A stretch of DNA of 64,000 nucleotides from Syncephalis fuscata (taxonomy: Eukaryota > Zoopagomycota > Zoopagomycetes > Zoopagales > Piptocephalidaceae): positions 1 through 64,000 of the forward strand of contig JAHLTZ010000027.1 in NCBI GenBank assembly GCA_025786725.1, written 5' to 3'. Positions 1 to 64,000 of this stretch are shown piece by piece; position 1 is the stretch's first letter, and each line of letters begins with the position of its first letter. The notes beneath the pieces are model-generated. The model was not told the DNA's origin. It did not search any database and saw nothing but the letters and a program-made list of their open reading frames with translations. Both the position numbers and the translations under genes were made by a program.

Positions 1-1607
1 AATAAACCACACGTAGTGCATGTCTTTGCAGTGCTTATTTACCTATTTAATGCCCAATACATTGTGCTGCGATGCTATAAATACACAAAACAATGTCACA
101 AGTAATATGCTGTTTGTATATGGCTTAGTCAACCCATTATGTTTATTTAAAATTGAATTACATAAATAAAAATTCAATGCCTAATATTAATTACTGTCAT
201 ATGAATCAGATAAATATTAGCAAATAGCATGATTGTTTAGCTATCTTGACATAAAATGTAATAATGACTAGACAAGCACGCTTTATTGAGGTCCGCCTTA
301 GGTGTCTATTCTACCTGGTGAGGTATTGCTGGCTCGCCTTTTGCCTTCTTGCCATTGCACGTAACCTGATACATAACTATAGTTACTATTTGAAACATGC
401 TGCTTCTATTGGGGTCACTGGTCTTTACTGACAGCAAAACGGAACTAGTTGTACTATCAGCAATTAAGCCATTAAATGAAGACGCGACTTTGTATCAACT
501 ATGGTCATTGAAAGCAAACTTGCAAACAGCGTTACAAACCATATATACGTATATGGCAATCTATTGTGCAATTGGTGCTATGAAGTACAAGATGACTGTC
601 TGGTTGATGCAACATAGTGCTGTTAACAAGCAATACAACTAACACATTTCATGCCAAACACTACCAAAATGTGTTCAATATGTCTTTCACACACAGAAAC
701 ATTATAACACTACTTTTACGGGTGTAAATGCATTTAGAATTTTGGGATGATTGGTAGATTTTTGAACTAGATTTGTACACCACCGTTCAATCAACACCGC
801 TAGAGCTGGCGGATGTTTTGAATGGCTGGGGCATGAACAAATCTATTCAGAAATCAAGTATGCAGGTCCCACAATATGGCAAATATTAACCCTAAAAGTA
901 GTGTTTAATGTTTCTGTGTGTGAAAGACATATTGAACACATTTTGGTAGTGTTTGGCATGAAATGTGTTAGTTGTATTGCTTGTTAACAGCACTATGTTG
1001 CATCAACCAGACAGTCATCTTGTACTTCATAGCACCAATTGCACAATAGATTGCCATATACGTATATATGGTTTGTAACGCTGTTTGCAAGTTTGCTTTC
1101 AATGACCATAGTTGATACAAAGTCGCGTCTTCATTTAATGGCCTTAATTGCTGATAGTACAACTAGTTCCGTTTTGCTGTCAGTAAAGACCAGTGACCCC
1201 AATAGAAGCAGCATGTTTCAAATAGTAACTATAGTTATGTATCAGGTTACGTGCAATGGCAAGAAGGCAAAAGGCGAGCCAGCAATACCTCACCAGGTAG
1301 AATAGACACCTAAGGCGGACCTCAATAAAGCGTGCTTGTCTAGTCATTATTACATTTTTATGTCAAGATAGCTAAACAATCATGCTATTTGCTAATATTA
1401 TCTGATTCATATGACAGTAATTAATATTAGGCATTGAATTTTTATTTATGTTAATTCAAATTTTAAATAAACATAATGGGTTGACTAAGCCATATACAAC
1501 AGCATATTACTTGTGACATTGTTTGTGTATTTATAGCATCGCAGCACAATGTATTGGCATTAAATAGGTAATAAGCACTGCAAGACATGCACTACGTGTG
1601 GTTTATT
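1..1607. repeat. large palindrome (inverted repeat, about 720-bp arms)
   Basis: The left arm (1 to about 720) is the reverse complement of the right arm (about 889-1607), with about 170 bp of non-matching spacer. The match runs to position 1, so the true left end is not visible. Arm differences are mainly one-base changes in homopolymer length, for example CTTT against CTT, GCCC against GCC and CAAAAC against CAAAC when both are read in the same direction. Each arm holds the same short open frame (81 and 64 codons, common C-terminal part), which matches nothing I recognise. It could be a foldback element or a chimeric or folded-back read at a contig end. Confidence 0.9.
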
Positions 1608-1775
1608 ATTGATTATTCTTTAGAAACAAGCATAGAACAATTGACAACTTGTATTGAACGTCAAATAAATAAACGAGCACTGTAAAGCGTGCACTACGTG
1701 TGGTTATTATTGGCTATTTTTAAAAACAGTAATAGAATGATTTGACAACTGAACTGTTTACTAAATACTATGGAT
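1584..1775. repeat. imperfect direct duplication of about 95 bp
   Basis: The stretch starting GCACTACGTGTGG near 1588 recurs near 1690. In both copies it is followed by TTATTATTG, an A-rich stretch and GACAACT. The first copy overlaps the outer end of the right palindrome arm, and the second lies outside it. Confidence 0.6.
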
Positions 1776-1991
1776 TAATAAATAATATATTGCAAACAAC
1801 AGATTTTAAATATACAAATATAATAAGTGGCGCTATTTGATGTTTATACCTGTTGGGTAGCTAATAGCTCTTGTTGCATTATGCAGTAACACACTTGCAA
1901 AGTCTGTCGTCTACCAACCTCCCTAACCTGTTTTTTAAGATAAATACTTGTGTGCGGTATATACTCCGTTTGATAGAATGTATCAGCTGCC

Positions 1992-1998
1992 TATAAAA
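1992..1998 (+). promoter_or_regulatory. TATA box of the small secreted-protein gene
   Basis: TATAAAA lies about 140 bp upstream of the ATG at 2137. A C/T-rich leader follows, as expected for a fungal core promoter. This is a visual call only. Confidence 0.5.
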
Positions 1999-2136
1999 TG
2001 GCATCTCATTAGCACACGATCTCGTTTACAACATTCCACTTGAACAGTCTTTACTAGCCTCTCGTTTTCTACACTCTTACTTTCTACTTTAAGCACGCCT
2101 GGTTTTTGTCAACACAACCACCTATACTTTAACAAC

Positions 2137-2369
2137 ATGTTGCACTACTCAAAGATATTGGCCATTGCCACCGTTTTAGCCGTTGTTCCGTGGGTCAATG
2201 CTGGTAAGTAGTTCTGATTTTATGTTACGTTTTACTTACTTGTTTAGATAATTTAGTTAATACCAGCAAAGGTAGCACCCATTGTATCGGCAAGCCAATA
2301 AAATTGCATGCGATGTACGAGCAACGGTTGGCTGAGATAAGATCCCTTGAAGTCAGTTTTGTTCAGTAA
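2137..2369 (+). CDS. putative small secreted protein, probably frame-damaged
   Basis: The ATG at 2137 opens a 22-residue stretch with a clear signal peptide: a basic start, the core ILAIATVLAVV and the likely cleavage motif VNA. A GTAAGT donor follows at 2204. Using the acceptor ending at 2271, the frame continues through THCIGK and stops at 2367-2369, giving only 54 residues. In a shifted frame just before the stop the translation continues with SQFCSVNG. A second cysteine and a longer small cysteine-rich protein are therefore possible if one base is missing. I do not recognise the family. The TATA box, signal peptide and donor make the 5' end credible, but the 3' end is uncertain. Confidence 0.5.
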
Positions 2370-5289
2370 ACGGACAAAACTCGCCGCTAACATATCCAAC
2401 AGTAAACGACCATCAGATACTGGATATGGAAATATAGCAAGAACTGGCATGCACTTCAAACCTTACTCCTGGCGATACAAATTGAATTCAAGGCACAGCC
2501 ATCGTAAAAAAATGTCGGGCACGAAAATCCCAATTATCGCGAGCAACGAATCAAGCTGCCAAATGTTAATAATACTAATGCTGTGTTGGAACATTAGCAT
2601 TAATATTTCAACTGTTATTTGCATAATAAACTTTTTATTAATGAAAAACAATAGTATAATCAAATAACGCTATACATGTTCATAATTATACAGTGTATAC
2701 TTGTTGATACAGATGCTGTATTGCAACAATTCACAAACCACAACATGGCAGCGGTCATGTATTTTTTTAAAATGGTGTTAATTGCCATATTTTATTTAAA
2801 TAAAATATATAAAACAATGATAAATATGGTTAACGGCTAAAGCACCAGGTTGCAGAGTGTACTAACACTGATGGTGTGAGCTGGTGTTAATTTTTGGTGT
2901 TAAAACGTTTTTAATTAATTGATGTTATCAATAAATGGTGTTGAGGGCGCAATTGAAGTGTTATTAAATATTGCTATGTTGCACCCATTTACCCCTCCAC
3001 CTTTTCATAATTAAACCATTGGCAATTACCAATTGCTCACGTCTTTTCGAATATTCTGCAGTCATTGGTACATATTGCCAGGCTTAAGTGACTTTGGATT
3101 CGGCTTATGACTTTACTTTGCCATTTGGCAAACACCACTCATGGCTTATATAACTAAAAGATATTAAAACAATTGTCGGATTCAAGTTCTCCATGCCTAG
3201 TTATACAGATTAGTATAATAAATAGAGCAATAATTTTTGCAAGAGTAATTATTTAAAAATACAATTTACGTATAAATTAGCTAAAGAAAAGTGATTAACT
3301 TAATTTTTAATATTAAAGTTTAAAATCACGAAATTCAAATCAAAGTAAATACAAAGCATTCTACAATACCATAATAAGCATAACAGCAAGCTAGTATGCA
3401 GAAATACCAAAATACAGTGACAATCTATATTATACGCATACACGTATAACATAATAACATAGCTTCATTAATAATACGTAAATTGCATTTTTGAGTAATA
3501 ATTTTTGCAAAAATCATTGTTTTATTTCTTATATAATTCTTTACAACTAAGCATGGAGAACTCGAATCCGACAGTTGTTTTGCTGTATTTTAGTTATATA
3601 AGCCATAGTCTGTAAAAAGCTGCTATTTTTACGTATTTATTAGCGTATTATCATAATTAATGCATCTGAACACAATACAATCACGGTATACTTTGCCAAT
3701 AGTTGTATATATGTTATACGCATACTCGTGCAAAATAGCAGACGATTTGCTTTATTTTACGTAAGTTGTATGTACTAATATTTGCACTTTTTTAAAGTAA
3801 ATTAGAAATACGTAGATTGCATTTTTGAATAATTATTTTTGCAAAATCATTGCTCCATAAATTATACCAATCTGTTCAGCTAAGCATGGAGAAGTTAAAT
3901 CCAACAATTGTTTTGATATCTTTTAGTTATATAAGGCATAATTTGTAAAAACTGATATTATTACACATTTATTAGCGTATTATTACAACCATCATATCAT
4001 CACGCAATACAACATCACCGCACTTTACCAGTAGCTATTTATATATTGTACGCATGTTTGTGCAAAATATCACGTAGTTTGCTTTATTTTACGTAAAGTT
4101 GTACATAATAATATAGCATTAAATAAGCTATTGTTATTGTTTTTAGCTTACACTTTATTAATTATATCACACTATTACACTGGAAGCACACTTTTAATAC
4201 TGCTGCATACTTTCATAGCACTGGCGCAACAATCTCAAGTTTAAATTTGTAGATTGACGCTTTATCGGGATTTAAGATACTATAAATAAGAATAAGACAT
4301 TTCTTGCTGCAATCATAGCTATTAGAAATAAAGACATTGCTACTATACTGATAATGAGTATATGATTGTAATAATGAAAATAATAAATACACCATTTGAT
4401 TAGACAAATCCGTTAAGGTTACACGTGAACATAAAAAAATAATTCTAATATTTGATACCAAAATTAATTGCTAACAAAGTAAATAGTGATTACGAAGAAA
4501 TGAAGAGTAAATACTTGTTAAGTTTGGATATATGAACAGCTACATAAACTGATACACATATTTTATTATTACCCATGCTTACTATAACTGCTAAATATAT
4601 CCAATATCAATAAAGACTGATTTTTTGATTCCATCTTATTTTTTAATTTCATACAAGTTATTCAGTCTATTATATTTGAGGTGTGATAATTAATGATTAA
4701 TAAGAGATAATTATATAGCAAATCAACATAATCAAGCAATACATTGTATTCTGATCGCTGACGTAAGTATTAACAAACATCAAAACTAACGCTGTAGGAT
4801 AGCATCAGTATAAGGTGTTACTTGGTCACCTAAGTTGCATTTTTTTAATTATGATTTGGTGATGCTGAATTATATATATATTCATCAATCAGCAAATCAA
4901 TAGTGATGCCTCATCACAATTTGAAAGCTATAGTTATTTTCAAAAATTGCCACTTTAGTATTCAAAAGTCACAACAATTATATAATAGAATGATATAAAG
5001 TAGAATGGATATATAATGAAAGTGACATATGTGGATAGTGGATAGATACGTGTATGATGACGATGATTATAAATTTAAAGATGTGATCATTTTCATCATT
5101 CACTGCTGATTGGTTGGTGTCAATCTAACTAGATTTACTCAATTGATTATTATTATTATAAGCACAATATCCATAGGAGCGGCTTTCTATCTCGCTGCCG
5201 TCATTTCCTCTATACTTCTTCTTGGCTATTGTAGTTTGGTAACCGGTTTTGTGTTTACTTGCTTTTTTTTAGTAAATTAGCTTTTAACA
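2370..5289. other. AT-rich intergenic region
   Basis: I see no gene here. Open frames are short, AT-rich and without domain-like features, including one of 82 codons at 4213-4461 on the minus strand. The region contains the three-copy repeat described separately. Its last 100 bp are C/T-rich (TTCCTCTATACTTCTTCTTGG, about 5209-5229) and probably hold the transcription start of the AROM gene. Confidence 0.7.
3135..4115. repeat. three-copy AT-rich dispersed repeat
   Basis: Copies at about 3470-3790 and 3800-4115 are in direct orientation. They share GCATTTTTGA, TTTTTGCAAAA, AAGCATGGAGAA, TTAGTTATATAAG, ATTTATTAGCGTATTAT and TTTGCTTTATTTTACGTAA in the same order. A third copy at about 3135-3275 is inverted and keeps the TATATAACTAAA, TTCTCCATGC and TTTTTGCAA parts. 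The copies are diverged, so the family is old. A short piece (TTTGCTTTATTTTACGCAAAG) recurs near 14591, beside a truncated pseudogene. No coding capacity is seen; it is MITE- or LTR-fragment-like, of unknown class. Confidence 0.75.
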
Positions 5290-10253
<4,964 letters not shown>

Positions 10254-10278
10254 TAAAATACGTTTATTTCCATATCAT

Positions 10279-10656
10279 TTAAGCATTGTGTTTATTTATT
10301 TGAATTTTACGTACAAAATAACTTTGTTTATGACCTTTTATCGTCCAAGCATAGCAGGCCTGTTCGGCTGCATCACGATCGTGCCATAGATTACCAACGC
10401 GGTATTCATGACCAAGATCGTCAATGCGATAGAGCTCGTATTGATCCATTGCATTACTATTATCCATATTGGTTTTGGATACAGTGTCTTTATTTTTAGC
10501 CTTTTTCATTGTTGTTGGTAGCATGCCACTGTTACTGTTGTTGTTGTTATTCTTTTTATGTCTAATATAATATCGATTAATAATACTAATATTAGATAAA
10601 TTTTCATGACAAGCTTTTGTTGATAATAAAAAATGTAATTGCTTTTTAACAAACAT
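10279..10656 (-). CDS. hypothetical protein, 125 residues
   Basis: An uninterrupted ATG-initiated frame converges on AROM, with stop codons only 25 bp apart. The N-terminal 35 residues are rich in basic and hydroxylated residues with few acidic ones, so a mitochondrial presequence is possible. A poly-Asn linker follows, then a compact region of about 55 residues with YELYRIDDLGHEYRVGN and HDRDAAEQACYAWTIKGHKQ. That region reads like a small folded alpha/beta domain. I do not recognise the family. Composition and length favour a real gene over a chance frame. Confidence 0.55.
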   Translation of the reverse strand: MFVKKQLHFLLSTKACHENLSNISIINRYYIRHKKNNNNNSNSGMLPTTMKKAKNKDTVSKTNMDNSNAMDQYELYRIDDLGHEYRVGNLWHDRDAAEQACYAWTIKGHKQSYFVRKIQINKHNA

Positions 10657-12302
10657 AACGGCGATTTATGGTAAATATGGCACTAACAACATTATTGCAT
10701 AGTTTTTAGTTAATATATTTAAAATAAAACCGCTTTTTACAACAAACTTACATGTATGTTGAATTTTAAAAGTAATAATCATGAAAACAATTAAAATCTT
10801 TGAGATTACGTTGATATGTTGCCATGGATTCATATACAGATAAGAATGTGCTTGCAACTCAGCACATCCACTAAATATTGGTTCCACAATCTTGCCTTGA
10901 GCCATAGGCAGTTTGATGAGTAATTTATAATTGTGATGATTAGAATAAAATATATTATTTTGATCAAATCGTTGTTCTATAGAGCATTTGAACATCATTA
11001 TAACCAATTGATATGTCGTACATTATTGCTTTATACTTAAATTTGGCTATATTCAAATGGAATGACTTGATACGCACAATAAAGTACATTTAAATAGTTC
11101 TAAAGCCAGTTAATTGACAAAAATAGTAATCAAACAAGATTTTTTATTATAAAAATGTATTAACTCAGTAATCAATAAATAATAGGACCAACTCATTATT
11201 AAAATACAAGCTGTAGTAACAACTAATAGTGCGGTGCAGAAATCAATTTTTCTATTGCCGCCGTCCGCATCATTGCTGTGACTCTTGTGGCCAGCACAGC
11301 CATGGTATATGCTAAGCTCAATCGAGTTCGCCGTGGTAGGTCGCTGTTACAATAGTTATTTATTCTCTTAATTAAATACTATCGTATTACCAAAATGACG
11401 CTAATAAATAGTAAATGACATTTTATATTAATTAAACTAGATATATTCCATGCACCTTGTATTTAATACTTTTTTTAATAGTAATAAACATATGGTTTTA
11501 TTTTAGTTTTATTTGATCAAATTACTACGCCAGTTTTTTAGTTTAATTTAAATTCAGAAATCAGAAAGGGCTAAGTAAAAAACGTATTAGCTATATTTTA
11601 TAAAAATACCTTATTACCTACCAAAATGTATCGATATAAATTTAACGATATTAGTATTAAATTGCAATTATGCTTGTAAATATTGTAGCAATACATGTAA
11701 AAATGTAAGCGAATGTCTTTATTTGCAGTCATGATATGAATTTTATCGAAACTGCCACTTTCCTTGCATATTCACATAAATGAGCCATAAGCACGAATAT
11801 TAAATTAGTAAAATAGGTATTTTATTGCATACAAAGCTTAAATTTGATGCAAGTTTTAGTATATTTTAGCTTATATTTCTAAGTTAAAGCTTGATATTAT
11901 TCAAACTGTACACTTTGTTAGATCCCATGTTATAACTCGGCAACGCGTCATGTTTTTGATTGCCCTGTATATGTCTATTGGCATAAAACTTGCTACAAAT
12001 TAATACTACAGTATGTGCATGATTTAATACAAATGAAAAGTCAAATTCTCAAAATAGCACTATAAACTAAACCTCATGTCATTATGCAGTAACAATGAAC
12101 CCACATGTGGTCAATCAGGTTTTCTTTTGCATGATGCATGGATATACTTCTATACGTTTATACCTGTTGTGCCCATTTCCCTGGTTTATCTAATTTATTA
12201 ACTTGTCATTCCATACTGTTTCTAACTTGATTTTGTAGCTTTATATAGTAATATATATATATATATATGTATGTTTAATATAACACTGGCATTATATTTA
12301 TC
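10657..12302. other. AT-rich gene-poor interval
   Basis: No complete gene is seen. A 113-codon minus-strand frame at 10666-11007 is low-complexity and unsupported. A GC-richer, coding-like stretch at 11231-11356 is listed separately. An (AT)n run at about 12249-12267 precedes the seven-helix gene. Confidence 0.6.
11231..11356 (+). pseudogene. orphan coding-like exon with one membrane helix
   Basis: This stretch is clearly richer in G+C than its flanks. It reads in one frame for about 41 codons: CGAEINFSIAAVRIIAVTLV, then ASTAMVYAKL and the basic tail NRVRRGRSLLQ before TAG at 11354-11356. It is preceded directly by an acceptor-like AACAACTAATAG. It therefore looks like a terminal exon with one transmembrane segment and a positive-inside tail. 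I cannot find upstream exons, so it is probably a gene remnant, though a gene with very short exons is possible. Confidence 0.4.
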
Positions 12303-13284
12303 ATGAATACTGGAGACCAAGATTTAAGCTGGAAACAGAATGCCGCCCGACTATGGAATATTCCGCTCCATCCATCCGGTGAAGCAGACATTTTTGACTT
12401 TATAACGGCAGCACCAAATGACATAGATAGTATTCGAGCTCGTCTACTTGGTATTTATTTTCAAGGATTTCTTAGTATTATGTTGGGATCTATGTTTATA
12501 CAAAATTTTATAATTTCAATTCGTCTGGTTATAAATCGGCCATATTTTCTTGCTGGATGGTGTTGCCTACTACCTGCTTTTCTTGGTACATTTATGGAAC
12601 TAGCAATATATATCTATCTTTTTGGTCATGGAAATTGCAGACTATTAGCATGGCTTGTTATTAGCTCGTTTGCACTATCAAGCATAATTAACAACATGAT
12701 TATACTGCAAAAAGCGTACATCGTCCTTTTAAAGCAACGATGGATTTTGGTTGTTGGTTTTATCCTTTTAATACCTCAACTAGGACTTATATTACTGACT
12801 TTAGAGACATCATATATTACTACTGAGGCAAAAGGCGGCTGTCGAGTTCATTATCAGTCAGCAGTGCCTATATACTGGTTTGGTGTTACAATACCTGTTA
12901 ATGCGTTATTTTCGGCAATATTTAGCTACGTAGCGTATAATCAGTACAAGAAATTTGGATCAGAAGCATGGAAACGCCTGATGCGTGATGGTGTTCAAAT
13001 AATGTGCATTGTAATACTGTGTAATATTTCTTGTGCACTGGTTGTTTTGCTTAAAATTGGTAAACCATATTCAGATATGTTTTTTATGCTTGACTGGTAC
13101 GTCTCTATCGAGCTATTGCTATTCTACTAACTCTGAAACTAGGTACATTACATCAACAATTTTAGTTAGGCACTGTAACGCAGCAAAAACAAGTAAAATT
13201 CCAGAAAAGCATTTTAATATCGATTATAATCCGCATACCATACAAGAAGACTCGGATATAGAGCCACTAAGCAGACAAATATAG
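12303..13284 (+). CDS. seven-helix membrane protein, unknown family
   Basis: Exons 12303-13096 and 13143-13284 are separated by a 46-nt intron (GTACGT donor, perfect TACTAAC branch site at 13125-13131, TAG acceptor), giving 311 residues. Without splicing the first frame ends early; with it, the last helix reads MLDWYITSTILVRHC and continues into a hydrophilic tail of about 35 residues. There is a short hydrophilic N-terminus with no signal peptide, then about seven hydrophobic segments. A Cys (GHGNCRLL) and a second one (EAKGGCRVHYQ) could form the extracellular disulfide of a receptor-like protein. The family is not recognised; a GPCR-like role is inference from topology only. A decayed paralogue follows downstream. 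Confidence 0.8.
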
Positions 13285-13917
13285 TACTATACAGTATCAT
13301 AGATAACAGCACAATGGCTGTATTAAAACAGGTTAGCGCAAAATAGTAATAGATCTCATTACTCATTATGGTACGTAGACATTATTTTTGTACTTTTGGA
13401 ACAAAAACATCAAATAACATGTACCTGATGTAAACTTAATTATTTAGAATTTACAAGTATTTTATACTTAATACTATTTATTAAGCGTTTTCCATGCTTA
13501 AGTTTGCTCTAGGTGCTGTAACATACTCAATGCTGATATTCTGATTACTATAAAAATAATTTAATAGCATCTTTATGAACTAGAAATATAATCATTATGT
13601 TTGCTTAATTATCATAATGGTTCATAACAACAACTTCCAAAAGACCCGACGCTTTACATTAGGCTAAAACAAGAATTCAACATTTTATAAACTCGTAGTT
13701 CTAAATCAAGCTTTGCACTGCATTCTTGCATCCATATGCAAGCTAACAGGTTTGTTGAGCACCGCGCATAGTCATGTGATAGCACCTGTAAAAACTATCC
13801 CATCACTTGTAATCTCAGTCATTTCATTTATCCTATCTACTCATTAGATGCGTTTATAATCTTTATAATATCCATGCACATACCTTACATGTTATAATCA
13901 TGATTATTATCGGGGAT
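13285..13917. other. intergenic between seven-helix gene and its pseudogene
   Basis: AT-rich with no supported gene. It separates the intact gene from the decayed tandem copy. Confidence 0.6.
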
Positions 13918-14575
13918 TCTAAGAACTACAACTTAGACTGGCAAAGCGATGTCATATGATAATGGGGTATTTCACTTCATCCATCAGGTGAAATGCACGC
14001 ATACAATTTTGTAACTGAAATTCTAAATGATATACACGCGACTCAGGCTCACCTAGCTGGCATCTATGTGCAATTAGTCATTAATGACAGCTTGACGGCC
14101 GTATTTGTAAAATGTCTTGCAGCATCAATTTGGATGCTTAAAAAGTTTCTATATTTTTTTCCAAATGATGTTGTTTAATACCAGCTTTACTTGGTGCTAG
14201 CTGGGGACTGGCCGTAGTTCTTTACCTTTTTAAGCAGATAAACTGCAGACAACTTATTTGGTATTTAGTCAGTCTATATATACTATCGAGCATAAGCAAC
14301 AATACAATTATACTGCAAAAAGCTTATATTGTTTTGTTGGAAAACCAATTATTTTTATGGATTGGCATTCTTTTTATGCTACTTCTTTTATCGTTTATTG
14401 TAATTTTTTAAAAGCAGCATATATTACCACAAATATAAATGGCGGATGCGATGTCAATTACTCTAATATAGCTGTAATATATTGGTTTGGCCTTACCATA
14501 CCTGTCAACACTCTGTTTTCTGCATCATTCAGTTACATCGCATACAAACAGTATAAAAAGTTTGGTATTAGTTAA
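13918..14575 (+). pseudogene. decayed, truncated tandem copy of the 12303 seven-helix gene
   Basis: The nucleotide sequence follows the upstream gene throughout. Shared pieces are HPSGE, the helix ending ILQKAYIVL, a GGC-containing loop, YWFGLTIPVNTLFSA and YKQYKKFG. The start region reads TGGCAAAGCGATGTC, parallel to the first gene, but has stops. At least three frame changes are needed, and the copy ends about 100 codons early, right after YKKFG. The junction lies a few bases from a fragment of the AT-rich repeat seen at 3135-4115, which suggests that repeat marks a breakpoint. Confidence 0.8.
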
Positions 14576-15082
14576 TTGTACTTACAAATTTGCTTTATTT
14601 TACGCAAAGTTATTATTGTGATTGTTGTTCCAGTGCGATTATTAATTATTTATTAACCTAAATAGCAAGTACATTATCATATAACCAAGTAATAATATAG
14701 CCGCTTAGCTGATTTATTATTCTGCAGCTTTACTAAAAATTCAAACAATAGCTTGAGCAGCATAGTTTCATATTATGAATAAACCTATACTTTTTTATTA
14801 TATAAATGTTTACTACAAGTAATTCATTTGCAAATTATCTATAAAATAGAATAACATACTGTAGCAACACAATTACTCTATCTTTATACAATGTATCAAA
14901 TTGGATGATTGAGTTTGTCTTCCATTTTCAGTGCCAATCCCAGAGTTGTCAAGCAAAAACTTCTTCTCCTTTACTTTTTGGTAAACTTTATGTCTGGTTA
15001 GTCATTCGCATTGTAGTACTTGTTACTGCCCTTTTATTAAATAATACTACCGCCAACCATTACATTATACCTTTATCCAGAT
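14576..15082. other. intergenic with repeat fragment
   Basis: It starts with a piece of the 3135-4115 repeat (near 14591) and is otherwise AT-rich. A C/T-rich stretch (CTTCTTCTCCTTTACTTT, about 14961-14978) is a plausible start region for the next gene. A frame at 14905-15165 overlaps that gene out of frame and is probably chance. Confidence 0.5.
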
Positions 15083-16175
15083 ATGGAAAGAAAAAAAGAA
15101 AGCAGAAACGAGGCTATATCGTCCTCTGTACTACTATCGAACATACCATCGATTGCCTCAATTAGCGACGAACAAGATAGACATTATCCGTTTGCATCCT
15201 ACAGCAATGGAGCTATGTCGGCCTATTTAAACGATGAAACAGGCCAGTATGGAGCCGATATTCCACTGGAAACCGACTGGGTACCACCATCGACGCAGGC
15301 TAAACGGGCAACAACAACAAATAATAACGATATGCCAACGCCAATGATACCATTGGATGAAGCAATGCTAGCAGGTTATGAAGAAATTAATACAAGTCAT
15401 AACCGGCAGGCAATAAAACCGAATCAGCGACTATCGTTGCATTCACAGCATCCACAATCGACAGACATACCAGCGCGTGTCTATGGCGTAACATGGGATG
15501 TGACAGATCCGGATCCAGCTCGAGTTATGTTTGCTGCCGGTGATACTCGTCGCTGGTGGCAATACACCTGGGAGAAACGCTCTCTTCTACGAGCCATGGA
15601 GCTATTATCGGCGGTGGGTACAGTGGGATTTCTAGGTGGTGCCAGTTCGGTAAGTACTCAATCGAATGGTAACTATTTAATGCCTATCCTTAAACTATCT
15701 ATTGAATTTAGTATTCAAGCTATGAAATACCTTTTGCATCGACTTGGTTTGTGACGACCACACTAGTTGCAGCCATTCTTACAATTGTTCTACCATTCTT
15801 CTATCTTGCTCATACATTCCGCATATTGCGCTCTTCCCAGCTGAATATGGATGGAAAAGGCAGCTATGGATCATTAACTGGCGAGTTCGCGATGCATCGG
15901 TAACAATTGCCGATATCATTTTAACAGGCGTATGGATTGGCGGTATGGTGGGTATCTACCAACACGAATGTCCTTCTGGTAGTTTAAATGGATGGTAAGT
16001 TGTTTAGAGAATTGATGTTATCCAATATTTACACTATAAGTTTAGGTGTGATTTCTATAACACATCCATGTTTTTCAGCACTGCTTGTTTGGTAATCCAG
16101 CTTATTATCACTGTTTGGGAGATTAATCGAGAAATAATGTTTTGGCAAGGCAAATCGCGCGAAGGAGATGAATAA
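15083..16175 (+). CDS. MARVEL-like four-helix membrane protein (paralogue of the 16465 gene)
   Basis: Exons 15083-15649, 15712-15994 and 16046-16175. The long hydrophilic N-terminus of about 165 residues ends at GDTRRWWQYTWEKRSLLRAM; four hydrophobic segments follow. Helix 1 ends FLGGASS at the exon border, helix 2 is WFVTTTLVAAILTIVLPFFY, helix 3 is around DIILTGVWIGGMVGIY, and NGWCDFYNTSMFF leads into helix 4. All three exon borders, intron phases and the GASS / SLNGWCDF sequences match the convergent gene at 16465-17542. The MARVEL assignment comes from the four-helix layout and is moderate. One frame break lies in exon 2 near the AAAA run at 15855-15858. Adding one base there restores a frame through to the stop, so consensus error is likely. 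The start could also be an ATG further in. Confidence 0.75.
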
Positions 16176-16355
16176 TATTGTATAGTTAGACAGTATAATT
16201 GATATTAAATAAACATTTGCATAACTAGCTTGTAAATCTAAACGATAATACAATGCATTACTAATATGTTAAATTGCTAATAGAGATATGCACTGATTCT
16301 TAATACTGATAACGACGTATTTGATAAATGTTACATATAGAATCTACTAAAGCTA

Positions 16356-16356
<1 letters not shown>

Positions 16357-16388
<32 letters not shown>
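16357..16388. repeat. (ATT)n microsatellite
   Basis: About ten uninterrupted ATT units in the gap between the two convergent MARVEL-like genes. Confidence 0.95.
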
Positions 16389-16390
<2 letters not shown>

Positions 16391-16464
16391 CATAACACAA
16401 CAAATGCCATCCGTTACAAAAATGATAGAGCACGAATTGAATGCACGCCATGGATGGTGGATGA

Positions 16465-17542
16465 TTAGCGTCTCCAGCGTTTTCCGCGTAAATCTTCAGA
16501 GAGACGGCCTCGATTGCCACCACAGCAGCTGGTGAATACATCCCATCCCATTGCGACACAATATGATAAAAATGCCATAACACCAAAGAATATTGAAGTA
16601 TTGAAGAAATCGCACCTAATAGTTAATAATAGAATAAATGATTAGTTAACAATGTTATTAATATAATTTGCCATTTATAACTTACCATCCATTGAGTGAT
16701 CCAATATGACATTTTTGAGTACCAATAATAATAAAAACATCAGCGCCCCAGATGCAGGTCATAATAAGATCGATGAGAAAAATGGTGTACTGGCCAATAT
16801 CCTTGCCAGGTTTTATCCAGCGGAATAGCATAAAACAGACAAGAGATAAACTAACAGCACAAGATATAGAACTGACGGCATAGTATAAATCGACAGCAGT
16901 ATGGCCGGAGAATGGACTATCTTTACCGGAATACTATTAAACGAAATAATCTATTAGTTGGCGTCTATTAATAGCACTATTATATTTGCTTACCGAGGAA
17001 GCACCAGCCAAGAATCCCAGTGTGGCTATTGAAAATACAAGTTGCGCTGAACGAATACCAAAGATAATCCAGTTAGGTGCACGACGCGCAATGGGTGCTG
17101 GAGGAATACCACTGCCGTTAGTGGGTCCAGAATTGTTTAACTTGCCGTCAGCACTGCCTGCTCCTTGGAAGTGAGGGTCATCAGGTGAGAGTGGTGCGGC
17201 TAGTCCGTTGCCACCCGTGTGCTCTGCAATCTGTGCAGGAGCAGGCACCACGACCACTGTAGTGTCCTCAGCCTTACCAACCTCACTGCCATCAATGTAG
17301 TTTGTTTCTACAGTTGTAACTGCATCATACGAAGTGGCATAGGCATTGGGACGGACATAATGTGCCGCGTCAGGCATACTCAGCTCCGTCTGGCCAAGAC
17401 TGACCGTGGAGGCTGCTTCTGTTGCAAAGGTCGAAGCGGGTGCGTAGGCATTAAGCGATGGAATAGTGGGTTCTGGCATGGGACCAGTCCACGCTATTGA
17501 CGCTCTCGGGTCGTCCGGGGATTGGTTAGAGTGCGTGGCCAT
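16465..17542 (-). CDS. MARVEL-like four-helix membrane protein
   Basis: Exons on the minus strand are 17542-16994, 16933-16686 and 16615-16465, with introns of 60 and 70 nt and all phases agreeing, giving 315 residues. The N-terminal 150 residues are Ala/Pro/Thr-rich and hydrophilic. Four hydrophobic segments follow: IRSAQLVFSIATLGFLAGAS, a second ending VSLSLVCFMLFRW, IFLIDLIMTCIWGADVFIII, and one beginning NGWCDFFNTSIFFGVMAFLS. The tail is basic (GRLSEDLRGKRWRR). Intron positions and the GASS and SLNGWCDF sequences match the gene at 15083-16175, so the two are inverted duplicates facing each other across 290 bp. No frame breaks. Function unknown; plasma-membrane organisation is the usual role of MARVEL proteins. 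Confidence 0.85.
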
Positions 17543-19434
17543 AGCAAATAAAGATAACTAACAAAGATTTACAAAAGATGCTATCCGTTCTTTGTTAGCA
17601 ATACTTCAAATAACAAAGATGAACACAAAGATAGTGTAGATAGCAATAACAAAAAGGACAAAGGCGCAAAAATAGATTCAAACTGAGCGTCTTTATCAAT
17701 ATTTTCTTGGCAAAGTGAAACTATAATTTTGTTAGTGTTTTCATTAATTTACAAAAGCTACTGTAATTTGACTCCCACATTTTTTATTTACTTATTTCAC
17801 CATCTTTTTCTTATCACTATCTTATTGCTCTATTCAGTAATATATTATCTGATAATGCTAAATATAACAATATAAATAACATGCATATTTGAACATCAAT
17901 AAAAACACTATTCAATTCCTAGTCTTTATTTCTCTTATGTTACATAGCACTTGTTCAAATAACCTCAACACATGCCGTATATTCTGCTACAACTGTCGCC
18001 ACAAGATCTTCCTGGTGAAAACATTCAACCTATCATTATTGCATATGGTGGAGGCCATTTACTTTATTAATGATCGGCAAATAAACTGCGCCTACCAAGT
18101 TGATATCAAAATGCTAAGAGAATGGTAAACATCAGACATGCTAGTCGTCCTATCTTTTTGTCATCATAAATGAGTATCTTACATCGCAAATATGCCCAAA
18201 ATGCAACAGTAGAAATTGGCAAATAGAAAAGATCATTCAGACGCAAGAAACCACACTGTACCTAGTAACAGCAATAAAAACTGCGGAACGATATGGAATT
18301 GCGATTAATGGCTTTTATTAATATTCGATCAATATTTCTTACATGGCCAACAACAACAACGATCGGCCTCGTGAATTGCAAAGTAGTCAAATGAACATTA
18401 TAACTATGTTTGTCGTACATAACGGTACGACTTGAATTGGAACGAATTTGCTTTGAGAGCTCAAAATGTAAAGTCAAAGTAAAGTTCAGCCAATTCATAA
18501 ATTGCATGTTCTACGATAAGCTATAAATAGCAGTGCTAAAATTATAACGCTGATAACTTGACAAACAAAATAAGCAAAAATTATAATGGCTAAAACTAGC
18601 AACAAACAGAAAATACTTTTGAGTAAAATTAAATAAAATTGACATAAATAATATGGAACTATATGAGTATACAATGATAACGATATGGATGAATAGAAAA
18701 TATACATTTACAGAATAACACTGACGATGTATTAATTATTTGATCACTAATGTCACTCATTACCAAATTCCATAATTTTACCTTAGCCTTATAGAATGCC
18801 GCTAGTTTCTGATGTTTACTAGCACTTACATTAACGCTCAAAATACAATATGTTGATTGATTGTATTGATTGGACAATAAGCTTATTTCGTATTATTCAT
18901 TAATTAGCACAATGCAACTATAGTAAACTGAATAACTTGGACGACACTAAGTAGAAATAAGGTAGAATCAAAAACTGGATTATTTTTATTAATATTAAAT
19001 AAAACTACCATTATATAGTAAATGAAAATATTGGTAGGTATAATAATTTATTTGTAACTTATAAACACGAATACAGGATCAAAAAACACACTATATTGCA
19101 AAAAATATAATGCTAGAGTATTTTTGAAATAAAATTTATTTAAAAAAACTGCTCAACTAGCTATTTATTAATATTTGAAATAAAGTAAATATACACATAT
19201 GCTTGGCTATAATAAAGCAATATTCAAGTCTATTATATAATTTATAAATTTTACACCATTAAAACATAAGCATTTGAAATAGTCTTTAATAACACCTTTA
19301 CAGAAATGATGATCATCTAATGATGATTTAATTAAACTTGCAAGTACCTGATTGGTCTACTATTGTATCTTTCCATTGCTTTCTTGTCCCAATTCATTAA
19401 GCACTGTTTGTTCATCACTCTGGTTACTTCTATC
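17543..19434. other. AT-rich intergenic region
   Basis: Upstream region shared by two divergent genes (16465-17542 on minus, PIG-X-like on plus). Short frames at 17889-18128 (+) and 18262-18507 (-) look somewhat protein-like, with a stretch LNTCRIFCYNCRHK, but have no convincing gene structure. They may be remnants. Confidence 0.55.
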
Positions 19435-20493
19435 ATGCTGAATAATTGGATAAAAACCATGTTAGGCGGAAGTTTTTCAGAAGAATCTACTAACGAGGAA
19501 ATACGCGTCGGACCATGGCCTACAGGCCAACAGACGGTATCAGTGTACACACGTCCTAAGCAGTCGTTCCATCCAGTTCTCCATTATGACTTATCTTCGT
19601 TAGCACTAGCTGCTGGCGACATTCATCGCCCTGCAGCCTATTGCGAACAGCTTGTTATGTATCAACCATTGCCAGCGGCACTATTTGCCGATCCGTACCA
19701 GCTACATGACGTGTTGGAGCAAGGTGCGGAACGTGTACGTCATTACGGTCAAATTGAACTAGAAAACCCAGTCAATGAGGCTTCACCGACTGGCGTATCA
19801 GTTACTCTATGGGATTATAGAGTGTATCGGGCCGGCCAAGGTGGATCTAAACATAACGAAAATGGCGAACCAATAGAAGAGAAATCTACGGTAACGCCAT
19901 GGAAAGCAACCGATATACTTGAATTACCGCTTCATGGTCGCTATCAAGTACCATTATTTGGGAGTGAAGAGCAGCATATCACTGTACATTCCAGTCAATT
20001 CTACTGGTTATGCCATAAAGGTAAATGGTATTAAAATAGTTGTATAGTCTCTAATATACCAATATTTGTAGAGTTGACACAATCAAACGACCACTTGCTA
20101 TTAAGTAAAGATTCAGATATTGCTCATTTATTCAATGACAAATATGCGTATCAAATTAAATCTATTCAAGTAACACCTACTCATGACCCACAAGATGTGG
20201 TTCAAAGTGCCAGCAAAATAGGAAATGCACTAACCATAACTCTACCCAGCGGTCGGCTAGAAGATGCCTCTATCGTGGCATTGGGCACACTGGCCTGTGT
20301 TACTGTTGGGCTAGTATGGATTATATGGGCTATCTTCACGGCAAGACAGTCTAATGCCACTAAAAACACAAATACTAGCAAATCTACTACAGAACAACAG
20401 CACAAATCATCAAACGCTACAGCTATTCGAGTAACACGAATTCCCAGACAGAGTACAGATGCTTATGATGCTAATGTAGAAAAAGACGAGTAA
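19435..20493 (+). CDS. PIG-X / Pbn1-like subunit of GPI mannosyltransferase I
   Basis: Exons 19435-20020 and 20072-20493 (51-nt intron) give 335 residues. Family traits: a beta-rich luminal region, the motif LPLHGRYQVPLFG followed by FYWLC, then the late segment LPSGRLEDASIVALGTLACV leading into a single C-terminal transmembrane helix (to about VGLVWIIWAIFTA) and a short polar cytosolic tail. In known systems PIG-X/Pbn1 stabilises the ER mannosyltransferase that adds the first mannose to GPI precursors. The ATG at 19435 is the first methionine in a frame that opens earlier with non-ATG codons. It ends 58 bp from the convergent phosphatase-like gene. PIG-X is more likely than a generic membrane protein because both diagnostic motifs are present in order. 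Confidence 0.75.
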
Positions 20494-20550
20494 TAATGAT
20501 TATACTAATAAATAGTGGTTATAACACAAATGTTTATTCAGTATGGCAAT

Positions 20551-22000
20551 TTAAACACGATACTCATTAAATGGACTAGTGTACAAAGCATGTCGCAAAT
20601 CTTCTTCCAATGCTATTTCTTCCAAATAAGTAGCAAGTCGTAACAATTCTTTATCCTCCTTCTGAGCCATGTTATTGGTAAATGACGACAAATAGATCCA
20701 ATTCTCTGGTTGTCGCTCTGTCTTTTCCGGTGAGTCATCAACAATAAGCGTATTGCCTGCGTGCCAACAAGAACGCCAATCCCAAATACGTTGCAAGTCT
20801 TTAACTGTAACCGGATTGCCCGAGTATTCCTGAGGCGTAAATCCAAATGCTCTTCTATCCCATAAAGCAGCCAAGTAATCTTGGTAGCGTATTTGGCCGG
20901 GTAATTCATTAAGCCATAGTTTATTGCGGTAATCTATAGATGCATCGGTGCTGGTCGTTTCTTTCTTTACATCGTGCTTTTGTTGCTTTTGTTGATGTCT
21001 GTCGTATTGTTGGAAGCAATGACGTGCCATTAACTGCACATTCTCTGGTCGAGCTGATGACCAAATCAATACAGCATAGTGTTGAATGACACGTCCTAGA
21101 AACTCGCCCAGGTGAGGCCTGGCATAGAATTGCTTACTCTTCGTACGATGTCTATATATAGATTATTATTAAACCGTTATAATATAACTATTAATATTAC
21201 TTACATTAACGTGCCATTGAGATCCAGTACTAGAAGTGGCAATTTTGTAATATATGCTGCACGACGAAGTAAATGCGTTTTCTTGGTATCTGCATCTAGT
21301 AAACCGCCTTCATCTGGATAAAACATTGGTGCTAATGGAGCTGATAATGAAGGTCCATAATTATTCTGTAATCGATATCGATCTTTGTTTGATTTTTGTC
21401 TTGTATTAGACCGTGAGCCATTGTCACTAGCACTTGGCTTTGAATAAGTGCCGCTTTGATCACGATCTGATACTTGTCTTGTATTGTATCGCGAACTGTT
21501 ACTGCTATTACTTCGCCATGAATAAGCGCTGCTTCGATCATTATCCGATACATATCTTGTGTTATGTTGCGAAGTATTGTTGCTAGAAGTTCGCCATGAA
21601 TTAGAGCTGTCTTGATCGTTGTTTGATGTCCGCCTCATATTAGATCGCGAAGTATTGTTGCTGTTGTTGTTGCGACTACTTGACCGCGAATAAGAGTTAC
21701 TTTGATCGTCATTGCGTCTATGATGACTATTGCTATTTATGCCGCTTCGAGTTCCTCTTGCATAGTCTCCATGGTTTTAGAAGAGTCTGGCTGCTGTTCT
21801 GCTGTACAGTTTAATTCAGTTTGGCGCTTAGAATTGATATCTGTGGTATAGTATTTTTGTGACAATAATGTAAGATCTTTATGCGTATAATTACATAACC
21901 AACGCTGATTAGACAAGGAATACTTCCTGGTATGTGGTAGGCGTGTTTGCTGCACGTCTACCAAAGGTAAGAAATAGCTCAGTCGTTTAAATAATGACAT
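20551..22000 (-). CDS. FCP1/NIF-like HAD-family phosphatase domain protein
   Basis: The last intron is 21204-21152. The last exon (21151-20551) and the one before it give a C-terminal FCP1 homology domain: LPLLVLDLNGTLI, then RPHLGEFLGRVIQHY, VLIWSSARPENV and NTLIVDDSPEK. This is the order of HAD motifs I, II and IV of the NIF/Tim50/FCP1 group. The second Asp of the DxDxT motif is Asn (DLNGTL). Upstream is a Ser/Asn/Arg-rich linker with repeated SWRSNSSNSSR-type units. From the ATG at 22000, the basic N-terminus MSLFKRLSYFLPLV could be a mitochondrial presequence. That part joins the rest only if one base is added in the AAAA run (21775-21778 on plus), giving 465 residues. Without it, translation could start at 21638 (344 residues). 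Confidence 0.75.
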
Positions 22001-22123
22001 GAACAGGAAATAAAAAAATATATAGACTGCAAGTATAAATGTGTGAAAATATTTATAAAATAAAAATAAACGTCGGCATACTAATAAGTAGTAATTGTTA
22101 CAAACGCATAATAAAATCACCGT

Positions 22124-24933
22124 TTAGCGATGTACTGGATACCATTTCTTGATAGCTTGCTGTATTCGATGTTGCATATCAAATAAACCGTGTATTTCCA
22201 GTGTTTCATCCACTTTCTGTAGTAATCGATAGCTGGGTTTATAGCCGGCTTGAGGCATTCTATTTAGTAGAATACCTAACGATTTATCAAATACATGCAG
22301 ACGACGATACGTTTTCTCCATCGATTGCCAATGTCGCTCGTTAAGCTTGGCACCATCGGCCAATCCAGCGTCGCGTATCTCTTCAAGTCGTTTAACAGAT
22401 TTCATAGAGTTGGCTAGATTGAATAACACAGACAAACTAGCATCATTAATACGGAATCGGTGCTGTTTACGTGCACGTAAATAGAATTGCCAACCTTCAT
22501 GGCCTTGATGAGCATAGACGTAGGCTTGGATTACACATGTGATAATATATTGATTACGTTGCAGGTTATGCCTGCTAGCATACTCGTAGCAACGAAGCAC
22601 TGAATCAAGCTGTCGTTGTTTACCAAGTACATTAATAACACTGGTGTAATGGGCGGCACTCATGGTTAACGTGTATTTTTCGATAAACGCTAGCATATCC
22701 ATAATATCTGTGATAGATTCTTTTTGTAATCCATCTGCTAGTAATAGACCCGTTGATGTCTCGGGAATAATGACTCCATGTTTACGACATCGAAGTATTA
22801 GTTGTGCGGCATTAGCTGGTTGTCCCGCCTTAATATAACCTTCGACAATCTTTAATCCCAAAGCACCAGGACCAAGCCAGCCAGCTTCTTCCAAGAATTG
22901 CATCTGAGGCCGTGTTGCTAAATAGGTCATTAATAAACGCTCAGCACCCATTGGATCCATTAACTTTAAGTGACTTTTAATCATCGCAGATAGAATCACC
23001 AAATTAATAGGTATTCTAAATGTACGTATATCCTTTAGTAAATCTAATACACCTGACCAGTCTTCTTGCTCAAATGGCACCCATTGAATCATACCAATCA
23101 AGTGATGATTAACACAGTTTAAATTACGCATTTTTGTGTAGATATCAAATGCTGCCGTATAATTCTTTTGCGATCGATAGGTAGAAATAAGCTGCCCAGC
23201 CAATCCAATAATAGGACAGATATCGAGTGTTTCACGGGTAGATGCTATATAATCATGCTTGACATCGTTAAATAGTAGTTTTGTATTTGTTACTGTATCG
23301 CTGTTTGCTTTATCCACAAATGTATGTTTTGATATTTGTATGATATCGTCAATTGGATCATCTTCCATTGATACTTCATTCATCACTGTTCTTGAATTGT
23401 AGTGTTTGTCAAATGCCAATAGCATCTTATGCTGTAAACGATGTACTTTTCTTAGCATTGATGTCAACTCTGTGTCGATAATTGATTCGCCATTAGGTCC
23501 AAGGTAATTACCGTCATATTGTCGATGAAATGCATATAAAATCATTTCATTAAGTAAATTGGCTACCTCTTTTACTTTTTGTTGTTGTAAAAGTGTAATA
23601 GCATAACCATAGTCAAGTTGAATATCACGACTAGTTTGTTGATGTCCTTGTTTACTCACATTATAGACCAATTCAACATCATTAAATCGTTTTAATTTTG
23701 CCAATCTAGTCATAAGTATTTTTAATGATGCAGTGTCGAGTGTGCCACCATCTGTGTAAACTGTCTTGAAAATATCTAATGCCTTATCGACTGGATTTTT
23801 TAAATTGGATTGAAAACTAATTTTACATTGTTTTCCAAGTAGTAGATGGAACATATGTGAGGTCGTATTATAATTTGGTATGCGATGTCCATCACGAATG
23901 GCTGAATAAAGTGCCAGTAAAGTCTCAATTTCTGTCTCATTTGTTATATAAATATTATCAAATAAATCACATTGAGTTTCCGGTAAGATGGAATAACCCA
24001 TGGATAGTGCATCTTGATATAGCTGTAACTTGTCAGGCATAGGACGCCTTGCTAATGCACTTAGGAATTGATTAATACAAGTATTTAACAAAGGATTACG
24101 AAGTTGCAGTATATCATAATAGAGTAAGCGACAGCGTTGATGACCAAAGCCAAACTTTCGATCAATTGTCATTTGAATTTGTTCATTGGCTAGGAACGCG
24201 GTAACCATCGCAGCTACTGCATTGATCCGTTCTCTTAGACCGGCTTCCACACGATACTTTTCATAAACACATATAGCTTTATACGGTTCACCAGTCGTTA
24301 TATGATATCGAATCCATTTAGTATAATGGTCGGGTGTAGGTAGTCGACCATTTTGTGTGTATAAAATGATAAGGAATTTATCAAAGTCAGCAACTTTATC
24401 ATCAAGCATTTGATTAAATAATTTGCCCAATAATTGTGTATTCACTTGCAACAACGATCCTTCTTTAGACAGTTGTTTTATAATTGATGTTACCGAAACT
24501 AAATCGTTTTGCTGTATTGCTGCTTCAAGTTGCTCAATAAGTGCTGTACATTTGGCTGATGTCATTGAATTTTGGTTATCGGCATGTCCAATGTATCAGA
24601 ATAGAATGGATCAATCATTGGCGGCTGACAGTCGATATCATTATGTTGAATATCGTCTTCTACTGATTGAAATAGTTTTTTGTGTTGTTTAGGTCGAAAG
24701 CCATCATTTCTAACAATTTTACCCGTCTGTGGCAATGTAGCCGTCTTGTTTTCCTTAGTATTTTTTGTTTCATCCAAATAGTCTATTAGTTGCAAAAACG
24801 ATGCATCCGATGACATAGAACATCGTGTTATACGTGTTGGATAGTTAGGATTTAATCGTAGAATGGGTATCGACTGCAATCTGAATAGCAATTGCAGCCG
24901 GCTACGTCGAAGTAAAAAAGAATGAGCAAACAT
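22124..24933 (-). CDS. mitochondrial pentatricopeptide-repeat (PPR) protein
   Basis: Two frames overlap by ATGA at 24562-24565. The upstream one (24933-24562) begins MFAHSFLLRRSRLQLLFRLQ, a typical basic presequence for mitochondrial import. The downstream one (24565-22124, 813 residues) is a chain of helical hairpins with PPR character, for example ALDIFKTVYTDGGTLDTAS, AAFDIYTKMRNLNCVNHHLI and SVLRCYEYASRHNLQRNQY. One added A in the AAAA run (24570-24573 on plus) fuses them into a single 936-residue protein. That is far more likely than two genes, because fungal PPR proteins act in mitochondrial RNA metabolism and need a presequence. The specific target RNA cannot be told. It ends 124 bp before the ATG of the phosphatase-like gene, in the same direction. 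Confidence 0.8.
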
Positions 24934-25021
24934 GTTATCATTACGGTAATAAATAAAAAAGAAAATAAAAAATACACTGTTCTATTGGTAGATTAAGTAA
25001 TGTTTAATTTTAACATTTATA

Positions 25022-25976
25022 TTACAAATCAATTGTATTTTGTCCTTTAAACTTTTTAGCTGCTCGATCTGCTGCTCGATAACAAAATTGACTACCGTAG
25101 ATTGTGTAATCTTGATCTTTGACCTTTAGAGAGAACACACTATTTGCCTTGGGTATAGCTATAGCGATAGTAGATTAAACATTGATCATCCTACAATTAA
25201 TGTGCGTTTCTAACTTACATGTTAATCGATCGCGACAGTCAATAATACGAAACATATTTTTTGTTTCCATAATGACGATACCAGTTGTTCCAATATAACT
25301 TGGACAACGAGAACGTACAACTGTACGTGATTAATGCATTAATATCAATAGTATGCTGTAATTTACTAACTACCAGTCATAATGCTGCCATGTAAATCGG
25401 CTTTTAGTAATTTGGGTAAAAACATACGTGGATTAGTATTAGTGCCGTAAACTTCATTGATATATTGTGTCCAAAGAGTATGAAGTGGTTCAAATAGTGC
25501 GTAGCTATTAATAATAGCTGTTAGAAATGATAGCTGTTATGCTTATATTTACTTACCGGTTGCAATCAGTAGGCAATTTATATATACCTGCTGCGCGTTT
25601 CTGTTTTGCCGTTAATACTGGCAGTTTGCCAGTACGACGATGGTTTTGCCGTCCTTTTTTACGCGCAAGTTCCTGTGTCGAGCCTTCAATTGGCATGACA
25701 CGGTCTGCCAGCTTTTCCTGATAGATTTGCGTTGGTGCCGCATTCGTTTGTGTACCTTCCTTTAATGCTTCGCATACAAAATTAGGCACAAAACGCTGCG
25801 TTACTGGATCTATTGGAATTGGCTTTATACTTTGTTAATATATACTTTACGTGTAAATGCTTCTTTAAGTTGTATATATATATATATATACGCACCTCAT
25901 GCTCTTCTCCTGAGATAGCTGGATGTCGTTCAACTTCCTTAGGAAATGATGTATAAAATGACGGGGAATCGGTCAT
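25022..25976 (-). CDS. POP4: RNase P/MRP subunit Pop4 (p29/Rpp29)
   Basis: Five minus-strand exons: 25976-25896, 25822-25557, 25504-25374, 25320-25219 and 25158-25022. All phases agree and the protein is 238 residues, within the family's range. The basic middle part carries ARKKGRQNHRRTGKL. The C-terminal OB/Sm-like fold shows the family pattern: LLKADLHGSIMTVVRS, YIGTTGIVIMETKNMFRIID, IPKANSVFSLKV, YTIYGSQFCYRAADRAAKKF. Pop4 binds the RNA of RNase P and RNase MRP and acts in tRNA 5' maturation and pre-rRNA cleavage in the nucleus and nucleolus. The first intron contains a (TA)n run next to its donor and has a TATTAAC branch site. Confidence 0.93.
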
Positions 25977-26084
25977 ATTGTTTAAGTGATAGATAAAGAA
26001 AGAATAAAATAAATCTAAATTAATGTAGTCTTTTTAGTTTGGAGTCAACAAATCAGCCAATATAATGTTTGTCATTTTTAATAT

Positions 26085-26975
26085 ACTACTGCTGTGAGGC
26101 CTTTCATCAGTATTGACCGAGCCTTTGTTGTGTTGCTTATAATTAATATGGCCATATGTTATATCAAAGGAATTTAAATTTGCTATAGTCCTAGTATTTA
26201 AAAATAACACTTGTTCTGTTTTCATGTCTTTCATTATATGAATAACATCACTCAAGGGTTTAATGATACTGCTTCAACCTTGAATTACTTTTTCTGGATC
26301 TGATTTTGCATTTAAACAGGTTAGCCTTTGATTTGTTCTTGGCAACGTTTGATAAACATGGATGATAGTAAATTTTAACCGTGCTTTTACCATTAAAACC
26401 GAATAATTGCAATAATGATAATATAGAATTATGCATGTGTTTCTAGAACAAAGAAATGATTCAAGTTTTATACAGAATTGGTACAACCACGGTGTTGAAC
26501 ATTGCGCCACGTGAATCTATGCGTGTTGCAATAACATGAATACCATAATATGTGTCTACCCATATTGCATTTGAACAAGCAACAATCAACCATCTCATTA
26601 AAACTGTGTTCATTGTATTAAGGATAAACATTTGTATACATTTAAATAGCATTTAGATGTTTACACATAAATTTTATTGCACTATTGTTCATCTACAAGA
26701 TTGCTAGCTACCAGTTCTCTAATATTGCCTGCACACCAATGCAAAAGGCCTATGTCACAAAACTAGTTTATACTTGCATGTGGCTTCCATGAAGCTATAC
26801 AACCATTTACTATATAATAATACGATTTAAATTTGTTGATAACACAAATTTATTGCTTTTTACTCTAGTCTTTAATATGTTATTTTCAAAATACCAACAA
26901 TTGGTGTTATTGCTATTTACTTGTATATTAATACAAATCAACTATGCTTGTGCAAAAGTTACTTTTTCTGATAGT
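26085..26975. repeat. left arm of a long-distance inverted repeat
   Basis: From about 26085 the sequence is nearly identical to the reverse complement of 46983 down to about 46100. The arm covers roughly 790 bp upstream of receptor copy 1 plus the first 90-100 bp of its coding region. Outside these limits identity drops at once. Two short open frames, 63 and 78 codons (26461-26652 and 26274-26510, minus), are preserved intact in both arms, but I cannot assign a function. The arm probably holds the shared promoter of copies 1 and 3. Confidence 0.9.
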
Positions 26976-28746
26976 ACCAACAAACCCGTATCTTATCCTT
27001 TAACTGAGCTGCATTTTTATCCGGATTTCGACCATCGTCGTTATGAAGGCATTGCACTTGTATGGAAATTTCCTGGATATAAAGAACCAAACACAGAATG
27101 CTTTTTTCCGCCAGTTAATGCTTCCGATCCAGCAATTCAAAATATTGCTAAAAGCGCATTTAAATATCCAGACTTTGCGTTAATTGTAAATGATATAGCT
27201 GTTTTACGCAATGTATGCGATACCAAAGAACAAGTAAGCATTTTTATTATAATAGATAGTTAGATATACTAATTGTAGCTTAGATTGGTAAAGCAATGAA
27301 TAATTTGATTTGGCAACTATCACATGCAGGATTTCCTTCAGTCAAGTTGGTTATTTTATCTTCAGATTTGCCACAAGGTTTCTTTGTAAATCACAACTAT
27401 ATAACACTTTTTTCTGCAAATGTATACAGCGGATATGGAGAATTAAAATCAATTAAAACAGCGGTACTGAAAATACCCGAATCTCTTTTTAATAATACAA
27501 TAATTAAAGACCACACAAGCCTCCATTATATTGCTGAATTAGGTAAACCATTTAAAACTGCCATCATATCAATATTAAACTGTTAATAGAACCTGACCCA
27601 TGGAATGAGCTATTATTCTCGCACACACATATCGCTTACAAATGGACATATTTTACCTTGGTAAGCAGTAAAGTCAAACAAACATATATAATTCTTATTG
27701 TGTTGCTATAGGTATTGGGTGTTTTGTTGTATGCGTGTGCTCGTATTATAAACTGGCAAGATTGAACATGCTGAAGCGGAATTTACTTTTAGTTGCATTC
27801 GTTACCGGTTTTGTATACTGCATTTGTAAGTAAATCCAATATATTCTATAATATACAACTTATGATTATATACTAGTTTTTCTTATACACCTGGCTGCCC
27901 TACATAAAACATATGTATTACCGGCTTTTTTTAAAATTTACACTCTTTTAGCAGGAATACCTTTTGATATAATACTTTTGCATTGGTATGCTATTACTTA
28001 ATTGGTTATATGATGTTTAATGTTTAATTTATAGGTCAATCATTGGCAAAAATCTATTTTCAAAGATAACAAAGATAACTTTATGGCTTGTTATTATTGC
28101 TGATATTATAGTAGACATTATGCGAATTGTAGGCTTAACAATATTTTTTTATCAAAAAACAAACAGTTATATTTCATCTTTACTCAGTGTTATTTCTAGT
28201 GAATCTATATATATTACGCTGTCATGGATTGCTATTGCAACATTTTGTTTACTTTGTAAGTCAATATAAACTAAGATTAATTTAAGCTAACTGCTATTTA
28301 ATAGTTTTATGGCTTGGATCTATATTTTATAAGCTTAGGAAACATCCTGATGGCCGTCGTAAATTTACACAGGTAAAATATTTAATATAATTAATGTGTT
28401 AAATTATAGTACTTATATTCTACACTAGCTGGCATGCCTTACTGTCATAGCCTTTTTCACGTATCTAGTATTTCCGATTTGCAATATCTATATTATAAAA
28501 AAATCAACTCTCAAACCTCATGATATATTTAAAGCATACTTTATACTTGATACGGCCTATATGGTGCGTGCACTCATATTTTTATCGATTCTTGGTATAC
28601 AATGGCCACATTCACCGGAATTAACTGAGCCAAAGATACGAGAACCACTTGGTGGAATGACAACTGTTGGATACGATTCAAAAGTAGAGGATGCCCCAAT
28701 ACGTTGGCAGTTGACTCGTAAACTTACAAGAATAATTAATCGTTAA
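26877..28746 (+). CDS. signal peptide + luminal domain + seven-helix protein, copy 1
   Basis: Eight exons: 26877-27233, 27284-27542, 27590-27660, 27712-27825, 27877-27985, 28035-28255, 28305-28372, 28429-28746. The product is about 505 residues. The signal peptide (LVLLLFTCILIQINYACA) is followed by a luminal region of about 200 residues with an N-glycosylation site and SVKLVILSSDLPQGFF. That region vaguely recalls a protease-associated (PA) fold: YPDFALIV, then CDTKEQIGKAM. About seven helices follow from WTYFTLVLGVLLYACARII, ending with a conserved KIREPLGGMTTVG cytosolic tail. One frame break lies at the AAA run 27750-27752; the homologous part of copy 3 reads through there. This is the least damaged of three copies and probably functional. 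Family not recognised; a receptor role is inference from topology. Confidence 0.75.
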
Positions 28747-29870
28747 CGTACTATTATAAATAATCAGCCGACTTATGTTTTTTAAATAGCTAATAAAAAA
28801 TAAATAGTTTTTGCTGTATTTGATTACTCGGTTTATCCATGAATGGTTGTTGATAGTATTGTGAATATAACAAAATAGATTATAGTTAACAAGTTAGCCA
28901 GTCTACCAATCTTAAATAACCTATTTACTACTCATTAATAAATCTACAAAGCACAGCCAAATACAAGACCAGACAAACGGGATATTTTTGATTTGAATGT
29001 AAGTATAACTGCGCTAGTACATTTAAACTAAATAGGGCTTGACTGGTTAGCATTAATGCGGCAGCTACAGCACTTCTGGGACGAATAAGAAATGAAAGAT
29101 GATTTACAAGATTGTTGGTTAATTAGCACAGGCACATCCAAATCGATATGGGTTTTTATTGATGGACGCTGTATCCAAATGGCATTTAAAGCATCATTTA
29201 TTTGCTATTACCACTTTTTCATCTGCTACAAATGGTATTAAAATACTATTTATGAATCCGTTTCTGCGCTCAGACAGGCCAGTTGTTGGCTTGTTTACAG
29301 AACTATTTGCTAACTACCAGTGTCAATGGGTTTTTGGCTATGTTCTCGTGAGCAAATTTGTAAAAGTGCGATAATGGAATGTAAAGTTAGGCATAATTTT
29401 CAGAACAAAAAAACAACGCAAGCTGCATGCACAATTGGTACCATCATAATGCTAAACACTTTCCATGCAAGTCTATAGATGGTGCAAAATGTTTCTAAAT
29501 CCATTATATTGTTTTAATAAGGCTTATAATAATAGTTTAAATTCTGGCTATTCTAAACCAATGCATTTATTAAATATACGACAAAAGCAATATACATTTA
29601 CATTTAGAATGCTATTCTATGTAGCTTATGTAGGCGAATATGCATTCCAAGTGTAGCACTATTTGCATACAATAACATATGTTACATATAAACCTACTAG
29701 CTACCAATTATTCGATATTGTATGAAGACCAATATAAAAGACCTGTGCCACAAAGCTAGTTTGTATATGCTTGCGACTTTGCATGAAGCTATATGGCTAT
29801 TTACTATATAATAATACACTTCAAATCCACTGAGAATATAGCCTTGTTACTTTCTATTCTGAATTTCAGC
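28747..29870. other. intergenic between receptor copies 1 and 2
   Basis: No supported gene. The last 150 bp resemble the promoter side of copy 1 (CAAAGCTAGTTTGTAT, ATGAAGCTAT, TTTACTATATAATAATAC), so the duplication included upstream DNA. Short frames at 29159-29374 and 29465-29656 are unassigned. Confidence 0.55.
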
Positions 29871-31728
29871 ATGTTATTTTCAAAATACCAACAATTGGTG
29901 TTATTGTTATTTATTTGTATATCAATACAAATCAACTATGTTCGTGCAAAAATCACTCTTTTCAATGGTACCAAAGAGCTAGTATCTTATCACTTAACTG
30001 ATCTATACCTTCATCCCGAGTCTCAGCACGATCATTATGAAGGGATTGTAGTTGTCTGGACACACCCTATATATACAGAACCAAGCATAAAATGCTCTTT
30101 TCCGCCAGTTAATCACCGACCCAGCAATTCAAAATATTATTAATAATGCATCTAAATATCCTGACTTTGCACTAGTCATAGGTTATTATTATCGTTTACT
30201 GAGTTACTGTAAACCGAAGAGCGAGTAAGTGTTTATATTATAATAGATAGACATGTGCTAACTGTATTTAGATCAATCAAGCAGCAAATGGATTGATTCA
30301 GCAATCATCACGTATAGGACTTCCACCATTCAAGCTTCTTATTCTATCCTCATATGGTCACCACATTTTTATTTAGGTTACAATTGTGTTGCGTATTATT
30401 TTGATAAGTTACAGAATAGATTTTGAGTATCAAGCTCAATTAGAACAGTAGTAATGAAAACATTCAATTATAATATACCATGGGAAATATCTAAAAACTA
30501 TACAAAACTTCATTATACTGCTGAACAAGGTGAATTATATAAAATGCCTGCTATATCAATACTAAACTGTTAGTAGAACCCAATCCATGGAATGAGATAT
30601 TCTTTTCACACACATATATTGTCTACAAATGGACATATTTTGCCATAGTAAGTAATATAATTAAACACGTGTATAATTCTAACTGTATTGCTACAGGTGT
30701 TGGGTGTTTTGTTGTATGCATGTATTCGTACTATAATGCTAGCAAGATTTAAGCTGTTGAAACGGAATCTGCTTTGATCGCATTTGTTATCAGTATTATA
30801 TACTGTATTTGTAAGTAGATTCAATCTATTTTAAAATATACAACTAATGATTATATACTAGTTTTCCTTATACATCTGACTGCTCTACAAACAAGCTATT
30901 TACTATTTATTTCTTTAAGAATTTATACTTTTTTATCCACATTGCCTTTTGATATAACACTTTTGCATTGGTATGTTATTGTTAAGTTGGTTATATGATG
31001 TTTATGTTTAATTTTAGGTCATTCATTGGCAAAAAACTATTTTCAAAAAAAGCAATGATACCTATTTGGCTTGTTATTATTATTGATACCACAGTAAACA
31101 TTATGCGAATTGTAAGCTTAATAGGATTCACTTATTGGAAAAAAAATGATCATATTTTATCACTATTCGACACTTTTTTCAGTGAACTTATGCATACTGT
31201 GTTGTCATGGGTTACTATCGTAACATTATGTGCACTTTGTAAGTTAACATAAACTAAATATTTAGTTTAAACTAACGTATATTGAATAGTGTTATGGCTT
31301 GGATTTATAGCTTATAAGCTTAGAAAACATCCTGATGATCATCGCAAGTTTATACAGGTAAAGTATCTACTAGCTTTATTTTATTGATTTGCAATACTTA
31401 CCTATTGCACTAGTTGGCATGTCTTACTTTAATAGCGATTTTTACATATATACTATTTCCAATTTATTATATCAAATACTTTGATATTTTCTATACTTTA
31501 ACATCTGATGAAGTATTTAAAACAGATTTTATGTTTAATACAGCTTATACGATCCGTGCACTTGTATTCTTATCAATTTTTGGTATAAAACGGCCACACC
31601 CGCCAAAGTTAACTGAACTAAAGATACGAGAACCACTTGGTGGAATGACAGCCGTTGGATGCGATGCAAATGGAAAGGAAAGCGCCAATACAACAACAGC
31701 GAATTTACAATGTTACAAATGTGATTAA
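29871..31728 (+). pseudogene. receptor-family copy 2, decayed
   Basis: It starts with the same signal peptide region (MLFSKYQQLVLLLF) and keeps the copy 1 exon order, including the last exon (31414-31728 region, KIREPLGGMTAVG). The luminal exon has a 2-base loss near 30113-30119 compared with copy 1, followed by in-frame stops. Further one-base losses occur near 30380 and at 30773-30775, and the 30370-30480 stretch is badly scrambled. The 3' half (about 30550-31690) is nearly identical to copy 3, except for a diverged patch around 31110-31200. The number and kind of lesions go beyond the isolated breaks elsewhere, so I call it a pseudogene. Confidence 0.75.
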
Positions 31729-32124
31729 GCACCAAGTATTGGTGTAAATAATCAATCAAATTATATCATTTAGATGCAAATAATAAAAAATAAAAAATAA
31801 ATAGCTATTGCTGTTTGTAATTACCGATATCTTTATTCAGCATTTGATTAGCTAATTACGTACCGATGTTCATTAATAATATTGTAAATGTAATGAATAT
31901 GAGCTATTAACACGTTTAACATTATGCTTTATGTATAAAGTGCAGTTAACATGCTAGTCAGTTTATTGATAGCAATAATATAACGTTTTACAAATATTGT
32001 TGCACTAGCTTTGGATGATAGTAGTTTCAGCAATATGTAGTTTAAATTTCCCTTTTAATTAAACAAATTTCTGTAATTAAATAGCAGCATTCTCGATGAC
32101 TGCTTAATTATTAAAATCGTGTGA
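31729..32124. other. intergenic
   Basis: AT-rich; no gene seen. It is the 3' side of both receptor copy 2 and the convergent DOCK gene. Confidence 0.6.
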
Positions 32125-35100
32125 CTAAACACTGGCCTGTGTTTTCTTGCGACGAATTGTCCATCGGCGTGTTGATGGTTTACGCGCAGGTGCTGCCACA
32201 GGTGGCGGTGGCTTTTCCGGCAATGTTTGAGGCTGGTCAGCACTTTCACGACTGCCAGTAGATGATGTGGATAATCGTTTCCACGCAGTAGCAATTCGAC
32301 TACTTGTACTACCATTCTAATAATACACAAAACGTTATTTGCAATTCTATTAATCTAATTGGTTAATAAAACTTACCTCATTAGCCGAATTTGACATTGA
32401 TAGCGGTAGAGTAGGTGTAGAGGTGCCAGCATCACTATTAGTTTCTACTCCTCCACTACCACCTGCTGCTGCTGCTGCTGCCGTTGCTGCGGCTACTGCT
32501 GCGTAGCGGCTGCGGCAATCTCCTCCGCTTCAGAAATAGCACCGCCAGTAGGACGTATTGACTGACGATGAACACCAGGCAATGCACGTATCATGGGAGT
32601 GAAGGACGACGTCCACCTGGTGACAATGGAGCCGGACTTGGTGGTGGCACATAGCATAATACACGTTTGTTTTGTAAACGTTCAATTTCTTCGGCAAAGT
32701 TAATACGGAAGACTATAATTATTATGTTAGGTAATTGATTGTATTATTGCACACTTTACTTACATTGTAATAGATTTTCATGAAGTGGCACCATTTCTTG
32801 TGGCACAATGCGACCATGAATATCCAAACAACGACTAATGATTTCAGCCTATAATAAATTATAATTAATATTTAATTGTAGAAACAGTAGCTATTACTCT
32901 TAATCTTTCCTACCTGTTCTACGACTGCGTCGTCCAATTCACGAATATGAGAAGTTTTATCTGTATTTGCACGCAAATACATTTCATTCTTAAGGAATGC
33001 TTGCTTATATAGTTTAACACCACCATTAACTGGTGCATTCACTGCACCATTAAGCGACATTGTAAATGGATTGCAGCTAACGCGACCTGATCCTACGAAA
33101 ACAAGATAGCGTTTTTCCAATGCCAGTAATTCACGATTCTTGGCTCGCATAGCAACAACAGCATTTTCAATTGGTGACAATTCGGTAAGCGATGTCGATA
33201 CAACCTCGGCACGTCGAAGCATTGAAGGGAATGGATGTTCGGTGATAAGTACAGTCTTTTCCGTCCATAGTTCAAGGAATTCATTGCTTGTTTGCGTTTC
33301 ACTTGTAGCAACTTGTGATTCAGAAGGCAGTGCTAAATATAAAATTAGCATATTATTTAATAAATACTATTTACTACTTACCATCTATACCGAGTGGTGA
33401 ATCTAATTCAGCAATGGCCGCCATCATTGCTAGACTTGTGGGCGTTGCAGCTAGCGATATTGGTGGCATTGCTACTACTGCTTCACGTTTAAATGGACGT
33501 GAGAAGCTAAAGGTCATCACGTCATTGTGTTCGTAGTAAGCGCGAATAGCTGCTGGTACTAAATCGCCCTTAGCAAATACCGGTCGTGTACGATCAGGTT
33601 CTGGATGTACACTGGTGATTTGTACATATTGCAAATCGCCATTAATAATACGTTCATCGGGTGGTGCACTTGATTTCAATAGACGGGCCGCTGGATATTT
33701 GTTCTGAATGCGTTCGCAAAACGCACCAATCTTCTCCCATTCAAGGCCGCGATAAATGTACTGTTTATTACGCAGACCCGATGGGAAGGTTTTACCGTAA
33801 AAGCCAACGCGGAAATATTCGCTAAAGTAGCGTTCCTTATTAACAATATCCTCGTGAAGAGCTGCCTGCTGTCGTAGCATATCACTAAGTCGTGGATAAT
33901 CAAAAACTGTGTGTTCATAATGATATGCTAATTCACGGCACAGTTCAATAGCAAGCTCCCATGCTTGTCCAGCGGTAAAGTATTCTAATACTTGTAAGTA
34001 TAGCTGCTCTTTACGTTCAAATGCACTTTGTGCTGGTAATTGTAGCGCAGCAATAGCATCAACACGTTTTGTAAGCGACCATTCGAGTAAATCGGCGTGT
34101 AGCTTTAATGTAAGGCCAGCTTCAACCAGATTTTGATTACGTGCTTGTACACCAACCAATTGATGAACATACTTGACATAGATTTCATCTTGATCGATGT
34201 TCTTTACAAAGCGTAGCAATTTAAGCGTACCAACAATACGTTCATCTTCAAACTCGTCACCATTAGGCATGAACGAACGTGGAAGAGTAGTTCCAGGAAT
34301 CGACTAACATTGCCAAGAAATTCTTCAGCTTGTTGCATTAAATAATTGGATACTTGAGCTGAGACAAATTGCTGACGTAAATCGGCAATAAGCCATTGTC
34401 GTGTTTCCTCAGCGCCTGGTCGTTGCCAAACAGCTAGTTTATCAAGCGTATCCATACATTCAACTTCAGTTCGCTTCAGATTGCCGTAAATCGCATGTTC
34501 AGAATAACAAATACTAAACAGTACATTACAAGCACATTCACGCAGTACACGGCTTGTTGATAGACCAAGACTAAGAACCGGTCCAAGAAAACGCTGTGTA
34601 AATCGTACTTGATAGCCGCCAGTCCGTTGTCCACTATGTTCCCAACCAATAGATGACCAAGTTTCACGTAGTAATTGTGCGCCTAATACGCGCATATCAT
34701 CTCCGGCTAAACAGTCGGCCACCATGCGTTGTTGTGCCGTTAAATGGTCGAGTTGTAATTGTGGACAAGACAGTAGTCGAAGTAATACACGGAAGAACGC
34801 ACCCCATAAAGGCTGACGGAACTTATCAGCATTTAATGGCGGTGGTACGAATGCATCCATCAAGAGTAAAGCAATAGGCTGAAGTATGGTCATACTATTA
34901 CGACACACAACGACTGATGCATTGAACCAATTCTTTGGAAATACCGTCTCAGTAAGCATTGCTTCAAGCATTTCAAATAGACGCATTAAGAACACAACTG
35001 TTGGTTCTTCTCCTTCTATATGCAGCATACCTCTTAAGTAGCCAAGTAATTGATCTGATGTAGGTAATTCAAAGACAGCTAGAGCAGCGGTTGCCAATTC

Positions 35101-38100
35101 ACCCACGCCAGATAATACAGAAGAGGGTACAGTTGCCAAGTCGACTTCAGATTCACCGGCAATATCGCTAAGTGTTTCGTCAAATACATTGACCATTGAT
35201 ACTTTAGCAACACTGGGTATCTCCATATTCACAAGCTGTTCAAATAGCACTGTTAACTTGGGTAGAATAGTCAATACTGCAGTGATAGCATCGCCTAAAC
35301 TTGCTGTCTCAATGTCAGCATAGCCATTGATGCTTGCTGTCGTCTGGCCAAACTCGGTTTTAGCTGCTAATTTTGCCGTTAAAAAGCCATCAGTGGTCAG
35401 TGGACGTGTACGCCGATTACGCAATGCATCACGTAGCCGATCAGCAAGTCGAACAAGAATAGTAAGTGCTGTGCGTGCTGTTTCACGCCATTTTAGTTGT
35501 TTACTATCTGCTGAAGTCGGTGGCGATTCTAGCGTTTCCGATAGCCAACGAACAACGGCCTTTGTGATAATTGGACGTGCTCTACCATGATCCATTAGCG
35601 GTCCTTCAAGTAGTTCACCAACAGCACGTAGTCTTAGTCCACCTGTGGCAAATGAACGACGACCAACAGCATCAATAAATTCAACAGCCAATTGGGCAAC
35701 TTCTTCTGCACCAAGACAGCCCATTAATTCGGGTCCAAATGCACGATGGACACTACGTGCTGCAATGGTCTGTGCACCGATAACTGATTGCGGCTCAGTA
35801 ACACGCATTAAGCGAGTTAGTTCGGCAAATAGACCACGTAGCTCACTTAGGAATTCCTCTTCATGATGACTCTGTTCAGTATGTGACACTTGACGTTCAA
35901 GTTCATTAATGCGCTGAATAGCTCGACTACGCATAGCAAAGCCAATAAGTTCACTCCACACTTTGAGTGCAGAGCGGAAGGTGACTGCATGCTCAGGATT
36001 GCATGGATCATCGACAAATCGACGTAGTGTACCCAATAAATCACGCCATGCTTGTTCAGATCGCATATGACGGGCCAGATACACGGAAACGACCGGTTGG
36101 AAATTGTTGAATCGTCGATCGTTAACAATACCAAGCACGCGAATAATGGCCGTCACTGTTTGTGTGCTTACTTGACGAGCCGAATCGGCAGCGTGTAAAT
36201 CACGATACCAAGTACAGCCGAGTATTTCACAAAGTGCATCAAATACATCTTGTAAAAACTTAACGACTTCCATTTCATCGACAAATGCAAATTGATGCAG
36301 TATTGTTGTTAGATCACTGCGTCGATTACGTACTAATGTCTTCCATCGTAGTAGATTAATAAGTGCCGGTGCCTGTGAGTAATGTGTTGAACATAACAGT
36401 GATCGTACTACAAATGTATCCTTTAATGGCTGTGGCTTTGGCCCAGCCGCCGCCGCTGCCGGTGAGCTGGTTGTGCTTGCGGTAAGTCCACCCATAGTTG
36501 GTGATCCAAGTGGTGCATCCAGCGTAACAACACCATTGGGCATACCAAGTGAATCGGTGGCACTTTCATTGACAGATAGAACGAGTGCACCTTCACCAGA
36601 TACAACAGGTGCAATTAAACAGCGTAGATATACAACTGGACGTACAATACGTGCATCCCATCTGAATAAACTTAATTGACGTTCTCCATCTTTAAGTGCA
36701 CACCCATCGCCACCAACTAGGGGCAATACACCAAATGCAAATTGCTTCTCATCATTAATATCTGCACTGGCTCCACTATTGCCGCCACCAATAATACCGC
36801 CACTATTATTATTATTGCCGCCACCACTGCCACCAATAATGCCGCCACTATTGCTTGATGCACTAGTATTAACATGGCGGAATGAAAAGAATAAATGAGC
36901 ATCTTCAAATTGACCTTTGGGTATATCAAGCCTAAATGCTTCTTCCCAAACTGGTGCATTACAATGATGAAGCACTAGACTATTGAATGCAGTCGTTGTA
37001 GGTACATCGCCACTGGCTCGAGCAAGTACACCGCTAAGTACACGGCCGTCGGCATTACTTCGAACTTCAACACGGCATTCCACGCTACGTACTTGTCGTT
37101 TAAGTCCTTGGGTGAATTCACCGCCCACCAATCGAATGTATAAATGATTACGCGACATACCAGGTACCACGACATCTGGAAAGCCAAGACGAAGTGAACG
37201 TGATGCATCCAGTAGCCAGTTAGGATGAGCGCGGAATACTGCATTAGTATCGCCACGGAATAAACGCATACTAATACAGACGGCCTCAGCCTTGGGTGTA
37301 CGTGTGTAATCACTGGTTTGTCGCGCAATAAGTGCACGGTGTAATTCGGCAAAGCCAAGTTCAGCTGTTGGTACATAAATCGACATAATGTGTTCGCCGA
37401 CTTCTAATTCACCACGATCAGCCATTGCTGTGATATCTTGACCACGTAGTGCATCTCTTAGTGGCAATACGGCCACACCAATTGGTCGACGAATATCTGG
37501 CATTGATTTTGGATCTTGTGTATTTGTATCAACTAGATTGGACGATACTTTACGGCCATGGTGTTTACCAACAGATACGGCACCTCCTAGAATACCGCCA
37601 CCGCCACTATCTTTACTAGAATCACCAGCACCGAGCATCATATGGCCACGGCGCACCACACGACACACTAGGTATAGATCTTCTTCAGTCAATTCACGCT
37701 CAGTCAATTCTAGAAATACTGTGCGTAGTCGACCAATCTTGTCGTGGTCGGCAGCAACGCCATTCTCAGTCAATTCACAAAGATAACATTCGGTCAATTG
37801 ACGATCACCACGGTAATCATAGATCCAAAAGTACAATTCTACATGTTCACCTGCAGAACAAACGCTGGCTACAAATGCATTTAGATCAAGCGAAAGATGG
37901 TAAAAGGTCTGTGATTCAACTGGCATATCCCAGGCTGTTGTACGACGCGTTGCTTTAACTGCTGGTCCTCTAGCAGCTACAGTGGATAGTTGGTTGCTAT
38001 TAGATCCATGGCCGCTATGACTGGCATTACCAGTTGGTGATAATAGCGCTTCTCCTGATGGATTGCCATTGTTGTTACCTCCACTAGCAGTAGCTGATGA

Positions 38101-39714
38101 ATTAATTAAATTAATCGATTTAGGACGTAGGTTGCAACAAGTAAGTCGCAGATGTTCACGGTATAGTGCAACAACTTGTCCAAGTTGTCCAACGACATCA
38201 CCATCCGATTCACGGGCTGTTTGATCAAGTCCTTGTAGATTATTGCCATAGGCTACTAACTGAACCAGATGTTGACGTAGACGATGTAGACCATCCTGTG
38301 GTAATGCTTGAGCAATCAGTTGTCGACGGCCATGCAATACCTCAAACATTAGATCGCGTAATAATGCAAATAAAGAGTATCTTTGCTGACGTAGATATGT
38401 ATGTAAAAGTGAACACCATTCACGAAGTACTTGAGCCATGGCGTCGACCAGCGGTTCACGTCGGCCCATAACACTTACATCTCGTGGAATAGCTGGTACT
38501 GCTGGTAAAGCAACATGGTTTGGTCGAATACTAGTTGCTTGAAAGCTCATTGACCTTGCCTTGTGCAGCTTTTTCGGCTTTGTTGGCGTATTTCGAAATG
38601 AAGTCGATCGCTGCATAGTATACTCATTACTGATATCCGGCAGTGGATACGCGGCTACTTCATGTCCTGTACCAGGCCGACTCACCGATGCAGCTGCTTG
38701 ATTGAACAGTGATTCAATTGGATTTTGAATACCTTCAGGTGTCAATACACCTTTAGTTAAGTCATTCATATTATCTGGATTAATAGGTTGCCATGTATGA
38801 GCTGCTGGATCGTAACTATCACGTAGTGCTACGTGCGATAAAGGAAATATGCCCATACGTGGTGTTGTTTGTAATGGGAATGGCGCTATAACATAGCCAC
38901 GTATCCATTCGCCATTTCGTTCAAATGCAAATATATGATCACCTGCTTCCAATGGTAGCTGATAGACTGCACCTGGATGATTTGTATGTGGATTAGGCAG
39001 AAGAATAGGCTGTGTCAATTCTCCAATAGGTGGTATAACACGGCCATCTGTATTAGTATTTGTATCATTAATACTTGGCTCTAATAGTGTATATTGTGTA
39101 TAGGCAGAAGGAGTAAATGGAAATACGGCAATACCATGTAATAAACGAAGTAATGGTCGCCAGCACTTTGGTTCCTCTTCTTCTTCTCTAGAAGCCAGTA
39201 ATGGTGTTAAAGGAGCTGAAGTAACCGTTGGAGCATTAGTATTAAGTGTGGTATTAAGAAGTGTATTAGTTGTTGTTGTCGCTGTATCAGTATTAGTTTC
39301 CGTATCAACGTTGGCGGTAGTATCAGATATTATAGGTTCCGAAATAGTTGTAGTTACTGTATCAGTATTAACTTCTGATATGATTGAAGTCCTTGCAGAT
39401 AAAACTGAAGCTTTTGTTGATACAATTGAAGTTCTTGTCGATACGGAATCTGTAATGGAAGTAGGCGAATTTGGCGTCTCCAATGCTGATACTGAAAGTG
39501 CAGCCGAATTAAAAGACTCAACTACAGTGTTTGTAATAGGAACAACTGGTGGAGGTATCGACTCAATATCTGCATCGGAACATAAAGAAGCAACATTTGG
39601 ATCGGCCTCTGTGGCTAATGGCGAGTCGGGTTCATCAATTGAAGGGGCAAATGATGGTGAAGGTGGTAAAGCTTCATTGACAATAGAAGCCGCGTCGAAA
39701 TCTTCATCGGCCAT
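32125..39714 (-). CDS. DCK1: DOCK-family Rho-type GEF, Dck1-like
   Basis: Exons on minus: 39714-33382, 33332-32914, 32848-32764, 32712-32377 and 32316-32125. The protein is about 2455 residues once three single-base breaks are bridged (about 34269-34274, 32602-32605, 32500-32506). All intron phases then agree. The N-terminus is a Ser/Thr-rich acidic stretch (1-180), followed by an SH3-like region (about 190-310). A DHR-1/C2 core is near 850-1060 (RNHLYIRLVGGEF), and a long armadillo-like middle follows. DHR-2 begins near 1810 with GDEFEDERIVGTLKLLRFVK, EAGLTLKLHADLLEW, and LSPIENAVVAMRAKNREL. The tail is Pro-rich then basic (TRRWTIRRKK). DHR-2 catalyses nucleotide exchange on Rac/Cdc42-type GTPases, with an ELMO partner in known systems. 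The SH3 domain makes it DOCK-A/Dck1-like, not zizimin-like. Confidence 0.9.
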
Positions 39715-40620
39715 AAGTTGGGTGTTTTCCTATCAAATTACGCACTTTGAATCGATTTACAAAACCTGACCGTCAATGTAACTAAATCATAACAATAACA
39801 ATAATAATTAATTAATACATAATTGTTAATATTGGTGTTAAAATAGCTAAATAGTATTGTCACACTAATATGCCATGCCAACAATTCGCCATCCTTAATC
39901 CATAGCTTTCAAGTCACTTGCAAATACTAGAATCTATATGTACATGCACTCTAATACATTATTGACATACAATCGTGACGTCTGTCAATTCATTTTATGT
40001 ATGCCAAGCCGATAAAGAATAGGATATTCACATCTAATGTAGCACTATAGACAACTTACGGTTTAACTATTAACAGTAAAAGGATGAAGAATAATCCTTT
40101 AAATAAACTGAAAGTGTATTTGACTGTTTCCAGTCGGACAATAGGCAGAATAGAATAGAAAAGCAAGTAGAATAAAATAACAGTAAGAAAGAAGATGAAG
40201 ACGTGTGTGTGTGTGTGTGTGTGTATGGGCCATGCTTTCTTTATCCATATGATTAGAACATAAACGCATGACGTGCCCATCCAATCAATGTAGAGTAAAA
40301 TCAACTTAATCAAAAGCTACTTTTTGATTAAAATTCATTAGACTTCACTGTAATTAACTAAATAATTAAGTAACTAATTAAATAGTTAATTAAATAGTTA
40401 AGTAATTATACTTTTTTCTTTCTTTTCTATCATTACTGCTATCACTATATTAACCTATTGTGTTGTTGTTGTTGGTTTTATTATTGTTTATATACGTATC
40501 TATTGTAGTTCACATTGGTTATTAGTGACCAAGTGTAGTAAGAAGAAAGAAGCAACGAAAGCAATAGAAAGTATATATACACACGCACAGAAAGAGAGAG
40601 AGAACAAAAACTTGTAAGAT
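39715..40620. other. divergent promoter region between DCK1 and BRL1
   Basis: 906 bp without a supported gene. It contains a (GT)11 run at 40203-40224, repeated AATTAAATAGTTAA-type units near 40355-40405 and a purine-rich leader (AGAAAGAGAGAGAGAAC) about 30 bp before the BRL1 start. Confidence 0.65.
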
Positions 40621-40967
40621 ATGGCCAATACGATGGACACCTCGTTAGAAAGACGTGGCCGAGCTGCACCTATGGAATTCGAGTATCAAATGCCACGTAA
40701 GCCTTCAGCGACCTTTAACCAAAGAACCTCCGCCAATACTGGTACATTGTTGTCACGTACATCACTACTTGCTCGTTCCAATACTGGTCCGCCTGACGCT
40801 GCTTCTTTTGCCGCAATGGCTTCAACCACTACTGATGTACCGGCGAGATCAGTACCCACCTTATCAACCACCACCATTACAACAGCATATTATTCTGATC
40901 AAGACGAAAACAATGACGCAGACTATAGCGATACATCGGTAGGTAACAGATGTGAATAATTGTGAAT

Positions 40968-41001
<34 letters not shown>

Positions 41002-42390
41002 AATAGATTCCATGTTAACTAGCAATTCCAAATAGAGAGGACGTGGTCGACACTTAGTATTGCCACAAGATCGTAATAACAGTAGTCGCAGTAGATCACG
41101 TTCTAGAGATAGAACGTCATCAACCGCAACAACATCAAACCAACGAAGAAAGAAATCAGCTTATACAGCTTATCGTGGTGGTTCATCTGTTAGAAAGTCT
41201 AATCGTCGACGTGATGCTAATACGGATCGTTCATCAAGTTGGAAGTATTGGTTTAATTATTTACATCCAAATAATCATAATATTGGACCAGCACTTAATT
41301 GGTGGTAAGTTAAAATGATGTAATAAATAGTATTATAAATACAATATTGTATTTTATAACGATATATAAATAATAGGACAATTAGTCGAATAATAAGCAT
41401 TGCTCTAGCATTGCTTGCTGTTAGAACACTTTATGTAGCTATTGAGACAGTACGTACAGATGTACAATTAAAGGCAAATGATCGTATGCTAGGTAAGTCA
41501 TAGTATAACTAATAAATAACAAATTTACTTATAATTTACAATGTTAATAGAGATTGAAAAAACAATTAGTTTTTGTCGGGCTGAATACGAAGGAAATAAA
41601 TGCGATATTCCTGATGGTCGTCCAATTTTACTAAAAAATTGCCCTACTTGGAAAGAATATCCTTTTTACTACTTAATTAGTCATTTAATAAGCTACCAAG
41701 TGTAATATATCGTTAACCAATAGATATACGTGTATGGAACAGGATTCAAGTGTGTTTGGAAGGTAAATTAATACATGATAAATTACTAATGGATACAATA
41801 ATGTTAATGCTAATATAATTAACTAATTTAGATCAAGACTTGTAGCTGAAGCATTTGCTGAAATTATCGAGGCATTTATGCAACCATTATCTATGCGTAC
41901 TATTGTAAGCAGTTATTAATGCTAATACAATTACTTTTATTTACATTATAATGTATATTAATACTATCCTATTTAGTTGATCTTTGTTCTAACTACCTTT
42001 GGTGTATTGGCTTTACTCAATATCATTTACACTCTATTTATTCGTAACTACAATTCACACCATCCTTCTTCATCTTCGGGCTATCCTTTAATGCAGCAAC
42101 ATCATACGCATCCCATGCATCTAGAAGGACCTAGTGGACAAAAATTAAGAATACAAGAAGTTTGGCATGAAACGGAAGTTGATCATGAAATACACTCAGG
42201 CGACAGTGAAGATGACAACGACGATCGCCGCTCTCGACATAATCGCTTATCGTCTAGGCGCGGTCGTAATAGTAATGGCACTAAACGGAAAGGACGACGA
42301 CAAGATCGAGCTAGTCATAGTCGTAGTCGTAGTCGTAGTCGTAGTCGTACACGAACCACTATACGTTATGTAAACGACACAGAATATTAA
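40621..42390 (+). CDS. BRL1: Brl1/Brr6 nuclear-envelope protein
   Basis: Seven exons: 40621-40938, 41036-41304, 41377-41492, 41551-41656, 41730-41762, 41832-41904, 41977-42390; 442 residues. After a long basic Ser/Arg-rich N-terminus comes helix 1 (ISRIISIALALLAVRTLYVA). The Brl1/Brr6 luminal domain holds four Cys (FCRAEYEGNKC, then NCPTWKECM), the stretch VFGRSRLVAEAFAEIIEAF, helix 2 (LIFVLTTFGVLALLNIIY) and a hydrophilic tail ending in repeated SR dipeptides. Brl1 and Brr6 act at the inner nuclear membrane in nuclear-pore assembly and lipid homeostasis. The fourth intron (41657-41729) is AT-AC; only that splice gives the family's W-x-x-C-M spacing. The ATG at 40621 is the first in a frame following a purine-rich leader. 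Confidence 0.9.
40971..40999. repeat. (AT)n microsatellite within BRL1 intron 1
   Basis: Uninterrupted AT dinucleotides inside the 97-nt first intron. Confidence 0.95.
41657..41729 (+). other. U12-type (minor spliceosome) AT-AC intron in BRL1
   Basis: The 73-nt intron begins ATATCCTTT, the textbook U12 donor, and ends in AC. A branch-like ATCGTTAAC (7 of 9 to TTCCTTAAC) at 41709-41717 puts the branch A 13 nt from the intron end, the short distance typical of U12 introns. No GT donor in this stretch gives a frame that fits. Splicing GA|AT...AC|G gives TGG AAA GAG TGT ATG (W-K-E-C-M), the family's conserved spacing, and keeps phase with both neighbouring exons. The AG at 41722-41723 also keeps frame but inserts two residues. 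Confidence 0.85.
42316..42352 (+). repeat. CGTAGT hexanucleotide repeat encoding Ser-Arg dipeptides
   Basis: About six near-perfect AGTCGT units near the 3' end of BRL1, translated as an SR-dipeptide run just before RTRTTIRYV. Confidence 0.9.
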
Positions 42391-42472
42391 ATAGGTACTA
42401 TATTATATTAAATATATATACTTTATATACTAGCACGACGACTGTAATTGTTTGTTAACATGTCATAAATGG

Positions 42473-44093
42473 TTATTGCGCGTCAATCATCTCCCATAGA
42501 CCACAGTCAACGCAGCCTTCTTCAGGTTCACATACTGGCACGTCATCCCACTTTTTAATTACTTCTTCAATAACATCCATAATACGATGGGTTCGTATAT
42601 CTGATTTCCATCCCCATTTTGCTGTAACATCATAGACACAGGTGCGTCCTGAATGGCATTTACTATTCAATCACATAAGTAAAAGTATTTGTTGTCTATA
42701 AAATACTTACGATTCCATTGCATAGCCTGCATAATAACACGAAGAGCCTGCACCCTATTATAAGTAATAAAAAACATAATATGTCAATGGCTATTTATGT
42801 ATTCAGTCGATATTACTACTTACTGTGCATACACCCATGAAAATAGGATCAGCAGTATGACCAAAATGCCAAATAGGCAGCTTTTTGTAATCAATGGCCG
42901 GTGGCATTGGTAAATGAAGACGACGAGCAGGTAATTGATCGCCAGGTGCCTCAAAGGTTACAGTGGGTATACGAAATACTTGACCAAGTAAAGCAGCCAC
43001 TGATCCACCTAATGAATGGCCCACCATCCAGATTTGAGCCTCTGGATAGGTAGCACTTAATTCATTAAATAGATTCTATTTATTAATAATAATTATTAGT
43101 AAAATCTACTTTGTTTTGTCTCTATTATACCTACAAGTGTCACCCCATAGTAAATATTATCCGGTGTTACACTTTCTTCTAAACATGTCTGGTTGCACTT
43201 ATTACCTGACATGTAGCAGCCACAACAGTTGACCAAGAGTAATCAACTCGGGCACAGCAGCACGATAACAATAAATTGTCCTTTTATACAATGTTAATTT
43301 ATTTAATAACAATCATTTATAATAACCACTTACGTTAAGCTTATCTCGTTCAGTCGATGGACCTCCACTGCCAAATAGACCAATACTTGTTCCCTTGATC
43401 GATATAATAACAATACTTTCACTTTTATCTACAAACACATAGCCTCGTAGTCCATCAGCTTTTTCTTCCCATCCAAAATCTTTAGTCTGTAAAGTAGATG
43501 GTTTTATTATTAAATTATGTTATTTTGTATATTCATATGTATCTTACCATGTTCCAGTCACCGCCTACATCGTGCCATTCAGGTTTGTTTAGTTCAATAT
43601 AGGCATTGTAGGTCATTTCGGCCAATGATACTATTGTATCACGATCAGTTACATCAGGCAGTACCGTTAACTCTTCTTCAGGGAGTCGGGCAAGTCCATT
43701 GGGAAGAAAACCGCCTCCCCATTGAACAGTAGAAATACGACGCTTAATCACATGACCACTTGAGAATACTGCTACCTTTGATGCATCAATAGGTGGTGAC
43801 AGTGTAGGCTTCTTCAGTCCAATGCTCATATTGTCAAAGACATTAAGGTCGCGACGGGCAAAAGCAAGAGCCGTCTTACTGAATGGTGGTGGTGGTGGTG
43901 CATAAAAGGTATGGCGAATATGAAGAGTGGTGTCAGGACTATTCTGTGCGTTGACCACGCCTGGCTTCAGCAATGGCTTTGATAGAATAGTTTGTCGAGC
44001 CGCATTGGCCGGTTCATGCGTACCGGCCAATATAGCAACAGCGACAATACTAATAGATGACAAATAGCTATACAAAGAGAGTGATGGTTGCAT
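42473..44093 (-). CDS. ATG15: Atg15 vacuolar phospholipase (autophagic-body lipase)
   Basis: Six minus exons: 44093-43548, 43486-43334, 43280-43135, 43075-42824, 42754-42711, 42662-42473; 443 residues after bridging one break. The N-terminal signal anchor ([14 protein letters not shown]) is followed by a luminal class-3 lipase fold: [25 protein letters not shown], nucleophile motif [15 protein letters not shown] (Ser about 303), [25 protein letters not shown] (Asp), and [13 protein letters not shown] (His). The Cys-rich end [16 protein letters not shown] is typical of Atg15. It hydrolyses membranes of autophagic bodies in the vacuole after MVB-dependent delivery. The break is at the AA pair 43224-43225 (plus strand); one extra base restores the family's WSTVCGCY, so consensus error is likely. 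The ATG at 44093 is the first in frame. Confidence 0.93.
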
Positions 44094-44300
44094 TGATGCA
44101 ATTGAGTAAAAGATGAGAAAGAGACAATCGCAGTCCACATTGTGTTGGAGATCGATTTAATAAATAAATACAAAAGTTTTTAAAGTTTACAGTTATCGTG
44201 AGAAACCTTGACACCTTGATTCATGTAAATACTGATAACTAGACGCAGTAAACCACCTGTCTTATTTATTATTTACAGTGAGCAAATATAATTTAATTGA

Positions 44301-46190
44301 CTATCCATGCTGATGTTCAACGCTTAAATGCTTCTTTGCAAATTCACGAGTCGATTGCCAGTATGTTGGGATTGCCCCTACATTTGCATCGCATCCAACG
44401 GCTGTCATTCCACCAAGTGGTTCTCGTATCTTTAGTTCAGTTAACTTTGGCGGGTGTGGCCGTTTTATACCAAAAATTGATAAGAATATAAGTGCACGGA
44501 TCGTATAAGCTGTATTAAACATAAAATCTGTTTTAAATACTTCATCAGATGTTAAAGTATAGAAAATATCAAAGTATTTGATATAATAAATTGGAAATAG
44601 TATATATGTAAAAATCGCTATTAAAGTAAGACATGCCAACTAGTGCAATAGGTAAGTATTGCAAATCAATAAAATAAAGCTAGTAGATACTTTACCTGTA
44701 TAAACTTGCGATGACCATCAGGATGTTTCCTAAGCTTATAAGATATCAATCCAAGCCATAACACTATCCAATAGATGTTAGTTTAAACTAAACCATTTAG
44801 TTTATGTTAACTTACAAAGTGCACATAATGTTACGATAGTAACCCATGGTAGAACAATACATCTAATTATATCAAAGATAGCGTAGAATAATGATGCTTT
44901 ATCGTTAGTTTTGTCCAATAAATAAGTCCTATTGAGTCTACAATTCGTAAAATGTTTACTGTGGTATTAATAATAATAACAAGCCAAATAGGTATCATTG
45001 TTTTTTTGAAAATAGTTTTTTGCCAATGAATGACCTAAAATTAAACATAAACATCATATAACCAACTTAACAATAACATACCAATGCAAAAGTGTTATAT
45101 CAAAAGGCAATGTGGATAAAAAAGTATAAATTCTTAAAGAAATAAATAGTAAATAGCTTGTTTGTAGAGCAGTCAGATGTATAAGGAAAACTAGTATATA
45201 ATCATTAGTTGTATATTTTAAAATAGATTGAATCTACTTACAAATACAGTATATAATACTGATAACAAATGCGATCAAAAGCAGATTCCGTTTCAACAGC
45301 TTAAATCTTGCCAACATTATAGTACGAGTACATGCATACAACAAAACACCCAACACCTGTAGCAATACAGTTAGAATTATACACGTGTTTAATTATATTA
45401 CTTACTATGGCAAAATATGTCCATTTGTAGACAATATATGTGTGTGAAAAGAATATCTCATTCCATGGATTGGGTTCTACTAACAGTTTAGTATTGATAT
45501 AACAAGTATTTGAATTGTTTACCTTGTCCAGCAGTATAATGGAAGGCAGTGTAGCCGTTAACATTTTTCATATCTTTTGGAAAGATAGATGCCTCCATTA
45601 TTGCTATTGTTATTGGTTTTAATACCGGAAGCAAAATTTTCACATCGTAACTATTGCCTATAATATAATCGTAGCCTAAATAAAAATATGGTGGCGTATA
45701 TGATAATAGAATAAACAGCTTGACTGGTGGAAATCCTGCGCGCAATAATTGCCGCATCAATTTATCTATTGCTTGACTGATCTAAATTGCAGTTATTGTA
45801 TATATTTATTTTATACCATAATAAAATACTTACCTGTTCTGTGGTATCACACTTAGCAGAAAAAAGGTATTTAAACTTTACGATTAACGCAAAATCTGGA
45901 TAGCTAGATGCAATTTCAGCAATATTTTGGATCATTGGATCGGAGGCATTAACCAGCGGGAAAGAGCATTTTGTGTTTGATTCTGTATAATTAAGGAAAT
46001 TTGATACAAGTGCAGTGCCATTATAAGGACGCCGATGAGGCTCCGGATAAAGAAATGCATCGGTTAATTTATAAGATATTTGGTCGCTGGTGCCATTAAA
46101 AAGAGTGAGTTTTGCACAAACATAGTTGATTTGTATTAATATACAAGTAAATAGCAATAACACCAATTGTTGGTATTTTGAAAATAACAT
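44301..46190 (-). pseudogene. receptor-family copy 3, inverted, frame-damaged
   Basis: It has the same exon order as copy 1 on the opposite strand: signal peptide exon from the ATG at 46190, luminal exon with ISQAIDKLM and GFPPVKLFILLSY, then the helix exons and the last exon KIREPLGGMTAVG, ending at 44301. The luminal half and the first helix exons are intact. In the third helix exon (about 44815-45040) at least two frame changes occur after KKLFSKK, including loss of a G beside an A7 run compared with copy 2, and the following 90 bp are diverged. Its C-terminus (QSTREFAKKHLSVEHQHG) is unlike that of copy 2. It is a mosaic: upstream DNA matches copy 1, the 3' half matches copy 2. It could be a recent loss or partly consensus error. 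Confidence 0.65.
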
Positions 46191-46983
46191 ATTAAAGACT
46201 AGAGTAAAAAGCAATAAATTTGTGTTATCAACAAATTTAAATCGTATTATTATATAGTAAATGGTCGTGTAGCTTCATGGAAGCCACATGCAAGTATAAA
46301 CTAGTTTTGTGACATAGGCCTTTTGCATTGGTGTGCAGGCAATATTAGAGAACTGGTAGCTAGCAATCTTGTAGATGAACAATAGTGCAATAAAATTTAT
46401 GTGTAAACATCTAAATGCTATTTAAATGTATACAAATGTTTATCCTTAATACAATGAACACAGTTTTAATGAGATGGTTGATTGTTGCTTGTTCAAATGC
46501 AATATGGGTAGACACATATTATGGTATTCATGTTATTGCAACACGCATAGATTCACGTGGCGCAATGTTCAACACCGTGGTTGTACCAATTCTGTATAAA
46601 ACTTGAATCATTTCTTTGTTCTAGAAACACATGCATAATTCTATATTATCATTATTGCAATTATTCGGTTTTAATGGTAAAAGCACGGTTAAAATTTACT
46701 ATCATCCATGTTTATCAAACGTTGCCAAGAACAAATCAAAGGCTAACCTGTTTAAATGCAAAATCAGATCCAGAAAAAGTAATTCAAGGTTGAAGCAGTA
46801 TCATTAAACCCTTGAGTGATGTTATTCATATAATGAAAGACATGAAAACAGAACAAGTGTTATTTTTAAATACTAGGACTATAGCAAATTTAAATTCCTT
46901 TGATATAACATATGGCCATATTAATTATAAGCAACACAACAAAGGCTCGGTCAATACTGATGAAAGGTCTTACAGCAGTAGTT
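46100..46983. repeat. right arm of the long-distance inverted repeat
   Basis: Near-identical reverse complement of the left arm that starts at 26085, including both short open frames (46415-46606 and 46557-46793 on plus). The arms enclose about 19 kb carrying receptor copies 1-3, DCK1, BRL1 and ATG15. Confidence 0.9.
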
Positions 46984-47579
46984 ATTATTGAGATATGTAA
47001 TTTTTGAAATAATCAGCGTATTTAACAATATATATGTGGGTAACTAGTCATATACTAATTTATTAATTTTTACCATAGCAGTAGGTAATAGTATAAAATA
47101 CAATATAGTCTAAACAATGCGCAGAACTAGTAGCTTTGTCTGCATTTTATAATACTTAATAAGTATAGTGCCAACAGTCCTTCTATTGATAGGCTAATCA
47201 CAATATTATAAAGATGGTGTATTTATCCATTTGTCTAATATCATAATGATGCCAGTATGCTGATGGTCTATTTGAAAAAGTATAAAGCTACAGTAAATAA
47301 TACGCAATACTTTTGTGCTAATTTTAGGGTATTTAATATAAGCTGCATTATAGTGCTCAATCAGTAGCTTTAAAATTAATTGTATAAACCAGACGGTAAA
47401 TTGTATTGAAATATTTAAATAAGCAATACATCATAATAAAACAATTTGATCAGCGTATTATTTTAATTACTATTATATTATTATACACTAATTTGCTATA
47501 AATCAACCAATCTAACGTGTTAATCAATATTTATTTATAAACTGATAAAAATATAAGCTATTCATTGTATACTATACAC
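46984..47579. other. intergenic
   Basis: AT-rich; no gene or repeat recognised. It is the 3' flank of the kinase-like gene. Confidence 0.65.
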
Positions 47580-48680
47580 TTATTGCATAAAATAATCATC
47601 CTTTAAAGCATCAGCCGCCGTAATACGCTGCTCTGGATCTTCATGTAGCATTTTACTAAAAAGATTACGTAACGCATTTGATTCAATACGACTAAGATCG
47701 ACTTTATGCGATTCTGCATCAATTGGTACGGGCTCTCCTGTGATGGAGTAATAAAAGGTGGCAGCTACGGTCCATATTTCCGCTAGTTGTGGGCGTACCC
47801 GATATAATATACCTTTATCGTGCGTTTCTGGTGGTGCAAATTTAGCCGTACCCGGATATCGAATAAGTACATACGAATTTGCATCAACCGCTGCTTCTCT
47901 TGTCCAGCCAAAATCTATTAGTTTGGCCCGTACCGGTATTGACGCTGCTTCTGCTTCATTTAAATTGGGCACTACCATAATATTACCCGGCTTTAAGCTG
48001 CCATGTACGTAGCCCGCCTCATGTAGCATAGATACACCTTGCAGCACTTCTTTAAGTAGTTGTCGCGTTTGTCTTTCGAGTAAATCAAGCTGGTTTTCCG
48101 CCCGAAGGGTTTGCAAATAATCGTCTAAATCTTTACCGCCCTCAAAATACTTCATACGAAGCCCAGGACCGGCTGTCGTCATAATATTTGGATAGACTTT
48201 TGGAAATACATCGCCACCCGGTTTAGTCGATAGTGTTTTAACAATACCGTGCATTTGGCGTGCTTCAAGTGGATTTAGCGGTACTTTGACGGCCGTAATC
48301 TCCCCGCGCTCACAAACCGTTACAACTGTGCCGCAATTACCTGAACCAATCTTGTCTTTTACTCGCGGTATATCTGAATCTGGAAATGCTTCATCAGAAG
48401 GAGAGGGAGTAGATGAATTAGACGGGGTATTTGCGTCATTCTTGCGTGGTAAAAGCGTAGTCCGAATAGAGTTGGCTGCTTCCGCGCAGGTCTTTACTGG
48501 TAATACTTTAAAGAATTGTTGTGAAATGGATATTTTGCGCGTCTTTTCCTCGGTATTGGCAGTTGATTCGGTAGTGTTGTTCATGTTTGTACTAATAATA
48601 TTACCGTCGTTCTTCATAGGATCGTTGTTGTTGCTATTATTGCTTGTAATGTTCTGGTTAATAGGAGGTAATGTAGACAT
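47580..48680 (-). CDS. protein-kinase-fold protein lacking the catalytic Asp (likely pseudokinase)
   Basis: A single exon of 366 residues. The N-terminal 100 residues are Asn/Thr-rich and disordered. The kinase fold begins near 108: glycine loop GSGNCGTV, the Lys of ITAVKVPL (about 130), YVHGSLKPGNIMVV (about 224-237), LIDFGWT (DFG, about 252), PGTAKFAPPE in the activation segment, AEIWTVAATFYYSITGE, and a final helix region DPEQRITAADAL. The HRD-loop Asp is Ser (HGS in place of HxD), while the ATP-binding Lys, DFG Asp and the loop Asn remain. It probably binds nucleotide but phosphorylates poorly or not at all. There is no frame break or sign of decay, so it is likely a functional pseudokinase. 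Substrate or partner unknown. Confidence 0.85.
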   Translation of the reverse strand: MSTLPPINQNITSNNSNNNDPMKNDGNIISTNMNNTTESTANTEEKTRKISISQQFFKVLPVKTCAEAANSIRTTLLPRKNDANTPSNSSTPSPSDEAFPDSDIPRVKDKIGSGNCGTVVTVCERGEITAVKVPLNPLEARQMHGIVKTLSTKPGGDVFPKVYPNIMTTAGPGLRMKYFEGGKDLDDYLQTLRAENQLDLLERQTRQLLKEVLQGVSMLHEAGYVHGSLKPGNIMVVPNLNEAEAASIPVRAKLIDFGWTREAAVDANSYVLIRYPGTAKFAPPETHDKGILYRVRPQLAEIWTVAATFYYSITGEPVPIDAESHKVDLSRIESNALRNLFSKMLHEDPEQRITAADALKDDYFMQ

Positions 48681-48986
48681 TTTATATAGAATAAACCGTA
48701 GAGCAATAACCTGCCAACGAACGCCAAGAAAGATACGCCAAGATTTATTTTTGCATGTTTAATTTACATGTCCGATCAAAGATTTCTATTAACCTTTTAA
48801 TGACGTCTGTTTGTAAAAATACGGTTAATTAGTTTACGCTAAACTATTAACATCATCCTATAATCCATATTAAATGTCTATCTACTAAAATGTCTTTTAA
48901 TAAAAACGCATATTTATTGTTAATAATATCGATAGTGGTATTTTCTTTTATCTTTCTCGCTAAAATGTGGTGGTGGTGGTTATTTT
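48681..48986. promoter_or_regulatory. kinase promoter / HUWE1 3' flank, with CRE-like site
   Basis: A 306-bp gap upstream of the kinase-like gene. ATGACGTCT near 48800 contains TGACGTC, similar to a CREB/ATF-type bZIP site; one occurrence is weak evidence. Confidence 0.3.
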
Positions 48987-51900
48987 CTAACTAAATCCAA
49001 AACCGGTTGAGCACTCTTCGATAGCCATTAGTAGCATCGACCGTAATTTTTCATACGAGGTATACATAGGCAGATCCAATTGATTAAAACTAAATAAATA
49101 AATAAATAATCAATCAATCAATTAATTAATTAATAACCTTATAATACTTACCAGGTATGGGCAGAAGGTAGGCGAGCGGTAGATGAGAAATCTTTATGAA
49201 TTTGGAACTTTTGCACACCGCCCGATCCTTGGAGGGCTACAAATCCTTCGAGTGGCACTTTTGATGTGCCTGTAACGAATTGAACTAGTTTGGCTCGTTC
49301 TTCACGATTAAAACTACGTACGGCACGCCAGAACCATTGGATTTGCGCAGCTGAGGCATTATAGCCTTGATAGTCCGTATTATTCTTCCAGTCATCGACA
49401 TCAATATCGAATAAACCAGAAATGAGCAATTCCAGTTCTTGTTCATTAAATATACTTATAAGGGCGGGTGGAATGATTTCATGGAAGCCCGCGAGGAAAC
49501 TATCAATTTGATCGCGTATCGATAGTGTCAAACGCTGTTCCACAACTAATTTAACATAGTCCATCTTATTATCTTCGGTAACGGCAATATTACGGCCATC
49601 TGGTTGCAAATCAACAATACGCTTCTCACCGAAATGATCCACTTCCATGCTAAAGGTTAAGTCAATAACATCAGTAATATCATTATTCAGTATCCATTCT
49701 AAACTCTTGTAATAATCAGGATCGACCGCTTCCACATCCTTATAATCAACGGATCGAGCCAACATATGCTTATAGAATGAACGGGCAAAATGACAATCTA
49801 ATAGGCGACCATCATAAATGGCCTTGCCAATAACTCGACCAATAAACTTAAAGTAAAGTAGATGATCTGGATTGACCCACGACGATGGATTGGGCTGATA
49901 AGTAACACTATCCACGGCCGATGCAACAAATAGCGCGTAATTTGGATTAAACATTTGACGCGATAATACTTGGAACCATTCACGGGATACACCGCCGGCA
50001 TCGACGCCTTCTTCGTCGTAGAATCGAACGTTCAACTTGCCATACTTGATTTCATCACCACTTTTACCTTGCCATTGGTGGAATGAATCTTCGAATACAT
50101 ATTGACGACGTACGTTTAGGTGAAGGGTTGAATAGTGCTGCTCCCGTTGTTGACCGGTACGTTTGTGTAGCTGCTGTGAAAAGTATTTACGCTTATTATC
50201 AAACTCCAATACTTTTGGACTATGAACCAGTAGCGAAAATGAACCATTCATCAAGCTTGGATTATGTCGTACGAGCATATTAAGTATTTTACGATGATCT
50301 TCAATAAAGCGGAAGAAGGCATCGGATGGTTCACTCAATCCACCCTGACTATTGAATCGACTATCTCGTGAAGCAGATGCCGATAACGATACCGATGATA
50401 CATCCATACTAGAGGCTAGTTTATCAGCGGTAGCTTTAGCGTTCACCGCTTCAAGCACCACATGTCTGGACACGACCATAAACGACTCAACCAGCGGTAG
50501 AAGAACGGTGGCCACTCGATTGGTGTCTGGATTATTTTGTACGAGAGTTAAACATTCACCAAGTCGTTGCCAAAGCGGTTCAAATGCCAATCGATCATAG
50601 ACCGCTAGTAAACGGGCCATATTCTCTTCTTCACTGGCCGATGATAATGAAGCGGCCGTGGGTCGATCTTTATTTGGCTGAGGGGCAAATAGATAGTCGA
50701 TTGTTTTAAGAATACGTAATAGCTTGGCTTGTCGTGCTGAAGCCGGTGAGAACTGAGATAGAACGGCATTCAATGCTTCTTCAGATATTACAGTGGCAAC
50801 TGGTTCATCATCGGTCGTGTGTCCATCAGCAATGGCTTTTCCAGCCGTATTATCGGTTGTACTAGTAGGTGGCGCAAGTACAGCTAATAATTCGGTTAAA
50901 TCCGACATCGTTGCTTCAGACCATTGTGCAGCATTAACAATCAATTCATCTACCATAATATCAAAACCACTTAGAGATGACAAGTGCTGAATAGATAGAA
51001 TAGTACATTGGAAGGCCCGCATACTACAGATATCGAGTGCTAATACACGTGATACCGCTCTATAACCTGAATCTGGAATAGGAGGTGGTTTGAAGATAGG
51101 AGCAGTGGCGGTAATAGTAGTAGATGTTGAAGTAGATGCTACTGGTGCCGTTGATGTAGAAGCAGCAGTAGCAGCAGTAGCAGCAGTAGATGTAGAAGGT
51201 GTCGTTGTTTCAGCTTCTGTTGTAGTACTACTAGTAGTAGTAGCAGTAGCAGTAGCAGTAGCAGTAGCAGTAGTAGCTGCTGCTGTAATACGACGGGCTT
51301 CTTTCTTCATTAATGCCGGTAATGTACGCGTAATGGTGAAATTAAATGCATTAATTGATCAAGTAAGGCGGATTGCTCTAGAAATACTGGATGATCCAAT
51401 AACGCCAATAGAGTAACGAGTGGATATTTATGTAACTTCTCGCGTCCTACACCTTTAGCATGTTCATGTTCAACCAAGAAATACTGGAAACAACGATCAT
51501 TCATGCCTACTAAATAGGATACCATTTCTAAACAATGCCGTAATACACCACCTACATCTTGATCACTCAAAGTAGTCATAGATGATGTTGATGAAGTATT
51601 ACTCGTAGTATCGTGTAATACTGAAGTAGAAGACGACGATGATTGTCGTGGAGTAGTGGCAGTACCGGGTATGGTACGGGCCCGTTGTACTAATCGTTGA
51701 AAACTCCAATTAAATGCCGCCGTACTTTGACTTCCTTCATAAATAATCGATAATAACAGAGTTAACAAATCCGATCTCGTCTTTCCATTCTCGGATAGAT
51801 TCAATAATACACGTTGATATAAATCCTTTGAAAATAATGCTTGTGGTCGACCAAATAGTAATCGAGTAATAGCCGCTGTTCCTTGTCGATCTACAATGGC

Positions 51901-54445
51901 CAGTGCATCATAGGCAATTCTTGTACGATGAGCAGTTGATGGGGCAGTAGTACCTATGGTTAATGAAGTAGATCCAGTAGGTCTCGTTGCCGTTGATCCT
52001 CTAGTCGTTGATGCCGTTGAAGATGATGCAGTGATAGGTGTACGAACAATACTAATACCAATCGTACCAGCACTAGTAGTTGCCATATCATTCGTAGTAC
52101 CTGTACCGGAACGTGATCTAGATCTTCTAGTTGTATCAAGTGTTCCACTTCGACTAAGACCGAATAATCGATTAAGCATTTGATTATTATCCATAAACGT
52201 AGAAGCCGTAGTATTACTTGTCTAAATAAACAACATTAATAAACAACATTAATAAACAACATTAATCTAGTACTTACTTGTGGTAATTGTCGTCGTTCTT
52301 CTCTTAATACTTCTGCTCTAATATCTGGTGGTAATGCATCAAGGAATTCATCACTAATACGCATACTTTCACTATCTTGTACTGGTTCAGTAGTAGCAGT
52401 ATCTACATTAGAAGGTGTAGTTGTAGTTGTAGTATTAGATGTGGCACTATTAGATGTAGCAGTCATACGCCGTTCTCTTAAATGTTGTTGAATAACTTCT
52501 TCTCTTAAATCATCAGGTAATGCTTCTAAAAATGTTGGATCAATACCTGTATCACTAATATCTACTTCTTGACCATTAACCATAACCGTAGTACGTTCTA
52601 CATTAGGAGAAGGAGTAGTAGTAGTCTCTACATTAGAAGAAGTAGTATCTACATTGGATTCAACATTAGGCGTTGTGGTAGATTCAACTACATCTTCAGT
52701 AGTAGATACATCTTCAGTAGTAGATACATCTTCAGTATTAATAGTAGATGGTGTCGATGTGGTTAAGGTGATCGGTAATGATGGTACTGGTGGTAATGTT
52801 CTATCTAGATTAGTAGATACATCTTCAATCGTTGTGGTAGTAGACTCAGTTACTGTTTCTTCATTCTCCTCCTTCTTCTCCTCCTCCTCCTCCTTCTTCT
52901 CCTCTTTTTTCTTCTCTCTTTCTAACATAACTTGTTCTTCCAACTTCTTTCTCATTACTTCTAATCGCTTTTGTTCTTCTTCACGGGCTATGGGCACCAT
53001 AGCATTTAATAAATGATTTACTAAACGGGATGCCTTTTCTACCATAGCATCACCATAGATCAATTGCACCATTTGATGCCATCGATCACGCGTGGTTAAT
53101 GGACTTGATTCTTGAGCAATGGCCAATGCTTGAGCCATTAAATCTTGAGCTGTCGTATTTATACTTGTAGTAGTAGTAGTAGTAGTAGTATTGCCTACTC
53201 TGCCTTGGGTATTTATCAATCGATGTCCATTCGATGCTGATCCCACCATATCCAATAATAAATTACCACTACCCCCTGATGTAGTAATTAATCCACCAGT
53301 ATTAGCAGTACCTGTTAATGCAGTACCACCTGTGGGATATAATTCAACTCGATGATAGTGTCCACTATTCGTATTCGTACCATGTCCAAATCCATCCAAA
53401 TCTGACTCTCTTCCCAATAGTTGTTCCAGTAATTGAGCGGCCCCTCCACCAATCATATCTTCAAATGACCGCCATCCTTGAATGTCCCGTATACGAGATG
53501 TAACATGAAGTGATCCACCATGTCCATTTAATAGACCACCAATACCATGTTGACCAATGGTAGATGGTGTATTATTTATACCCGTGGTGGGTAATCGACC
53601 ACTGGCCAATAGTGGATGACGGGAAACATCACGGAAACCAGGTCCATGACGTAAAAATCGTCCCTCTTCTTCAAAGGGTGAATATCTTAATGGATCACGG
53701 GCCCAATGATCACGTGATTCTCCATCTAATCCAAATCCAAATACGCCTCGACCCAATCGATGCATTCGATGACTTGTACCATTAATGGATCGACGTGGAT
53801 GATGTGGTTGATGTGGTGGTTGATGTCCACTTTGACTACCCATTAATCCATCAATAGTGTCATTTAATAGAGCAGTAGTGGCAGCATCAACCGATGGATT
53901 GAATACATTTGAGGTACGTAATGGATCCATTAATATTAGATCATCTTCATCTTCATCTTCTTCATTATCCTCGTCATCGTCATCGTCATCTTCATCGTCT
54001 TCATCGTCTTCATCGTCATGGTCATTATTATTATGACCATGTTCATCATCATCATCGTCATCATCATCATCACGATGATCTAATTCTTCCGGTGACCATC
54101 CTAAAGAAAAGCGATTATCTATATTATATTAACATTATTATGTATAACATTGTACTAATTACCTTGTAGTGTACCATCTCGACGTAGACGGCCCAATTCA
54201 TTAACCGGGGATGATCCTTCATTTCTATCATGTCGACCTAGTAATTGAACAAGATTTAATGATGAGGCTATATTATTGGTATTATTGGTATTATTGGTAT
54301 GATGACTAGATGGATCATTTGAATTAAATATAGCATCTAAATTCGCTTGATTCCAATTAACATCTGAGAAATCAATATCTAATACATTGGATGATATAGG
54401 GAAATCATCTTCATCTTCATCGTCATCATCAATATCGTCATCATT

Positions 54446-54478
<33 letters not shown>

Positions 54479-57400
54479 TTCATCTTCCATGACCATTAAT
54501 TCATCTTCATCGTCCATCATATCATTGTCAGATTCAGACATGACCACCAATTGATTATCATATGGTTCATGAACAACAATTTCCATATCAATCTCATCAC
54601 TATCTTCATCCAATAAATGTCGATGATGATCATCTAAATTGGATCGAGTAGAAATATCTGGATCACTTAAATCACTGCCTGTTTCATCGTTATAATCTTC
54701 ATGATCATCATCGTCATCTTCATCGTCGTTATCGTCATCATCGTCATCATCGTCATCTTCATCTTCTGTCGTATCGCCTTCATCCATAATTTCATCATTA
54801 TGATGGAGTACATTATCCACATCATCATCTACATTATGGCTACTATCATGATCATCATGGTCATCATGATCATCATCATTAGAGTCATGGTGATTATAGC
54901 TATCAGTACCTGGTATACCATGTCCTACATTATTATTAATACCATTATTAATCAATATCTATTTACTTACCCAAGGCGGAATTACGGTATAGATCAGAGG
55001 TGGCTTCAATTGAATTACTACGATGACGTTCAATAAATACATCAGATACAGGTGGTTTATCTTCATCATGTATATCAGTGCCTGATACAGATTTGGATAT
55101 ATCATCTGGATGAGGAGTAATTACAATGGCCTTGCTTAATTTAACGGCTGATTTGGCCAATTGATCTAATGTACGTAGTAGTGCATTAACTACAGTTTTG
55201 GCCAGTGGAAAGGCTAGATCAATTTGAGCCAATACATTAGTAAGTAGAGTGACATAGCCACGATCAATCATTAGTTGGGCCATATTAAGACCACTTGATA
55301 ATTCAGGAGTGGATGTATTCTTGTCACGTTGTTGTTGTTGTTGTTGTTGTTGTTGTGCTAATGAAGAATGTGAATTGGATAGTGAATTGGATGAAGAAGC
55401 AGCGGTGGCCATTAATAAACGATGACATAAATCGGATAAGGTAAGAATACGGCCATATTTAACATCTAATGGTGCTCTACTATGACTTGCTTCTTTAAAG
55501 GCCCGCCATATACCATCTAATACGGTACGACGTACCATTTGTAGACCTTGGTAATCATAACCACTATTAGTAGGCATAGTATGGTTATAATGTTTTTGAT
55601 TGCCGGTACACATGGCTACAATACAAGTATCAACACAGACGGCCAAGTTCATGTGTTTCTTGGCCTCAGCATCTCGTGCACCTAACGTGGCACCATGATC
55701 CAGTAAATCATATAGTAGATGTTGAATAAATGGATGAGGTCGTGGTGTACTGTGGTGCATCGGTTCTTTACCAAGTTTCTTTTTACTTTTACTATGAGTT
55801 GGTGTCGTTGATGTCGTTAAAGGGGCTGATAATGATAGAATACACCGTTGACAACAAGGATAAGCAGATAGCAGTTCAACTAGTAATTGTAACAAGAAAC
55901 AACGATAGACATAAATGAATTGTGCTGACTCGTTAAAAGTAGTGACTATGGTTGATTCCTTGTCTAATTTAACATTAGAAGTTGATTTGATTTCTTCTTG
56001 TTGTTTCTTTAACTTCATTAATTGTTGTAATAATACACGCATAACCGATTGAGCGCGTGGTTCTTTTTCTTCTTCTCCTTCTTCTTCTCCTCCTTCTCCT
56101 CCTCCTTCTTCATTATAAAGTTCATCAATCGTTGTATCTTTATCTTCTTTAACTTCTTTAGTCTTATTTTCAGTTGATTCAGATACGGTAGTAGTCGTAT
56201 TGGTAGTATTGGTGGTAGTTGGCTTCTTTAATGATATTTGAGGGGCTAATCCATTAAGAGAAATACGGCCAATGTTACAAATAGCTGCCGTTGCTTCAAT
56301 AAATGTTGTGGGATCTCTTAAGGCAATACGACTATGTGTACGTAAATAACTATTAACATCAAGAGCGCGTGGTCGATGGAAGTTATAATGAGCAGTAATT
56401 TCACGTTCCATAGTATCACGCAATACACGAGGTGATTCGATGATATTACGTAGAATCATAGCAATATAGGCTTGATTATCTTGTAGCGTGGATAGACCAC
56501 CTCGATCACTGGATGGCATAATATCGGTTAAACAAGATGGATTGGCTAGTTCAGCGGCCAATTGTGGATCACGACTAAGAATGACGAGTAGACGAAGAGC
56601 GCCCAGTCCAAGTATTGCTTTATGAGGTCGACGGGATAGAGCAATACAATGGGTCAGTAGGGCTAGTCGTTGTTCATAAGTGATAGTGACTGTAGGTTGC
56701 ATATCAGACTCGGCTACTTCAAGTCCACCTTCAGATAAGTCGACTGTAAGCGGAACTGGACGTGGTTCACTCGAAATAGATAGGAAACATTCAACTAAGG
56801 CAAGTAAAGGTGATAGCCAACTGGCTAATAGTTTAGAATTAGGCAGTGATTGTTGTTGATGTATTGCTTCTAAAAGTGTATTTAAGAAGGTTGGCGAATA
56901 TTGTTGGATCTTTTGAGCAATTGAGTTATCTTTCAATAGTAAAAAGCCTAATAAACGATAACGAACCGCGAGTGAATGTTCAGCGGCTGTTTCTTTTACT
57001 TCTTTGTTGGTTGAATCATCTTCGATGATCATGGCATCAGCAGTGGAATCATTAAGGGCTAATTCAATACAATTCTTTTGAGCAGCTATTAATTCATCAA
57101 TTAAACGAGTAATAACATCAGTGGGTCGCTTCTTAATAATAAGTAATAAAAGTTCCATAATTTCAATGATGGCATCTTCAACGGCATCTACTAGACCGAG
57201 AGCGTGTTCAACAATATCCATTTCACATTCTTGTCGTAATTGTTTTAATTCTTCACGTGGAGCATCACGTTTAGGACCTGGAAGAATAGCTGCATCGGCC
57301 TCTGTGTTGTTATTGGCCTCGGTATTGGATTCGGTAGTGGGTTCAGTAGTTGAATCAGCTTCATTATTTGTATTATTTGGTGCTTCACCTAAAAGTGGTT

Positions 57401-60400
57401 CTGATTCAATTGTTTGACCTTCTTCAGTTGAGACTGTAGCATTTGCTTGTGCTTCAGATGTTGATGCTTCATTATTGCTATTACTATTGTTATTATTACT
57501 ATTATTATTATCTGGTTGTATAGCTTCTTCTGATGTCCCTTCTGGTGCAGTTGCTATTTCTTCTTCATTAGCTGTTGTTGTTGTTGTTGTTGTTGTCACA
57601 GTATCAGCATCAGCCATATTGGTGTCAGAAGTGTTGGACGTGGGTAACGCTTCAGTTGCATCAGCTATTACGGTATCTTCACCTGTTGTACCATCTTGTA
57701 CCTGGGCTGTATCAGAAGTAGATTCATTTGTTGTAGCTGCTGCAGTTGCTGCTGCCGCGGCCGCTGCTGCATCTGCTGCTGCTCGTTCAGCTGTAATTAA
57801 TTCTGGATGCGTTAGAATATAATCGGTGGCACGAGCAACATTGTTATGCGATCGCTCTAGTGCAATAACAGCTGCACCACGCGGGAATCCCATCTCTACC
57901 ATAAGTTGAACCGATGCTTCATCAGGTACAATAGCCCGTGGAGGAGTAATTGCAGTGGCAGATGCTGCATTGGTTCGAGGTGAATCGGCCGTAAATGTTG
58001 CCATAGTAACTGCAGGGAATGAAGTACTAACATCAGTTCGAGTATTGACTTCTCCGTCAGCTCGCATGATTTGTATAATGGTTTGTACCAGTAATCGAAC
58101 TACACTTGGTGGACATTCCTTTAAATGAGGACTGCGCCATATACGCATCAGTTGTGGCAATACACTATACCGAATATCGACTAGATGATCAAATGGATCA
58201 AATATGCCTTCATCATTACGGCTATTAATCGAGGAAAGAGATGCAATATGTGGTGAATGATGCAATAACTTTGAAGATGTAATAACTTTAAACCAGTTAA
58301 GTACTGATTCCATCGCAAGATAGATTGCTTTATAATGATCGAGTGAGAGTCGGGATGGCTGTTCGCATAACGACCATAAACCTTCAGTGACCTCGAATAT
58401 AGTATCTAATCCATCGATTCGTGTAAAGGCAACTACTAAGACGAGATGTAAACTTGAACTGCTTCGTTCTATTATAATAAAATGTTGCTGTCAATTTTGT
58501 TACTGTAGATTGATTAATTAACTTACCTTCAAGGAAGAGTTGGGTTAATAATCTTAATGTACTTGTCCAATAGGATAATTCTCTAGGAATCAATCCTTGT
58601 TCTATAATAACGACAATTATAATATAGATAGTTAATATGATATGATCATATAGCAATCAATTCATTCATTCATTCATTCATTTACCTGGTTGGCACCAAA
58701 TAAGAATTGACTTTAATGCAAAAGCAATTGAACGTGCAATCTTTAAAGCCAAGTTTCTTTGTACGCTATCAACAAGACGACGTGGTAATAGCATACGTGT
58801 AACCCCTGTAATTATATAATGTTATTAATACTATTATTATAATTACTATTTAGTTCTTACCTTGAAATAGTGGAGCCACACAAGATGGCAATTCAGCAAG
58901 CAAATACATAAATGATGCCATGTTACCAGATAGACGTGGATCAACAGTCTCCGTTGTAGTTTCTACTGCTGTAGATTCAGTTTGACCAGCTGATGCATCA
59001 ACGTTGGCTGTACTTGTAGATTCAACATCCATTGCTGTCTGTTCCTGCTCTTGTTGCTGATGTTCTTGTTGCTGATGTTCTTGGTCTTCTTGTTGGTCTT
59101 CTGTTGGTTCAGCGTTCGTTGATCTGGCTGCAGTACCGGCAGCGGCAGCCGCGGCAGCAGCAGTTGCTGAATTAGAAGATGCTTTCAATTCACGTAGCTT
59201 TTCCGCAGCTGCATCCCAACTTGGTGGCACTGTATGACGTAATTGAATACCTTCCCATACACACATACTATAAAATAGTAACATTTAATTAGTATAATTC
59301 ATTTTGATCCATTATATACTATATTTACCGATATAACTGTCCCATCATTGGTAAAACAAATTCACCTTCTGCTTCAGTCAATATTTGTACAACTGAATGA
59401 GTCCAACGACCCTGTGAGAATAAAGGTGCCGCGTAGATATCGGATAATAAACCAACAAGGCCATGCATTGTAACTAAAGCACGGAATAATCGATTGGCCT
59501 CAATAGATTGTGCTTCATCTATTTAACAGTTATATATTATAGTTAGTTATAGCGTATACTAGCTTATTCTACATCTATACATACTTGTAATGTCAATATA
59601 CGGAAAAAAAACACTCTCCTGTTTACCACGTTCCAATAGCGGCAATAAGGGTTCACGAGCCACTTTAAGCTGATTCAACACTGCTGTCACGACAGCATTT
59701 GGACTAACTTCGCTCATAATACGGAATAAATGAGAAAGTGAATATGAAGCACCAGAAGATGCAAAATCATACGGTAAAGTGGTTAAAAAGAAATAATTAA
59801 GTAATTTTTCAACACCACCCAATCGAATAAAATCACGGCAGTGTGCTGTATTTTGAAATAAACCTTCTAGAAACTATTATTAATATTAATAAAAGTATAT
59901 TAAATTAATTAATTAAGTAATTAGTTAGTTGGTTAATTATTAACTTACTCGTACGGTAATTTCAATATATTCTGCTACATAATTATCCTTTTCCTTCTCT
60001 TTAACTGCATCTTTATCCTCTTCAGTGGATGCAACTGTCGATTTGCTACTATCCTCAATAGTCGGTATTGATCCTGATGTAGCGGTTGGATTTACTCCTT
60101 CAGCAGCTTGTAAGTAAATGTTAGGACGAGAACGAAGCCATTCAGGAGCATCGGTTGATCCAAGTGTTATTACTCGGTCTAATACGCCTAATATCTCAGC
60201 CATAATAGTATTTTAAGTGAAGGTTGATGTCGCATCAATTCATCCATTGCTGTACCGGCCGATACAGATACATCACCGTCTTGAAGAATACGGGCAAATT
60301 CACTCGTAGTGAATACTTTAAAGAACGTTTTCAATGGTTGGCGTTCATTAAATAAGGCCAATCCACTAGCATTGAGGCAAATTGCTCCAAAAGCATTTGG

Positions 60401-63132
60401 AATAGCACCAATCATCTATAATAATTTACATAAATTATTAATAAACAAGCTGTTTAACCTAATAGCCTATTGGGCTAGATTACTTACATCCGATGCGGGT
60501 GGTATACCCAATGCTACCATGTCCAAAAATACATTGGGTAGGTTTATTTCTTGGAAGACCGACAGTGAGGCTGGTTCATTATGAATAAATGTTGACATGA
60601 TATTCACCGCTTTACGTTTAACTAGTTAGTATATTATAATTACGATGTCTATAGTTACTTACCAAGTGCTAGAATACTACTGCCAAATACACGAGAGTAT
60701 TGCATAACACGTCCAACAGAGGCGGGCAATGTAGTATCAATTAAATTACGCATTCCTTCAGCGTTGCCTGATGATTGCATTAAATGAAGAATAAACTTAA
60801 ATAAGCTTTTAACTAAAGCAATTCGTTCATGAGGTACAGCCGATGCTATTAAAATGATAACATAATTGGTTAATCTATCTATCTATCTATCTATCTCAAG
60901 TCTAGATTATTGCTATATTCTATTACCTGCTGCAGTAACTGGCTTGGATGCCATAATCTCGTCAAGTTGGTTTGATGCTTGTAAATCGCCAATCGCTAAA
61001 TCCACTTGTTCCTATTCGATTGAAATAGATATAATTAATTAGCAAGTTGTTATTAATTAATGTAATTTATATCATATTATGTTATACAACTTACTTTAAT
61101 ACGATCTACCAACACTTCTCGTCCACCGACATCGTAGAAGTTATCGAAGGCATTCCAGCCATAAACGGTACTGTCCAATAGAGCGGCCACTTTAGCCACA
61201 TTCTAATAATAAGGTCATATAGTTAAACAGTATTCTCTTATGACTATAATAATAGTTACCTTGATCTGTAAGAATTGCTGTGAACGCATCATGGATACCA
61301 GTACAGGTACTAGACCGGCAGATACCACCATACCGCCTCCAGCCTGTGTTGATACCAAATAAGTAATAAATGATAACAGCGATTCAACAAAGTTTTGTGA
61401 ATAGATTGCTACAAATAGATAAATTTATTAATAACATGTTATTATATTTTTTTATTATTAATAGCTTACCTTCAGTTTCACACATGTTATTTGCTACTTT
61501 ACGTAATAAATAGAGTAAAACACCATGACTGGCTGATGCATTCATAGCAGTCAATACATCATTAATACGGGTACGTGATCTAGCAATGGCTTCTAGCGTA
61601 AGTAGTACAATTGATTGTATATCCTATACAGTATAAATCATTGATAAATAAGTAATTGGTTACTATATAGTAACAAGTACTAGTACTAACCATAGGCACT
61701 TTGTTGTCTGGTTGGATCATTCGACTAAGTGATGTAACAAGCTGTGGATCATGTTGAAAGAAGCGAGATTGAGCCGATGCTTCGGGTATCATCAGTGCTA
61801 TTATCATGCCATTTATAAACATAAACACAATCTATACTATTGTTAACTTACCTGTAATGCAAATGGCTTGTAGACGAATTGTTAAAAATTGACGACGAAG
61901 AACTGGATCGCCAATAGCAGTGGATACACGCACCGTATGAAATAGATCATAATAATTGTCTTCAGGTATTTGATACTGTTTTATCAATTGCTCAAATATT
62001 TCACCATTGCTTTTACCAGCTTGTTCAGATCGTTCACATCGAATAGTAATGGTGCCTTCCGATGAAGATGGTGTGGGTGCAGTGGTAGAAGCTGTAGCCA
62101 TAGATATATCACTGTTATCTGTTGGCACAGTCGTTGTTTCATCTGAAACAGTCTCCATGGCCATTTGTGAAGATGGTGACGACATTAAAGATGGTGTGGC
62201 AGTTGTGGTCATTGGCCGTTCAGGCGTAGGTGAGCTTGGCGGGTCCCTCGACAACGGAGCATTTGAGGATTCTTTGGCAGCAACTGCACGCCGCGCCTCA
62301 TCCGGTGAAAGTACCCGATAAAAGTGGTAAGAAATGGTATAAAGTTCCTCAGGTACTGTCAAATCATCTTGACATAAATCCGTCAAATCTATACCGACAT
62401 CTTTTGTGCCCCAACTTTGGGCGAGTGTAAGAATTCGATCTTGGCTAATAGTAAAATTATGTCGATAAGAGCGTTGTGTGCTAATACGTTGTGCTTGTCG
62501 TAAAGCCACCCATAAACAAGCTTCTAACACAGTTTCATCATTGGTGTTAAGCAGTGCATTAAGATACTATAATAATAAATATAAATATAATAATAAATAT
62601 AATAATAAATATAATTAGTTTCAATAATGATTATTATGATTTATTATCGTCATCCATGGATGATCGACTCGCCTATTGCTTACCTCATAGGAATTGTAAA
62701 TGTTACGATTTGTACAATTCTCAACCAACAAACGAGAGAATCTTAGAATGCCTACAATAAGGCGCTTTTCATCCAATGTAAATGATTGAGATTGCAGTGC
62801 TTTATCAAGATTATACTGCTTTACAATACGTTCTAAAATAGTATCAAATCGGTCAAGAACGACTACCCAATGGAACATATCTCCACGAGGCAGTGTCCAA
62901 CTCGTCAGTCCTTCTAGCCGGCTGGTTAGATCGGGCTCTGACAATTCATGTAGTTGCGCGATCACGGCCGCAATAGATGCCACCTAATAAAAGTATGGGC
63001 CAGTGTTAACATTGACTTGTGATTCTGTACAATGTCGTCATCGGTCCGAATATAATATTCGTAGACTCATCTCATCACTATCAAACTTACCGGAGGCGCT
63101 AACCGCCGCGGAGCAGCCTTGGCTACCTTCAT
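48987..63132 (-). CDS. TOM1: HUWE1/Tom1-type HECT E3 ubiquitin ligase
   Basis: 21 minus exons: 63132-63091, 62983-62684, 62566-61852, 61797-61691, 61623-61470, 61408-61260, 61202-61095, 61011-60927, 60845-60663, 60621-60488, 60415-59949, 59873-59585, 59518-59329, 59267-58861, 58805-58686, 58601-58527, 58468-54971, 54924-54163, 54100-52278, 52221-49152, 49089-48987. All phases agree once single-base breaks at 60211-60214 and 51341-51343 are bridged; about 4260 residues. Parts: helical-repeat N-terminus (DUF908/DUF913-like), UBA near 1350-1390 ([15 protein letters not shown]), long acidic Asp-rich region (about 2342-2650), two UBM-like motifs near 3123 and 3186 ([26 protein letters not shown]), and HECT from about 3890 ([20 protein letters not shown]). 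Catalytic Cys is about 4227 in SAHTCFNQLDLP, its codon split by the last intron, with the usual GFGFS-type end. It ubiquitinates many nuclear and cytosolic substrates. The ATG at 63132 is the first after an in-frame TAG. Confidence 0.95.
52224..52264. repeat. three tandem 13-bp units inside a HUWE1 intron
   Basis: The unit AATAAACAACATT occurs three times back to back in the intron between the third-last and second-last exons. Confidence 0.9.
53945..54880 (-). repeat. GAT/GAC trinucleotide-rich coding tracts (poly-Asp/Glu)
   Basis: Several runs of Asp codons in both exons 18 and 19 of the HUWE1 gene, interrupted by His, Asn and Glu. They correspond to the acidic segment present in HUWE1/Tom1 proteins. 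Confidence 0.9.
55322..55355 (-). repeat. poly-Gln (CAA)n tract
   Basis: About ten consecutive CAA codons in the large exon 17 of the HUWE1 gene, following SSLA. Confidence 0.9.
60873..60897. repeat. (ATCT)n microsatellite in a HUWE1 intron
   Basis: Six tandem ATCT units within the intron between exons 8 and 9. Confidence 0.9.
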
Positions 63133-64000
63133 AGCGTCGTCGACAACACGACCTACTCTGCTTTGCGTTGAATACTATATTCAAACGTATACTAGGAAAT
63201 CGATCGCACTTGTATGAGAAACAAACGAGCGACAATGATGCTAAGCTGTACAATGGATAGAACGCGTGTGTTTATAGATCGTACACTCCAATACAGTTAT
63301 TCAATAGTGTTCTGACAGTAATAGTGGTGATGTATGTCCTAGTTACAATAAAGAAGAGATGTGGTGTGATTTTCTGTAAAGTGGACGAAAAGATAAAGAT
63401 GTTCTGTGTGTTTGTGCGTGTGTGTGAATGAATAAATGTGATTAAATATTTGTAAGTGGGGCGAATCAATCTAATTAATACATAATTATATTATTAACAG
63501 TGAAAATAGTAATACCAATTATGATGACTATACAGTAGGAGAATTTCAAAAATACACCGTATTTAAAATTTATCTTACCAAAATACACAATTTTGAAGAA
63601 AATAAAATACTATTAATAACAGATGGCTTTAACTTATAACAATAACTCAAATTAACATATTTATAACAAAAGTCGCAATTGTGTAAATACTGATAATAAG
63701 CTAAGTGGACTGGATTATAAAGTCATTTAGCCTATTATTTGAGAAACAGTATTATGTATTTATAATACTGTTAAAGCTTTACTAAAGTTACAAAGCTAAA
63801 AATCCCTGATGGAAAAAATGTTAATTAAAATAAATGCAACGGATTTTAATTTAAACTTTGTTTATTTACATAATTTAGTTCATTATATTAATAGTAACAG
63901 TAGTACCAATCTTATTTTATTTGTTAAAAGTCTTTTAGCAATATACTTGTGGTAAATGCAACTCAAGAAATACAATACAAAAACATATTCTGTAAAAATT
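63133..64000. other. HUWE1 upstream region
   Basis: No further gene is seen. A minus-strand frame at 63038-63253 overlaps the first exon out of frame and is chance. The first 150 bp upstream of the start are less AT-rich and probably contain the promoter and leader; the rest is AT-rich. Confidence 0.6.

Follow-up and report, generated by a model that had tools for sequence, protein, structure and literature searches.

Our analysis indicates that positions 41657–41729 of a 64-kb window (the whole stretch of Syncephalis fuscata DNA that was analysed, 64,000 nucleotides) are, almost certainly, a genuine U12-type AT-AC intron that would be removed by a minor spliceosome retained in this fungus. 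The intron lies inside a BRL1/BRR6-like gene (Table 1). The DNA provides an intron with an exact junction, predicted genes for U11 and U6atac, a probable U12 gene, a predicted U11/U12-25K protein, and similar introns in conserved genes. Retention of U12-dependent splicing in this organism had been proposed in a sequence-only reading of the window, and the RNA genes, the 25K protein and the genome-wide set of introns lend it support.

Table 1. Coordinates of the BRL1 gene, its predicted U12-type intron, and related features elsewhere in the S. fuscata genome
Feature	Position	Strand	Description
BRL1/BRR6-like gene	40621..42390	+	seven coding exons, 442 aa, spliced frame open
BRL1 coding exons	40621-40938, 41036-41304, 41377-41492, 41551-41656, 41730-41762, 41832-41904, 41977-42390	+	
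Two exons with the cysteine-containing Brr6 domain core	41551..41762	+	SFCRAEYEGNKC...NCPTWKE|CMEQD, split by the AT-AC intron
Predicted U12-type AT-AC intron	41657..41729	+	73 nt, phase 2 (GA|G)
U12-type 5ʹ splice site	41657..41667	+	ATATCCTTTTT
Branch site	41709..41717	+	ATCGTTAAC, branch A at 41716
3ʹ splice site	41728..41729	+	AC
KTI12 AT-AC intron (L017)	G000:C46:21885-21943	-	acceptor 22 nt from branch A
U6atac gene	G000:C243:4451-4610		Rfam match above cut-off

U12-type introns have a donor with the consensus RTATCCTT and a branch site close to TTCCTTRAY, about 10–20 nt before the end of the intron. The BRL1 intron begins with ATATCCTTTTT (donor core ATATCCTTT), which satisfies the donor consensus, and closes with ATATCGTTAACCAATAGATATAC. 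Its branch site has an exact TTAAC core and one mismatch to TCCTTAAC, and there are 13 nt from the branch A up to the intron end. The donor, the terminal AC and the branch A distance are thus present in the sequence just as the sequence-only reading had described them. Splicing at these sites joins the exon end TGGAAAGA to the exon start GTGTATGG, giving NCPTWKECMEQD at the junction in a frame that is open for 442 codons. Retention of the intron introduces in-frame stops.

Within the window, the donor motif by itself is uninformative: RTATCCTT occurs four times, against 5.4 expected. A fuller pattern, ATATCCTTTN{29,59}TTAACN{6,15}AC, which was composed with the BRL1 intron already in view, has a single match in the window, at exactly 41657–41729; among 100 dinucleotide shuffles the mean was 0.03, with three of the 100 holding a match. 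Neither TTAAC nor TTGAC lies within 140 nt of the RTATCCTT sites at 16797 and 36416. At 23028 (+ strand), ATATCCTTT is followed by TTAAC 81 nt downstream and by an AC end. That site is antisense to a minus-strand frame, and we take it to be a chance match because the minus-strand frame is open throughout the 400 bases read.

The encoded protein discriminates between possible junctions. The 442-residue BRL1 model matches PF10104 (Brr6_like_C_C) with 104.7 bits (cut-off 25). Among splice-site pairs of the GT-AG, GC-AG and AT-AC kinds whose donor lies in 41620–41699, seven keep the frame and are free of stops. Scored on PF10104, the best of the seven is 41657–41729, with 107.6 bits. The other six score 70.1–98.5 bits: 41657–41717, which ends at the branch site's own AC (98.5), 41657–41696 (92.8), a GC-AG option (87.2), the GT-AG option 41620–41692 (86.8), 41683–41740 (86.6) and 41638–41740 (70.1). 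The W-K-E-C-M spacing claimed for the AT-AC junction, with phase kept, is borne out by the open frame, by the best PF10104 score and by a public protein model with the same junction. The accompanying statement that no GT-AG alternative fits was too strong, since 41620–41692 also keeps the frame and is stop-free. Nonetheless, the chance that this GT-AG intron is used in place of the AT-AC intron is negligible: it would delete the conserved W and one Cys, it scores 20.8 bits below the AT-AC junction, and it conflicts with both the public S. fuscata model and that of S. plumigaleata.

A protein search identified a public S. fuscata BRL1 protein of 309 aa, residues 1–305 of which are identical to those of our model. 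This protein carries exactly the 41657–41729 junction and reads NCPTWKECMEQD across it. The deposited model runs into the last intron (41905–41976) and ends MRTIVSSY; its early end (VSSY) arises because the last intron has been read as coding. The C-terminal exon that it consequently lacks is kept in the S. plumigaleata and Thamnocephalis models. No solved structure matched the public BRL1 protein at E ≤ 1. The minus-strand neighbour of BRL1, at 42460–43480, encodes a lipase-like protein with GHSLGG that, from its translation alone, we presume to resemble Atg15.

A second AT-AC intron can be compared with a public protein in the same way. Our AT-AC-spliced prediction for KTI12 was assembled ahead of the public-protein search and agrees with the deposited S. 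fuscata protein at all 280 residues (100% identity). Hence, AT-AC introns are spliced in both of the public S. fuscata models examined (BRL1 and KTI12). We infer that the public S. fuscata models rest on transcripts.

Some models from related species look wrong at these positions. The S. plumigaleata BRL1 model reads GWKKCMEQD, so that W-K-x-C-M-E-Q-D is common to both Syncephalis species. The Thamnocephalis sphaerospora BRL1 model jumps from RTDVQRK to DPSDFGRAR, without either flank of the AT-AC junction; its PF10104 match begins at profile position 80, and the domain core is missing. For KTI12, the S. pseudoplumigaleata model has DLKISFVPHPPVEGGGLPGR opposite S. fuscata DLKVQLPSR, and its I-S-F is the translation expected of ATATCCTTY in that frame. 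The residues at the AT-AC intron position are missing from the Thamnocephalis KTI12 model. Basidiobolus KTI12 reads IKVQLPAR, in register with S. fuscata. The simplest reading of the broken models is that they hide AT-AC introns that gene prediction bypassed. ATATCCTT donors at the same BRL1 and KTI12 codons in these relatives would mean that the introns are shared. These cases suggest a cheap diagnostic: gene prediction that does not allow AT-AC introns breaks proteins at such sites.

A scan of the S. fuscata genome for U12-type introns, as the sequence-only reading had proposed, indicates that the BRL1 intron belongs to a larger set. We used a strict pattern, TATCCTTN{25,55}CCTTRAC, in which the first donor base is left free and the preceding base therefore works as an internal control. 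There are 41 matches, against 8 for the pattern read backward. The base in front is A at 26 places, G at 12, C at three and T at none, so that 38 of 41 have A or G there. At 56 other TATCCTT sites in the sequences examined, BRL1 and L085/L086 among them, A or G precedes in 22; at least three of these 56 are themselves U12-type donors. An AC lies 9–18 nt past the branch A for 23 of the 26 A-donors and for five of the 12 G-donors (Fisher p = 0.0047), while an AG lies 9–22 nt past the branch A for 16/26 and 9/12, respectively (p = 0.49). Two of the G-donor places (L029 and L049) represent the same repeat-like stretch in two copies and have neither AC nor AG in range. Counting the strict candidates preceded by A or G, the AT-AC share is 26/38. 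A looser AT-AC pattern gave 60 matches versus 15 for its reversed form, with overlapping readings and repeat copies included in these numbers; the 60 comprise the BRL1 intron and also the L085/L086 intron described below.

Do these candidates interrupt genes? An open frame spans the junction at 33 of the 41 strict places, where the rule demanded at least 15 open codons per side and an acceptor 9–24 nt past the branch A (AC for an A-donor, otherwise AG). We scanned 30 of these 33 candidates against Pfam (all except L024, L025 and L033), with one peptide each; for L036 and L046, the frame or acceptor differs from the rule's top-ranked choice. In 15 of the 30, a domain above cut-off crosses the predicted junction, which was used unshifted. 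The crossing domains are OB_NTP_bind, WD40, TRAPPC-Trs85, KTI12, Pkinase, Rpb5_C, FH2, NUC153, La, HECT, SMC_hinge, YL1, CDC45, VPS51_Exo84_N and DHHC, and the shorter side of the domain is at least nine residues in all 15. For the WD40 candidate (L013), the shorter-side figure was taken from a related family whose match is longer; the WD40 match proper (49–82) likewise spans residue 66. No domain above cut-off was found in the other 15 of the 30, comprising 13 without any family and two (L020 and L036) with weak matches below cut-off.

The 15 domain-supported introns include nine AT-AC and six GT-AG introns. Two further genes, L085 and L086 (G000:C226:211278 and 287636), are near-identical inverted copies (802 of 864 bases identical, ungapped). 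Each retains an AT-AC intron that has the BRL1 branch variant, ATCGTTAAC, and whose removal, in phase 2, leaves the frame open. The L085 intron is 64 nt long. The product of these genes is presumably RTF1-like. Phases 0, 1 and 2 are represented by 3, 5 and 7 of the domain-supported introns. This spread fits the bias of minor introns away from phase 0 described by Larue and Roy (2023, PMC10639083).

If these introns are removed by a minor spliceosome, the genome should encode its components. We searched Rfam models against the S. fuscata genome (28950602 bases in 299 contigs) and, for each model, 14 control genomes. U11 gave one match of 47.5 bits (cut-off 39), with no control above cut-off and weak matches in three. 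U6atac gave a match of 37.8 bits (cut-off 33), again with no control above cut-off and weak matches in eight; three further S. fuscata matches to this model fall below cut-off, the best being the ordinary U6 gene. U12 gave a single full-length match of 34.6 bits, below its cut-off of 53, and none of the 14 controls had any match. The candidate U12 keeps the branch-pairing GUAAGGA, complementary to the consensus branch with a bulged A, and is probably the U12 snRNA. Compared with the Rfam consensus, the U11 RNA (L002, 1501–1682) carries an extra ~55 nt in its first stem-loop, which are predicted to form two hairpins.

These RNAs could recognize the BRL1 intron directly. The donor segment TCCTTTTT can pair with the U11 5ʹ end AAAAAGGG over eight bases, one of them a G-U, and TCCTTTT of the donor can pair with AAAAGGA of U6atac over seven. 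By hand count, six of seven positions of U12 pair with the BRL1 branch, bulged A included; an ungapped duplex calculation chose a different register.

A few AT-AC introns elsewhere are spliced by the major spliceosome, and the imperfect branch site of the BRL1 intron and the failure of the Rfam model to find U4atac would be compatible with that route here. We consider this highly unlikely. The intron has a full U12-type donor with 7–8 bases complementary to the U11 and U6atac of S. fuscata itself. The other five introns of BRL1, all with GT-AG ends, begin instead with GTAAGT, GTAAGC, GTAAAT or GTAGGT. In addition, the genome contains a set of similar U12-type introns.

The search for snRNAs proposed in the sequence-only reading was productive for U11 and U6atac, yielded a candidate below cut-off for U12, and did not find U4atac. 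The Rfam U4atac model has no match at E ≤ 1 in the S. fuscata genome and a weak match in one of the 14 controls. Three patterns built on the U4atac pairing layout did not reveal the gene either. The stem II pattern, complementary to the U6atac that we found, matches three places. One is the U6atac gene, which the pattern picks up as its own complement, and the remaining two do not resemble U4atac when read. The stem I/III pattern has 139 raw matches versus 18 for reversed controls, and the combined pattern has 14 versus 5, both being counts of pattern matches rather than of loci read one by one. The lack of a U4atac recognised by Rfam or by the three patterns, together with a U12 match below cut-off, could mean that this U12-type intron, though real, is served by a minor spliceosome in decay or in altered form, from which U4atac has already gone or in which it has been replaced. 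We regard such decay as improbable, given that many consensus U12-type introns persist in conserved genes and that U11 and U6atac retain the segments that pair with the 5ʹ splice site. Moreover, the model may miss a strongly diverged fungal U4atac, or the gene may lie in an assembly gap. A retained minor spliceosome is the reading in which we have high confidence.

Proteins specific to U11/U12 had also been suggested as a check, and here the outcome is mixed: U11/U12-25K was found, the U11-48K candidate is marginal, and CENATAC had no match. A predicted U11/U12-25K protein is present in the S. fuscata genome, encoded by three exons at C24. It matches PDB 8r7n_B (E = 2.5e-13), and its PF18036 score rises from 38.1 bits for one exon to 60.6 bits for the three exons joined. 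A CHHC finger candidate (L051, G000:C46:339255-339320, minus strand) scores 19.7–21.8 bits (cut-off 21.1), and its best solved match is GTSF1, which is closer than 48K. We do not count it as U11-48K, given a borderline Pfam score and the closer resemblance to GTSF1. The CHHC finger family is above cut-off in one prokaryote control as well. The exons of L051 are apparently joined by a GC-AG intron, as read by eye. CENATAC had no match in the S. fuscata genome in a search that lacked a positive-control match. These three proteins made up the protein search.

We propose that U11 would bind the AT-AC donor and U12 the branch, that U6atac would take the place of U11 at the donor, and that exons 41551–41656 and 41730–41762 would be joined within the Brl1 luminal domain. 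Failure of splicing would be expected to yield a protein truncated at a stop inside the intron.

What is the significance of a minor spliceosome in Syncephalis? The sequence-only reading had presented U12-dependent splicing as restricted to some early-diverging fungi. Such reports do exist, from Rhizophagus, Basidiobolus, Phycomyces and Rhizopus, which makes the case of Syncephalis less exceptional than that reading implied. Syncephalis adds one more species to a pattern already described in early-diverging fungi. Specialists may find interest in the AT-AC majority, the presence in Zoopagales, the U4atac that was not detected, and the breakage of deposited models at AT-AC introns. Among the matches listed in our search of the open-access literature, none that reports minor splicing names Syncephalis or Zoopagales. 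None of the genome papers that mention S. fuscata, S. plumigaleata or Thamnocephalis sphaerospora has splicing in its title, and literature naming the human orthologues of the candidate genes together contained nothing on splicing.

NCBI taxonomy places S. fuscata in Zoopagomycota and Zoopagales, with Syncephalis in Zoopagomycotina. Our results would thus place the minor spliceosome in Zoopagales. This bears on the pronounced loss of minor introns that Larue and Roy infer for the ancestor of Zoopagomycota (PMC10639083), whose main text does not name Syncephalis. We lean slightly towards the view that Syncephalis, and probably other Zoopagales, have an AT-AC-dominated set of minor introns in a phylum for which ancestral loss has been reconstructed.

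Like Syncephalis, Rhizophagus irregularis and Basidiobolus meristosporus are early-diverging fungi with minor introns; 205 and 249, respectively, are reported by Larue and Roy, who describe the full set of four minor snRNAs in Rhizophagus, along with donor and branch motifs of U12 type, and no convincing minor-intron support in Ascomycota and Basidiomycota (PMC10639083). The same paper also assigns Basidiobolus to Zoopagomycota, the phylum of Syncephalis; Syncephalis differs in belonging to Zoopagomycotina. The AT-AC majority among the strict Syncephalis candidates is another difference from Rhizophagus and Basidiobolus; GT-AG is reportedly the majority subtype in most species. Rhizopus oryzae and Phycomyces blakesleeanus resemble Syncephalis in having both AT-AC and GT-AG minor introns, at most 3–4 in Rhizopus and about 20 in Phycomyces according to Bartschat and Samuelsson (2010, PMC2846911), numbers that are not directly comparable with our DNA-pattern counts because they refer to EST-supported introns. 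The AT-AC share is given as about 26% in human and 77% in Blastocystis (196 of 253 minor introns; PMC10639083). Blastocystis therefore shares an AT-AC majority with Syncephalis, from an unrelated lineage, and its minor introns, with a mean length under 42 bp (PMC10639083), are shorter than the Syncephalis introns in BRL1 (73 nt) and L085 (64 nt).
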